64,000 nucleotides of DNA from Mayamaea pseudoterrestris (taxonomy: Eukaryota; Bacillariophyta; Bacillariophyceae; Sellaphorales; Sellaphoraceae), in NCBI GenBank assembly GCA_027923505.1, contig BROI01000020.1, positions 609,253-673,252 on the forward strand. Reading direction: 5' to 3'. How positions within the stretch are numbered: the stretch's first letter is position 1; each line of letters opens with the position of its first letter. The position numbers were made by a program, and so were the translations under genes. Positions 1-64,000 of the stretch are shown piece after piece. The notes below the pieces were generated by a model, which saw only the letters and a program-made list of their open reading frames with translations, was not told the DNA's origin and ran no database searches.

Positions 1-1829
1 CTCGGCGAGCTGCAGTGATCCGAACGTATTCAAGGTTGGAATCATTGATTCGGGCATGTCTGTATTGTAAGTAAATGTAAGGAGCTGTAATGACGAGCAA
101 TGCTGCGAGCGCTCAAGATGAGAGGTCCATGGTGGCTCGTGCTTGGCGATTCACTTGCATCTCACAATATACTTGCTTCTTCATATTTTCTCTTTTGTTA
201 ACTCGCTTTACAGTCACCCTGACTTGATTTGCAACAATGTTGGAACGGCGCAGTCGAATTGCCTCGGAGCGAGCTTTGGCCTTGACTCGAGCTTGAGCTG
301 GTACAATCCAGTCGCCTACCATGGTACGTTCTTCATTCGCAGCATTTGCATTCTTGCGCTTGGGAAATGCGATTAATTGAGAGATGAAACAGCGATGAAA
401 GCATGTCGAGAGTATACATGCGCGCATCGCGATGAATGTTTAACGCGCATGTCTAGCGCGAGCTTCGAGGAAGGGCGATGGAACGAGTCACTCGCTTGCA
501 TTAGCTAACCTGATTCATTCCATTCTCACATTGGCTTCTTTCACTTCACTTTATCACAGGAACTCATGTCAGCGGCATTATTGCGGCTCGCAAGAATGGA
601 AACGGAGTCGTCGGACTCATTCCGGATGACAATCTCTGCATCCTCACGGCTCGCGTACTGGACGACCACGACTTTGGCCTCTTTTCCAACATTATGGCCG
701 GAGTCAACTGGGCCGCCGACAATGGCGCCAAGGTCATCAACCTCAGTTTAGTCGGAGGAACCTATTTGCCGGCCATTAACCAAGCCTTTGAAGACTTTTA
801 CCAGAACCGCAACATTTTGGTCTTTGCCGCCGCTGGCAATGACGGCAGCTCCAACTATGCCTACCCTGCTTCATATCCATCCGTCATTTCCGTCGGAGCC
901 GTCGACATTAACAAGCAGCATACCTGGTTCTCCCAGCGCAATAGCATGGTTGACCTTGTCGGACCCGGCCAAGACATTCTGAGTACGCTTCCACTCGGTG
1001 TCGGCAATGTCATTGCGACATTGTCGGTCGGCAACGGCCAAGGCTTTTCCGGCATGTACGCCCAAGCCTCACCCCAGACCAACATTCAAGGAACCCTCAT
1101 TCATTGCGCCGACGGTTACACGTGCAATGGACCTGGTCGTCACATTTGCTTGATGCCAAGGTGAGTCTTAAAAGGGTGGCGTGTCTTACTCGCTAGCGGT
1201 AGTCGCCAGTAGTTTATTGCTTCAATGACAAACAACTCACTTCATTCTTCTAACACTTGTTATTCTTGCAGTGGAGGATCACCGCAAGCTTGCCAGATGA
1301 GCGGAGGTGTCGCCGTTGTCATTTACAACACCAACGCGGAGCGCTTGACCGACTACAGCTACTCTGGCGCAAGCCTCACCGTCATGATGGTTTCCAACGC
1401 TGATGGACAGATCCTTGCTGGAAGCTACATTGGCCAGTACGGTCAAGTTGTTGCGAACGATGGCTACGGGGTAAGTTGTTTTGTTGTCGTAGATCAATTT
1501 GTCAGTTGTTGCCGCACGTCTTGGACCCAATGCATCGCTGCCGCCCATCCTTGACTCAATGCACCTTCTAACACCTTGATACACCTCAATACACACCCTC
1601 AATCGCAAAAAAGTTTATGTTTGGGACTTCGATGGCAACGCCTCATGTGGCTGGAGCGGCCGCTTCCGTTTGGCGCGCATGCCCAAATTGTGGCAATGAT
1701 CAAGTCGCGGCCTGCCTCACCGCCACCGCCATGGACCTTGGCTCGTACGGCAAGGATACCTTGTACGGAAGCGGCATGGTTCAAGGCAAGAGCGCCTACC
1801 AGTGCCTCCAGCGCTCGGGCTGCTGCTAA
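1..1829 (+). CDS. Subtilisin-like serine protease (S8), 5' partial, five exons visible
   Basis: Secreted-type subtilase; the start lies before the window. The exons that fit are 1..66, 214..323, 560..1160, 1272..1470 and 1614..1829, all with GT-AG introns and matching phases. All four catalytic-site regions are present after splicing: the Asp in VGIIDSG (exon 1), the His in HGTHVSGI (the codon for G is split by the second intron), the oxyanion Asn in AAAGNDGS and the nucleophile Ser in GTSMATPHVAG (last exon). Between Asn and Ser there is an insertion of about 130 residues rich in Cys and ending near VVANDGYG; its GGVAVVIYN core looks like a protease-associated (PA) domain. The Cys-rich C-terminus (RSGCC) suggests disulfides and secretion. 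The family assignment is firm; the substrate is unknown. The protein ends soon after the Ser motif, so there is no long C-terminal domain. Confidence 0.93.
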
Positions 1830-2189
1830 ATGAACTGCAAGCGCCGCTTGTGACTGTGTGAATATACCCCTGTACTACTATTATCATCAATATCCGTGTA
1901 ACATTGGACGCTTTTTCTCGATTCTTGATTGTTGAATGTGGCTGACGGACCCTCTGTTGGATGCACATTTGACGTTCGCTCAAGGATTGAACTTTCTCAT
2001 ATTGGATGGAACCATATCATCATCAAATCATCTCTTGCAGATACATAGCTTTTTAAATGCTGCCATTGTAATACAATATGTTTCAATTACCAACTCAACT
2101 AACGTTTTGTTGTAGTGACTGTATCGTAGCTGTCGGAATAATGAACGACCTTGTGTGCAAGTTCACGAAGCCGGCAAGCCGTGGAGCAA
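1830..2189. other. Intergenic, 3' flank of the subtilase
   Basis: AT-rich 3' flank. No reading frame, RNA gene or repeat that I can support. Confidence 0.5.
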
Positions 2190-2455
2190 CTCTGGGTACT
2201 GAATTGTCGCCGCAATTTCGGCATGCGCGCCAAAGGGATGCGGCTTGTCCAACCACATGAGGAGTCGACCCACTTGTAACAAAGATAAAAGTGGTGGCAG
2301 CACAGCGCATATCAATTAGCAGCCCCAACGCTGGAGGCACTGTCAGGCGCTCTTGCCTTGACCCATGTCGCCCCGTACAAGGTATCCTTGCCGTACGAGC
2401 CAAGGTCAATGGCGGTGGCGGTGAGGCAGGCTGCGACTTAATGACTGCTATATAC
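2190..2455 (-). pseudogene. Scrambled, inverted copy of the subtilase last exon
   Basis: On the minus strand, positions 2262 to about 2195 encode STPHVVGQAASLWRACRNCG, close to the intact last exon (ATPHVAGAAASVWRACPNCG). Positions about 2450 to 2317 match the second half of that exon at DNA level but in another frame. On the minus strand the second-half block precedes the first-half block, so the order is swapped relative to the gene. The catalytic Ser codon region and the other exons are absent. This is a non-functional fragment, either from two tandem inverted exon copies that each lost one end or from a rearranged insertion. Confidence 0.75.
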
Positions 2456-2707
2456 ACAAAAGCAACCAAGGTCTGTGGCCTGCGTCAATGGATTGGTATG
2501 ACAGCGATGGGACGCAGCAACAAGTTGCGCAATTGGAAAGTTGGAGCAAGCGACAACATAATATGTGCGCTCTTCGCTACCCTAACGCGGTCGGCAGGCT
2601 TGCCATGTACGGCGTATCAATTCATATGAACAAGTTTTGCGAATGGCAAGTATATATTCTTCCTCTAATCATTTTATAGTTGATTAAAGTCATTGTGAGT
2701 GTCCGCA

Positions 2708-4042
2708 TCAGTTCTGATCGACATCCTCTTCTTCCGACATCTGGTAATGAGGATATAGGCCATCGATCAACTCTTTTAGCTTGTCCCTGGCCCGAATCGT
2801 AGTACTAGTCCACTCCTCAATTTCTTCGCAATCTGGCCAATTATATGTCCGATCGATCAAACGTCCCAAATGTTGGTAGGCTGATCCCAGTAGCTCTTCC
2901 TGCGTCTCGTCATCCATACTACCGGTCAAAATACGAATGCGCTCTTCTTGCGCATGCTCAAACTCGAACCGATGAATGATGGAGCGTTCCAGAGTCATCT
3001 TTTGCGACAACTTGCTACGTGTCCACGCGGCCTTTTTGAAACGCGGAGGATGTGGCGTTGAATAAGCTTTGAGTTCGCACCAGACACTGTAAAGACTCGG
3101 ATCATTTACCAACTGTCGACAAAGGGCATCGTCATGATACATTGATGGCACCAAGTACCACCGATGAATCACTGGTGGTTGTAAACCAACTGGTACATCC
3201 TCATCTGGAAAGTGGATGATCCATGCTGGCGTCCACTGGATCTTGCATACATTCTCAATAGGTGGCAGCAGGTCCAATTCATCCTCAAAAGCGACAATGT
3301 TTGTGTAGCTCGCTTCGCCAGCGACGAATGCGCAAATTGGTGTTGCGGCGGCGGCCGTGGACTTGCATGCTTCGTGCGCCAACATCTCGCTCTTGGCGTA
3401 GCAAACATGCGCCGCAATCTCGTCGCAGTCGGGCCACTTTTCCAACAGTGAAACAATCTTTTGAAGCTTTTCCGTAGCAAGCTGTGATGCTCGACGCAAC
3501 GACTTACTTTTGGGATATTTCGAGTAAAATTTGCGGACGCGGATTGCCTGGCGAATCTCAAACGTCGCACGCTCATTCAAGGCACGCTCCAAAGTAAGTT
3601 TATGGGAGCGCTTGCGATCGTCTTCTAAGTCCGTTTCCGACTTCTCCAACGGTTTCAGTGCAGCAGGTTTCTGCTCAAGCTCACGCGGAGTCGTGGACGG
3701 CAATTTCTTACCGCTAGCGAATCGTCGCAACGCAACGTAGAGATCCGCGTCATCAAACAACTGAAGCCAAAATTGCAAGCAAATGCCGAGACAAACGTGC
3801 ATAAAATCTTGGTGAATAATGACAGACGTAAAGTCTTTCGGCGGCGTCAAATTGTCGTTGAAATCAATGTAGCAGGGAACGGGAAACAATCCATCATTCT
3901 TCATGTCAGCATGCCGCGCTGCTGCAGCTGCAGATTCCTCATGCGTATCTTCGTCACTCATGCCGCTATCCGAATCGTCCATCATGGATTCATCAAATCC
4001 CATTTCGGATGCAGCGTCTTGAAAGCCTTCATCGCTGGACAT
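2708..4042 (-). CDS. Acidic protein with an internally duplicated 'TLER...WPDC-EI' module
   Basis: A single-exon protein of 444 residues starting at an ATG with a very acidic, Ser/Met-rich N-terminus (about residues 1-45). I do not recognise a catalytic family. Two helical modules of about 75 residues resemble each other: one near residues 145-225 (LTLERALNERATFEIRQA, then LEKWPDCDEIAAH) and one near residues 345-430 (MTLERSIIHRFEFEHAQEE, then TYNWPDCEEIEEW). Between them lies a region with conserved-looking aromatic patches (WTPAWIIHFPDED, HRWYLVPSMYHDD). No signal peptide or membrane segment is visible, so it is probably nuclear or cytosolic. The upstream neighbour is the satellite A island. 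Confidence 0.75.
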   Translation of the reverse strand: MSSDEGFQDAASEMGFDESMMDDSDSGMSDEDTHEESAAAAARHADMKNDGLFPVPCYIDFNDNLTPPKDFTSVIIHQDFMHVCLGICLQFWLQLFDDADLYVALRRFASGKKLPSTTPRELEQKPAALKPLEKSETDLEDDRKRSHKLTLERALNERATFEIRQAIRVRKFYSKYPKSKSLRRASQLATEKLQKIVSLLEKWPDCDEIAAHVCYAKSEMLAHEACKSTAAAATPICAFVAGEASYTNIVAFEDELDLLPPIENVCKIQWTPAWIIHFPDEDVPVGLQPPVIHRWYLVPSMYHDDALCRQLVNDPSLYSVWCELKAYSTPHPPRFKKAAWTRSKLSQKMTLERSIIHRFEFEHAQEERIRILTGSMDDETQEELLGSAYQHLGRLIDRTYNWPDCEEIEEWTSTTIRARDKLKELIDGLYPHYQMSEEEDVDQN

Positions 4043-4339
4043 GGTATGATTGTTGGTTTAGTACGGCGTACAATGATTCGTCGGAAGTCGGAAGAGTGCA
4101 GCAGTGCAGCCATGCGGTCTCGATCGACGAAAAGGATTCCACGGCGGAAAGCGTCGCAACGGGACAGACTCGGTTCGGCTTTGCATGTTCCCGGTAGATA
4201 CGATTCAATTCAATACTACGTATAGCAGATAAAAAACGTTTTACGCATGGCAAGAACATTCTTCTTCTACAATTTTTACAGTTGATATAAGTAACTATGA
4301 GTATCCTCATTGGTTCTGCCAGTTCAGCAGGTCCTTGCT
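4043..4339. other. Upstream region of the 2708-4042 gene
   Basis: Short intergenic DNA between the ATG of the acidic protein and the first satellite A monomer. No coding sequence that I can support. Confidence 0.4.
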
Positions 4340-5968
4340 TGTGTTGAAAAGTGGCACAGTATCTTAACTGAGACTGGTGACAACTTGTCACCAATCACAT
4401 TGCTGTCTATTAGGACACCCACTAGGCATACCATCTAGTAGCTCAGACTCAATAACGATGATGGCACCATTCTGGTGTGATTTGGGTGTATACATGGCTT
4501 GCTGTAGGGGCGTTAAAATTTAAGGCATCTGCCGGCTGAGACTGGTGACAAGTTGTCACCAGTCACATTGCCGTCCCCTGAGACACCAGCCAAGCCTACC
4601 ATCTTGTAGCGCAGCCTCAATAATGTTGTTGGCACCATTCTGGTGTAGTTTGGGCACCTACAGGGCATGCTATAGGGGCGTTTGAATGTCACGGCATCTG
4701 CGGGCTGAGACTGGTGACAAGTTGTCACCAAATACATTGCCATCCCCTGAGACACCAGCCAAGCCTACCATCTTGTAGCGCAGCCTGAATAATGATGCTG
4801 GCACCATTCTGGTGTAGTTTGGGCACCTACAGAGCCTGCTGTAGGGGCGTTTGAATGTCATGGCATCTGTGGGCTGAGACTGGTGACAAGTTGTCACCAA
4901 ATACATTGCCATCCCCTGAGACACCAGCCAAGACCACCATCTTGTAGCGCATCCTGAATAATGATGTTGGCACCATTCTGGTGTATTTTGGGCACCTACA
5001 GGGCTTGCTGTAGGGGCGTTTGAATGTCACGGCATCTGAAGTCAGAGACTGGTGACAAGTTGTCACCAATTACATTGCCATCCCCTGAGACACCAGCCAA
5101 GCCTACCATCTTGTAGCGCAGCCTGAATAAGGATGTTGGCACCATTTTGGTGTAACTTGGGCATCTACCGGGCCTGCTGTAGGGGTGTTTGAATGTCACG
5201 GCATCTGTGGGCTGAGACTGGTGACAAGTTGTCACCAAATACATTGCCATCCCCTGAGACACCAGCCAAGACTACCATCTTGTAGCGAAGCCTGATTAAT
5301 GATGTTGGCACCATTCTGGTGTATTTTGGGCACCTACAGGGCTTGCTGTAGGGGCATTTGAATGTCACGGCATCTGCGGGCTGAGACTGGTGACAAGTTG
5401 TCACCAAATACATTGACATCCCATGAGACACCAGCCAAGCCTACCATCTTGTAGTGCAGCCTGAATAATGATGTTGGCACCATTCTGGTACATTTTGGGC
5501 ACCTACAGGGCTTGCTGTAGGGGAATTTGAATGTCACGGCATCTGCGGGCTGAGACTGGTGACTTGTTGCCACCAAATACATTGCCATCCCCTGAGACAC
5601 CAGCCAAGCCTACCATCTTGTAGCGCAGTCTGAATAATGATGTTGGCACCATTCTGGTGCATTTTGGGCACCTACAGGGCCTGCGATAGTTGCGTTTGAA
5701 TGTCATGGCATCTGCGGGCTGAGACTGGTGAGAAGTTCACACCAGTCACATTGCCGTCCCCTGAGACACCAGCCAGGCATACCATTTTGTGACGCAGCCT
5801 AAATAATGATGTTGGCACCATTCTGGTGTAATTTGGGTGTAAACATGGCTTGCTGTATAAGTGTTAAATGTCAAGGCATCAGCTGGCTGAGACTGGTGAC
5901 AAGTTGTCACCAATCACATTGCAGTTGCCTGAGACACCAGCTAGGCATACTAGCTTGTAGTGCAGATA
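4340..5968. repeat. Satellite A, left island (169-bp monomer, about 9-10 copies)
   Basis: Tandem 169-bp monomers; the landmark TGGTGAC recurs at 4543, 4712, 4881, 5050 and 5219, exactly 169 apart. Each monomer contains a 19-bp palindrome, TGGTGACAA-N-TTGTCACCA, followed after about 20 bp by CCTGAGACACCAGCC. Inner monomers carry a GGGCACCTACAGGG block (type A1). The first and last monomers instead carry a TTGGGTGTATACATGG-like block (type A2) and are more diverged, as expected for array edges. Open frames of 80-88 residues on the minus strand are by-products of the repeat. Confidence 0.95.
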
Positions 5969-6235
5969 AATTCTAATAGCCCTCTTTTTTACATTTGACC
6001 AGCAAGACTGCCAAGTTACGCGAAGTAGTGGCCAATTAAGCGTGGCAAACAATTGGAATATTGCTCAATATGATACTCTACTTATGTGCTTGTCTGTATC
6101 TATATCTGCTCTTCTGGACCAGTGGCTGTTCGTGGCACTACGAACGCTAAATTTTTCAGCGAAAGCTTTGTCACCTTGCGCATGGCAAAGGCGAAAACAA
6201 GACTTTCTCACGCGGCACGGAGTAGCTTCTTGTTG

Positions 6236-7117
6236 CTATACATTGGTACTGCTTTTTGATTCGCCAGGAGTTTGCAACCTCTCTTGCTCTAGCGCTTTCA
6301 TTTCATACGGCCGTCCACCCAAGATTGGATACTTGAAGCAACCCAGGACGCCCGTGAACAAGACGAAGCCAATGACAAAATACCAGAACGATAGACTCAG
6401 TGCCACTTCCACTGCATACGAAACCAAAAAGCGATACGACTCGGCATTGGGTGTATACTTGATCTCCAATTTGGTCGCCACTTCCTCAGTTTGCTGGTTC
6501 GATTCCAAGGTTGCTCGCACCAGCACAATCAATGTTGATCCAGTCACAACCACCAAGACGATTAGCATAATGACATAGAATCGTATTCGATCGTTGCCGC
6601 CTTCATTCTTGCCAAAGCACTTGCACGACGCCAAGGTCCAAATGAGTGCGTCGTAAAAGGCGTTCAGTACGCCTCCAAGCGTCCACAGTACAATCATGCC
6701 ATTGGTCACATTGATTTGCGTCAATTGACTATCAATGTTTGTAAATCCCGTGACGGTGTGGTTCGTTTGTATCGAGTAGTACGAGGCGTCGTACTTTGAA
6801 TTGTCAATGACAAAGGCCACGTAGATAATGTTGGTAATGGCCAAGCCAAAGGCAAGACTGCCGACGAAGAACAGTAGGCGCAATTTGCCGTTAATGGGAT
6901 GAAGCTTGTGGCTAAAGCAAATGCCAAGGAGCGGGTGTGTATTCAAAAAGTATTGGCGCAAGTCTTGCAGGTAGGAATTGCCTGGCAAGTGGTAGGCGCC
7001 TTGCAAAAGGCGTTCGATAATGACGGCATCGGCCTCGTTGGCGCTCGTGATTTTAGACGATTCGGAGGCTGCTGCTGCAGCAGTACCTTTGCGAGAACTT
7101 GCGGTAGACGCAGACAT
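6236..7117 (-). CDS. Four-TM membrane protein, unknown function
   Basis: 293 residues from the ATG at 7117. The frame extends upstream to 7249, but the extra 44 residues are poorly protein-like, so I prefer MSASTASS. A Ser/Ala-rich soluble N-terminus is followed by a conserved-looking segment (LNTHPLLGICFSHKLHP, about residues 58-74) and then four hydrophobic helices near 80-105, 142-167, 181-203 and 240-262. The TM1-TM2 loop holds two N-glycosylation sequons (NHT, NVT), which places it on the lumenal or outer side and both termini in the cytosol. I recognise no transporter or receptor signature. The HPLL...HKLHP element just before TM1 may define a stramenopile family. Confidence 0.75.
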   Translation of the reverse strand: MSASTASSRKGTAAAAASESSKITSANEADAVIIERLLQGAYHLPGNSYLQDLRQYFLNTHPLLGICFSHKLHPINGKLRLLFFVGSLAFGLAITNIIYVAFVIDNSKYDASYYSIQTNHTVTGFTNIDSQLTQINVTNGMIVLWTLGGVLNAFYDALIWTLASCKCFGKNEGGNDRIRFYVIMLIVLVVVTGSTLIVLVRATLESNQQTEEVATKLEIKYTPNAESYRFLVSYAVEVALSLSFWYFVIGFVLFTGVLGCFKYPILGGRPYEMKALEQERLQTPGESKSSTNV

Positions 7118-7485
7118 GGTGGACTCTTGCTTGCTTGCATAAAATGCAGGATTACCGTAGTCGAGTGGCGGTCGAGTGGATGGAGTCGGGCCTTGCGAAT
7201 GGACGAACAAAACCAAGGATGGGTCGTGCTTCACGTCACACACATGCATCGCGAATATTGCCCCATGGGCCTGCTTGCAAGCCGGGCGGGCGATTCATGA
7301 AGCGTCGCTCCGGTTGCCGAGACAATTTTAACTGTTACTCGTACAACTTTAAAGCTACATTATACGGAATGGAAAGCAAAGCTACAAGGACGCAAGTAAC
7401 CTTAGCAAAATCGGAAGCATGTATTCGACAACACAAGCAAAAAAGAAAGCAAGCTTCCAGCAGTTACGAGCTACCGAAACGACAT

Positions 7486-8223
7486 TCATTCCTTGGCGTT
7501 GTTCACTGCCATTTCCAACATGTAAGCCAATTCCTGAACCTGCGCGTCGTCCTCGCCCTTTAGCTTTGTGTATATGCATATCGCTTGCTCCAGCTCCTGC
7601 GCTGCCTGCACGTAGTTTCCCAAGTGGTCGTGCATGGTACCAAGCTTGGCGTGCAGCTCGGCCCGAATTTGTGTTTCGACAATGTCAGCGCCTTCTCCCG
7701 ACACCAAGCTCTTGGCTAGATTGAGAGTTTCAATGGCTTGTTCAAAGTCACCCTTGGATTCCAGTACCGAACCTAGCTTGCTGTAGGCCGTTGCCAAGTT
7801 CTTGTTGCATGCGCCGTCGCTTCCGCTGCCACGCTGCTTCCAAAGTTCAATGGCATTTTGATGCGCCTTGATGCTTTCCGGATAGTTGCTAGCCTGAAAC
7901 ATGGCGTCACCTATCAGTGAATGAGTCGATGGATCGTTGGCATCCAAAGCGAGTCCCTTGCTCAATTGTCCAATGGCCTTTTCTGGTTCATTCATGCGCG
8001 TCCACAAGGCTCCAATCGTTTGACAGCATTCCAGTTCTGCTCCACCATCCAGTTTGGCAATGCGATTCCACAACATGATTTGCAGCTGCAGCATTTTGGA
8101 CTCCTCCGGTGAGTTTGGTTGCGTCAACTCGCGAACGGAATGTGCCGCTGTGCGCACCTCGGAAACATCAGACGATTGCAAAACTTGCTTAATGTGAGCG
8201 GCGTCAATCACTGGAGTTGTCAT
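7486..8223 (-). CDS. TPR-repeat protein
   Basis: 245 residues, single exon, ATG at 8223. Helical repeats with TPR spacing run from about residue 60 to the C-terminus; recognisable units include the EKAIGQLSKGLALDANDP, YPESIKAHQNAIELW, FEQAIETLNLAKSL and YVQAAQELEQAICIYTKL segments, with Leu/Ala/Tyr at TPR positions. The last unit resembles a kinesin-light-chain-type repeat. No enzymatic domain, signal peptide or TM is visible. It is probably a cytosolic scaffold or co-chaperone; partners cannot be inferred. The C-terminus (NNAKE) is intact. Confidence 0.85.
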   Translation of the reverse strand: MTTPVIDAAHIKQVLQSSDVSEVRTAAHSVRELTQPNSPEESKMLQLQIMLWNRIAKLDGGAELECCQTIGALWTRMNEPEKAIGQLSKGLALDANDPSTHSLIGDAMFQASNYPESIKAHQNAIELWKQRGSGSDGACNKNLATAYSKLGSVLESKGDFEQAIETLNLAKSLVSGEGADIVETQIRAELHAKLGTMHDHLGNYVQAAQELEQAICIYTKLKGEDDAQVQELAYMLEMAVNNAKE

Positions 8224-8519
8224 TTTCGTAGTGTAGCGATTAGTAGCAGCGAAGGCAATGATTACAAATCACTTGATCGATGGCTCGAACAGTTTCGTTT
8301 TGGGCTGTTGTGACTTTGTTGTTTCTTGACGCCAAGTTGCCGCAAGGAACGAGCATACGCACCGTCGTTGAACCGTCGTGCCAAAAGATTTCGAGTCATA
8401 AATCACAAACGACATTTCTCAAAATGACTCGTTTTTAGTATAGCCCAAGTACCGGTGCGTCGCTTGCAATCGTACGACGACGGGACCGCCACCTTCACGT
8501 CGTTGTCATTGTTACTCTT
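8224..8519. other. Short intergenic stretch with a TCAAAATGACTC motif
   Basis: Lies upstream of the TPR gene and downstream of the next minus-strand gene. It holds one copy of the recurrent motif CTCAAAATGACTC at 8418-8430, near a possible promoter. Confidence 0.35.
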
Positions 8520-9741
8520 TCATTTATCGTAGAGTAAATCTTCTAGTAGCAAGCATGTCGTCTCATCCAACTGCAAAAAGAAAGTTATGATATTGTTGGT
8601 GAGGTATGCCAAGGCCCTGTACAGCAAATATAGATAGTAAGTAAAAACATAGGATTATTTTAAACATCTACATCATGTAAAGCTCACCCAGTTTGGTTCA
8701 ATGTCAACAACTCCTTCTCCCTTTTGAATGAACGATTATGGGTCGTTACGATGCGCAACACATGCATATCTGCCGTACTTGGTGCATCCATCTGCGCAGC
8801 CTCAGGGTGATAACTTGGAAGTTGCTCATCAATGCCCGACAGCATCTCGCGATAAGATATATATATATATGAAACGGATCCCCTTCGGCGAACAAATCTT
8901 CCAGATGTGGTCCAATAAACATTGATTTGTTTTCGAACTTCGACACGACCAACCAGAAACTCGAATTTTCCAACGAATATAGCGTTGAATCTAATTCCTC
9001 GATAACACGATCTAAAGCAGCGTCCAACTCCTTTCCTTTTTTCTCGACGGGCTTGATAATGTTGATTTGCTGAAGGACGTAGGCACGCCGATCCGTGCGC
9101 GGAAGATTAGGGTTGGGTGCAGAATCAGAACTCCCAGCAGGATCGATGAGAGCCGGCAGACCTTGTTCGCAAGCTATGAAGACGGCCTGCCAAAAATCAA
9201 AATGCATCTGTCGCAACTTGGTGAGAATTTTATCAATGTCCTTTATAAGTCCGTCCAAAAAAATTTTGGAGGCCCTGGCTAGATCTGAATCAATGGTGGG
9301 CACCTCCGCCTGCTTCGCCACCGCCGCTTCCTGCGCCGCCTCTTCCTCCGCCTCCGCTACCTCCAGAGGATCCTGCGCCGCCTCTTTTTCCGTTTCCTTT
9401 GCCGCCGCCGCCGCCGCCCGCGCCTCCGCTTCCAAATCCTCCGCCACCGCCTCTTCCTCCGCCTGCTGCGCCTGCTGCGCCTTTGCCAGATGCTGCGCCT
9501 TTGCCAGCTTCACATGGTACATGAATGCTATTGGGTCGATCATGGCTCGGAAATTTAGGATCCTGCACGAGACTTCTGAGAATTTGATGGGTATTTTATA
9601 CAGCTTATCCTCGCCATCCTTAGCAGCAAACGGATTAGTCAAGTCGAGGGGAAGCTCCGTCTTTTGGTTGTCCTGCGTACCAGGCGCACCCTGTTCATTC
9701 GGATGCGCGCCTGTGATATTGCCTACCGGTGGTTCAGTCAT
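8520..9741 (-). CDS. Ala/Glu-rich coiled-coil protein with an apparent frameshift and a 3' intron
   Basis: The ATG at 9741 opens a frame to 8746. An Ala/Glu/Lys-rich coiled coil occupies about residues 75-150, followed by a helical domain (LDGLIKDIDKILTKLRQM; FWLVVSKFENKSMFIGPH). After the AT run at 8857-8870 this frame turns Arg/Cys-rich and unlike the rest. A change of 2 nt in that run moves to a frame reading EMLSGIDEQLPSYHPEA and onward, which looks far more protein-like. That frame reaches a good donor (TGG|GTGAGC) and a good acceptor (TGTACAG) bounding an intron at 8617..8687, then ends at TGA 8520-8522. So the true gene is probably complement(8520..8616, 8688..9741) with one indel in the dinucleotide run (allele, decay or sequencing error). 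Function unknown; no TM. If the indel is real, the product ends at 8746. Confidence 0.6.
8857..8870. repeat. AT dinucleotide run inside coding sequence
   Basis: Seven AT units within the 3' coding part of the 8520-9741 gene. It sits exactly where the frame switches, so its length decides which C-terminus is made. Confidence 0.85.
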
Positions 9742-9915
9742 GGTTCCTCAACTCGATGATCAAGAGCTTCGAAGCAAAATAATAATGGAGCAGAATTCTT
9801 CCCTTTGCTTTGCTGCCGCCGTCGACGACGGATTTTTTGGTCACAACCCCCGCTCCTACGCTAACCCCTGAGAGGGTGGTCACGGGATTGGATTGATTGA
9901 GTCGTGCCGCACCCC

Positions 9916-10747
9916 ATGCGAAAAAGCGCGGCGGACGCTTTCCGGGTTGGTTTGGTCGATTTTCATGGCATCGCCATTTTCGTGCTGGATTTGCGGGACC
10001 AAGGAGTCATTCCATTGTAACCATTAATACGTCGTTGGAGCAACAAAGACGCAGGGAATTTGAATCCGTTGGAACTATTGACGCGGGACCAATATTGAGT
10101 GAGTGAGGCGCCTCCATATCAATTGTCACTGACGTTTGCCGCGCCAGCGAAACGCTTCGTTCCATCATTGCCCGAGACGTTTTGCCGCTTCTACTGGATT
10201 TCTTCATTCGTGACTTTGAAAACGACCGGCACTACGCGAGACTGTTTGCAAAAATGCTTGGCGACTTGTTGGAGCGAGAGGATCCTGGTGGCGATGTTCC
10301 GGCTGCTGCTGCTGTCGATGACGGCACGAAACGTGTCAAGGACGAGGCAGCTTGCGACACGAATGCAGCAGACTGGAAGACGCAAGCCAGTGACGACACT
10401 CTTGCCACTCCAGGCTTTTTCGATGTCATCATTGCCTTTGCCAGCGCCGAATATATTGACGAGCGACCAACGTCTGTCAAACTGGCAACCTCCATTGGCG
10501 ACGAGCTACAGAAACGTTGCTCGCGTCGGCGCCAATTCGTTGCGTTGCATCTGGCGATGGCGCTCCGTAACGTTGGAGTAGTGGTGAAGGAAGATGAAGA
10601 TTCCATCGAATCGAATGAGTCTGACGAGTATTCAGTGGACGAAACGGTAGATGCCGTCAATTCGAATGCTCTGACGAGTATGCATCGGGTTCCTACGAGG
10701 ACGTTGACTTCTACTACGATTACTGCATGCTCGGTTTGGGCTCGTAA
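9916..10747 (+). CDS. Small acidic helical protein, two exons, with a probable 1-nt frameshift
   Basis: The proposed model is ATG at 9916, exon 9916..10016, intron 10017..10147 (GTAACC...CGCCAG) and a second exon from 10148. The phase fits, giving GVIPFETLRSIIARDVLPLL across the junction. The second exon continues DFFIRDFENDRHYARLFAKM, then a helical block (GFFDVIIAFASAEYIDERP; LKLATSI-type helices) and an acidic tail. Near 10664-10668 a repeated AATGxxTCTGACGAGTAT segment lacks one base in its second copy. Restoring it gives EYASGSYEDVDFYYDYCMLG and a stop at 10747, whereas the uncorrected frame runs to 10766 with a Thr/Ser-rich tail. No family recognised. The gene is divergent from the 8520-9741 gene, sharing about 170 bp of promoter. 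Exon 1 is the least certain part. Confidence 0.5.
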
Positions 10748-10969
10748 TAACGACGCGCTAGTCTAAGCATTCATGTTGCATCAGTCCTCGCTAGCGCTGA
10801 GTAGCAACTCGATCAGGTAGTAGACTATTAACTGACTATCCACACTATTTACATCGTCGGCGAGCATTGTTCGCATCATTGTCGAGCCGATCGGGCTAGC
10901 ATCCAAAATCGCTTCGACCAGCAGGCCACTACCAACTTGCTTGAGTCACTTCCATCATACTTATCGCTG

Positions 10970-11473
10970 CTACTGCCCTCGCAGTGCTTGTCGTTGACGT
11001 CTCCTGGTTCTCGTCGAATGTTTTCGCTCATACTCATAGTACTCCTTCAACTGCTCATCATACACTTGCGTTTCTCGTCGCAGCTGCTCCACCATGGCGC
11101 GCACCACCGTCAGTTGCGCTTTCGTTTGCCGCGTCTCCTCCAGTTGGTCGTCCATTTCTTGACTCAAGCTTTGGACGCGCTGACGAACCATGTGCATGCG
11201 ACGAAACACGTCATTGACCTTGTCGTACATGATTTGGAGACGAAGTGTTGTCGTTGCAGCTTCTGGTGGTTGTAGTTGCTGGTGATGGTAACCGTTTGCT
11301 GATGCGATTGGTAGCGAGTAGCTCTGGACTGATACGGCAACCCCTTGGAGCGTAATCTTTGGCTCGACTTGCTCTGATGGAGACGCTGTCGAAAGAACAT
11401 TGGATGGAATCAAGTTCGGATCGTCGTCGTACCAATGGACGCGCTTCATTATTGATGGTTGAATACTTGACAT
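10970..11473 (-). CDS. Small coiled-coil protein
   Basis: 167 residues from the ATG at 11473 (an alternative in-frame ATG at 11449 gives MKRVHWYDDDP). The N-terminal half is low complexity. The C-terminal half, from about residue 75, is a strong heptad-type helix (DKVNDVFRRMHMVRQRVQSL, then a second helix ending YDEQLKEYYEYERKH) followed by a highly basic tail (TRTRRRQRQALRGQ). The basic tail after a coiled coil suggests nucleic acid or nuclear targeting, which is inference only. No homologous family recognised. Confidence 0.65.
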   Translation of the reverse strand: MSSIQPSIMKRVHWYDDDPNLIPSNVLSTASPSEQVEPKITLQGVAVSVQSYSLPIASANGYHHQQLQPPEAATTTLRLQIMYDKVNDVFRRMHMVRQRVQSLSQEMDDQLEETRQTKAQLTVVRAMVEQLRRETQVYDEQLKEYYEYERKHSTRTRRRQRQALRGQ

Positions 11474-11896
11474 TTCGATTCCCAAGAAGAATACCCGACG
11501 ATTAGTTCAATTGGATGCTTTTTCAAACTATTCGAGTGTCCACTTGTTGCTTTGGGAAGCAAAACGGCCTCATCCATCTTCACGGATCCGAGGCGTTGAA
11601 AAATGCGATGCGGCTTGCTTGTCGATCGAGCAAGCATGCCCTGTCACATACGGTGCCCTTGCGAGCCAGTCCTGTTGTATCCGTTGAACGTTCGAATCAG
11701 AATTTCTTCGACCGAAGAATGACGAGCGAACGGCCAATGAGCGTGTCGTATCGTTACAAGATTAGTCATTGTGACAACCTCGCGGAGTAATCACAATGAC
11801 CCAGTCAATTTTGTGATCGTGTCAAAATCGATCGACTGACTGCTCTCGACGATCAATCGATCGATCCGACACCAGTCGACAATTCCTACGGCAAGC
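11474..11896. other. Divergent intergenic region before sulfatase 1
   Basis: About 420 bp shared by the coiled-coil gene and sulfatase 1. It contains GTCAAAATCGATCGACTGAC at 11820-11839, a TGACC/AATGACC pair around 11767-11800 and clustered GATCGATC palindromes (11826-11868). No gene seen. Confidence 0.4.
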
Positions 11897-14351
11897 ATGA
11901 AACATGCTGTGCTGCGGCTGGTCCTGCTGCTTTGTTCCGGGGCAACTTTACTTGCTGATGCAGCTCGAGATCCAAGAAAGCAGTCGGATGCAGTCGATGA
12001 CGAGTCGGAAGTGCGAGTCGTTCCAAGCAGAAGCGCAATATTGACGACACAACGCTCCTCGTCGCTAGCAACTGACGATGGCGTTCATAATGGTCAATCG
12101 GCAGACGTATTGCCGTCATCGCAGATGCCTTCCAAGTTATCTGATCCATTGTCTGATGAGCAGACTCGAATTATGCGGCAAAAAGTGAAGACACTGCCCG
12201 ACGACAAGAAGCTTAATATTCTCATCATTACGATGGATCAGCTACGATATGACTACTTGCAGTTCATTCAAGAAAGTATGCCGATATATAAAGACAAACT
12301 GAAGGTGAAGACTCCCAATATTGATCGCCTCGCCAAGGAAGGGGTTTGGTTTCGAAATGCCTACGCCCAATTCTCCAGCTGCTCGCCAGCCCGAGCAACC
12401 CTACGGACCGGATGCACCATTGAACGACACGGAATTGACGGCAATCAAATGCTTCCAAACTATATGAATGATCCGCTGGCCAAGCGCAAAGTTGACTCCG
12501 CTCGCACATATGACCAGCTGCTTTTCGAGCAAGGATATCAAGCGGAGAGTTACGGCAAGTTTCACCTTCCTGAACGATGGTACAGAAACACCAACGACAC
12601 CCAAAATGCCATTATGTACAACTCGTATGATCTGGAAATGACGACGCCAATCTTTGTGGCCGAAACACGCAGTGTTGACGGGTATCGCAGTCAGGTTGAG
12701 TATTGGATTGCTCAAGACAATATCACACAAAGCCGCCAACCAGGCATGCAGAGAAACCCTCGATCCAAAAACTTGTACACACCATTAAAAATGGATCCAC
12801 GCTATGGTCAGCCATATAGGAAAGCGACATCCAACGCTAACGTTTATGGCGTTGACTCTTTGCCAGCATTATACTCGCAAGCAACCTACACTGGGCTGCA
12901 AGGGCAGCTGGCCATGCAGAGACTGGCGCAGCAACCAAAGCCGTGGATCTTAACTGTTTCTTTCGAGCCTCCACGTAAGTGATTATCGGGTGTCGTCTTG
13001 CGTGTATGCAAAGTGGTGAGTGTCTCACGACCTTCCGCCTCCATTGCTCACGTCGTCAGACCCTCCAAGGGTTGCGAGCGAAGAGTATGCCAGATACTAC
13101 CTTGAAAATAAGGAACATATCCTTATTCCGCCAAACATTAACAACAAGTTTGACAATCCATGGTACCGAAAACAGCAAGAACAGTCTATGGCAGTGGGAT
13201 TTCGAAACCCAAAACGACTCCAGGAGGCGTCTGCCATCTACATGGGAATGATTGAGCAAGTGGACAACTGGATTGGCGTCTTGTTGGATGAGCTGGAAAC
13301 TCAGGGTGTGGCCAATAATACACTCGTCGCCTTTACATCGGATCATGGCGAATTTCTGGGCGCTCACGGGTAAGTCACATATATGTCGACCGCAGACGAT
13401 TGTGTTGCTTCTGCTAATTCCCGCCTTGTGCTGCTCATTTCTAGTATGGGTGGCAAAATGGGACTCATGGAGGAAGCGCTTCGAGTCCCGTTTATAATGA
13501 GACTGCCTGGTAAAATCAAGCAAGGTACAATTGTCGAAAGACCGGTCGGGGCTCATTTAAATCTTGTGGCTACCCTATTGGATTATGCAGGCTTGTCTAG
13601 CATAGACGTGAGTGACGGCACAAGCCTTCGTTCTTTGATAACTGGTAGGAGTTACAATGAGTTTTACGATGACGACTTTTGCGTTTCCGAAGACACGGAA
13701 GTTAGCGTGCTTGGTGAGTTTCCCAATTTTATGATTCGGCAAGGAGACTGGAAGTTGCTAATTGCCAAGAAAGCGGACATCAATTCGCCAGACATGCTGT
13801 TCAATCTTGCGGATGATCCATATGAAATGGATAATTTGCTATCAAGAAGGTTTTTAAGTATGCAGGTGACTGGAAAGGTGGAGCATTTGAAGTGCTTACT
13901 CCTTGAGTGGATGAGCCGCAACGACGGCGGCGCCGCAAAGTACTACTCATCCCCGCGGAACAACCATGGACAAGGTGACGGTGACATGCAAGAAGTGACA
14001 CACCGGCGGTCTTGGAACGAGGTTCGCCAGTGGATCAGTGATTCCAAACTCACGTTCAATCCTCCAGTCCTGGTGGATGGCGTTTGGCGGTCGAATGCAT
14101 TCTTGTACATTGGACGGACAACTGGCGGTACATTGAGAGTCAAAAGCATTTCATTGAGTGGCACTGGTCAGCAATATTTCTCGCTCAGTCAAACGAAAGG
14201 AATTGTCAAGATTAACGGGCATTTGCGCATCCAAGTTTCGTTTGCATCGGAAAGTCCCGTTGACCCGTCCACACTTGACGTAAGTATAGTCGTTAGCAGT
14301 AACGTTTCGACCCGGAAAGTGATAATTGTGCCATGGGCCGATCCAATATAG
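11897..14351 (+). CDS. Secreted sulfatase 1 (formylglycine-dependent), three exons
   Basis: Hydrolyses sulfate esters. Exons 11897..12974, 13060..13369 and 13445..14351 give 764 residues. A hydrophobic signal peptide (residues 1 to about 20) directs it to the secretory route. The sulfatase fold starts near residue 105 with NILIITMDQLRYD (the metal-binding Asp in DQ). The Cys converted to formylglycine is Cys162 in SSCSPARATLRTG. The second metal site is TSDHGEFLGAHG (codon split by intron 2) followed by the Lys in GGKMG and then RVPFIMRLPG. The last 130 residues or so form a beta-rich module (GTGQQYFSLSQTKG...) resembling an ASH/Ig-like fold. Intron 1 splits the His codon of EPPHPP and intron 2 the Gly of AHG. 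It lies in tandem with sulfatase 2, 709 bp upstream of it. The substrate is probably a sulfated polysaccharide or other sulfate ester; this is not resolved. Confidence 0.93.
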
Positions 14352-15060
14352 AATTGTTGCGCGTGTGTAGTAACAAAATTGTCTCTACCGTAGTTCGTTC
14401 GTTCGTTCGTTCTAGATGAACTGGTAGCCAGCGCGAGACTGGAAAAGCTCTTGGCATTTGCTGCATCCGCTACAGTACCTGGTGCAATGTCTCACCTGAT
14501 TCGAATAGAAGCTAAAAAGCGTGCTAATAATCGCTCGTTAGCGGCTTGCACGAGATTGACGCTTACTATACTGGAACAAATTCATGGCAATCCCCGACGA
14601 CTGTGACGACGTCGCATCGCATTCACGCACGCGCGCCATGCGCTTGGGATCACTACGCAAGTGACTTGAGAGCAACATTGGTCTCTGACACTACAGTAGC
14701 GCTAGCGGAAATACCCTTCGCTTGATGAGACTATGTCAATAATGGCAACCTTGCTCGAAGGTCAAATTGGCGAGTCGAATGCGTACGGTAGCTGCCGCGA
14801 TCGCGTCGCAGCGCAACTGAAAATGAGTCATTTGAAAGTCATTTTGACTTGATTCGCGAAGTATTCAAAATGACTGGCGCGAGCGTTTGGATCGTGCCAA
14901 ATTCGACGCGTTTGACCCTTCATCAAACTTGTCCTTCTTCCAAAGCTTGCCGTCCATCAAGGTTGCAGCATTGACTTGATAGACTGCAGCTGCGCTAAAA
15001 GACTCGCCGAGCAACGTTTCGATTGAAAGTTAAAGCAGCTTCTCGTTCGCGCCTCTTGCC
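14352..15060. other. Intergenic DNA between the two sulfatases
   Basis: No gene. It holds a short (GTTC) tetranucleotide run near 14394-14412 and a cluster of three TGA(C/G)TCAT / TCAAAATGAC-type motifs: AAAATGAGTCATTT at 14820-14833, GTCATTTTGAC at 14839-14849 and TCAAAATGACTGG at 14865-14877. They lie about 185-240 bp before the sulfatase 2 start, so they may be its promoter elements. Confidence 0.45.
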
Positions 15061-17525
15061 ATGAGGATTCAATTTTGCATCATTCGTCGCCGCAGTCACT
15101 TGCCGTTGGTTCTTCTGCTGCTCCTTTGCTTGCAGTCCAAGACTGACAGTCTACTTGGTGAGCTGGAGGAGACTCTATATGACAGCAATAATGCGAAATC
15201 AGACAAAGTCTCCGATGAGTTGACCTTGCAGCTGTCGAGGAGACGAGCCATGCAGAACATGCAATTCACGCGGTCCCCAAGTCGCTCCGCAAGAACAAGA
15301 AATCGATTCAATTCCAACATTGACATTGAGACTCCATCATTGTCGGAGATTCCATCCGCTGGACCTTCGTTACCAAGTATCAATCACGTCAATCTACTCG
15401 TCATTACCGCCGATCAATTACGCTACGACGCCCTCGCCTTTATTCAAAATCGCATGAGCATTTACAACTCGTCGCTCAAAGTCAAAACCCCCAACATTGA
15501 TCGTCTGGCGTCGCAGGGAGTACACTTTGAGACGGCCTACTGCCAAACCAGTAGTTGCGCGCCGGCGAGAGCCACGCTGCGGAGCGGCTGCACCATTGAA
15601 CGCACCGGCGTGCAATCGAACGACAATGTTCGCGTCAAGCACTCGCCGGCATCATTCAAGTACGCGCAAGTACTTGCGGACAAGGTGGACGCCGTTCGCA
15701 CCTACGACCAAGTGCTGCACGAGGCAGGCTACCAGGTGGAATCCTACGGCAAGTTTCACCTGCCGCAGCGATGGTACTACGATGTGAACAACACGCAGCG
15801 GGCCATTCGTTACGACACGTACTCGACCGACATGAAAACGCCCACCTTCACCGGCGCCATACTCACGGATCCATTGTACGTGGCGCAGCTGCTGGCGTGG
15901 CGCAACAATACTCCGGCGAAACGATCCGACCACGACGACGGCCAGTTGACGAACCCGCGCTCGGGCTTTCCATACACACCCATTCGACTGGACCAAAACT
16001 ATGGCAATCGCAAACCATCTGGACGTGACGACGACAAGGACGACTCCAACTCGTTGGTCATGGGCGTGGACACGTTTCTGCCGCTGAATCAGTCGCTGGC
16101 CGCCTACACTGGCACGCTGGGTTTGCTGGCGCTGCAGCGACTCGCCGCGCAGCGTCAGCAACCATGGGCACTGACGGTGAGCTTTGAGAATCCGCATCCG
16201 CCCTATGTTGTTTCGGAGGCGTACGCGTCGTACTACTTGGAGCGGTCCAAGCAAATATTGGTGCCGCCGAGCAAGTATCAAGTGATTCAAAACAAGTATT
16301 ACGCCAGTATGCAGCGCGCGTCGCGACTCAAGGGATTCACCGACACCAGGGCCGTGCAGGAGTGGACGGCGGTGTACTACGCCATGGTGGAGCAGGTGGA
16401 TGTTTGGGTGGGGCGCATACTGGATGAATTGGAAGCGCAGGGGCTGGCGGAACATACGTTGGTGGTCTTGACGGCGGATCATGGCGAGTTTCTGGGAGCA
16501 CATGGGTACGTTAATTGTAGTGTGTGTGAGTGGGAGCTGATTCTTTGAAAGTTGACTTTGAATCCTTACAATGTCATTTCTCTTCTTACAGACTCCAAGG
16601 AAAGTCCACGTTTTTGGAGGAGGCAACGCGCGTGCCGCTAATCATGCGCCTACCAGGCATCATTACCGAAGGAACCGTTGTTACGCGACCAGTCGCTCAT
16701 TTGGATGTTTACTCGACGATTCTCGACTACTTGGAGCACTCGGAATACGACAGTAGCGACGGCAACAGTCTACGCCCTGCCGTTACCGGAACAAGCCTTC
16801 GGGAATTGTATGAGGATGAGTTTGTCGTAGGCGAGATGGACACGCAAGACGTCGCCGACAAGACAATCAGTGGGTTTCCAAACTTTATGGTGCGACATGG
16901 TGGATGGAAACTGATGATTGCCAAGTTTGTGGAAAGCAAATCGGAAGACCTGCTGTTTAATGTTGCGGAGGATCCGTTTGAAATGAACAATTTGCTGTCG
17001 AAAAGGAAAAGTGACATGGAAGTGATTGGCAAGGCTGAGCATCTCAAGTGTCTACTCCGTGAGTGGATGGCACGTAACGATGGCGGTAACATGGGATACT
17101 ACTCGCGTCCAAAGTATAACGGGAATGAAGGGCAAGGCGACATGGCAGAGATACGTCGGCGACGCTCCTGGGACGCTGTCGATCAGTGGATCAGTGATAC
17201 CAAACTTTTCTTTAACCAACCAGTCTTTAGCGACAACAAGTGGCGGTCGAACGCCTGGCTGTACATTGGACGCACAACTCCAGGTGCACTAACAATTTTT
17301 GGCGTCAATGTGGTGGGTACTGGAAGTCAATTTTTTGAAGTCAGCCAAACGAGTGGCAGGATCCGCCGCAATGGCTACATGCGTATCAAGATTTCTTTCG
17401 TCGCCGACGATCCTGTCAACTCCGACATGATTGGTGCTAGCATAGTTGTGGAGAGTAGCGCATACAGAAAGAGAATTGTCCGCATCGTTCCTTGGAATTG
17501 GCCAGGCAATATGCCCAATCCATAG
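15061..17525 (+). CDS. Secreted sulfatase 2, tandem paralogue, two exons
   Basis: Exons 15061..16505 and 16592..17525 give 792 residues. The layout matches sulfatase 1: signal peptide (LPLVLLLLLCLQSK, about residues 15-28), first metal site NLLVITADQLRYD, formylglycine Cys166 in SSCAPARATLRSG, second site TADHGEFLGAHG followed by the Lys of GKSTFLEEATRVP, and the same C-terminal beta module (GTGSQFFEVSQTSG). The single intron splits the same Gly codon in AHG as intron 2 of sulfatase 1. The EP/NPHPP intron of the paralogue is absent here. Exon 1 is visibly more GC-rich at third positions than sulfatase 1. The pair arose by tandem duplication and is probably both extracellular or lysosome-like; substrate specificity could differ because an Asp/Lys-rich loop near residues 285-335 is unique to this copy. 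Confidence 0.93.
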
Positions 17526-19014
17526 AAGCAATCATCGAAAGCTCCGAGCTCTCTGCCATCCATAGAATTTCGCTTTCGGCCGACAACGTTCATACATTCG
17601 TTTCGTCACCGGCGTGTCAAGATGTTGGTAAACGCTGCAAAACTGAATGTACACACCTCCTGCGCCTGCAGCATTAATTTAGAGCTAATTACGACGATTA
17701 TATCGTTGACTACCTTGAGATTGACGTATTTTTTTTATTTGGAATCGCAGTCATCGGTGATAAACGTTGTCTTTGGATGCTTGTTGCGAACTAAAATGAG
17801 ACGCAATTGAAACGCTGCCAAACGCATGATGCAGTAAAGTAGACGTGAACACATGCTTGAGGACGAGGTAGCGAGATCCGATGCATGACCCGACTACCTG
17901 CTTGAAAATTAGCTCTGTGCGCATTATGTCTTGCATCTGAACAGTGAATGAACGCGATGTCGCGCTGCTCCCGCTGGCTCAAGGCATTTGACTCCCCGTT
18001 GGTCTGTACTCCAAGCCCAGGACAAATCCAGCGGCTCTAGTCACACTTGAATCCTCGACATGGGTCAACCATCACCATTATAGCTACTAACCATCTCGAG
18101 CCATGCCTTCCAGACGGACATCGTCATTCCGCGATTGTGAAGATATAGCGATACGCAGTGCGTGCAAAACACCGAAAAAGTGGCTCTTGGCATCAAAGCA
18201 GGAAGAGCGCGGGCCAGCTTGTCACCCTCGTCGCTTTAAGCGAATGATACAGCAAAGAAGAGAGTCAAACTTGCGCAGTAACAGGAGCTTGAAAAGAAAA
18301 TTGACGCGTCTCGCTCGATAAGCATCGCACTCGACAGTTTGCCGATGGAATCGAAGCGAACAGAATGTCGATGATACCTTCAACACCGTTGGAAAGCTCG
18401 CTTGTTCAAGCTGCGACGGAAAGGCATTGGCCAATCAGTTTGTTTGGACAGTGCAGTTGCTAAAGCAAAGCGGAGTTTGGTTTGTAATCGCTTCGACGAC
18501 GGCAGTATCGTGAATCGTTGAGTACAAGGTGCGACAAGCAGTTGGAAGTTGGAAATCGTTAGTCTTCCAGAACTACTGGCAGGGATATAGCTTACAAATC
18601 ACAATGCATCTTCATCTCATGTCGAGAGACCTTAAATGTAGAGTGCAGCGAGGCCGCGTCGTTGATTGTCGGCAAGGAGAAACGCGTCGTCTGCTGCATC
18701 TGCGGCAGAAATGAAATGCGTGTCGCAGCGCAATCGAGGCGACGATTCTGGCGATCGGTTTCCGCCGCGCCAGCAATGGAAATTGAAACAAGCCGCATCC
18801 ATGATCCCGGGCTCATTTATTATATTCGGCTCATCGATCTAGGTATGTTTGTGGTGCAGAAGACAATGTGACAATGACAATGGAAGCCATGGGTGACGCG
18901 AACCCGTCTCTTCGTCGCCAAGCGATGCGCTTGGATATCCATGCGAATCCTGGGTAGTACGTCAAAATCCTCGCGCACAATGATTGCAAGCAAAGAACGC
19001 CTATAGCTATTACA
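17526..19014. other. 1.5-kb intergenic region
   Basis: Only short frames, for example a 72-residue very basic one at 18103-18321 with no recognisable domain; I do not call it. There is no RNA gene or clear repeat. Confidence 0.4.
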
Positions 19015-19845
19015 ATGGTTGTCCGCAGTGGCTTTGAAGTGCAGCTTGTTAATGCCGTCTCCAAGGTTTCTTTCAAGGAGCATGACAAGGATGGCGAAAC
19101 ATACGTGGAGGTGGAACCGGATGTCGACTACTTCGTTGCGATTCGTCGGATCAACGCTGGGCCATTAATGGTGGCATATATCATCGTTGATGGGAACAAC
19201 CTTGGCTATAAAATTTGTTATTTAGAGTATAAACAAGTGATTACGTCAGAGCCTGCTTACTGGTATACAGGAATCTGGAGTCGAATTGACGGCGAAGAGA
19301 AGAGGTCAGCGTTGCGTTTCGTCAAGCCAAATTGGACCAAGGAAGACACGGGGTACAAAGAATTGACCGGTTATGTGGAAGTCGCTCTTTATGAAGGCGT
19401 TGCGAATGATGCCAAGTCGGTAGAACCAACTAATTGCATCTCTAAATTCAAGCCTAACCTGATGATGAAGGTAAATTTCGAATGTGAGTGTGCGTGTATG
19501 AGCAAGAAAAAATATCTATTGTCGGCACCTGGATCGACTACACCACCTGCTCCAGTTAAAAGTGGAGCAAAGGGAAACGAAAATGGTGGTACTTATTCCA
19601 CCTCATACACTCCTGGAGCACTAATTGACCGAATCAAGTTGCATTATTGCACTGCTGTTGGATTAACAGAGGTCGGCATTCTTCCTAAACCACCTTTGTG
19701 GGAATATCAACGGCTGACTCATCCTGTTGCTTCCGGGCAGGAAAGGGCTCGGCATGATGTGATGCGTCATCCGAGTGTAAAAGACAAGTTGATTGAAGTT
19801 GTCGATATGACAGATGAGATGCTACCTCCGCTATTTACGTGGTAG
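19015..19845 (+). CDS. Unknown protein, beta-rich N-terminal domain
   Basis: 276 residues, single exon, ATG at 19015. The N-terminal 150 residues read as alternating strands (GFEVQLVNAVSKVSFKEH, TYVEVEPDVDYFVAIRRI, AYIIVDGNNLGYKICYLEY, ELTGYVEVALYEG). This is reminiscent of fungal and algal DUF7918-like or viral-type jelly-roll domains, but the resemblance is weak and I do not assign it. A Cys patch (FECECACMSKKKY) and a Gly/Ser/Thr linker follow, then a helical tail containing PPLWEYQRLTHP. No signal peptide or TM. It converges on the kinase gene, with 138 bp between the stops. Confidence 0.65.
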   Translation: MVVRSGFEVQLVNAVSKVSFKEHDKDGETYVEVEPDVDYFVAIRRINAGPLMVAYIIVDGNNLGYKICYLEYKQVITSEPAYWYTGIWSRIDGEEKRSALRFVKPNWTKEDTGYKELTGYVEVALYEGVANDAKSVEPTNCISKFKPNLMMKVNFECECACMSKKKYLLSAPGSTTPPAPVKSGAKGNENGGTYSTSYTPGALIDRIKLHYCTAVGLTEVGILPKPPLWEYQRLTHPVASGQERARHDVMRHPSVKDKLIEVVDMTDEMLPPLFTW

Positions 19846-19983
19846 GCGAATTCTGCGGATGCAAACTGCCTGCCTTAACGTCTCTTCGCATAAAATATAA
19901 ATATGATACTATTTTGTAATGGTATGTTTAACGCAAATCTGGTTGCACGTCAATTGATTCATCGCAAAGGAACACTTCGCGAA

Positions 19984-22953
19984 CTAAAAGTCCAAAGGCT
20001 CTTGATAACGCCTCGACGACTGTAACGGAGTCTCGTTTCCGTCTGCATCGATCTCATCAAGCTCCTCGTCCCAATCACCGGGCTCGTCGTGGACAGTAAT
20101 CCATCGTAGACAATTCTGCTTCGTCCCATGTATCGCCATTGTAAACTCGTCTTTAGCGTCCTCCTCCGAGCTCGTTGATCGAACTGACCTATCGTCGTCA
20201 TCGTCGCTTAGCCGCTTCACAGGAGAGACAACATACGAAGCCTTGTCTTGAAACGTGTCCTGGTCCGTCACGCCGTACAAACCTAGCGCGCGGCCACGAG
20301 CCAGTCGTCGCTGCAACGACTTTGGCAGGCTACGTGGGTCGGTATCGACAAACACAAACAATGGATGTTTGGACATGCGACATTGCTCCAAGTGCTCACG
20401 CAACCACGCCATTTGAGGTGAATCTCTGCCGAATGCTTCCTCGCTAGATGTTAACGCAATGCACTGAATGCCCAAGATCCAAAACGAAAAGAACGCAGAC
20501 CCGTCATGACATACTACTGGAATCGTTTCGCTAATCCGGGACAAGAGCTTGCGACACTTTTCATCAAGGTAGCCAGCGGCAACGCAAAGCTTGGGTCGCT
20601 TTCGGTTCACTGCAGAAATAGACTTCTTGAGCAGTTTGATCCACTCCTTTCGCTGCTCTTCCAAGCATGATTCGTTCAATTGTCTTACGAACAATGGATT
20701 CGTCATGTGCACAATACGAGTCGCTCCCAAATCGACGGGCTTACCGTGTGGATCATTTACGGTTGCTCGCGGCGCCTTGCCTTGATCATCCGTCATTTGC
20801 GTCAAACCGACAAAGTCGCGCGAAATAGGACGAACTCTGTCAAGCCGACACAGATATTGATCTTCAAAAAACCGGGCATACAATCTAGGCTCTCGTAACA
20901 GTTTCATGCGCTCCAGTATGTGCATCACTGCAGCTCGATCGTCAGGGTTGAGTCGCATCATGTCGTGACTAGAGCCATCGCCGGGTGGATGCTCGTCGCA
21001 TACCTCCAAACTGAGAGAATCCTCATGCGCCAGCTCGGCAACGGCGCGAATGCACAAGTCGCGAAGAGATGGTACTGGCGTTACATGCAAGGCTCGAGGA
21101 AGCTCCTTGCGGACCGACTTGAAGTATGGATGATTACGAATCTCGTCGTAGCCGCCTGGTTTGGCTTGCATACTTCGCTTGCCGTCGCTTGATACACAAA
21201 GACTGAAAGCATCGGCTCCGATTCGTTTGGTAGGATCAAGCTGCAGTAGCTTTTGAATCAAGTCCCAAGCATTGTCATCGACAATTCCTGGCGCTCGTAC
21301 CAAGTTGCACCGCTTAATTTTCAAAAACGCCAGATATGGTGATGGACACCAAAAGGGAGTGCGGCCCGCCTGCAAAATATACAAGACACATCCAAGCGCC
21401 CACAAGTCACTCGTGTGCAGTGCTCCAACCTCATCAGCGCCACTCTTTTGCTCGTCACCCTTGCCTTCGACTGACTCTGGACTCATAAAGTCCGGCGTTC
21501 CAACAAACTCGGGTCCATTCAAGTCGGTTTCAATCAAGTCCTTGGCCGTTCCAAAATCAAGGAGGACAATGTGACCGTGCCGATTCAGCATGACTGTGCG
21601 AAACAAGGAGAAAGCAATGTGTGAGTACAACATTGGCTGCACTGTCGCTCTCGCATTATATAACGTGAGAAAACAAATAGCGCCACTATCAATATACTCA
21701 CTATTCTCCGGCTTGATATCTCGGTGCACAATGCCGCGCGAGTGAATAAACTCCAGCGCCGCCACGAGCTCGTACATCCATATTTTGGTTTGCGACGGAT
21801 GCGCGCCCACCATGAACCGCGTAATGGTCGGTTGCTGCGCATGCTGCTGCTCGTCATTCTTGGCGTTCCATGCGGCAATGCGAAGCTCGCTCCACAAGTC
21901 GCCCCATTGATGGTGCAGCTCCATGAGGTAGTAGAGGCTATTGTAGTCTTGAAAGGTGGCGTACATTTGAATGACAAAGCGACGCCCCGCGTCAAACTGA
22001 TTGTTTTCATCGCCATGATTGATAGTCAATCGCTCCATGAGTACTCTTCGCTCCATTTGAATCTCGTTCCAAACGTTTGGGTGCTGTCGCTTGGCCAGGT
22101 CGGCCGCCTGCTGCTTGGAAATTTGCTTGAGGGCAAACTGTTTGCCCGTCGTCTTGTGCGTCACCAAGTACACTTCGGTAAAGTTGCCGCTTCCGAGTGA
22201 CACGTTGGGGTCTTTGATAAAGTCCTTGATGGAGAGCGACGCGTAATTGACAGTTCTCGAATTATTGTCAGCAGCTGGTCTCGCCACCAAGGCAGCCTCC
22301 AAGCAATGGTTCCAGAGCGACTCGAAGGCCTTGCGCTGGCCGTCAACGGAAGAAGGAGCAGCAGCAGTAGTCGCTTCCAAAGTAGTATCTGCTACCGTAG
22401 CATCACCTTGACGTTCAGTTACTGCATTCGCATCACTTGCTGCTGCTGCATCCGCAACAGAATCCATTTGCTCCATAGCGGATTGAATCACTTGTTTGGC
22501 CACTTCGTAATCATGGAGCGCCAAAAGCGCACTCACCAAGCGAAAGGACGCCTTGAGATTGTGCGGATCCAAATGTAGCGCCCGCTGCGCGTTACTCTTG
22601 GCCTCGTCGTATTCCTGCATTTTGGCGTGGCAGGCGGATCGGTTGCAGTAATTGACAATGAGGAGTGACTGAATTTGCGACTGCTGCGATGGATGCGCTG
22701 AATGTTCCGTCTGCTGCTGCTGCGCGCTGCCGTTTGGCATTGTCTCCTCACTGTCATGCTCGACAGTGTTATTCGTTTCATTCAGTAACGCTTGCTCCAA
22801 TGAATGAATCGCCAGCGAGTACAGTTGCACCGCCGTTTCGTAGCGTTGCAGTCGAAACTGATGGTTTCCCTGCTGCCGCCACTCGTCCACTTGCTCGAGA
22901 AGCGAAAGAGAGTTTTCATTGTCGTTTGATGTAAGCGTCTCCGCGTCGTTCAT
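19984..22953 (-). CDS. TPR - PDK1-like protein kinase - degenerate CPPED1-type phosphoesterase fusion
   Basis: Spliced complement(19984..21593, 21702..22953) gives 953 residues; an upstream in-frame ATG at 23118 is less likely. TPR helices occupy about residues 22-160. The Ser/Thr kinase domain runs from about 245 to 575: glycine loop LGSGNFTEV (253-261), Lys276 in FALK, HRDIKPEN at 410-417, DFG at 430-432, GTPDFMSPE at 449-457. The DFGTAKDL and FVGTPDFMSPE pattern and small-lobe style resemble PDK1 of the AGC group. Residues from about 675 onward align by pattern with the metallophosphoesterase CPPED1 (VGLTQMTDDQGK; RPKLCVAAG; FFSFWILGIQCIAL; MAWLREHL), but the usual metal ligands (GD, GNHD, GHxH) are missing. 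PDK1 normally carries a PH domain here. The 108-bp intron has no stop and is a multiple of 3. Inferred role: a signalling kinase with a TPR docking part and a non-catalytic phosphoesterase-derived regulatory domain. Confidence 0.9.
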   Translation of the reverse strand: MNDAETLTSNDNENSLSLLEQVDEWRQQGNHQFRLQRYETAVQLYSLAIHSLEQALLNETNNTVEHDSEETMPNGSAQQQQTEHSAHPSQQSQIQSLLIVNYCNRSACHAKMQEYDEAKSNAQRALHLDPHNLKASFRLVSALLALHDYEVAKQVIQSAMEQMDSVADAAAASDANAVTERQGDATVADTTLEATTAAAPSSVDGQRKAFESLWNHCLEAALVARPAADNNSRTVNYASLSIKDFIKDPNVSLGSGNFTEVYLVTHKTTGKQFALKQISKQQAADLAKRQHPNVWNEIQMERRVLMERLTINHGDENNQFDAGRRFVIQMYATFQDYNSLYYLMELHHQWGDLWSELRIAAWNAKNDEQQHAQQPTITRFMVGAHPSQTKIWMYELVAALEFIHSRGIVHRDIKPENSEYIDSGAICFLTLYNARATVQPMLYSHIAFSLFRTVMLNRHGHIVLLDFGTAKDLIETDLNGPEFVGTPDFMSPESVEGKGDEQKSGADEVGALHTSDLWALGCVLYILQAGRTPFWCPSPYLAFLKIKRCNLVRAPGIVDDNAWDLIQKLLQLDPTKRIGADAFSLCVSSDGKRSMQAKPGGYDEIRNHPYFKSVRKELPRALHVTPVPSLRDLCIRAVAELAHEDSLSLEVCDEHPPGDGSSHDMMRLNPDDRAAVMHILERMKLLREPRLYARFFEDQYLCRLDRVRPISRDFVGLTQMTDDQGKAPRATVNDPHGKPVDLGATRIVHMTNPLFVRQLNESCLEEQRKEWIKLLKKSISAVNRKRPKLCVAAGYLDEKCRKLLSRISETIPVVCHDGSAFFSFWILGIQCIALTSSEEAFGRDSPQMAWLREHLEQCRMSKHPLFVFVDTDPRSLPKSLQRRLARGRALGLYGVTDQDTFQDKASYVVSPVKRLSDDDDDRSVRSTSSEEDAKDEFTMAIHGTKQNCLRWITVHDEPGDWDEELDEIDADGNETPLQSSRRYQEPLDF

Positions 22954-23239
22954 GTTATTGTTACGTCGCGCACGAGTTAGCTTGTATCTTACAGTTGATC
23001 CCGAAAGGAAAGGGTGCCGAGATGCTTGCTTTTGCGTGGTGATTGTCCTGCTTGCAAAATGTCGCATGAGAACCGATACGACTGATTTTGCGTCAGAAAT
23101 GACTCCTCTTGCAGTCATTTCAGCTTCTTTTCACGACGTGAATCACATCCACAAAAGCTTGCTCGTCGCCATGATAAGTTGTTGATCCCACGAAGCCTGC
23201 ACAAGCCGAGAGAGAGCTAGCATAATACATATATAAATC

Positions 23240-24958
23240 ATGGCATTAACGGAACGAAGGAGCAGCGTCGTTCGATCCATTGACGAGGACGACGGAATCA
23301 TTTTGCTCGACGACTCGTTCATTCGTAACGATTTCAGCAGTAGAAGTTGGAACGATGAGCCAGCGGGAGAGTTTATCAATTTAAAGCAAAGTAGTCAGAA
23401 GAGACGGAAACAAGTGATTAAAAGCAGCAAGTCGAGCAGCAGCGACGGGGCGACTTGTCGAGACGGCATGATCATTTGGTCCATTGTTTTCATATTAGCT
23501 GGATTCGTCGTTGGAATTCTAATGGAGCGGCGCAATCCAAACATTTTGATCAAAACCATGGTCAAGGATACTACGAGTCAAGTAACTGGAGGAGGCATGA
23601 CGAGTGAAAGCAGTAATGGCGTTCCGCGTAAGTATTATGTTGAAGCGAGAGAAACAGAATTTGTGTTTCACTATTGAAACATGCTTGGATCTCCTGCTTA
23701 TCATTCATTATGCGATTCAATTGTCGCAGAAATTATTGCGACCGATGCACCGTATCCGGCTCCTATTGCGCCTCCTCCTGCTCCCGTTACTGTTGCTTTG
23801 CCGGCTCTTGAACCGGCAGTCGTTGCACCTCCAGTTTCGCAACCAGCTATCGAGACTGATACAGCAACAATAGCATTATCCGCCTCGACGCGCTGGCCGC
23901 AGCGCGACTCTCGCATTCGCGACGCCATGACGCAAGGAACCCGCATTGCGTCCAACCAACATGAAGCCTTTGCAGCTGGTCCAAACGATCCCTACTACAC
24001 GTTTAACAACGTGCGATACGAGGCTCCGCCACCGAAACTTGCGACTGTTGTCACGGCAATGTACGACTTGGCGAGCAACAGCAAGCACACGCGACAAGAG
24101 TATGAAACGTGGCTTGACCTGCTGCTCGTGTGCACCAGTCCCATGGTCATTTTCGTGGACGAGCAATACTTGGAATACGTGAAGGAGCGTCGCCAACACG
24201 CGCCGACTCTAGTGGCATTACTTTCGTTTGACGCCATCACCATGGCGAGTACATTCTCCGACGATTTTTGGAAGAACGAGGTGCTGCCGCTTGACGGTGA
24301 TCCAGCCACGGCGTTGATTGACGTTTACAAGATTCGCAACGAGCAAATGGTGCGTGCGTCGGGAGCTAAAGTAGTTGTTTAGGTCGATGAATGCAGGAGG
24401 AGGCGACTCACATACTTCTTCACTTGCGCACAGATTTTCATGCACGAGGTGGCGCTTTACAATCCATTTGAAACGGAACTATTCTTCTGGTGCGACGCTT
24501 CCTACTTCCGCCACAATCACTGGCATTCACGAAACATTCCGGTGATTCGCAACAACATTACGGCGCACAACGTTCCATTACATCAAGGACTCTTTCTCAA
24601 GCCGTATCCCGAGCACAATCAACTTGGCGGAGGCCTCTGGGGTGCGCACGGCAAGGCCATGCCTGACTTGTACGAAGCTTACTTTGAAACGTTTTGGTAC
24701 ATGGCAAAGCACAAGCTACCATTCATTGGCAACGACGACAAAATCATGACGTTCATGTGCCAGAGCTTTCCAGATCTTTGCAAAGTAGTTGTTGGTAATG
24801 GCGACTTGAGGCTGTTTGGACATAACTTTTTGCGGTCTGTCACACTTCCCTTTGACCCTGCACCAGTGTCGCTGCAAGTGGAGGGTCAAGCGCTCGTGGA
24901 ACTGCCAGTCGATTTTCCGACGTTGACGAATGTCATTACGTCGAGCGAGGCAGTGTGA
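23240..24958 (+). CDS. Type II membrane HtrL/YibB-like protein (putative glycosyltransferase)
   Basis: Exons 23240..23627, 23730..24370 and 24434..24958 give 517 residues with matching phases. A cytosolic N-terminus of about 75 residues is followed by one signal-anchor helix (MIIWSIVFILAGFVVGIL, about residues 77-94) and a Pro/Ala-rich stem, typical of Golgi enzymes. The lumenal domain matches the HtrL/YibB pattern: VVTAMYDLASNSKHTRQEYE, CTSPMVIFVDEQYLEYVKERR, NPFETELFFWCDASYFR, then GGGLWGAHGKAMPDLYEAYF and IGNDDKIMTFMCQSFPDL. Family members are found in bacterial LPS loci and in algal and animal genomes; a sugar-transfer role is likely, but donor and acceptor are unknown. The FWCDASYFR site takes the place of the usual WIDFG-like acid motif. 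Confidence 0.82.
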
Positions 24959-25805
24959 TAGCCTTTTCATCCGTTCGAATAAATTCTGTGATTGACGCCG
25001 CCGGCGGAGCGGCTTCTCCCGAGTTCCGCCGCGATTGGCAAAACTACTGCTAATGCTGCCGATGAAAGTAACCTCCATTCGGTACTATGACGATACCGTG
25101 ACCCGGTTAACCTATTTTTAAGACGCTCATTGCTTTTTAGTAAGAATCGACAGCTTTTTTCTGCCTCACGTGACAGCATAGCAAAGGATACCTACCGACA
25201 TGGTCCCTGAGCTGCTGGTGGCTGGTAATTAATATTCAGGCATACTTTCTCAACGTGCCGTCGTCTCCAAATAGCAGGAAGTCAATGCAGCTCGTTAGGT
25301 ATAACGAATGAAGCTTCTACATGTACATCAAGTCGCAAGGAGCTAGTTCAGGTTCAGTAGTTGTTGGCACGTTTGGTGGAAGAAGCCTCATCGGAACTTA
25401 CGAGCTCCTTTCGAGTTCCGAGGAAGGGTCATTAAAGGTCATTTCGACATGATTATGACTATCTGGCGCAATAGATCCATCGAAGAACAGCAACAAAGGA
25501 ATGCTCAAGTCACAATTGATGAAAATGACTCACTTGTAGACGCTTGAATGAAGCGCAGGAAGCCGTCGCAACTCAACTTCTACCATCAGTTACTGCATCG
25601 AACAAACCCTTGTTCGCCGGAGACCATGTTTGGTTGCAGCTGTGGCGTATGGAATTGGCATTGCAGGTTCTCTGAGACGGGGAGCGTCTGATTTTAAAAG
25701 TTTGGCAAAGATCGCATGTCGCATGTTTGGCATGCTCACTTTTTGTCATCTAACACTTTGTCTCATTATTTTACAACGCTTCTACTCCAAATTTGCACAA
25801 ACAAC
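24959..25805. other. 850-bp intergenic region
   Basis: No gene that I can support; a hydrophobic frame at 25630-25866 overlaps the globin first exon and is rejected. It holds GAAAATGACTCAC at 25521-25533 and TCATTTCGACATGATTATGAC near 25440-25460, the same motif class seen before the sulfatases. Confidence 0.4.
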
Positions 25806-26436
25806 ATGCTCTGCAATCTCAGCTGTAAGTGATAGCACCGTGACAGACATTGCGCTTGGCCGATGACAATGAACGAGTGGCTCGTCTATCTTCTGACCAG
25901 CAATTTATTGCAGTAAACTCGCCGCAAATCTCACTAATACTTCTTCCTCAATCATTACAGACAATACTATTACGCAAGTCATGGACTCGTGGGAGGAGCT
26001 CCGCAAGATAAAGCGATACGAGGAGGTGGCTGGAAGTAAGCTCTTTCAAACCTTTTTCGTCCGCTGCCCCCAAGCCAAAGTTTTGTTCGGATTAGCGTAC
26101 GATGCCGACATGACTAGCGAAGATGTCTTGAATAGCAAGCCATTCTTGATGCATGCGTCGTATCTTATTGAAATGTTTGATACGGCGCTCAACATGCTTG
26201 GGCCCGACATGGACCTGCCATCAGCCGTTATGGCGGATCTTGGTGCTAAGCATGTTCGCTATGGCGTTAAGAGCCATATGTTTGAAGTCATGGGTTCATG
26301 TCTAGTGCTGATGCTGATTGATATCTTGGGCGTCAAAGTCATGACTCCAAAAGTCCAGCAGGCTTGGAAGGAGACGTATGGCGCTCTCTCGGGCGACATG
26401 ATTAGCGCGCAAAAGGCGCTCAGTGCGAGCAACTAG
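25806..26436 (+). CDS. Single-domain globin, two exons
   Basis: Exon 1 is only 19 nt (25806..25824, MLCNLS plus one base). A GTAAGT...TTACAG intron (25825..25960) joins it in phase to 25961..26436, giving 164 residues. The joined start MLCNLSYNTITQVMDSWEEL supplies a globin A helix that the ATG at 25981 alone would truncate. Globin features are the Trp in DSWEEL, the LFQTFFVRCPQAKVLFG B/C-helix stretch, a distal-side MHASYLIEMFD helix, and the proximal His in GAKHVRYGVKSHMFEVMG. It resembles neuroglobin/cytoglobin-like or nerve-globin-type single-domain globins of algae. A role in oxygen or NO binding is inferred. No targeting signal is visible. Confidence 0.85.
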
Positions 26437-26825
26437 CAGCGTCTTTAATAAACCTTTTATTAGCAGCCACTTTAATATTGAACTTGTTGTTGTTAACCGT
26501 ATAGAATCGCGCGACTAGGTAGTGCGCGATACCAGCAGGTTATGGGCCTTATGCAGTGCTTTAGGTTTTCCCGGCGCTTCAGCGGACACGCTCCAACCCA
26601 CCAAAATAATGGTCTCTTGTAAGTGCTCCGTTAAAGATCCCGTGAAGCATTTTCCGGCAACTCCGACTTTTACGTCGGGAATGTTCCGCGATATTTAGCA
26701 CCTTTCCGCCGCTCGCAAATATTTCCAATGCGCTCGGCGGCGTCAAAATCTCAGCATTACGAGTGTAGCACCGCCATAGCTTACTCGACTCCCTCTTTCG
26801 TCTTTTTTTATAACTGTGCATTACC
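26437..26825. other. Intergenic, 3' of the globin
   Basis: AATAAACC near 26447 could serve the globin poly(A) site. No gene seen on the plus strand; a minus-strand frame running into the next gene is its antisense shadow. Confidence 0.4.
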
Positions 26826-28607
26826 ATGACGACACATCGAGACTCTTCTGCGATTGATTTGCGTGAAGCAAACCCGTTTGAAGCGCAGTGGCTGGCTCTG
26901 GGACCCCAGGAAGCAAATCTTGCCAAGCTGTTCAAGATAGTTCTTGGTTTCAGAGTTAGTGCTGGCCGACATTGGCAGCATCCTCTCATAACTGACGCAA
27001 ACATATCTACCGCCTTAACTGATGTGCAAGCTGTTTTGGAGTTCATGGCCAAGCATGGCATACCCAACGAAGACAAGATTAATAAGGTCGATAAGGAGTT
27101 AATAACCTGGTATGTGCGCTCCTGCCACATGGACCAGGCCGCATTCAAAGCAGCAAGTAACTCCAAACTTGAGCATGAACGACAACTTGCAACGCGTATC
27201 GCTACGGATGATTGGGTCAAAGGCATTCTCACACAGCAAAAGGTTCTCTTTATGACTGATTGCTGTCTTTTGGCAGGTGCAGACGGCCTGCCCAACCTAT
27301 TGGAAGGAGTGCATTATGCAAAAAACCTCGAACAGCTGCGCGCAATGATTCGAAACACGGGCTGCTGGAATGTCCCCGGCAGGGGTGATCGCTGCGCGAG
27401 GCTTGATCGTATGCAAAGACTTGCGCTGCAAGCTTGGGCCGCTACATGCCCGGCTCCATTGAATTCCTTCCACTCAGCAGCAGTGAGATTGGACCAACAT
27501 CCATCTTTGTCAACTGCCTGTCCGGAAGCCCTTTATCTCCAAACGATCGAAAGCACATTGAACGCCTCGGTGGCGAGCATGCCCAAGTAAGTCTAGCGTA
27601 TCTTTGTTAAAATGACGTTTTTGGATCATGATCTAATTGTTTAACTATTTTCTTGCAGAGAAACAACAAGCATGGATGGCACGGGATTGTTAGCCCACGA
27701 AGGCGCGTCGGCCAAGCGCCACAAGAGAAATGAAAAGCCCGCCGCACTCGACGAGCAGCATTTAAAGGTCAAGCTGGACGATGGTCACCACGAAGAAGCT
27801 GCATTCGAGGAGCAAGACTGCAACATTGACCACGACAACGATTTCGAGCAACTCCACATGGAACAGAGCGCTTCGAACAGTGGAGGTGCAGTCAACAGCA
27901 CGGAATGGGAGGTAGGTCAAGAGTGTGCATCAGACGAGAATGAATATCCCGAGCTCCAAAAGCTCCATACTTATCAGGACGAAGACATCTTCATCGTCAA
28001 GCTGCTTGGAAATGAATTTTGGTGCAACGATGCGTCAATTATTAAACATACCTTGGGCGTACTGCTTGCTCTCCAGCAACGTTCCATACAAAGCGCTCTC
28101 ACCTTTGCGCATTGGAATGGATATGCACTGTTGAGAGGGTTGATGAAAAAGTGGGACAAGTTCGAGTTTGTGCAGCTGGCTGCCTTGACGCTTCTCGGCC
28201 ACACGGCGGGAAACGATGATCAAATCGCTGAACGTCTTCTCGCTGAGCAAGGCTTGTTCGAGTCGGTATTTTCGGCACTCCAGCAACACGACAATAAGTA
28301 CATGGCCGAGGCGGTTTTTTGCGCGGCTGCTGCCATGGCAATTGGGAACGGAAATGTAAAACACATCGTAGAGGAACATGAAGGAATAGAGAAGGCTGTC
28401 GCTACGATGGAGGAATACCCGAATTGTGAGCCCGTACAGTCAGCTTGCATCACCTTCCTTCACGCTATCAGTGAAGACGGACAGTTTCACCAACGGTTTC
28501 GCAAATGCAAAGGAGGCAATATGCTACTGAGAGCCATTGACCGCTTCTCTGGAAATGACGCTCTGCGCAATGAGGCCTTGGCAGTCATTGCCCCTCTCCT
28601 TTTGTAA
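26826..28607 (+). CDS. ARM/HEAT-like repeat protein, two exons
   Basis: Exons 26826..27586 and 27659..28607 join in phase (GTAAGT...TTGCAG) to give 569 residues. The N-terminal 250 residues are helical with no recognised family (WYVRSCHMDQAAF; TDCCLLAGADGLPNLLEGVHY). A Lys-rich patch (KRHKRNEKP) may be a nuclear signal. An acidic linker of about 70 residues follows. The C-terminal 190 residues show armadillo-like helical repeats: ALLRGLMKKWDKFEFVQLAA, LLGHTAGNDDQIAERLL, VFCAAAAMAIGNGNVKHIV, VQSACITFLHAISED, LRNEALAVIAPLLL. It is probably a protein-protein interaction scaffold; partners unknown. Confidence 0.82.
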
Positions 28608-28918
28608 CGGTACTGTTCTTCCCGAATTTCTTGCCTGAGACGGAAAGTTATTAAGCTGTTGCTGTTATTGCAAGTATACATAAAGTAGCCTTTAAGTTTA
28701 TCATGAGTAATAGTTCATCGTAAAGCTTATTGGTTCAATATTTGCTCGCCACCTTTCAGACGAGTTTGGAAGCAAGTCGTCTCGCCCCATTCATGCCTCC
28801 GCCGCCACCATTTACACGCAACCAAGCCTTGATTCTTCGTCGCTTTCGTCCCTTCGTTACCTGTGCTTGGTCGGCAGTCGCGCTTTCCTTTCTTCGTCGC
28901 TTTCCTTTCTTCGTGACG
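28608..28918. other. Convergent intergenic region
   Basis: 311 bp between the stop of the ARM-like gene and the stop of the fibrillin gene. A GCTTGGTCGGCAGTCG direct repeat (28866 and 28924), with TTTCCTTTCTTCGT repeated between, overlaps the fibrillin 3' end. No gene. Confidence 0.45.
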
Positions 28919-29731
28919 CTATTGCTTGGTCGGCAGTCGAACGTATACATTGTACGACGCTCCACCACTCGCCGCACCAGCATTTTCAATCCAAATGGAT
29001 TCGTCCATATACGCCGTCGCCATCACATTGCTTCGTCCCTGGAGCAGTCCAAACATACCAATGGGAAACTGCTTGATAATCTTAAAGGCGTCGAAGGACA
29101 CCGACTGGTAAATCATGGTGAGTTCGTTGACGTCATTCGTTTCGTAGCTGCACTTGGCCGCAATCTGCTCCAAGCCCGCCGCCGCGCCCGCAAAGACGAG
29201 CGAGTATGTGAGTGTGTCGGCCGATGTGACATCGATGCGAATCGTGGCTCCCTTTGGTAGTGCAGCAGCAGAGTCACTTGTCTGTTGACCATTGTCAACG
29301 CTGGCGCACAGCACCCACGACGAACCAATCAAGTCGGGTGAAACATTCATTGTTGCCGCTCGACTGTTTGCCAACGTTTCCGCATACTGAAACACTTGTG
29401 TTCGCTTGGCTGGTGCCAGTGCCGATGGTAGCAGTGGCGCGTTTGACAGGACGGATTCGGGAACGAGCTGCGCGCGAAGCTCCTGCAAGGCGAATTCCTC
29501 GGCGCGGGATAATGAATTAGATGCTGATGTATCTGTAGTTGTAGATAGTCCATTGGATGAACCTGCATGTAGTATGGTAGTCTGATGGAGTCTCTTGCTG
29601 GAATGACTCGAGTCTGGTTTTGGTGTTGATTGCTGACGCGACGAAACTCTGGGAGCTACAAACGCGTCTGAAAGACTCGCCGCGAGCAGCCAAACAGCGA
29701 GACTGGTTCGTTGACTTATAGTTGAATGCAT
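28919..29731 (-). CDS. Plastid lipid-associated protein / fibrillin (PAP)
   Basis: 270 residues from the ATG at 29731; the frame continues upstream to 29857, but only this start gives a proper leader. MHSTISQRTSLAVWLLAASL is a signal peptide followed by SDAFVAPR, a match to the ASAFAP-type cleavage motif with Phe that directs proteins into four-membrane plastids. After a Ser/Thr-rich transit region the PAP/fibrillin fold follows: LIGSSWVLCASVDNG (first strand and binding-cup motif), TYSLVFAGAAAGLEQIA, ELTMIYQSVSFDAF, and a final SNVMATAYMDESIWIE ending in a lipocalin-like strand (NVYVRLPTKQ). Fibrillins bind hydrophobic molecules at thylakoids or plastoglobules and respond to light stress. 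It shares a 253-bp divergent promoter with the desulfurase gene. Confidence 0.85.
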   Translation of the reverse strand: MHSTISQRTSLAVWLLAASLSDAFVAPRVSSRQQSTPKPDSSHSSKRLHQTTILHAGSSNGLSTTTDTSASNSLSRAEEFALQELRAQLVPESVLSNAPLLPSALAPAKRTQVFQYAETLANSRAATMNVSPDLIGSSWVLCASVDNGQQTSDSAAALPKGATIRIDVTSADTLTYSLVFAGAAAGLEQIAAKCSYETNDVNELTMIYQSVSFDAFKIIKQFPIGMFGLLQGRSNVMATAYMDESIWIENAGAASGGASYNVYVRLPTKQ

Positions 29732-29984
29732 AATGATTGATTTGTAAAACTTGTGACTGGATGTATACAGTAAGTAGTGAGTTGTGGAGGTGCATGACGA
29801 GCGACAGCAGCTCATGGTTGATGGAATCGAAACGTGACGGATGACTCGATCCGACACGACTGAGTCGTTCTTTTCATAACTACGTCATAACCGCTCCGAC
29901 AAAGCGTGACTGCGACCTCGACTCGTGTCTTGGCGCAACGCCTCCCTCCATTTCGTTTCCCTTGAAGCTTTCACATTGATCGTC
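29732..29984. promoter_or_regulatory. Putative bidirectional promoter, fibrillin / cysteine desulfurase
   Basis: Only 253 bp separate two divergent ATGs. The stretch contains TACGTCAT at 29881-29888 (a CRE-type half site) and GACTGAGTC near 29859-29867 (AP-1-like palindrome). Function is inferred from position only. Confidence 0.45.
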
Positions 29985-31469
29985 ATGAACTACTACAATT
30001 ACAGCAGCAGCAGCGCTAGCAGCAACCAGCAGAGCCTCCTGATTGTCTCTGGCATTAGCTTCGTCCTTGGCGCCTGCAGCATTTACTTGGCGTCGCTGGC
30101 TCACGTCAAGCAGCAGCAGCAGCAGCAGCAGCAACTATATGACAACCACGACTTGGAACTGCGAGAAGATAAAGACAGCAGCAACGATGCTAATTCCATC
30201 ATTTACATGGACTACAATGGAACGACTCCAGTGACTCCCAGTGTACTGCAGGCCATGACTCCGTACTTTACCAAGCACTACGGCAATCCAAGCAGTAGTC
30301 ACGTCTTGGCGACTGCACCAAAACAGGCCATGTCCAAGGCGCGCTTACAAATTTTGACGCATCTACTTGGTGTGAGCAACGAGGCAGCTGAGTCCATGGA
30401 GTCATCCATTGTGTTCACCTCGTGCGGCACCGAGTCGGACAATCTTGCCATTCAGCTCGCGCTGCAGCTGCATCACGCCAAGCGAAGCAGGGAGGCAAAC
30501 GAGTCGCAGCAACAGGACAACAATGACAACGAAAATACATCATTTCTTCCACACATTGTCACTACCAACGTGGAGCATCCCGCCGTCGAACAATACTTGC
30601 AGCACTTGGAGCGCCGCCACGAATGCATCGTCTCGTACGTGCCAGTGCAATCAAACGGTTGCGTCCGCGCCAGCGACGTGATTGCTGCCATGACGCCTCG
30701 CACCATTCTAGTCACTCTCATGCACGCCAACAACGAGTCGGGGGCGCTGCAGCCAGTGGCGGAACTTTGCGACTATATACGCAAAAACCAGCTACCCATC
30801 TTGGTGCATTCCGATGCGGCCCAGTCGGCGGCTAAAGTTTCCGTCAAACTACGCGACCTCAAGCAGCCGCACATGGTCAGTCTGGTCGGACACAAGCTGG
30901 GAGCGCCAAAGGGAGTGGCGTGCTTGTACATGGATGCAGAGTTGGTGGCGGACATTCAAAAGTGCGGCGTGAACAAACATGGTGTTTCTACGATTGGCGG
31001 CGCCCAAGAGTTTGGTCTACGTGCCGGAACACCCAATGTTCCATACATTGTCGGCATGGGCCAGGCAGCCGAGGAGGCGGCGAGTCATTTGCAGCAGCAT
31101 GCCAGTCATTTGGAGCAGCTGCGTAGTCGACTCTTGGCGCAACTGATCAAGCACCTTGGTTCTGACAATGTGCGAGCCAATGGACCCGACGAAGCTTCCT
31201 TGCGACTCCCAAACACGCTGTCGGTTGGTATTCGCAACGTTCACAGTGGCGACTTGCTCCAAGCCATTGGCCACCAGGTCGCGGCATCGGCGGGCGCCAC
31301 TTGTCACTCAACACAAGGCGTCTCCAGCGTGCTGCAAGCCATGCGAGTGCCAATCGAGTTTGCGCGCGGCACCTTGCGACTGTCACTGGGACCGTTTCTG
31401 ACGGAGCGAGACGTTGATCGAGCGGCGGAAATCATTGCGGCGCAAGCCAAGCGACAAATGGAAGACTGA
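29985..31469 (+). CDS. Membrane-anchored selenocysteine lyase / cysteine desulfurase-like PLP enzyme
   Basis: 494 residues from the ATG at 29985. Class-V aminotransferase that removes S or Se from (seleno)cysteine. N-terminal TM helix SLLIVSGISFVLGACSIYLA (about residues 17-36), then a polyQ run and the catalytic domain from about 70: YMDYNGTTPVTP, GNPSSSH, TSCGTESDN, NVEHPAV, HANNESGALQP, HSDAAQSAAKV. The PLP Lys is K304 in SLVGHKLGAPKG. The catalytic Cys is C440 in AGATCHSTQGVSSVL. C-terminus is ARGTLRLSLGPFLTERDV. The ATCHS loop and the VPIEFARGTLRLSLG tail look more like SCLY than IscS or SUFS. It is not obviously plastid-targeted; a helix-anchored desulfurase is unusual. An IscU- or SufS-type role cannot be excluded. 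Confidence 0.9.
   Translation: MNYYNYSSSSASSNQQSLLIVSGISFVLGACSIYLASLAHVKQQQQQQQQLYDNHDLELREDKDSSNDANSIIYMDYNGTTPVTPSVLQAMTPYFTKHYGNPSSSHVLATAPKQAMSKARLQILTHLLGVSNEAAESMESSIVFTSCGTESDNLAIQLALQLHHAKRSREANESQQQDNNDNENTSFLPHIVTTNVEHPAVEQYLQHLERRHECIVSYVPVQSNGCVRASDVIAAMTPRTILVTLMHANNESGALQPVAELCDYIRKNQLPILVHSDAAQSAAKVSVKLRDLKQPHMVSLVGHKLGAPKGVACLYMDAELVADIQKCGVNKHGVSTIGGAQEFGLRAGTPNVPYIVGMGQAAEEAASHLQQHASHLEQLRSRLLAQLIKHLGSDNVRANGPDEASLRLPNTLSVGIRNVHSGDLLQAIGHQVAASAGATCHSTQGVSSVLQAMRVPIEFARGTLRLSLGPFLTERDVDRAAEIIAAQAKRQMED
30111..30134 (+). repeat. CAG repeat (polyQ) in the desulfurase gene
   Basis: Seven CAG codons and one CAA encode eight Gln between the TM anchor and the enzyme domain. Such runs vary in length between alleles. 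Confidence 0.9.
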
Positions 31470-31834
31470 ACGGTGAACGATTATCAATACCAGTAATGAG
31501 GGTCGTATGGTGTTTGGGCCAACATGTTGCGGACCAATCGTAAGTGTTACTTTTGGACTTGGGAAGTGGAACGGACCAGTGCTCCAACAAGGTTGCCTAT
31601 ATGACCATTATACGTAATGAGACATTGTTTGCTTTGGAAAACATGACTGTGGCAACGCAAGTGCGATAGATAGATGCTTTTGCGTGTATATATGTGAGAT
31701 TCTATTTTTGCATTTTACTCGCATTGCAAACTAAAACATTAACGTTGAATTGTTGGAATAACGCCGTACGGACGATGACAGCGATGGTCGCCCCATCGGA
31801 TTTCGTAGAGGGCGGCAACGAAAGACTCCGCAAG
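31470..31834. other. Convergent intergenic region
   Basis: 365 bp between the stops of the desulfurase and the riboflavin gene. AT-rich, no coding or RNA gene seen. Confidence 0.5.
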
Positions 31835-33845
31835 CTATCGTTCCGTCTCTCTTCGATACTGCGCAATGTCAACAATACTCGTCATGACGAGCCCATGCCG
31901 TATGCAGAATCGTTTCAGTTCGGGTAGTCGCATCATTTCCGTCGGATGCTCCTCGGAAACTATTTCGCACAAGACGCCGACGGGTGCTCGACCAGCTAGT
32001 TTCGAAAGGTCCACGGCAGCTTCGGTATGACCGTCTCGTTCCAATACACCGCCAGCCTTGGCCCGGAGTGGAAAAATGTGACCTGGTCGAGAAAAATCCG
32101 ACGCGTCCGTCGAGGCATCCGCCAAGAGTCGAATCGTCTTGGCTCGGTCAAAGGCGCTAATGCCGGTCGATATTCCATGCTTCTTGTGAGCATCAACAGT
32201 CACACTAAAGGCAGTGCCCTTTGGATCTTGATTGTTTATCACCATGGGCGGCAGCTCCAATTGCCTCATGCGTTCCTCCTCCATGGCCACGCAAACCACG
32301 CCGGAACTATATCGAACGATGCGTGCCATGTCAAGGTCGCTACATTGATCCGCCGCCATGATAAAGTCGCCTTCATTCTCGCGATTCATGTCGTCAACAA
32401 CAACCACCATGTTTCCGCGTCCAATGGCGTCTATTGCATCCAGTACGCTTTGCTTGCCAAAGCAGTAACCATCCTGCGCCGCCTGCACGCCCTCGGCTAT
32501 TGCCGCTATGTCATTGGCTGAAGCAGGAGCAGCGTTATCCACCAACACTGATACTTGCACCGACTCGGTGTCTGCAGCAGCACTGCCATTGACACTTGTT
32601 GGTACCGCATCGGCCTGCGCGTCGACGACTCGCCGCGGCACCATGCCGCCATTGACTGGAATTACGTTCATCATGCTCATGGCGGCAGTGTTGGCACCTG
32701 CACCATCATTACTTGCAACACTCTCCGCAACAACATTGGCATCACTCCGCAGCAAGACACTCGCTAGATTGTCATGGTTCATGCGCCTTTGCTTGGTTTC
32801 CATGTACTTGACATTGTACTGATTGGTGCTTGGCACCACCATGGGTAGCGTTCCATCCACGCGCACGCCCAAGTCGTGTAGCAGTTTCACCTTGCGTGGA
32901 TTGTTGGTCATTAACTGAATACTAGATATTTGCAAATCTGCCAGTATGGATGGCACGACATTGTACTCGCGCATGTCTTCGGGGAATCCTAGATGGAGAT
33001 TGGCGTCGACGGTATCCAAGCCCAAGTCCTGGAGCGCGTAGGCGGCAATCTTGTTGGCCAAGCCAATGCCTCGTCCCTCCTGCTGCAAGTATATAATGCA
33101 GCCGCCGTGTTTTTGAATATGTTTGAGCGCCATTTGCAGTTGCTCCTTGCAGTCGCAGCTGTTGAACAAAAGATAGAAGTGAGTAAGTGAGTGAGGGGAA
33201 AAGGTTTTTGCAAGAGGCAGCAGATTCCATATGCAACACATACCGCTGACTCCGAAAGACTTCACTCGTCAGACACTGATCATGGATGCGCACCGGAAGA
33301 CTGGATTGCCGAAAGGGCGGATGATTCGTGGCGTAAATGACGCAGGGGTCGCCGCCCAGCGCCGGCAGTAGCTTGCGACTCGCCACGGAGCCATCGTCGG
33401 GAACACGATAGGCGCGCAACTGAAACTGCCCCAAGTCGGTGGGGAGTTTCGTTTCGGCGACGAATTCAACAATCGTTGGTAGCTGCGGCTGCTGCTGTGA
33501 ATCGTTTTGAATGATGCGAGGGAGTTTTGCGTAATTCGTTGGCTTTTTCTTGTTCGGCAGAGGTGCTGCATCGGACGACGACGATGCCAGGAGTGAATCA
33601 TCCTTTTGTTGTTGCGGCTCGTTTTCATTCACGTCATTATTATTACTGTGACTCTCATCCAGCGACCCTCCACTACTGCTGCTGCTGCTACTACTCGTCT
33701 TTGGTGCCTGCAGTACGTTTCGTCGGCTGCTTTTCACGTCGCCTCCTCGCGCAAAGAGTGGATGCGGCCGGGCAAAGGCTTCCGTGCAACTCAAAAGCAG
33801 CAGCAGCAGCAGACATTGGCGCTTGATGGACATTGGAATTAACAT
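31835..33845 (-). CDS. RIBA: Plastid-targeted GTP cyclohydrolase II - DHBP synthase fusion (riboflavin biosynthesis)
   Basis: Complement(31835..33158, 33244..33845) gives 641 residues; the start could also be the ATG at 33833. The leader is a signal peptide (IKRQCLLLLLLLSC) then TEAFARP, an ASAFAP-like motif, then a Ser/Gln-rich transit and linker region. GTP cyclohydrolase II (about residues 140-330): zinc ligands C191, C202 and C204 in CLTSEVFRSQR-CDC (the intron splits the R201 codon), QEGRGIGLANKI, VDGTLPMVV. After a 100-residue linker comes 3,4-dihydroxy-2-butanone-4-phosphate synthase (about 430-640): VVVDDMNRENEGDF, SGVVCVAM, TGISAFDRAKTIRLL, SRPGHIFPLRA, GHTEAAVDL, then the closing VMTSIVDIAQYRR strand. 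It makes both entry compounds of riboflavin synthesis. In bacteria and land plants the order is DHBPS first and GCHII second; here it is reversed. Confidence 0.93.
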
Positions 33846-34493
33846 GGTAAATGTATATAAAAGATGGTAGCAGTGAAGCGAATAATGTAGGGTAGTCGGA
33901 ATGGACAGTAGAGTCAATTGTTCGCCTTCGATTGAGTGATGGCTCGTGGCGCGTTCTCGCTGCTTTTATATCGCTTGCAGTCTGCTGCTTGCAAGTCTTG
34001 ACTGCTTCTAATGATTATTGATCTATTTGTATTCCCTCTTGCTTGTCGTATTGCAGTAAATCAATCGTTTCTAGTGACAGTGATGGCATGCATGCGATGC
34101 AAAATCAAATTGTTCCATGAAGCGTCGTCGAAAAAGCATCACTCGCGCGCCGCCCGTGCGTGTGGCCGAAGCGTGACAGGCTCAGAACCAGATGATAACT
34201 AACCGTAAGTGAATGAAGATGTAGTTAAGGATATTCTTGATCGCGCGCACGATAAAGCGGCATGCCAAATGTACGGTACAAGCTATAGTACTTAGCCGTT
34301 AACAAAAAGTATTTACTACTTTGTTCATTATTGTACAACAACAGAGGCTGATGTTGATGGCAACAAGGTAAATTTGGGTGTGTGTTGTGAGAGAGTGTTT
34401 GTGTGGGAAAGCATTGGTCCGCTGCGTGAGAAAATGGTGCAATCATTGACCGCCAAATGCCCCAGATTATCTTAACGTTTTACAGGTGATCAA
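33846..34493. other. Intergenic region
   Basis: 648 bp: promoter side of the riboflavin gene and 3' side of the next minus-strand gene. TATATAAA at 33854-33861 lies a few bases upstream of the ATG and may be the TATA box if translation starts at 33833. No gene. Confidence 0.45.
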
Positions 34494-36854
34494 TTAGGTT
34501 GACACAGTCTGCGGAATGGGAGCTCGACTCGCCGCCGCACCAATGACACTGGAGGTTGGACTGCTTCCAAACAAGCTGCTGTTCTCGGACGCCAGTGACG
34601 CCGAAGATACGGAGTGAGCATGCGACGCTTGCGCCGCAATGGGACCTAGACCAGACATGACGGCGCCCATGTCCATTTTGGCATCGTCGCCCGTCGAAAA
34701 GCCCTTGGCGCGGTCGGCCAAACTGGAGCGCTTGTCCGCGTCGCGAATGGGTTCCTGGTGGTCAGTGGCGGCACCAGCACCTGACTTTGTTTCGTGCTGC
34801 TGCTGGGCACGGCGAAAGCTAATTTGAGCGGCAGTGTTGGCATCCAGCTTGGCGCCACTTGTGGAGACTGACATTGTACCGCCAGCGCTTTGACTCGACT
34901 CCTTGCGCGGCGACTGCATGAACTCGGGTAGTCGGCGTCCATTCAACATGGTCTTGTCAGTCGTTTTGACTGCCATCTTCAGCAAGTAAAACTCACGACT
35001 CTTGCGATCCTCGGCAAAGCTACTTCGCACGGCATCCGCGTCACTTTCACCAGCCGCCAGCGCCAAGTCACGCGCCCAGTTGGTGTGATTCAACGAAACA
35101 ATCCTCAACTTTTCCGGATCCACGCGATTATACCTCGCCTGCCGCGCTTGCTCCTCGACGACGCTGGCAATGGCCGTGCGCACGTTTTGCTGCCGCTGCT
35201 TGCCTTCGTCAAAGCTAACCACATGCTCCAGGCCGCGACGCGAGTGACCAAAGCGGTGCCACCACTTGTCGCCCTTTTTGAACGAGGTGGGACTCTTGTT
35301 GTTAATACTCAAACCGGCAGCGGCAAGCGAATTATGACTGTGGTTATTCGGCGCGGCCTTGCTATCGGCCAACCATATTTCGGATCCGCCCTCCATCATG
35401 GCCTTGGTGATCATGCGACCCGTCCTTCGAAAGGATTCATAGTCTGTCTTGGTCCACCAAATGTCCGCCTTTTGCGAATTCATAATAGGAGGAATCGTCA
35501 CCACGCGCGCCATAGGCGCAAAATGCACGGAGCACTGGTTCGTCTTGGACTTGTTCGTTGGTGCGTACTGCGGAAAGAGTGAGCGGCGACGGGCTGATGA
35601 AACAGCTGCAGTCGTATTAATGGATGTTGCCGCCGTCCCTCCGTTGGTCAAGCTGGAATGCTCCGCCTTGCTCGTTTCGAAATTGCTACCATCTAAATGT
35701 TCTGAAGCAGCCGCCGATGAAACCATGGAATGCGTCATGTTGGAAGCATTTTCGTCATGCGAGTCTTGCTTCAAAACAATGGCCCGGCGTAGAATGGACT
35801 TGAGTGGTTTCTTGCTGGATGCACTTGACGCGTCACTGTTCAACGTGGATGATTGCAAATTGGCAATGCCATTCAGTAAACTCTTTGGATGATGCTGCTG
35901 CTGCATTGACGGAGACGACTGCAACGAAGGAATCACATTTGTTGCTGTCGGTGGCGGCGACGACGAGACTGGTGGAGTGTTGTTATCTGGCGCATTATGA
36001 TCCGGCAGTCGCAACCTCGCCAAGACGGCCTGCCGCTCCTTCTCCGACAATCGTTCACCCAGCACCTCGGAATTGTTGCTCATGCTGTCGTCATTAGCAT
36101 TGTTATTATTGTTGCTATTGCTAGCAGGCTCCACTTCATCCTTTGCGACCGTTGCTACTGCATTCGCTGCACTCTGTTGCGCCGCCGCCGCTTGCGAAGC
36201 GTTTGAAAACTCCCTCGCACTCTCTCGCTCCGCCTCTTCATCGTCCCACTCAATGGCGTCATGTTCGTCGTCATTGCCTTGCACGAGCCACGGAAATAAA
36301 CAGCACTGCCACAAGGCTGGCTTGCCTTCATGCGTTGTCAAACCGAAACTACTACTGCTCCGTCTATTACTGCCGGACGACCAAGTGGTAACGTCGCTAA
36401 TGTTGCTCAAGCGTTCGGATTGCGTGTATACTTGCTGCTGCGACTGACTCTTGCTGCTACCAATCACTTCTGGAATAGCAGTCTTGGTGGTTGCAGCAAT
36501 AGCAGTAGCATCGGCGTACGAGTAGTCTTGGTAGTAAAAGGGAGTGTAGAGCGACGAGTCTGGCGGGGCCTGCTGCGGATTGGCCTGTCCTTGCTGCTGC
36601 TCGAGTTGTTCCTGTTGCAGTCGCGCCATGTTATTTCTCTTCTTGTCGTCACTTTTGCTAGCAGCATTCTTTTTCCTCGCCCATGGCAACTGAAACTGCT
36701 GCACCGATCCCGACGTTTGCTCGACTCGCTTGCTGCTACTATTCCTATTGCCATTGCCGTACGACTGATCCATCGTTAGCAAGGAACCATTCTCGTCTCG
36801 CATGGACGACAAGTCCTGCGCAATCGAGTCGCGCGCCAAGAGTCCGAGCGGCAT
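34494..36854 (-). CDS. Low-complexity protein with a diatom-type WW-DY-FR / GLE / EEQ domain
   Basis: 786 residues from the ATG at 36854. Long Ser/Asn/Gln/Ala-rich stretches surround a conserved-looking core near residues 420-640: CSVHFAPMARVVTIPPI, ADIWWTKTDYESFRRTG, RRGLEHVVSFDEGKQRQQN, IASVVEEQARQARYNRVD, SLNHTNWARDLALAAGESDA. As I recall, this order (F-core, WW/WY-x-D-x-x-FR, GLE, R..R, EEQ, then an Ala/Asp helix) recurs in many uncharacterised diatom proteins. No TM or signal peptide. It is probably regulatory and nuclear or cytosolic, by composition only. The neighbour at 38737 shares the domain. Confidence 0.78.
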   Translation of the reverse strand: MPLGLLARDSIAQDLSSMRDENGSLLTMDQSYGNGNRNSSSKRVEQTSGSVQQFQLPWARKKNAASKSDDKKRNNMARLQQEQLEQQQGQANPQQAPPDSSLYTPFYYQDYSYADATAIAATTKTAIPEVIGSSKSQSQQQVYTQSERLSNISDVTTWSSGSNRRSSSSFGLTTHEGKPALWQCCLFPWLVQGNDDEHDAIEWDDEEAERESAREFSNASQAAAAQQSAANAVATVAKDEVEPASNSNNNNNANDDSMSNNSEVLGERLSEKERQAVLARLRLPDHNAPDNNTPPVSSSPPPTATNVIPSLQSSPSMQQQHHPKSLLNGIANLQSSTLNSDASSASSKKPLKSILRRAIVLKQDSHDENASNMTHSMVSSAAASEHLDGSNFETSKAEHSSLTNGGTAATSINTTAAVSSARRRSLFPQYAPTNKSKTNQCSVHFAPMARVVTIPPIMNSQKADIWWTKTDYESFRRTGRMITKAMMEGGSEIWLADSKAAPNNHSHNSLAAAGLSINNKSPTSFKKGDKWWHRFGHSRRGLEHVVSFDEGKQRQQNVRTAIASVVEEQARQARYNRVDPEKLRIVSLNHTNWARDLALAAGESDADAVRSSFAEDRKSREFYLLKMAVKTTDKTMLNGRRLPEFMQSPRKESSQSAGGTMSVSTSGAKLDANTAAQISFRRAQQQHETKSGAGAATDHQEPIRDADKRSSLADRAKGFSTGDDAKMDMGAVMSGLGPIAAQASHAHSVSSASLASENSSLFGSSPTSSVIGAAASRAPIPQTVST

Positions 36855-37498
36855 GGTGGCGAGAGAATCAAGCAGCCCGAGATTAGTTTGCGTGAAGAGA
36901 GAGTCTGTCACTTGACTCAGTCGGTACTGACAGTAATGAGTATTGCTTGCGTCTCTGCTCGTTTATTCCAATTCTTTTGTTCCTGGAAGAGAATGGAATC
37001 TTTTTCAGCCTCGTTTCAGCGATTGTCTCCAACGCAGACAGGGCGGTTAATGATGGTGGATGGAAGGCGCAAGTGACAAAATGATCAACTCAACAGTCTC
37101 CCCTTGGCTCGTCTGAGTAAAACAGAATCAGTGGCCAAAGACGAGAGACTTGCGTTACGCACGACCTCTATTTTCTCCTCTCGTCGGAGTACTGCTGTTA
37201 ATGCTCTCCGTTTCGACAAGTGAACGAGACGAGATTCCGCGTGACGAAAGGCTGCTGATGCTGCTGCTGCTTATTCGTCGTCGTCGTCAATAACTAAACG
37301 ATTTATACACAAGTTCGTCAGAGGTAGGAATCAAGGGCAATCGCAGCCAGCAACGCTTGCTGACTCTTGCAATGGTGGTCCATGTGTTTACCGCGACGAC
37401 ACCACACATGGCGCGGCCCGCGCCGCGCCGGCTGCGCAACGTGACGTGTTGGCAAGCCACGTTGCGTTTCGCGGTTGATGGACGGATGGACGGACGAA

Positions 37499-37506
37499 TG
37501 ACGTCA
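37499..37506. promoter_or_regulatory. Palindromic CRE-like site TGACGTCA
   Basis: A perfect 8-bp bZIP (CREB/ATF) site about 645 bp upstream of the ATG at 36854. In diatoms, TGACGT-type elements are known to mediate CO2/cAMP responses. Chance occurrence is possible. Confidence 0.4.
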
Positions 37507-37649
37507 TGAGCTATCGTAGTCGCAGCGAGAATGAAATTTTAGCTAATGATAATGATGTTGCAACGAACGATGCCGGTATGATAGGAAGGAGCGAGGCCGC
37601 GCGACTGCAGCTCCTACCGGAAAACATGTATATATGATGTAGAAGTTCC

Positions 37650-37670
37650 ATCTACCGGCTACCGGTAGAT
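37650..37670. repeat. Perfect short inverted repeat (9-bp arms, 3-bp loop)
   Basis: The arms ATCTACCGG and CCGGTAGAT are separated by CTA. It can form a hairpin or serve as a dimeric binding site. It sits in intergenic DNA 3' of the small gene at 38077. Confidence 0.6.
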
Positions 37671-38076
37671 TTAGTATCTTCCATTTTATAATGTGCCGCA
37701 GCTATGGAGCCGCGGCGGTGGCAGCCAAATGAAACTCTCTGGGTGCGGCGGTACCCAAGCCATGGCAGACTGACATGAGTATATAGTATGATATTTGTCG
37801 CTGTAGAAAAATTGAATCGCATTGTATATTGTCTATAGCAATGCATCATTGCATGTTGAGAAATTACAATTGACAATGATTACTGGCGCACTCATAAATC
37901 GTCTCTTTCGCTACTAAATCTACTACGCTCAAGTGGCGGCATCGTATGTATTTCGCAACGTAGCAGAAAGTTGGAGCACGAAACGATAGCCACGTTACGT
38001 CGACCCTCCGTTTCACTTTGGCAAGCTTGCAGCTGCACTCTCACCAATTTCGTCATCACGTCTCTTGTATCACATT

Positions 38077-38466
38077 TCAAATTTCATCGTCTCGATTTTG
38101 TTGCAAATGTTGCGATTGTTCCAGCAATCGCCGCTGGTGCTCCTGTTGCATCTTGTACAGCTTTCGCCGCTCGGCCATTTCGAATAGACTCGGAATATTG
38201 TTTGGAACGCAGGAGCATCCGTAGACACAATTCGTCTCATGCATCTGCTGTAGATTCACTGCTGCTCCAAATGTCGACGACGGCAAGGGAGGCATGGACG
38301 AGTTGTAGACGTCGTCGTCTTGTTTCGTCGTCGATGATTCAATGACGGAGCAATACATGTTGCTGCTGTTGGTATCATCAGATGGTCGCTGCTGTTGCTT
38401 CTCTTGAGATTCCGCGTCTGCATTGCTAGTAGTTGTGACTGTAGTCCTTACTGGAGCTGTCTGCAT
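38077..38466 (-). CDS. Small hypothetical protein with a Cys patch and C-terminal helix
   Basis: 129 residues, ATG at 38466. The N-terminal half is Ser/Thr/Gln-rich. A CVYGCSCVPNNIPSLFEMAE segment (about residues 80-99) is followed by a charged helix (RRKLYKMQQEHQRRLLEQ). No family recognised. It is divergent from the 38737 gene with 270 bp between the starts. The patterned Cys and helix favour a real gene, but low complexity leaves doubt. Confidence 0.5.
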   Translation of the reverse strand: MQTAPVRTTVTTTSNADAESQEKQQQRPSDDTNSSNMYCSVIESSTTKQDDDVYNSSMPPLPSSTFGAAVNLQQMHETNCVYGCSCVPNNIPSLFEMAERRKLYKMQQEHQRRLLEQSQHLQQNRDDEI

Positions 38467-38736
38467 GTTCGTCGTCGTAGCAATGGATTGATGAAGGCCT
38501 CGTCATTGCGGCGATCTGGCCGCGCCCGCGCCCTAACAATGCGTTTTCATGATGCCTCCACGTCACTTTGACACGATCGTTTCACCGTGCGTTCGTTCCA
38601 CCGCTCGTTGCATGCCAGCACCCCAACTGGATGGCCCCTTTTGTTTTCCTTCAACCTCTTGCGATCAATACTGGATCAAACAATCATATGAGAGCATGAC
38701 AACGACGACGAAACAAACCCTTTCGTTGGTTTGATC

Positions 38737-40230
38737 ATGTGCAATAGGAAACGACGTTTCATTGAATCAGAGAGTAACAGCAGTCATAGTAATATGGAAA
38801 CGATGCATGTCATGAGCAAGCAACCAAAGAATTTCACAGCGCCAAGTCTTTCGGATGCTGCTACTAGTGCTAGTGCTCCTACAGCTACTGCTACTACTCA
38901 ATCTACCAGCAGTAGCAATAACAAAAAGAGCTGGAGCATGATCATGGCCAAGACCTTCTTCCCCGCTCTATCGCGAAGCTCCTCCAAGTCATCCCTTCCA
39001 TCCGCTGCCACCATTAGTGATGATGACGACACTGACGAAACGCATCACGAAGACCAAGACGACCACAACGAAGATCAAGACGACGAAGACATTCATCCCG
39101 ACTTGCTCCAAGTCATGCACGCCAAGTACGCCACGCCGCAGGACCAGGACGTGGCCGTCTTTTTGCAGCTCACGCAGCAACTGTCGCTGCAGAGCACGCT
39201 CTTTTTGCTGCAGGGACACGCCAGAGCCCTAAACTTGGAGCAGCTGCAGCAAAATCAAGCGGAAAGTCTCAAACTGCTGGGATTGAATCAAGCGAGTAAC
39301 AAGGCAGTAGCAGCAGCAAGTGCAGCTGCTTCAAATGAATCAACCTTGCCGTCCAAACGGAAAAAGCTCAAGCAGTTTCGCTTCGCCGAGATTGCCAACC
39401 AAAAGGTGCGAACCGTCGTTCACAACTACGACTATGGATCCGATGATTGTCACGTTTATGAAGATGACGAAGATGAATCAGAAGAAGGAGAAGAAGACTC
39501 GAACGCCGAGGCATCATCATCAACATTGTCGTCCGCCGCAACGCCAACAAGCATTTCCTCTGATGCAAGTGCAGCATCACCACCAACATCCATCAAACCA
39601 ACCGACGCGGAAAAGGATCTCATGTGGTGGTCACTCGACGACTTGAAGCAGTTTCGCGCCGAAGCCATTGAAACGGTTCACTACTTTAAGCGATACAGGC
39701 CCGACTACGTGCAGCTTGTGGAAACGGTGGCGGCATGTTCGAGTTCCAATTCGTCGAGTCTGCAGCAGCAGAATGTATCGACGAAAACTACTTCAATTGC
39801 AGCAGGCCAAGATGCAAGCTCGACCAGTCCTTCCACTACCAGTTGTACTACTCAACAGCCCTCTACTTCATCACCGCCATCATCATCACCACTCTCCGCC
39901 CTCGAGCAGCTCCAGGAGCAGCTACTACAAAACGCCATGAAGAGACTCGTGCAAGACTCTTACGCCCGCGGCTTGGAGATTCACATTTGCAGTCAGCTTG
40001 GCCGTCGTCGCAAGGAAACCGTTCAAGCCGTACTGGAGGAGCAGCAGGATTGCTGGGCGTCGAGCGATAGCTACGAAACCACCTCGCACTGCCTGCGCGA
40101 GCAAAGCTTGGCCTACAGTCAGTGGAGCAGTCGGTTCGCATTGAAAATGGCCGAGTGTGATACCATTGATGCGCTGCAGGCAGCCATGAGTCGGTGGCAG
40201 GCGACGGATCAGGAGCGTATGGAAATGTAA
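38737..40230 (+). CDS. Second protein with the diatom-type WW-D-FR / GLE / EEQ domain
   Basis: 497 residues from the ATG at 38737 (a TTG six bases earlier is not needed). Ser/Thr-rich and acidic N-terminus, then helices (VFLQLTQQLSLQSTLFLLQ, HARALNLEQLQQN). The conserved core follows: KKLKQFRFAEIANQKVRTVV, DLMWWSLDDLKQFRAEAIET, ARGLEIHICSQLGRRRKETV, QAVLEEQ, then AYSQWSSRFALKMAECDTID. The motif order is the same as in the 34494-36854 product, but spacers are expanded with Ser/Gln/acidic inserts (a DDEDESEEGEEDS stretch near residue 250). Probably the same lineage-specific family; function unknown. No membrane or secretion signal. Confidence 0.8.
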   Translation: MCNRKRRFIESESNSSHSNMETMHVMSKQPKNFTAPSLSDAATSASAPTATATTQSTSSSNNKKSWSMIMAKTFFPALSRSSSKSSLPSAATISDDDDTDETHHEDQDDHNEDQDDEDIHPDLLQVMHAKYATPQDQDVAVFLQLTQQLSLQSTLFLLQGHARALNLEQLQQNQAESLKLLGLNQASNKAVAAASAAASNESTLPSKRKKLKQFRFAEIANQKVRTVVHNYDYGSDDCHVYEDDEDESEEGEEDSNAEASSSTLSSAATPTSISSDASAASPPTSIKPTDAEKDLMWWSLDDLKQFRAEAIETVHYFKRYRPDYVQLVETVAACSSSNSSSLQQQNVSTKTTSIAAGQDASSTSPSTTSCTTQQPSTSSPPSSSPLSALEQLQEQLLQNAMKRLVQDSYARGLEIHICSQLGRRRKETVQAVLEEQQDCWASSDSYETTSHCLREQSLAYSQWSSRFALKMAECDTIDALQAAMSRWQATDQERMEM

Positions 40231-41293
40231 CAGGATGATTTTGTAGTCACTATTTTGATGGCGACTTGCTAGCACTAGTCGCTTTTACCAATCGCGCGAG
40301 CTTTTCGCAACACCAACACTCGTAGCGGAACACGGACCCTGCTACCGCTCATACATTCACTCTATTAGCACACAAATTTTTTCACGTCAACATGTTAGAG
40401 TATAGTCGGGAGATGAATAGGTATACACAATTGCTCCAGGCGACTCTGACTTGGTTCGTCGTCCATCAATATACTTACGCCATTCTAGAGCAGCTGCCTG
40501 CAAAAAACAGACGGAGTTGCGAGCGTCTTCAATAGAGTAGAGTCAAACCGGGATGATACTGCCTAGAAAGCAACTGTCATTTTGACGGTGACCAAGCCAT
40601 CTTCATCTTCGTCTGCGTTGAAAGCGTAATCCAGCCACGTCGCATCCGCGACAACGATATCATAAAGTAATTATAATCTCGAATGTTTTACGTATGCAAT
40701 GCTGTCACTGATTCATCCATTGTTGCTCATCTTTGTAAAGTTCAACATCATGGTGTATTGTTCCATAGACCAGTACATACATAGCTAACAACGTTCCGAT
40801 CCGTTTCCAAACTACGTCGCGGTTAACTGAGCCGTTATTTGACCCGTTGCTTTGCCAAATGTGGCGCGCCAGTCGAGCCCACCACGTGAGGTTCGTTCGC
40901 CGCTTTTTTCCGCATCGTCGGCCATGACGAATCCATTGCCAATGAATTGTGAGATTTGGAGCCACGAGCCTGCAACCAACCAACCGAATCCTAGTTACTG
41001 TCCATTGCAGCGTCCCAGCAATCACTCGACGATACGAAAAATCCCATTTTTACTGCAATCGCTGAAGCTTTGCTCGCTCTCTCGCTTGCTCCTCGGAAGA
41101 AACGGCTTGGAGACTTGCAAAGGAGGAACGAGTGAAAAACTCTTTTCTTGCCATTGTGAAACGTTGCAGACAAGCTAATTTCATCAAATAAGGAAAGCTT
41201 GACTACTGAAGCGATTCGTGCAGCCAGCAAGAGGATCTTCATTTACAGCGATAGCCGCTCAGCTCGACGCGACGCAACAATCTACACATCATC
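40231..41293. other. 1.06-kb intergenic region
   Basis: Nothing that I can support. A 106-residue minus-strand frame at 40705-41025 lacks any recognisable feature. Confidence 0.4.
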
Positions 41294-44200
41294 ATGACGA
41301 GACAATCATCACTATTGTTACTGCTCCATCAAAATCACGGACGGCGGAGACCAATGGTTCACTTTTCCATGCGCCTCCAGTATCTGCTTCTTCTTGTCGT
41401 ACTCACGACTCACTGCAGCCACGCCATTCTCATGACGGATGCATCATTGATCATGACCCAGGACGATTTGGACGCTTGCTTGGACGCGTTAGCGGCAGCC
41501 GATGAGAACAATGATTCGTCACTGAATCGCGACGAGTACGCCAGCTTTGCGTTACACATGGTGCCGCCGGAGTACAACGTTTCGAGTCTCACTGAGAATA
41601 CGAATTCATACGCGAGCCTTCCCGCGTCGCTGCAGGCTTCCTTTCTATCGACAGCTTGTCTCTGCAGCAGCCATCAGCAGCAGCAGCAAGATGGAAACGA
41701 CTCGGCCGCGTCGGCGTGCTGCCTGGGAACGAATGCAAACGTCAGAGTGCCGACGGCAAGTGACGGAGAAGACAGCAATGAGCAAGCCTACTTGTACGCC
41801 ACCTGCAGCATTACCAGGAGTGCCATTCAAGCGGAATATTTGGCGTCGCGACCGGCGGCTTCGGAGCCGCCAATGCCAACGACTAGTAACAGTCCAGTGG
41901 CGGCGCCGTCAGCCTCCGTGACGCCGAGTACGACACTTGCTCCAAGCTTGTCAGTCAATCGCTTGCCTCTGAATCAAGGATTAACCCTTTATCCAACGGC
42001 ACCACCAGCCAGTCACGGAAGCACGCTCGCGCCAACGAGCGTCAATGAAACAACGACGGAAGAGAAACCGCCCGCAAGTGTCACGACGCGTCGGATCGAA
42101 ACGAGCGTGTCGTATGTGATTGCCGTCCAGTCGCAGCCAACAGGCGAGGCGAACCGTAGTAGCAACAATGACACTGCAGCATCCTTGCCATTTTTGAATG
42201 ATTTGCAGACAGCAATGGATCAGCTGGCGCAAGTGGTGGTGGGAGCGGTGCGCGTCCGGCGACGGCGACTGGCAGCAACCACGACGACGCATAAAATGCC
42301 ATCCATCAGGCGACTCAAGGTTGGCGTGTTGCTGCCCACGCAGTTGCAACCAATGTCAGATATAGGTATGTCATGCTGTTGTTGCTGCTTACCATGTTCA
42401 TGCATTAATACGCTAGTCGCATGAAACGTTTCTTGCTGCGTTGCTGTACATTGCTCACGCATTCATGTTTGTATTTTCCCAGACTGTCCGTCAAGCACCG
42501 AATTCCCTTCATCCAATTACACATGTCACAAAGTGACGAGCATTATTACGCTACTTAATATTGACGCAAGTCAAGATGCTAATGCCGTCAAGGTCGAGTT
42601 TGAGCATGCCATGGGCAAATCGATCGACGGAGGGCGCCTCCAAGCCTTGCTGGACATTATCAATTCGCAAACGCTGATTCGAATCGTCGGCGAAAAGAAT
42701 GTTGGCGAGCCAAACGCCAATAGTGACGGCGGCGATACTAGCAGCGGGCCAACCCAAACGGGGCAATCAACAACGTCGGAAAGCAGCGAGGCGAGATTGT
42801 CAACGGCCGCTATTGTTGGAGCGTCCATTGGATGTCTCTTGGTAATTCCGGCATTGATATTACTGGTGCATCGTTACAGCAAGGGCGAAACGTGGCGGAG
42901 TGTCAAGCACAACAAGGAAAGTTACGCTGTTGCTGCTAGCGGAAGCGACTTGGACGGGCGCATTCATGGTGGCATTGGACATGTGGAGCGTGACGACGAA
43001 AATGACAATGACGTTGAACAACCAACGACAAGCATGACAAGTAGCAGTGAGCGCATCATGATTGATACGAGCAGTGAGACTAGGTCGTCACCATCAACTG
43101 CACGTTCAAGCAAGGAGCAAATGTCGTCACCAAGTTCTTCTTCTTCCTCGTCGAGTTCATCCTCATCGTCCGAGGACTTGCCAGCGCAAAAGTTGCTAAC
43201 AAAGGATCAGAGCTACACCAACATTCTAAAAGCTGCACCTGTTGGTTCCGGAGCTGCTGCTATCAATGAAAACGATTCCAAGGGTGTTTCAACCTGCGAT
43301 AGCATCAATACACAGGAGAGTAGCTCATCCTCGTCCAACTTTTTGCCGCACGTTACGCTGAGTACTAGCACTCTGGACATTGCATTTAATGCCGAGCCGC
43401 TACACGACATTCACCTTTCTACATCATCGGAAACCGTCGAGGCGACGCGCGATCAATTGGAACGGGCACTGCAGACGCGTGATTGGGCAGCCGTTGGTGA
43501 TGCTGCTGCAACTTTGGCACTGATGTTGGAACAGGATGACGATCTAGTCGTCGAGGCACTGCATTCCCAACAAAATCGATATGTTATCCAGCGTTTGGAG
43601 TCCAGCGCAACAATTAACTCAATTCAAGTCAAACAGCTTGACAGACTAGTGGCTGCGCAAGACTGGAATGCTTTGGTGGACTTGGCCGCCCGATTCGAAG
43701 CTGAGGAGTTTGAGCTCCGAAGTATCCAAAGCAGTGGCGCAGATTCATCATCGGGATCTCGCACAAGTGAATCGTCAGCGACTGGGTCAAACGATCGCGG
43801 GTCGGCTGCATCTGGGTCAGATGTTCATGGTTCTCATACATCGTCGTCGGTTTTCGACGGAGGCACGCCTTCTACAAGCGTTTCTGGCAGCACTCACCGG
43901 CATCAAACGAGTGCCGAACTTCGCGGGCAAGTCATAGCGCTGGTGCGTCGAGTGGTTCCGGAAGAGAATGGCAATGTCGAGGAGATGCTCCAACAGTTTT
44001 GTGGTCGCGAGGAGGATTTGATAGAAACGCTTCGTAGCATGCATGAACGATCCGTTGCACAAAAGGCACGGACAGCAAAGCAAAAGGCGGCGAAAGTGGA
44101 AGCACGACGGAAAGTGAAATCACAACGGACAAGTAACACCGAGACGACTTGTTTGGTCACGATTCACCCAGATCCTGACGTGCCAACTGTTGCCTCAGCC

Positions 44201-44734
44201 TTGACCGCATCTCCTTGTGGTACTTTCGATGAGATTTACCACAATGTTGGCACATCAAACGATGTACATTGGATGCCAAAGAGTCCCTCAAGTAGCTCAC
44301 AAGAATATATGAGTGCTTGTGGATCTGACACAGAAACCAACTTAACCTACATTCAGACAAGGGTATTGGAGCACGCCATTGAAATTGGTGATTGGCAAAC
44401 GGTCGCTGAAGCAGCAGCCTTTTTGAGTGATTCGTCTGGTGCCGGTGGCGAAAATCCATTAGCGCCTTTGTCACATTTCAGCAATCAAGGCACGGATTTA
44501 TTCACGGATGGCTTGATATATCACAGTATTGACCCATCCCGGATACGAGAGCTTGACAAAATGATTATGGTGGGTGACTGGAATGGTGTATTGGAAGCAT
44601 CCCAGCGATATAGCAAGGAGGAAAAACATCCATTGCAGGCCAAATGGAGCAAGGAAGAAGAGGAAGCCTTACAGAAGGCGGCTACTTGGGAAACAATTGC
44701 CGCAAAATCAAATGAAGGAGCAGCAGTAGACTAG
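41294..44734 (+). CDS. Receptor-like single-pass membrane protein with EF-hand ectodomain and cytosolic GDW repeats
   Basis: Exons 41294..42365 and 42483..44734 join in phase to give 1107 residues. A signal peptide (RLQYLLLLVVLTTHCSHA, about residues 27-44; translation may start at an internal Met) precedes an EF-hand-like loop at 70-81 (DENNDSSLNRDE). A Cys-rich part follows (TACLCSSH, SACCLGTNANV, YATCSITRSAI), then a Thr/Pro/Ser mucin-like stretch. After the intron comes a small alpha/beta unit (TLLNIDASQDANAVKVEFEH, LIRIVGE). The TM helix is AIVGASIGCLLVIPALILLV (about 467-486). The cytosolic part has a Ser homopolymer and four copies of a L-x(6-8)-DW-x-x-(V/L)-x-x-A motif near 43450, 43640, 44365 and 44550. 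This architecture recurs in uncharacterised diatom proteins as I recall them. Ligand unknown; a surface sensor role is inferred. Confidence 0.85.
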
Positions 44735-44859
44735 GGTGCAGCTGACGCTGCTGAATGGGCAATCAGGCGGAGCTTGTCGCAACTGAATGAACAAGAGCTG
44801 GCACGGAACCAGTATGATAATGAATGTGGCAGAGACCAGGAAATGTAATCAAAATGCTT

Positions 44860-45150
44860 TGTATCCGTACCAGTGTCTGTAGCAATGTCAAACCCAGTGC
44901 CAGTATCCATACCAATGTCCATACCAGTGTCCGTACCAGTGTCAGACCAGTACAGGTACCCATACCAGTGACAGATCAGTACCAGTGTCCGTACCAGTGT
45001 CAGACCAGTACCAGTATCTGTACCAGTATCCTTACCAGTGTCTGTACCAGTGTCAGACCAGTACCAGAATCCGTACCAGTGACAGATCAGTACCAGTGTC
45101 CGTACCAGTGGCCATACAAGTGTCAGACCAGCACCAATAATTGTACCAAT
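44860..45150. repeat. 12-bp minisatellite (GTACCAGTGTCC-type)
   Basis: About 24 imperfect 12-bp units alternating GTACCAGTGTC(C/T), CATACCAGTGAC and CAGACCAGTACC, with a longer-range pattern (the block CAGATCAGTACCAGTGTCCG recurs at 44974 and 45083). Any open frame across it is a by-product of a 12-bp unit free of stops. Confidence 0.9.
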
Positions 45151-45154
45151 GTCC

Positions 45155-46196
45155 ATGCATTCCCGCATTCACGCATTCCCGCATTCCCGCATTCACGCAT
45201 TCACACATTCCCGCATTCCTGCATTCACGCCTCCTGCATTCATGCATTCACGCATTCATGCATTCCCGCATTTCTACATTCATGCATTCCTGCATTCCCA
45301 CATCACACATTCACGCTTTCACGCATTCCCGCACTCACGCATTCACGCATTCACACTTTCACACATTCTCGCATTCACGCATTATTCACGCATTCACACA
45401 TTCACGCATTCACGCACTCACTCATTCACGCATGCACGCATTCACGCATTCATGCATTCACGCATTCACACATTCATTCACGCATTCACGCATTCCCGCT
45501 TTCCCCCATTCATGCATTCATGCATTCACGCATTCACGCATTCACGCATTCCCCCATTCATGCATTCACGCACTCACTCATTCACGCATTCCTGCATTCA
45601 CGCATTCATGCATTCACGCAATAATGCATTCACGCATTCACGCATTCACACATTCCCGCATTCACGCATTAACGCATTTACGCATTCACACATTCACACA
45701 TTCACGCTTTTACTCATTCACGCATTCATGCATTCACGCATTCACACATTCCAGCACTCACTCATTCACACATTCACCCATTCCCACACTCACGCATTCG
45801 TGCAATCACACATTCCCGCATTCCCGCATTCACGCATTCACGCATTCACGCATTCACGCATTCATTCACGCATTCCCACATACCCGCATTCACGCATTCA
45901 TGCATTCACGCATTCATGCATTCACGCATTCCCGCATTCACACATTCCCGCATTCCCGCATTCATGCATTCATGCATTCATGCATTCACGCATTCATTCA
46001 CACATTCACGCATTCACGCATTCCCCCATTCACGCATTCATGCATTCCTGCATTCCCACATTCACGCATTCATTTACACATTCACACATTCACGCATTCA
46101 TTTACACATTCACACATTCATGCATTCACACATTCATGCATTCACACATTCCAGCACTCATGCATTCACACATTGACGCATTCACGCAATAACGCA
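45155..46196. repeat. 8-bp tandem array (GCATTCAC family)
   Basis: About 125 copies of an octamer, mostly CATTCACG, with CATTCCCG, CATTCATG and CATTCACA variants and occasional unit slips (CATTCATTCACG). The variants form clusters rather than a strict order. Because 8 is not divisible by 3 and no frame of the unit has a stop, several plus-strand frames stay open for hundreds of codons. These are not genes. Confidence 0.95.
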
Positions 46197-46856
46197 TTGG
46201 TTGGATGTGCCAGTAAGTCACCTTGTCTGGCTACAGGGATCATCAGTACAGCCTTCTGAGCCCTTCAATCCTTCTCCATTCATGTTCGTTGTCATGACGG
46301 GCCAATGCTTTGGTCAGCTGCACCCATTCCAGTCTTGGGTCATGTAGTATGCCACGGTGAGACTCAGCAGATCCAAGAACTTGTTGGTGGTGCAACTCAA
46401 GTGGCACTTCAGACTGCCAGAATGGCCCACCAATCCTGGAAAACAAAGCTCATGGTGTTTATACTTGATTAGAATGCAAAGGCTTGTCATTTCAGGTGTG
46501 GAACCCTTCCCCCTGCCGCGAGACTCCGCACATTCAACCATTGGTTGGATGTGCCAGCAAGTCATCCTTTCTGGCTACAGGGACCATCAAAACAAATTCT
46601 GAGCCCTTCAATCCTTCTCCATTCATGTTTGTTATCATGACGGGCCAATGCTTTGGTCAGCTGCACCCATTCCAGTCTCGGCCACCATGTAGTATGCCAT
46701 GGTGAGACTTAGCAGATCCAAGAACTTGTTGGCAGTGCAACTCAAGTGGCACTTCAGACTACCAGAATGGCCTGCCAATCCTGGAAATCAAAGCTCATGG
46801 TGTTTTTAATTGATTAGAATGCAAAGGCTTGTCATTTCAGGTGTGGAATCCAAAAC
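46197..46856. repeat. Two tandem copies of a 344-bp repeat
   Basis: A block starting TTGGTTGGATGTGCCAG at 46197 recurs at 46541, with about 90% identity by eye. 344 is about twice the satellite unit length. The stretch GGCTACAGGGA...TGAGCCCTTCAA...TTCTCCATT resembles part of the reverse-transcriptase region of the nearby element (54885-54942), so the unit may include retroelement debris. Confidence 0.85.
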
Positions 46857-46869
46857 CTCCCCATACAAC

Positions 46870-49800
46870 AATGCCCATAGCTGGCTGCCAAGCCACTCCA
46901 AACGAATTTGTATGAATTGATAGCTGGCAGTTGACAGGCATTGTTTCATGATGTCAATTGTGTAATGCATTCATCACCAGCCCATGTAGTCTCCAAGTTC
47001 TGTGACAGGGACTGCCAGAATTTCGTGTCCCCAGGCTTGTCCACAGTAGCTGGCTGCCATAGCCCACTCCAGCAGCCATAGAGGTATAAATTGATAGCTG
47101 GCAGATGACAGGCATTGTTTCATGATGTCAATTGTGTAATGCATTCATCAGCAGCCAATGTAGTCTCCAAGTTCTTTGACAGGAACTGCCAGAATTTTGT
47201 GTCCCCAGGCTTGTCCACAGTAGCTGGCTGCCATACACCACTCCAACAGCATGAGAGGTTTAAATTGATAGCTGGCAGATGACAGGCACTGTTTCATGAT
47301 GTTAAAAGTACAATGCATTCATCACCAGCCCATGTAGTTTCCAAGTTCAGTGACAGGGACTGCCAGAATTTTGGGTCCCAGGCTTGTCCATAGTAGGTGG
47401 CTGCCATAACCCACTTTGACAGCCAAAGATGTATGAATTGATAGCTGGCAGTTGACAGGCATTGTTTCATGATGTCAAAAGTGCAATGCATTCATCACCA
47501 GCCCATGTAGTCTCCAAGTTCTTTGACAGGAACTGCCAGAATTTTGTGTCCCCTGGCTTGTCCACAGTAGCTGGCTGCCATACACCACTCCGACAGCCAG
47601 AGAGCTATAAATTGATAGCTGGCAGTTGACAGGCATTGTTTCATGATGTCAATTGTGTAATGCATTCATCACCAGCCCATGTAGTCTCCAAGTTCTGTGA
47701 CAGGGACTGCCAGAATTTCGTGTCCCCAGGCTTGTCCACAGTAGCTGGCTGCCATACACCACTCCAGCAGCCAAATTTGTATGAATTGATAGCTGGCAGT
47801 TGACAGGCATTGTTTCATGATGTCAATTGTGTAATGCATTCATCACCAGCCCATGTAGTCTCCAAGTTCTGTGACAGGGACTGCCAGAATTTCGTGTCCC
47901 CAGGCTTGTCCACAGTAGCTGGCTGCCATAGCCCACTCCAGCAGCCAAATTTGTATGAATTGATAGCTGGCAGTTGACAGGCATTGTTTCATGATGTCAA
48001 AAGTGTAATGCATTTATAAACAGCCCATGTAGTCTCCAAGTTCTGTGACAGGGACTGCCAGAATTTCGTGTCCCCAGGCTTGTCCACAGTAGCTGGCTGC
48101 CATACACCACTCCGACAGCCAGAGAGGTATGAATTGATAGCTGGCAGTTGACAGGCATTGTTTCATGATGTCAATTGTGTAATGCATTCATCACCAGCCC
48201 ATGTAGTCTCCAAGTTCTGTGACAGGGACTGCCAGAATTTCGTGTCCCCAGGCTTGTCCACAGTAGCTGGCTGCCATAGCCCACTCCAGCAGCCAAATTT
48301 GTATGAATTGATAGCTGGCAGTTGACAGGCATTGTTTCATGATGTCAAAAGTGTAATGCATTCATCACCAGCCCATGTAGTCTCCAAGTTCTGTGACAGG
48401 GACTGCCAGAATTTCGTGTCCCCAGGCTTGTCCACAGTAGCTGGCTGCCATAGCCCACTCCAGCAGCCAAATTTGTATGAATTGATAGCTGGCAGTTGAC
48501 AGGCATTGTTTCATGATGTCAATTGTGTAATGCATTCATCACCAGCCCATGTAGTCTCCAAGTTCTGTGAAAGGGACTGCCAGACCAGGCTTGTCCACAG
48601 TAGCTGGCTGCCATAACCCACTCTAACAGCCAGAGAGGAATAAATTGATAGCTGGCAGTTGACGGGCATTGTTTCATGATGTCAATTGTGTAATGCATTC
48701 ATCACTAGCCCATGTAGTCTCCAAGTTCTGTGACAGGAACTGCCAGAATTTTGTGTCCCCAGGCTTGTCCACAGTAGCTGGCTGCCATAGCCCACTCCAG
48801 CAGCCAAATTTGTATGAATTGATAGCTGGCAGTTGACAGGCATTGTTTCATGATGTCAAAAGTGCAATGCATTCATCACCAGCCCATGTAGTCTCCAAGT
48901 TCTGTGACAGGGACTGCCAGAATTTCGTGTCCCCAGGCTTGTCCACAGTAGCTGGCTTTCATAACCCACTCCAACAGCCAGAGAGGAATCAATTGATAGC
49001 TGGCAGTTGACAGGCATTGTTTCAAGATGTCAATTGTGTAATGCATTCATTACAAGCTGTGTAGTCTCCAAGTTCTGTGACAGGGACTGCCAGAATTTCG
49101 TGTCCTCAGGCTACTCCACAGTAGCTGGCTGCCATAACCCATTCCAACAGCCAGAGAGGTATAAATTGATAACTGGCTGTTGCCAGGCATTGTTGCATGA
49201 TGTCAAATGTGCAATGCATTCATCACCAGCCCATGTAGTCTCCAAGTTCTGTGACAGGGACTGCCAGAATTGCGTGTCAACAGGCTTGTCCACAGTAGCT
49301 GGCTGCCATAGCCCACTCCGACAGCCAGAGAGGTATGAATTGATAGCTGGCAGTTGACAGGCATTGTTTCATGATGTCAAAAGTGCAATGCATTCATCAC
49401 CAGCCCATGTAGTCTCCAAGTTCTGTGACAGGGACTGCCAGAATTTCGTGTCCCCAGGCATGTCCACAGTAGCTGGCTGCCATAGACCACTCCGACAGCC
49501 AGAGAGCTAGAAATTGATAGCTGGCAGTTAACAGGCATTGTTTCATGATGTCAATTGTGTAATGCATTCATCACTAGCCCATGTAGTCTCCAAGTTCTGT
49601 GACAGGGACTGCCAGAATTTTGTGTCCCCTGGCTTGTCCACAGTAGCTGGCTGCCATAACCCACTCCAACAGCCAGAGATGTATGAATTGATAGCTGGCA
49701 GTTGACAGGCATTGTTTCATGATGTCAAAAGTGTAATGCATTCATCACTAGCCCATGTAGTCTCCAAGTTCTGTGACAGGGACTGCCAGAATTTTGTGTC

Positions 49801-52800
49801 CCCAGGCTTGTCCACAGTAGCTGGCTGCCATAGCCCACTCCAGCAGCCATAGAGGTATAAATTGATAGCTGGCAGATGACAGGCATTGTTTCATGATGTC
49901 AATTGTGTAATGCATTCATCAGCAGCCAATGTAGTCTCCAAGTTCTTTGACAGGAACTGCCAGAAATTTGTTGCCCAGGCTTGTCCACAGTAGCTGGCTG
50001 CCATAGCCCACTCCAGCAGCCAAATTTGTATGAATTGAAAGCTGGCAGTTGACAGGCATTGTTTCATGATGTCAAAAGTGCAATGCATTCATCACCAGCC
50101 CATGTAGTCTCCAAGTTCTGTGACAGGGACTGCCAGAATTTTGTGTCCCCAGGCTTGTCCACAGTAGCTGGCTGCCATAGCCCACTCCAGCAGCCAAATT
50201 TGTATGAATTGATAGCTGGCAGTTGACAGGCATTGTTTCATGATGTCAAAAGTGTAATGCATTCATCACTAGCCCATGTAGTCTCCAAGTTCTGTGACAG
50301 GAACTGCCAGAATTTTGTGTCCCCTGGCTTGTCCACAGTAGCTGGCTGCCATAACACACTCCAACAGCCAGAGATGTATGAACTGATAGCTGGCAGTTGA
50401 CAGGCATCATTTCATGATGTCAAAAGTCTAATGCAATCATCACTAGCCCATGTAGTCTCCTAGTTCTGTGACAGGGACTGCCAGACCAGGCTTGTCCACA
50501 ATAGCTGGCTGCCATAACCCACTCCCGCAGCCACATTTGTTGGAATTGATAGCTGGCAGTTGACAGGCATTGTTTCATGATGTCAAATGTGTAATGCATT
50601 CATCACCAGCCCATGTAGTCTCCAAGTTCTGTGACAGGGACTGCCAGAATTGCGTGTCCCCAGGCTTGTCCACAGTAGCTGGCTGCCAACTAGCCCACTC
50701 CAACAGCCCAGAGGGTATAAATTGATAGCTGGCAGTTGACAGGCATTGTTTCATGATGTCAAATGTGCAATGCATTCATCACCAGCCCATGTAGTCTCCA
50801 AGTTCTGTGACAGGGACTGCCAGAATTTCGTGTCCCCAGGCTTGTCCACAGTAGCTGGCTGCCATAACCCACTCCAACAGCCAGAGAGGAATAAATTGAT
50901 AGCTGGCAGTTGACAGGCATTGTTTCATGATGTCAAAAGTGCAATGCATTCATCACCAGCCCATGTAGTCTCCAAGTTCTTTGACAGGAACTGCCAGAAT
51001 TTCGTGTCCCCAGGCTTGTCCACAGTAGCTGGCTGCCATAGCCCACTCCAGCAGCCAAATTTGTATGAATTGATAGCTGGCAGTTGACAGGCATTGTTTC
51101 ATGATGTCAATTGTGTAATGCATTCATCACCAGCCCATGTAGTCTCCAAGTTCTGTGACAGGGACTGCCAGAATTTCGTGTCCCCAGGCTTGTCCACAGT
51201 AGCTGGCTGCCATAACCCACTCCGACAGCCAGATATGTATAAACTGATAGCTGGCAGTTGACAGGCATTGTTTCATGATGTCAAAAGTGCAATGCATTCA
51301 TCACCAGCCCATGTAGTCTCCAAGTTCTGTGACAGGGACTGCCAGAATTTCGTGTCCCCAGGCTTGTCCACAGTAGCTGGCTGCCATACACCACTCCAAC
51401 AGCCAGAGAGGTATGAATTGATAGCTGGCAGTTGACAGGCATTGTTTCATGATGTCAAAAGTGTAATGCATTCATCACTAGCCCATGTAGTCTCCAAGTT
51501 CTGTGACAGGGACTGCCAGACCAGGCTTGTCCACAGTAGCTGGCTGCCATAACCCACTCCAACAGCCAGAGATGTATGAATTGATAGCTGGCAGTTGACG
51601 GGCATTGTTTCATGATGTCAAAAGTCTAATGCAAGCATCACTAGCCCATGTAGTCTCCAAGTTCTGTGAAAGGGACTGCCAGACCAGGCTTGTCCACAGT
51701 AGCTGGCTGCCATACTCCACTCCGACAGCCAGCGAGGTATGAAATGATAGCTGGCAGTTGACAGGCATTGTTTCATGATGTCAATTGTGTAATGCATTCA
51801 TCACCAGCCCATGTAGTCTCCAAGTTCTTTGACAGGAACTGCCAGAATTTTGTGTCCCCAGGCTTGTCCACAGTAGCTGGCTGCCATAGCCCACTCCAGC
51901 AGCCAGAGAGGTATAAATTGATAGCTGGCAGTTGACAGGCATTGTTTCATGATGTCAAAAGTGCAATGCATTCATCACCAGCCCATGTAGTCTCCAAGTT
52001 CTGTGACAGGGACTGCCAGAATTGCGTGTCCCCAGGCTTGTCCACAGTAGCTGGCTGCCATAGCCCACTCCAGCAGCCAATTTGTATGAATTGATAGCTG
52101 GCAGTTGACAGGCATTGTTTCATGATGTCAATTGTGTAATGCATTCATCACCAGCCCATGTAGTCTCCAAGTTCTGTGACAGGGACTGCCAGAATTTCGT
52201 GTCCCCAGGCTTGTCCACAGTAGCTGGCTGCCATACACCACTCCGACAGCCAGAGAGGTATGAATTGATAGCTGGCAGTTGACAGGCATTGTTTTATGAT
52301 GTCAATTGTGTAATGCATTCATCACCAGCCCATGTAGTCTCCAAGTTCTGTGACAGGGACTGCCAGAATTTCGTGTCCCCAGGCTTGTCCACAGTAGCTG
52401 GCTGCCATAGCCCACTCTAGCAGCCAAAATTTGTATGAATTGATAGCTGGCAGTTGACAGGCATTGTTTCATGATGTCAATTGTGTAATGCATTCATCAC
52501 CAGCCCATGTAGTCTCCAAGTTCTGTGACAGGGACTGCCAGAATTGCGTGTCCCCAGGCTTGTCCACAGTAGCTGGCTGCCATAGCCCACTCCAGCAGCC
52601 AAATTTGTATGAATTGATAGCTGGCAGTTGACAGGCATTGTTTCATGATGTCAAAAGTGTAATGCATTCATCACCAGCCCATGTAGTCTCCAAGTTCTGT
52701 GACAGGAACTGCCAGAATTTTGTGTCCCCAGGCTTGTCCACAGTAGCTGGCTGCCATAGCCCACTCCAGCAGCCAAATTTGTATGAATTGATAGCTGGCA

Positions 52801-54062
52801 GTTGACAGGCATTGTTTCATGATGTCAATTGTGTAATGCATTCATCACCAGCCCATGTAGTCTCCAAGTTCTTTGACAGGAACTGCCAGAATTTTGTGTC
52901 CCCAGGCTTGTCCACAGTAGCTGGCTGCCATAGCCCACTCCAGCAGCCAAATTTGTATGAATTGATAGCTGGCAGTTGACAGGCATTATTTCATGATGTC
53001 AGAAGTATAATGCAAGCATCACCAGCCCATGTAGTCTCCAAGTTCTGTGACACGGACTGCCAGAATTTCGTGTCCCCTGGCTTGTCCACAGTAGCTGGCT
53101 GCCATAACACACTTCAACAGCCAGAGATGTATGAACTGATAGCTGGCAGTTGACAGGCATCATTTCATGATGTCAGAAGTCTAATGCAAGCATCACTAGC
53201 CCATGTAGTCTCCAAGTTCTGTGACAGGAACTGCAAGAATTTCATGTCCCCTGGCTTGTCCACAGTAGCTGGCTGCCATAAGCCACTTCAACAGCCAGAG
53301 ATGTATGAACTGATAGCTGGCAGTTGACAGGCATTGTTTCATGATGTCAAAGGTGCTATGCACTCATCAGCAGCCCGTGTAGTCTCCAAGTTCTGTGACA
53401 GGGACTGCCAGAATTTCGTGTCCCCAGGCTTGTCCACAGTAGCTGGCTGCCATACACCACTCCAGCAGCCACATATGTATGAATTGATAGCTAACAGTTG
53501 ACAGGCATTGTTTCATGATGTCAATTGTGTAATGCATTCATCACCAGCCCATGTAGTCTCCAAGTTCTGTGACAGGAACTGCCAGAAATTTCGTGTCCTA
53601 GGCTTGTTCACAGTAGCTGGCTGCCATAGCCCACTCCAGCAGCCAAATTTGTATGAATTGATAGCTGGCAGTTGACAAGCATTGTTTCATGATGTCAAAA
53701 GTGTAATGCATTCATCACAAGCCCGTGTAGTCTCCAAGTTCTGTGACAGGGTCTGCCAGAATTTCGTGTCCTCAGGCTAGTCCACAGTAGCTGGCTGCCA
53801 TAAGCCACTTCAACAGCCAGAGATGTATGAACTGATAGCTGGCAGTTGACAGGCATTATTTCATGATGTCAGAAGTATAATGCAAGCATCACCTGCCCAT
53901 GTAGTCTCCAAGTTTTGTGACAGGGACTGCCAGAACTTCATGTCCCCAGGCTTGTCCACAGTAGCTGGCTGCCATACACCACTCCGACAGCCAGAGATGT
54001 ATGAACTAATAGCTGGCAGTTGACAGGCATTGTTTCATGATGTCAAAAGTGCTATGCATTCA
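46870..54062. repeat. Satellite B (about 174-bp monomer, about 41 copies)
   Basis: Head-to-tail monomers with the landmark TCCACAGTAGCTGGCTGCCAT; the CCACAG element lies at 47041, 47215, 47388 and 47562 (period 173-174). The core order is CATTCATCACCAGCCCATGTAG, CTCCAAGTTCTGTGACAGG, ACTGCCAGAATT, CCCCAGGCTTGTCC, then a variable AGCAGCCAAATTTGTATG or ACAGCCAGAGAGGTATG block and GATAGCTGGCAGTTGACAGG. CTGGCAGT and ACTGCCAG form a widely spaced inverted pair. Some monomers carry an 18-20 bp deletion (GACTGCCAGACCAGGC; 48580, 50480, 51515, 51680). Monomers at the right end are the most diverged. No similarity to satellite A that I can see. Confidence 0.95.
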
Positions 54063-54317
54063 CGAGCGCTGATGTGAAACATGCATTGTTAGGAGGCGTC
54101 ACTAGTGGAGTCTTCAAAGGGCACGTGGCGACTCACGTGCAAGACTCAATCTTAGCACTCCCTCCTCCTGTTGGAGTGCAAATGTTCCTGAGCTCAGTGG
54201 TCGACCGGACTGCGAAAGGTCTATCATGCGCCACCCCTTTGAACAAACAAGAGGAGCTGATCTGTCCAAACCAGTTGAGCGAGCGATACGTAGTGCCTTC
54301 CGTGTTCTCAAACCGGC

Positions 54318-54440
54318 AATGCATTCACACCAGCCCATGAAGTGTCCAAGTTCTTGACAGGGACTGCCAGAATCGTCTTCCATTAAGTCCCCAGGCTTGT
54401 CCACAGTAGCGTGGCTGCCATAGCCCACTCCAGACAGCAC
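54318..54440 (+). repeat. Isolated satellite B monomer inside the retroelement
   Basis: A diverged copy of the satellite B core (CACCAGCCCATGAAG, CCAAGTTCTTGACAGGGAC, CAGGCTTGTCCACAGTAG), 256 bp beyond the end of the array and flanked by element-derived sequence on both sides. It also has an insertion of about 15 bp between CAGAAT and GTCCCCAGG. Confidence 0.85.
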
Positions 54441-54443
54441 TGT

Positions 54444-56145
54444 GTATTGCTAGCTGCAATTGGGCATGCACTTGGCTCAGACTGGTGGGAATGGAACGCA
54501 GGCTCCGCGGTTTTCTTCTGGCGGTGGCCAGACGCTTTCAGCCGCCAACAAAAGCCTGAGTATGCCATAAGTGGTGCTGTCATAAGCAAAGTCAACAAGA
54601 ACTTGTTGCGCCAGTTCAATCGTCAAGTGGCACAGGAGACTCAGATATCTGTCTTGTGTTTGATGCAACAGCAAGTGGGTTGAATGAAGTACTCTTTTCG
54701 CCTTGGTTCGCTCTGCCGACAGTGAGCCAAATGGTGCACACAGTCGACGTGGGCTACTTCTGTGCCGACAATGACTTTGGTGAAATGTTTTACAACTTCT
54801 GGCTCCATAAAGACTTGCGGCACGCATTCAACCACTTGGTCGGAGGAGCAGCGGTGGCCAGCGGAAGGTCTCTTTACGCTGACTACAGGGACCACCGTCA
54901 GCACAGCAGCTTGGCTGAGCCCTTCAAACGTTTTCCATTGGACACGTGTGAAGCTAAACGTTCCTGGGATGTCGGATTACAACCCAGGCAAACCTTGGAT
55001 CTGCAAACTGCGAGCAAATGGTGACATTGCAGCAGACATGCATTTGTTTGTGGATGACGGTCGCACCACTGGGCCCACGGAGGAGGATGCCTGGCAAGGA
55101 GGCAGCAAGGTAGCCAAGATGTCAGCCTGGTATGGCTTGCAAGATGCAGCCCGAAAACGGCGGCCTCCAAGCCAGACTCCAGGGGCCTGGTCTGGGTCAG
55201 TTGTGGCGACAACGGCCGATGGGGTCTTTCTGTCAGTGTCGCAGGAACGGTGGGACAAGACAAAGACTGCAGTGCAGTGGATTGCGGCGCAGTTGGGAAA
55301 CAATCCGGTCGAGATTGAATTCAAGCCCCTCGAGCGCTTTAGGGGTTTCCTGGTGTATGTGGGTCAGACATATCGAGCAATGGTTCCTTACCTTCAAGGA
55401 ATACATTTGACATTGGATAGCTGGAGGCCAAACCGAGATGACAAAGAATGGCGGTTGGCAAGGAGTGCCTGGCCCGAGGAACTGGACAGCGCAGTAAACT
55501 TGAGTGTGGAAGATCCAAAGGCTCCTGAGCGCGTTAAAACAGTTGAGTGTCTGGCGTCGGATGTAGATGCGCTACTGCACTTGACACATTACAAGAAGCC
55601 ACCTCAAGTGACGGCTCGGCCAAGCAGTTGTGCGCGAGTGGTGATTGGGTTTGGAGACGCATTGGGCAATGGATTTGGAGTGTCAGAGGCAGACAATAAA
55701 GGAGGTTATCAAGCAATTTGATACGTCTATGGCGTGTGAGAGAAGGAAGTCAGCCAGGAGTCGTCAAATTTTTTGGGAGCTTAACTACTTTGTCATCCGT
55801 GTCGAGTCAGGACTAAGGAACGGTGACATTAAACCTGGAACTGAGTTCTTTCTTTTCACAGACAACTTTGTGACCGAGCGTGCCTTCTACAAGGGTACGA
55901 GCAAGGCCAAGGTTCTTTTAAGCTTGGTACTCCGGCTCCGAAAGTTGGAAATGGAAGGAAGCATATTCCTCCATATCATCTGGTGCGCTGGCAAGCGAAT
56001 GATTGCTCAAGGAACCGATGGGCTATCTTGCGGTGACTTGGCTAATGGAGTGCTTATTGGGCAGTCCATGCTTGATTTTGTGCCCCTCCACTTGTCGGCT
56101 TCCCAGCACGCTCCACAGCTCCACATCTGCAGAAATGGATGCTGA
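54444..56145 (+). pseudogene. DIRS-like reverse transcriptase - RNase H, frameshifted
   Basis: Pieces in several plus-strand frames make up one RT: SDWWEWNAGSAVFFWRWP (54480s), then FDATASGLNEVLFSPWF and DNDFGEMFYNFWL (54656-54810; catalytic Asp motif A). Another frame continues with LNVPGMSDYNPGKPWICKL and the FVDD catalytic motif at MHLFVDDGRTTGP (55045-55075). YGLQDAARKRRPPS and TPGAWSGSVV are typical following blocks. RNase H follows: VVIGFGDALGNGFG, FFLFTDNFVTERAFYKG, and a terminal GTDGLSCGD. At least three frame changes (near 54660-54960 and 55700) make it non-functional. Confidence 0.8.
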
Positions 56146-56439
56146 CATGGTGCCCTGACAATGCCCAATTTCTCAGTGCTCCAGAGTGGTTTGATAGCGC
56201 TCACGTCAGCGAGTGTCCGATGGTTTGGATTCCGCCGCCAGCTCTCTGTGATGTCGCCGTGGAACAGTTGTGTGAAGCGCGACACACCCGGCCAAATGTT
56301 TTCCACTGCGTGGTTGTTCCCAACTTGATGACAAGCCGGTGGAGGAAGCAGTTGCGGAAGGCTAGCAACGTCATGTTCACCATTCCCATAGGAGTGGACT
56401 TTTGGGGAGAGGAGATGTTTGAATCGCCAACACTAGCAC

Positions 56440-57981
56440 TTGTTTTCCCTCTTCTTCCTCAAAGCCCTTGGCAGATGCGGCATTTGGAATCGGTTAGAGA
56501 GGCGGAACGCGAACTGTCAGGAGTGTGGAAAGGACTTGAAGACCAGCGAAGCGCTGAAGTGTGCAAACTTTGGCTTCAGGCGTGAACAATGGCACGACTG
56601 TGAGGGTGTGTGGCATTGGAGCTGCTATCGAGCGTCGGGAGACGATGATTACCCACGACAGCACTTGCTTGGAGATGAAGGCAGTTTTGAGGAAGACGAG
56701 CTGAGGGAGGAGGACCGTTTCCAAGTGGCAAGGCGCGGGGATCATTTACTGTGCCCTTTTCAGTGTGATCTTTGCCACTTTCGAAACTTGCGGGCGAAGG
56801 AACCGGATATTTGGAAGGAGACAGATGCGAAACTTTTAGTTGCTTTGCGCCAAGCAATTTTGGATTCCTTCTGGTCAAGAGAGAAGTCAACGGTGGAGTC
56901 CAATTGGCGAGAGAGAAATCATGTAGCGAAGGCGATGACAGCGTTTGGTTTCGAGCAAGAGCCTGTACAAGCCGAGGTTAAGCCGTACCCCACATTCGAC
57001 AGCTGGGGCATGTTTCAAGCAGTTACCCTGTTACACCGCTCTTTAGACGCGGGCAAAAATTCTGCGACTATCCAATTTGGGACAATGCGACGCTTGCGGA
57101 CGCACTTCACTAACCTGGCGCTCACGAAGCCGGATGGCGTTCAATTGACAAGCATCACTGGAATGCAAGGAGCGCAGCATTTCAGTGACAGTCCTACGCA
57201 CTCGTATTGGTTCAAGCGTTTCCTTGAAGGGTGCCACAAGCGCATGGGAGATAATGTGCAACCTGATCGAGGGGTAACGATAGACATGATGCTTAAGTTG
57301 CAGGTGGTCTTTGAGGAGGACTGGTCCTCGGGCCAGGGTGCGGAATGTCTGGAATTGGCTCAACTGGCGTGTTTCATTTTGGCTGGTTTTGCTGGGGGCC
57401 TGCGAGGGGAAGAAGTTCTAAAGGCCGAGCTTTCCCCCACCCTGGAGCATCTGGACGAAAGCCTTACTCATCCAAGAAAGAAGCACTTCACTCTGGGACT
57501 GCTTGGACGGGTCAAGGGAGAGTGAGGCGACCAATGCCATCTCCTTCCGCTCACTCTGGTGACACACTCTGGGCTACAAAATTGGACATTGGTTCTGCCG
57601 GTTATTGAACGAGTACGCCACCATTGGAGTGTCCAGTGGACCAATGTTTTGGGTAGACAGACGAGGAAAGTCAAGCCGAGGGTGCGTTGCGGATTACAAC
57701 CCACGTTTCCATGAGTACCTGCGAATGATCCAAGGCCGGTGGCCGGAGGTGCTCAGTACTGGAGTTGACGTGACGGAGTTTGGACTTCTGCGCTCACTGC
57801 GAAGAGGTTCTACTGCTCAAGCAAGGAACCGGAAGGTAAAGGACAGTGTTATTGAGAGTAACAACCGTTGGCGGAAAGTGGAAAGGGCAAAAGGAAGGCA
57901 AGTTCACGTTGGAATGATGGAGCACTACTCCGACGTGACTGCATCAATTGAGACCCTATTGATTTACTCGGAATCGTTGTA
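56440..57981 (+). pseudogene. Zinc-finger / tyrosine recombinase of the DIRS-like element, frameshifted
   Basis: A Cys/His cluster (CQECGKDL, ALKCANFGF, HDCEGVWHWSCYR, then LLCPFQCDLCHF) precedes a core with FWSREKSTVESNW, and then the recombinase with its box I Arg in LAGFAGGLRGEEVLKAEL (about 57383-57435). A stop and frameshift follow near 57525. The last block resumes in another frame to TAG at 57979-57981: EFGLLRSLRRGSTAQARN (R..RRG region), NNRWRKVERAKG and a HYSD Tyr motif as the likely nucleophile site. Gene and frame are broken, so it is not active. Confidence 0.75.
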
Positions 57982-58072
57982 GCAGCAGTGCCCACTGACA
58001 ACGCGGGCACTGTGGGACCAATACATGATCACAAGCGATTGCCGAGTAAGGGAGAAAGCAGAGACCAAGGGG

Positions 58073-58530
58073 GCAGGAAAGCGGAGCTTTATTCTATTTT
58101 ATGGAGTAAGGTTCTGACCCGCTTCTTTTCATTCAGACCGTTCGGGAGAGCTACAGCGTTTACCTTATCGCGTCACCGCGCTTTGTGGGGCAGCCACAGA
58201 GCGTTGGAGATCCTCACTGGCTTGTCCATCAGCGCGGCCATAGGTTTGACTCACGAGTCGAGGTCGACTAAAGTCCTCGCTGGAGTTTCTCGTGAAGGGA
58301 ACGAAGCCACTACAGAGTGGTGAAGAAGGGGGCTCACTGAACGAATCCCAGAGGGATTCCGAAAGGAATCGCACTGGGTCTCGCGCAGGGCGCTTTGCTT
58401 GCAGGGCGGACCGGGGAACCTGATCAGTAGCACCAGGTGCAAATGGTATATGTTACGAAAGTCGTTTCGTCTTCTAAGAGAATGAAGTAGTAAAGTGTCA
58501 ACATGGACTGATGAAAGAAGTACCACCACA
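58073..58530 (+). repeat. Split direct repeat, copy 1 of the element 3' end
   Basis: GCAGGAAAGCGGAGCTTT at 58073 recurs at 58738, 665 bp away. The two copies are near-identical for about 455-475 bp up to GAAGTACCACCA. Confidence 0.85.
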
Positions 58531-58697
58531 ACAGCCAAGCTACGAGCGTCACAACGGAACCACGAGTCAACGGATTTGGGGGCAATTGAATAGCATTGGA
58601 GGCCATCCAAGTTGCAAGGAGACGAAACGATCAGTTGTTGCAAGTGGAGCTTGATTGCTGTCGACCCAAGAATTAACGAGATCTCTCTTGGGAGCAG

Positions 58698-58703
58698 TAT
58701 AAA
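58698..58703 (+). promoter_or_regulatory. TATA box-like site between the split repeats
   Basis: TATAAA in AGTATAAAGGC, 35-40 bp upstream of the second direct repeat. It could be a promoter of the element; this rests on position only. Confidence 0.35.
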
Positions 58704-58737
58704 GGCTTGATTTGTTTAATTTTCCCACCCACCCACC

Positions 58738-59215
58738 GCAGGAAAGCGGAGCTTTATTCTATTTTATGGAGTAAGGTTCTGACCCGCTTCTTTTCATTCA
58801 GACCGTTCGGGAGAGCTACAGCGTTTACCTTATCGCGTCACCGCGCTCTGTGGGGCAGCCACAGAGCGTCGGAGATCCTCACTGGCTTGTCCATCAGCGC
58901 GGCCATAGGTTTGACTCACGAGTCAAAGCCGACTAAAGTTTTTGCTGGAGTTTCTCGTGAAGGGAACGAAGCCACTAGAGAGTGGTGAAGAAGGGGGCTC
59001 ACTGAACGGATCGCAGAGGGATTCCGAAAGGAATCGCACTGGGGCTCGCGCAGGGCGCTTTGCTTGCAGGGCGGACCAGGGACTTAACCTACCCCCAACT
59101 GGGTGCAGTAGCACTAGTGGTCAAATGTTATATGTTACGAAAGTCGTTTCGTGTCTAAGAGAATGAAGTAGTAGTTCAACATGGAGTCATGACTAAGCGA
59201 GAAGAAGTACCACCA
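58738..59215 (+). repeat. Split direct repeat, copy 2 of the element 3' end
   Basis: Second copy of the 58073 repeat. A short CCACCCACCCACCGCA run precedes it. It ends at GAAGTACCACCATGG where satellite-type DNA begins. Confidence 0.85.
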
Positions 59216-59417
59216 TGGATACGGCCTCCACTGTGGGTATGGCCAACACCACAAGTTGTAGATTCTGACCTGTCAAACGTCCCATGCCCTGGCCTCCCAA
59301 ATACCCAATAAGTCAGGCAAATCATGTCCAGCGTATGCCATTGACAGGTGCAGAGTCTCAAATGGTGCAAAAAGGACTGCCTGGAGGCTGACACCATGGG
59401 TACAGCCTCCACTGTTT
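59216..59417. other. Junction DNA between the retroelement and satellite A
   Basis: Not satellite A. ACCACCATGGATACGGCC at 59211 recurs as GACACCATGGGTACAGCC at 59389, about 178 bp apart, with CTCCACTGT after both. This looks like one copy of a third repeat of similar length. Confidence 0.5.
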
Positions 59418-60054
59418 GGTGACAAGTTGTCACCAAATACATTGCCATCCCCTGAGACACCAGCCAAGCCTACCATCTTGTAGCGCAGCCTGATTAAGGA
59501 TGTTGGCACCATTCTGGTATATTTTGAGCACCAACAGGGCTTGCTGAAGGGGCGTTTAAATGTCATGGCATCTGCGGGCTGAGACTGGTGACAAGTTGTC
59601 ACCAAATACATTGCCATCCCCTGAGACACCAGCCAAGCCTACCATCTTGTAGCGCAGCCTGCATAATGATGTTGGCACCATTTTGGTGTATTTTTAGCAC
59701 CTACAGGGCTTGCTGAAGGGGCGTTTGAATGTCACGTCATCTGTGGGCTGAGACTGGTGACAAGTTGTCACCGAATACATTGCCATCCCCTGAGACACCA
59801 GCCAAGCCTACCATCTTGTAGCGCAGCATGATTAAGGATGTTGGCACCATTCTGGTGTATTTTGAGCACCAACAGGGCTTGCTGAAGGGGTGTTGAATGT
59901 CACGGCATCTGCGGGCTGAGACTGGGGACAAGTTGTTAGCAAATACATTGCCATCCCCTGAGACACCAGCCAAGCCTACAATCTTGTAGCGCAGCCTGAA
60001 TAAGGATGTTGGCACCATTCGGGTGTATTTTGGGCACTTACAGGGCTTGCTGTA

Positions 60055-60655
60055 GGGGCATTTAAATGTCACGGCATCTGCGGGCTGAGACTGGTGACAA
60101 GTTGTCACCAAATGCATTGCCATCCCCTGAGACACCATCCAAGCCTACCATCTTGTAGCGCAGTCTGAATAATGATGTTGGCACCATTCGGGTGCTTTTT
60201 GGGCACCTACAGGGCTTGCTGGAGTGGTGTTTGAATGTCACGGCATCTGCGGGCTGAGACTGGTGACAAGTTGTCACCAAATACATTGCCATATCCTGAG
60301 ACACCAGCCAAGCCTACCCACTTGTAGTGCATCCTGAATAATAATGTTGGCACTATTCTGGTGTATTTTAGGCACCTACAGGGCTTGCTGTAGGGGCGTT
60401 TGAATGTCATGGCATCTGCGGGCTGAGACTGGTGACAAGTTGTCACCAAATGCATTGCCATTCCCTGAGACACCATCCAAGACTACCATCTTGTAGCGCA
60501 GCCTGAATAAGGATGTTGGCACCATTCGGGTGTATTTTGGGCACCTACAGGGCTTGCTGTAGGGGCGTTTAAATGTCACGGCATCTGCGGGCTGAGACTG
60601 GTGACAAGTTGTCACCAAATGCATTGCCATCCCCTGAGGCACCCGACAATCCAAA
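60055..60655. repeat. First unit of a 601-bp higher-order duplication in satellite A
   Basis: The segment from AGGGGCATTTAAATG to CCCGACAATCCAA spans about 3.5 monomers and is repeated at 60656-61256 with no difference that I can find. Confidence 0.85.
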
Positions 60656-61256
60656 GGGGCATTTAAATGTCACGGCATCTGCGGGCTGAGACTGGTGACA
60701 AGTTGTCACCAAATGCATTGCCATCCCCTGAGACACCATCCAAGCCTACCATCTTGTAGCGCAGTCTGAATAATGATGTTGGCACCATTCGGGTGCTTTT
60801 TGGGCACCTACAGGGCTTGCTGGAGTGGTGTTTGAATGTCACGGCATCTGCGGGCTGAGACTGGTGACAAGTTGTCACCAAATACATTGCCATATCCTGA
60901 GACACCAGCCAAGCCTACCCACTTGTAGTGCATCCTGAATAATAATGTTGGCACTATTCTGGTGTATTTTAGGCACCTACAGGGCTTGCTGTAGGGGCGT
61001 TTGAATGTCATGGCATCTGCGGGCTGAGACTGGTGACAAGTTGTCACCAAATGCATTGCCATTCCCTGAGACACCATCCAAGACTACCATCTTGTAGCGC
61101 AGCCTGAATAAGGATGTTGGCACCATTCGGGTGTATTTTGGGCACCTACAGGGCTTGCTGTAGGGGCGTTTAAATGTCACGGCATCTGCGGGCTGAGACT
61201 GGTGACAAGTTGTCACCAAATGCATTGCCATCCCCTGAGGCACCCGACAATCCAAT
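60656..61256. repeat. Second unit of the 601-bp higher-order duplication
   Basis: Apparently identical copy of 60055-60655. The join falls mid-monomer, where the same CCCGACAATCCAA end is followed by AGGGG in one copy and TCATC in the other. Confidence 0.85.
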
Positions 61257-64000
61257 CATCTTGTAAGACAGTCTGTAAGACAGTCTGAATAATGATGTTG
61301 GCACCATTCGGGTGCTTTTTGGGCACCTACAGGACTTGCTTTAGGGGCGTTTGAATGTCAAGGCACCTGCAAGCTGAGACTGTTGACAAGTTGTCACCAA
61401 TATCAGTTCTGAGACACCAGCCAAGCATACCATCTTGTAGCGCAGTCTGAATAATGATGTTGGCACCATTCGGGTGCTTTTTGGGCACCTACAGGACTTG
61501 CTTTAGGGGCGTTTGAATGTCAAGGCACCTGCAAGCTGAGACTGTTGACAAGTTGTCACCAATATCATTGCAGTCTTCTCAGATCCCAGCCAAGCATACC
61601 ATCTTGTAGCGCAGCCTGAATAATGATGTTGGCATCATTCTGGTGTGATTTGGGTGTATACATGGCTTGCTGTAGGGGCGTTTGAATGTCAAGGCACCTG
61701 CAGGCTGAGACTGGTGACAAGTTGTCACCAATATCATTGCAGTCTTCTGAGACACCAGCCAATCATACCAGCTTGTAGAGCTGCCTGAATAATGATGTTG
61801 GCATCATTTTGGTGTGATTTGGGTGTATGCATGGCTTGCTGTAGGGGCGTTTGAATGTCAAGGCATCTGCGGGCTGAGACTGGTGACAAGTTGTCACCAA
61901 TATCATTGCAATCTACTGAGATCCCAGCCAAGCATACCATCTTGTTGCGCAGCCTGAATAATGATGTTGGCATCATTCTGGTGTGATTTGGGTGTATACA
62001 TGGCTTGCTGTAGGGGCGTTTGAATGTCAAGGCTGCATCTGCAGGCTGAGACTGGTGTCAAGTTGTCACCAATATGATTCCAGTATTCTGAGACCCCAGC
62101 CAAGCATACCATCTTGTAGCGCAGCCTGAATAATGATGTTGGCATCATTCTGGTGTGATTTGGGTGTATACATGGCTTGCTGTAGGGGCGTTTGAATGTC
62201 AAGGCATCTGCAGGCTGAGACTGGTGACAAGTTGTCACCAATATCATTGCAGTCTACTGAGACACCAGCCAAGCATACCATCTTGTTGCGCAGCCTGAAT
62301 AATGATGTTGGCATCATTCTGGTGTGATTTGGGTGTATGCATGGCTTGCTGTAGGGCGTTTGAATGTCAAGGCATCTGCAGGCTGAGACTGGTGACAAGT
62401 TGTCACCAATATCATTGCAATCTACTGAGATCCCAGCCAAGCATACCATCTTGTTGAGCTGCCTGAATAATGATGTTGGCATCATTCTGGTGTGATTTGG
62501 GTGTATACATGGCTTGCTGTAGGGGCGTTTGAATGTCAAGGCACCTGCAGGCTGAGACTGGTGACAAGTTGTCACCAATATCATTGCAGTCTACTGAGAC
62601 ACCAGCCAAGCATACCATCTTGTAGCGCAGCCTGAATAATGATGTTGGCATCATTCTGGTGTGATTTGGGTGTATACATGGCTTGCTGTAGGGGCGTTTG
62701 AATGTCAAGGCATCTGCGGGCTGAGACTGGTGACAAGTTGTCACCAATATCATTGCAGTCTTCTGAGACCCCAGCCAAGCATACCATCTTGTTGCGCAGC
62801 CTGAATAATGATGTTGGCATCATTCTGGTGTGATTTGGGTGTATACATGGCTTGCTGTAGGGGCGTTTGAATGTCTCGGCAACTGGGGGGCTGAGACTGG
62901 TGACAAGTTGTCACCAATATCATTGCAGTCTTCTGAGACCCCAGCCAAGCATACCATCTTGTTGCGCAGCCTGAATAATGATGTTGGCATCATTCTGGTG
63001 TGATTTGGGTGTATACATGGCTTGCTGTAGGGGCGTTTGAATGTCAAGGCATCTGCGGGCTGAGACTGGTGACAAGTTGTCACCAATATCATTGCAGTCT
63101 ACTGAGACACCAGCCAAGCATACCAGCTTGTAGAGCAGCCTGAATAATGATGTTGGCATCATTCTGGTGTGATTTGGGTGTATACATGGCTTGCTGTAGG
63201 GGCGTTTAAATGTCATGCGGGCTTGAGACTGGTGACAAGTTGCACTCTGAGACAATAGCTAAGCATACCATCTTGTTGGGCAGCCTGAATAATGATGTTG
63301 GCATCATCTGGTGTGATTTGGGTTGTATACATGTGTGTCAAGGCATCTGCGGGCTGAGACTGGTGACAAGTTGTCACCAATATCATTGCAGTCTACTGAG
63401 ACATTATCCAAGCATACCATCTTGTTGCGCAGCCTGAATAATGATGTTGGCATCATTCTGGTGTGATTTGGGTGTATACATGGCTTGCTGTAGGGGCGTT
63501 TGAATGTCAAGGCTGCATCTGCAGGCTGAGACTGGTGACAAGTTGTCACCAATATGATTGCAGTCTTCTGAGACCCCAGCCAAGCATACCATCTTGTTGC
63601 GCAGCCTGAATAATGATGTTGGCATCATTCTGGTGTGATTTGGGTGTATACATGGCTTGCTGTAGGGGCGTTTGAATGTCAAGGAACTCCGGGCTGAGAC
63701 TGGTGACAAGTTGTCACCAATATGATTGCAGTCTTCTGAGACCCCAGCCAAGCATACCATCTTGTTGCGCAGCCTGAATAATGATGTTGGCATCATTCTG
63801 GTGTGATTTGGGTGTATACATGGCTTGCTGTAGGGGCGTTTGAATGTCAAGGCATCTGCGGGCTGAGACTGGTGACAAGTTGTCACCAATATCATTGCAA
63901 TCTACTGAGATCCCAGCCAAGCATACCATCTTGTTGCGCAGCCTGAATAATGATGTTGGCATCATTCTGGTGTGATTTGGGTGTATACATGGCTTGCTGT

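Follow-up and report, generated by a model that had tools for sequence, protein, structure and literature searches.

The locus at positions 19984..22953 of the minus strand of the window (the whole stretch of DNA analysed, 64,000 nucleotides) raises the question of what a PDK1-like kinase carries at its two ends, and whether the phosphatase-like module at its C-terminus can still be an enzyme. PDK1 is a master activator of AGC kinases, and animal PDK1 bears a lipid sensor at the C-terminal place, where in this gene a dead enzyme seems to stand. We conclude that the gene, which apparently belongs to a eukaryotic microbe, is most likely a new domain architecture within a known kinase family.

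The open frame lies on the minus strand, begins with ATG 23118, ends with a stop at 19984 and counts 1044 codons before splicing. Codon-position GC of the 55 codons upstream of the internal ATG 22953 (0.47/0.53/0.40) differs from that of the next 245 codons (0.60/0.40/0.57); the 55-codon extension looks non-coding in its GC pattern and, because of this difference, ATG 22953 is judged from composition to be the likelier start compared with ATG 23118, the same start that a preliminary description of the locus had chosen. The most likely translated gene is accordingly placed at 19984..22953 (-); it starts with ATG 22953, uses the same stop and encodes 953 amino acids without the intron. This in-frame GT-AG intron of 108 nt (GTGAGT...ACAG), missing from the earlier reading, is predicted inside the kinase domain at 21701-21594 (-) from its splice motif and from the gapless alignment of the joined exons with PDK1. 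Intron removal yields KPENIMLNRHGHIVLLDFG, splicing connects HRDIKPEN to IMLNRHGHIVLLDFGTAKD, and the best PDK1 chain among the PDB sequences aligns across the junction with no gap. The spliced product from ATG 23118 has 1008 amino acids and is the base of residue numbering throughout. An Rfam search of the 64-kb window gave no match.

The same frame bears on whether one gene or two are present. Internal ATGs exist, and the C-terminal third might be transcribed or spliced apart from the kinase; we consider this highly improbable, given that no stop lies between the kinase and the C-terminal domain in the single frame of 1008 spliced codons. The frame of the C-terminal third is continuous, and its codon-position GC (0.56/0.42/0.56) is coding-like.

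The PDK1-type AGC kinase domain (21106..22227, minus strand) matches Pfam Pkinase with E 2e-36, and the spliced protein contains the catalytic motifs GSGNF, FALK, HRDIKPEN, LLDFG and MSPE, which correspond to the Gly loop, Lys, HRD, DFG and SPE. When the spliced kinase was compared with PDB sequences, the best 21 of the 60 matches listed (159 at E<=1e-20) were PDK1 entries, with 122.3 to 114.5 bits and a best E of 2.6e-34; one of these 21, 3nun, is named by its depositors just 'PkB-like'. The best non-PDK1 protein among the matches listed was a PKA (100.4 bits, E 1.2e-27), so that PDK1 leads by about 22 bits, and the complete PDK1-like kinase of the preliminary description is thus borne out. 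The TFQD..L segment, which we take to be part of the PDK1 PIF pocket, is kept in the alignment with PDK1; for the rest of the pocket, compared by eye with the human residues, equivalents of the Lys and the Arg could be placed and two Ile appear as Ala. In the activation loop, PDK1 alignments set GPEFVGT against ANSFVGT, and the T-loop Ser is replaced by Glu (E501, 21508..21510, minus strand). In the accessible text of a published comparison, this Ser is conserved in PDK1 of human, A. thaliana and O. tauri (PMC4143559).

In front of the kinase, residues ~74-225 (22444..22899, minus strand) form a TPR region, recognized by Pfam TPR families (TPR_1 with E 1e-6, TPR_19 with E 2e-6) and by phmmer matches to STIP1, CHIP, FKBP4 and SGTA, in agreement with the repeats described earlier. 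The first and second repeats are separated by a Gln-rich/acidic loop of ~40 residues. We take K8, N12, N43, K73 and R77 of STIP1 (Hop) TPR1 to be the five carboxylate-clamp residues. Alignment with STIP1 TPR1 places R81, N85, N159, K189 and R193 of the window protein on these positions, four of the five being identical and one Lys being changed to Arg. PP5 is a further carboxylate-clamp TPR protein. Binding of the TPR region to the C-terminal tails of Hsp70/Hsp90 is a fair prediction.

The C-terminal third is less easily assigned. No Pfam or NCBIfam family matched it at E<=10; the candidate identity of a PH domain was dropped after no PH family of Pfam matched at this threshold. All six matches in a PDB sequence search were purple acid phosphatases, members of the right superfamily, with E of 0.083-0.094, which is not significant. 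The preliminary description had proposed that the PH domain of PDK1 was replaced by a dead phosphatase. No PH family matches, but the replacement itself is not demonstrated, because PDK1 without a PH domain is already known from published work, for example Toxoplasma SPARK, given as a PDK1 ortholog lacking PH in the accessible part of that paper (PMC11321763).

A relationship to CPPED1 was examined with a profile of our own. A CPPED1 consensus written from general knowledge found a plasmid protein that shares 33.2% identity with it along the entire length; consensus and plasmid protein together led to bacterial CPPED1-like loci, 131 of which were confirmed and 80 kept, and the profile was built from those 80 alone. 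Aligned with it by hhalign, the C-terminal domain gave Prob 95.4%, E 1.7e-8 and a score of 60.7 over 102 columns; the highest-scoring of 200 shuffles reached 24.4, and the reversed sequence 16.9. The hmmsearch score against the same profile was modest (11.0 bits, E 0.19 at the set database size); yet neither the 1000 shuffles nor the reversed copies nor the 245 other frames of the window (>=80 codons) yielded a single match at E<=10.

Comparison with single sequences points in the same direction. Scores above the 99th percentile of shuffles were obtained for 54 of the 80 CPPED1-like proteins. Other PF00149 loci served for comparison; a protein could be extracted for 25 of 30 such loci, the remaining five being left out. 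None of these 25 proteins exceeded that percentile, and some of them may have been read in a wrong frame; eight match the CPPED1-like profile at E<1e-3. The identity of a generic metallophosphoesterase was also considered and is disfavoured, the best SW score being 41 against a shuffle maximum of 47 (n=400). The closest relatives of the domain are two bacterial CPPED1-like proteins, L031 (SW 109, best of 1000 shuffles 59) and L118 (SW 96, best of 1000 shuffles 53), which are 64% identical to each other; L031 carries the label of a Chlamydiae MAG. Taken singly, L119 and L001 gave SW scores no better than the best of 1000 shuffles, and support for CPPED1 therefore comes from the profile, from L031 and L118, and from those of the 80 proteins that score better.

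On these sequence comparisons the CPPED1 relationship of the C-terminal third is above chance. The opposite view, that the similarity is accidental and the fold unrelated, for example a diverged PH domain, could draw on the lack of any Pfam or NCBIfam match at E<=10 and on the HMMER result of just 11.0 bits with E 0.19, but the hhalign score exceeds that of all 200 shuffles and the SW scores for L031 and L118 exceed those of all 1000 shuffles in each case; we regard chance similarity as largely refuted and give it hardly any weight.

The relationship does not extend over the entire third. When a 243-residue stretch was compared in pieces, its residues 30-110 and 100-165 each matched L031 and L118 (z 7.7-11.4), whereas residues 1-60 showed no similarity to these proteins (z 0.3 and 1.6), nor did residues 150-243 (z -0.8). 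The hhalign and SW alignments span spliced residues ~786-892, and homology is therefore demonstrated for ~105 residues, the core of a degenerate CPPED1-type domain (residues 786-892; 20335..20655, minus strand). The claim of a CPPED1-type C-terminal third is thus supported for this core and not demonstrably for its flanks, and a profile search, proposed earlier as a check, finds the CPPED1-like family and no Pfam family, PH included. On the minus strand, the core is preceded by a linker after the kinase with no Pfam match and no known domain (20806..21093) and by a segment containing TQMTDDQG and IVHMTNPLF (20656..20805), on which the alignments disagree and to which the low z values of domain residues 1-60 belong; each of the two motifs is a candidate for strand 1 of the phosphoesterase fold. 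It is followed by the rest of the C-terminus (19987..20334, minus strand; z -0.8 against L031/L118), which includes an acidic low-complexity stretch and is the expected place of GHxH and of the last strands. Since the flanks, the first ~55 and the last ~80 of the 243 residues, are without demonstrable homology, the fold may be truncated.

Predicted structures were consistent with this picture to a limited degree. AlphaFold run on the single sequence of the domain gave a poor model (mean pLDDT 37.1), and its Foldseek matches were mostly unrelated folds. When an alignment of 47 of the 80 relatives was supplied, residues 51-150 of the 255 submitted reached block pLDDT values of 79-95, the overall mean was 61.9 and values were mostly <50 from residue 187 onward, in the C-terminal remainder. 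Foldseek comparison of this second model with PDB placed 12 purple acid phosphatases/phytases and the phosphatase 1t71 as the 13 best matches (E 4.1e-3 to 2.4e-2, probability 0.85-0.99, TM 0.27-0.41); no match had E<=0.001, and unrelated folds were interspersed from rank 14. The structural match is partly circular because the input alignment consisted of CPPED1 relatives, and the calcineurin-like match of the model may be taken as supportive, not independent. Structure prediction, a check that the preliminary description had also suggested, places phosphatases first when relatives are supplied, though at E>0.001, and gives mostly unrelated folds for the sequence by itself.

We then come to the metal site. 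According to the accessible text of a published analysis, the CPPED1 metal motif is D-GD-GNH[E/D]-H-GHxH (PMC8366450). In all four alignments GY stands in place of GD, and there is no counterpart to the Asn of GNHD or to either His of GHxH; the HD of GNHD is kept, and in HHP the first His is changed to Lys and is followed by His at the second position (KHP). The DPQ motif corresponds to NPL in three of the four alignments, and the fourth puts it on the upstream TDDQ. The positions of GHxH and DPQ lie outside the demonstrated core, and their alignment is therefore uncertain; GHxH and GNH are absent throughout the 308-residue C-terminal third, whose sole GD and GN sit in the extreme C-terminal tail. 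With most of the metal ligands unmatched and both GHxH and GNH absent from the third, the domain should be catalytically dead, and ordinary two-metal catalysis is, judging by its residues, very unlikely. The loss of the metal site noted earlier is thus upheld for GD, the Asn of GNHD and GHxH, with the qualification that HD is retained.

An active site rebuilt from the retained HD, the His of KHP and the upstream TDDQ would make the domain an enzyme after all. The HD of GNHD and the His at the second HHP position are indeed kept, and TDDQ falls on the DPQ motif in one of the four alignments; against this, GD, the Asn of GNHD and both His of GHxH, all of them part of the CPPED1 motif in the accessible text (PMC8366450), are unmatched in all four, and the third contains neither GHxH nor GNH. 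We hold such a rebuilt enzyme to be very improbable.

A functionless spacer, the decaying remnant of a fused CPPED1 gene, is a more serious alternative, which we nevertheless think unlikely. Several deletions relative to the CPPED1 family (after GY, at GNHD, after HD, before KHP and at GHxH), the lack of detectable homology in the last ~80 residues and the acidic low-complexity stretch would all speak for a remnant; yet the whole third stays open with coding-like codon-position GC, and core motifs, FFSFW and Q.AWL among them, persist while the catalytic loops and metal ligands have been lost.

On balance, we favour as the probable reading an AGC master kinase of PDK1 type that has gained a protein-binding module at each end, a clamp TPR in front and a dead phosphatase docking or autoregulatory module behind. 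In such a protein the TPR would tether the kinase to the tails of Hsp90/Hsp70, and the Glu at E501 would sustain activity without T-loop autophosphorylation. The dead phosphatase domain would serve for docking or autoregulation: it might still bind phosphorylated signalling proteins, an ancestral ability, without cleaving them, and might deliver the kinase to its substrates instead of a PH domain. That the module acts in PI3K/Akt-like signalling, by allostery or docking, as the preliminary description supposed, is something that we infer tentatively. A bolder version would make the protein a lipid-independent PDK1, in which PIP3 sensing is swapped for a chaperone clamp plus an Akt-phosphatase-type pseudophosphatase that presents phosphorylated AGC substrates to a constitutively-on kinase with a T-loop Glu; this we regard as a doubtful extension, with the odds clearly against it.

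Relatives of the fusion were sought in bacterial, archaeal, viral and plasmid collections. Pattern scans of viral_contigs and genome_contigs with exact short peptides, a procedure that would miss distant relatives, found none; tblastn with the window protein found none in plasmids and a single match in phages, which was taken as chance (E 4). No CPPED1-like relatives of the consensus, P0002 or L031 were confirmed in viral_contigs. Among the matches listed in the literature, no report of a PDK1-CPPED1 fusion was found by titles and the starts of abstracts, and a search for PDK1 with a TPR domain and stramenopile found none. In the P. infestans kinome, as far as the accessible part of the paper goes, the main text mentions neither PDK nor PDPK, and Table 2 lists TPR in one TKL kinase, PhoD in one STE kinase and PP2C in four kinases, with no Metallophos domain found (PMC3019232).

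A clamp TPR of its own and a pseudophosphatase in one chain suggest the hypothesis that recruitment proceeds by dead-enzyme docking instead of by lipid. If the layout is conserved, the protein would represent a variant of a core eukaryotic kinase peculiar to its lineage.

Each module has a known counterpart from which it departs. The TPR region keeps the clamp positions of the carboxylate-clamp co-chaperones STIP1, CHIP and FKBP4, but is joined to an AGC kinase and has an insertion of ~40 residues between repeats 1 and 2. The kinase has the catalytic motifs and TFQD..L in common with known PDK1 kinases and differs from them in the T-loop change from Ser to Glu, in the lack of a PH match and in the extra TPR and CPPED1-type domains. 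The C-terminal domain is related to CPPED1 and to bacterial CPPED1-like metallophosphoesterases (L004-L083, P0002) by a homologous core of ~105 residues, whereas it lacks GD, GNH and GHxH, has shortened catalytic loops and is fused to a kinase. The protein has no PH match and in this resembles SPARK, a protist PDK1 without PH, which, in the accessible part of its description, is thought to need other regulation, perhaps via partner proteins, and whose regulation without PH its authors call an open inquiry (PMC11321763). The SPARK partner SPARKEL is described there as a separate elongin-like protein (PMC11321763), whereas the gene in the window has its extra modules within one chain.

On the plus strand of the window, a divergent frame begins at 23240. 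Only some 120 bp separate it from the PDK1-like kinase frame, measured to the upstream ATG of the latter; the intergenic region is therefore short, and one promoter may serve both genes. The same strand carries two frames matching Pfam Sulfatase (11840-12982, 2.2e-11; 15034-16548, 1.1e-25), which lie close together and are possibly a tandem pair, and a frame of 519 aa matching Aminotran_5 (29910-31469, 1.4e-52).

Among bacterial loci, a CPPED1-like metallophosphoesterase gene (L001, 526-1356) is located on a Parabacteroides distasonis plasmid, flanked by SusD-like and SusC-like genes.

The nearest match found for the degenerate CPPED1-type domain of the kinase-frame protein was to two other bacterial CPPED1-like proteins, L031, from a Chlamydiae MAG, and L118. 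In the phylum of L031, CPPED1-like proteins (L031, L118 and L119) were detected at E<=1e-30 in only three of the 151 genomes searched, the genome of L031 itself included. The L031 and L118 genes were possibly exchanged with hosts; judged by eye, both proteins resemble eukaryotic CPPED1.
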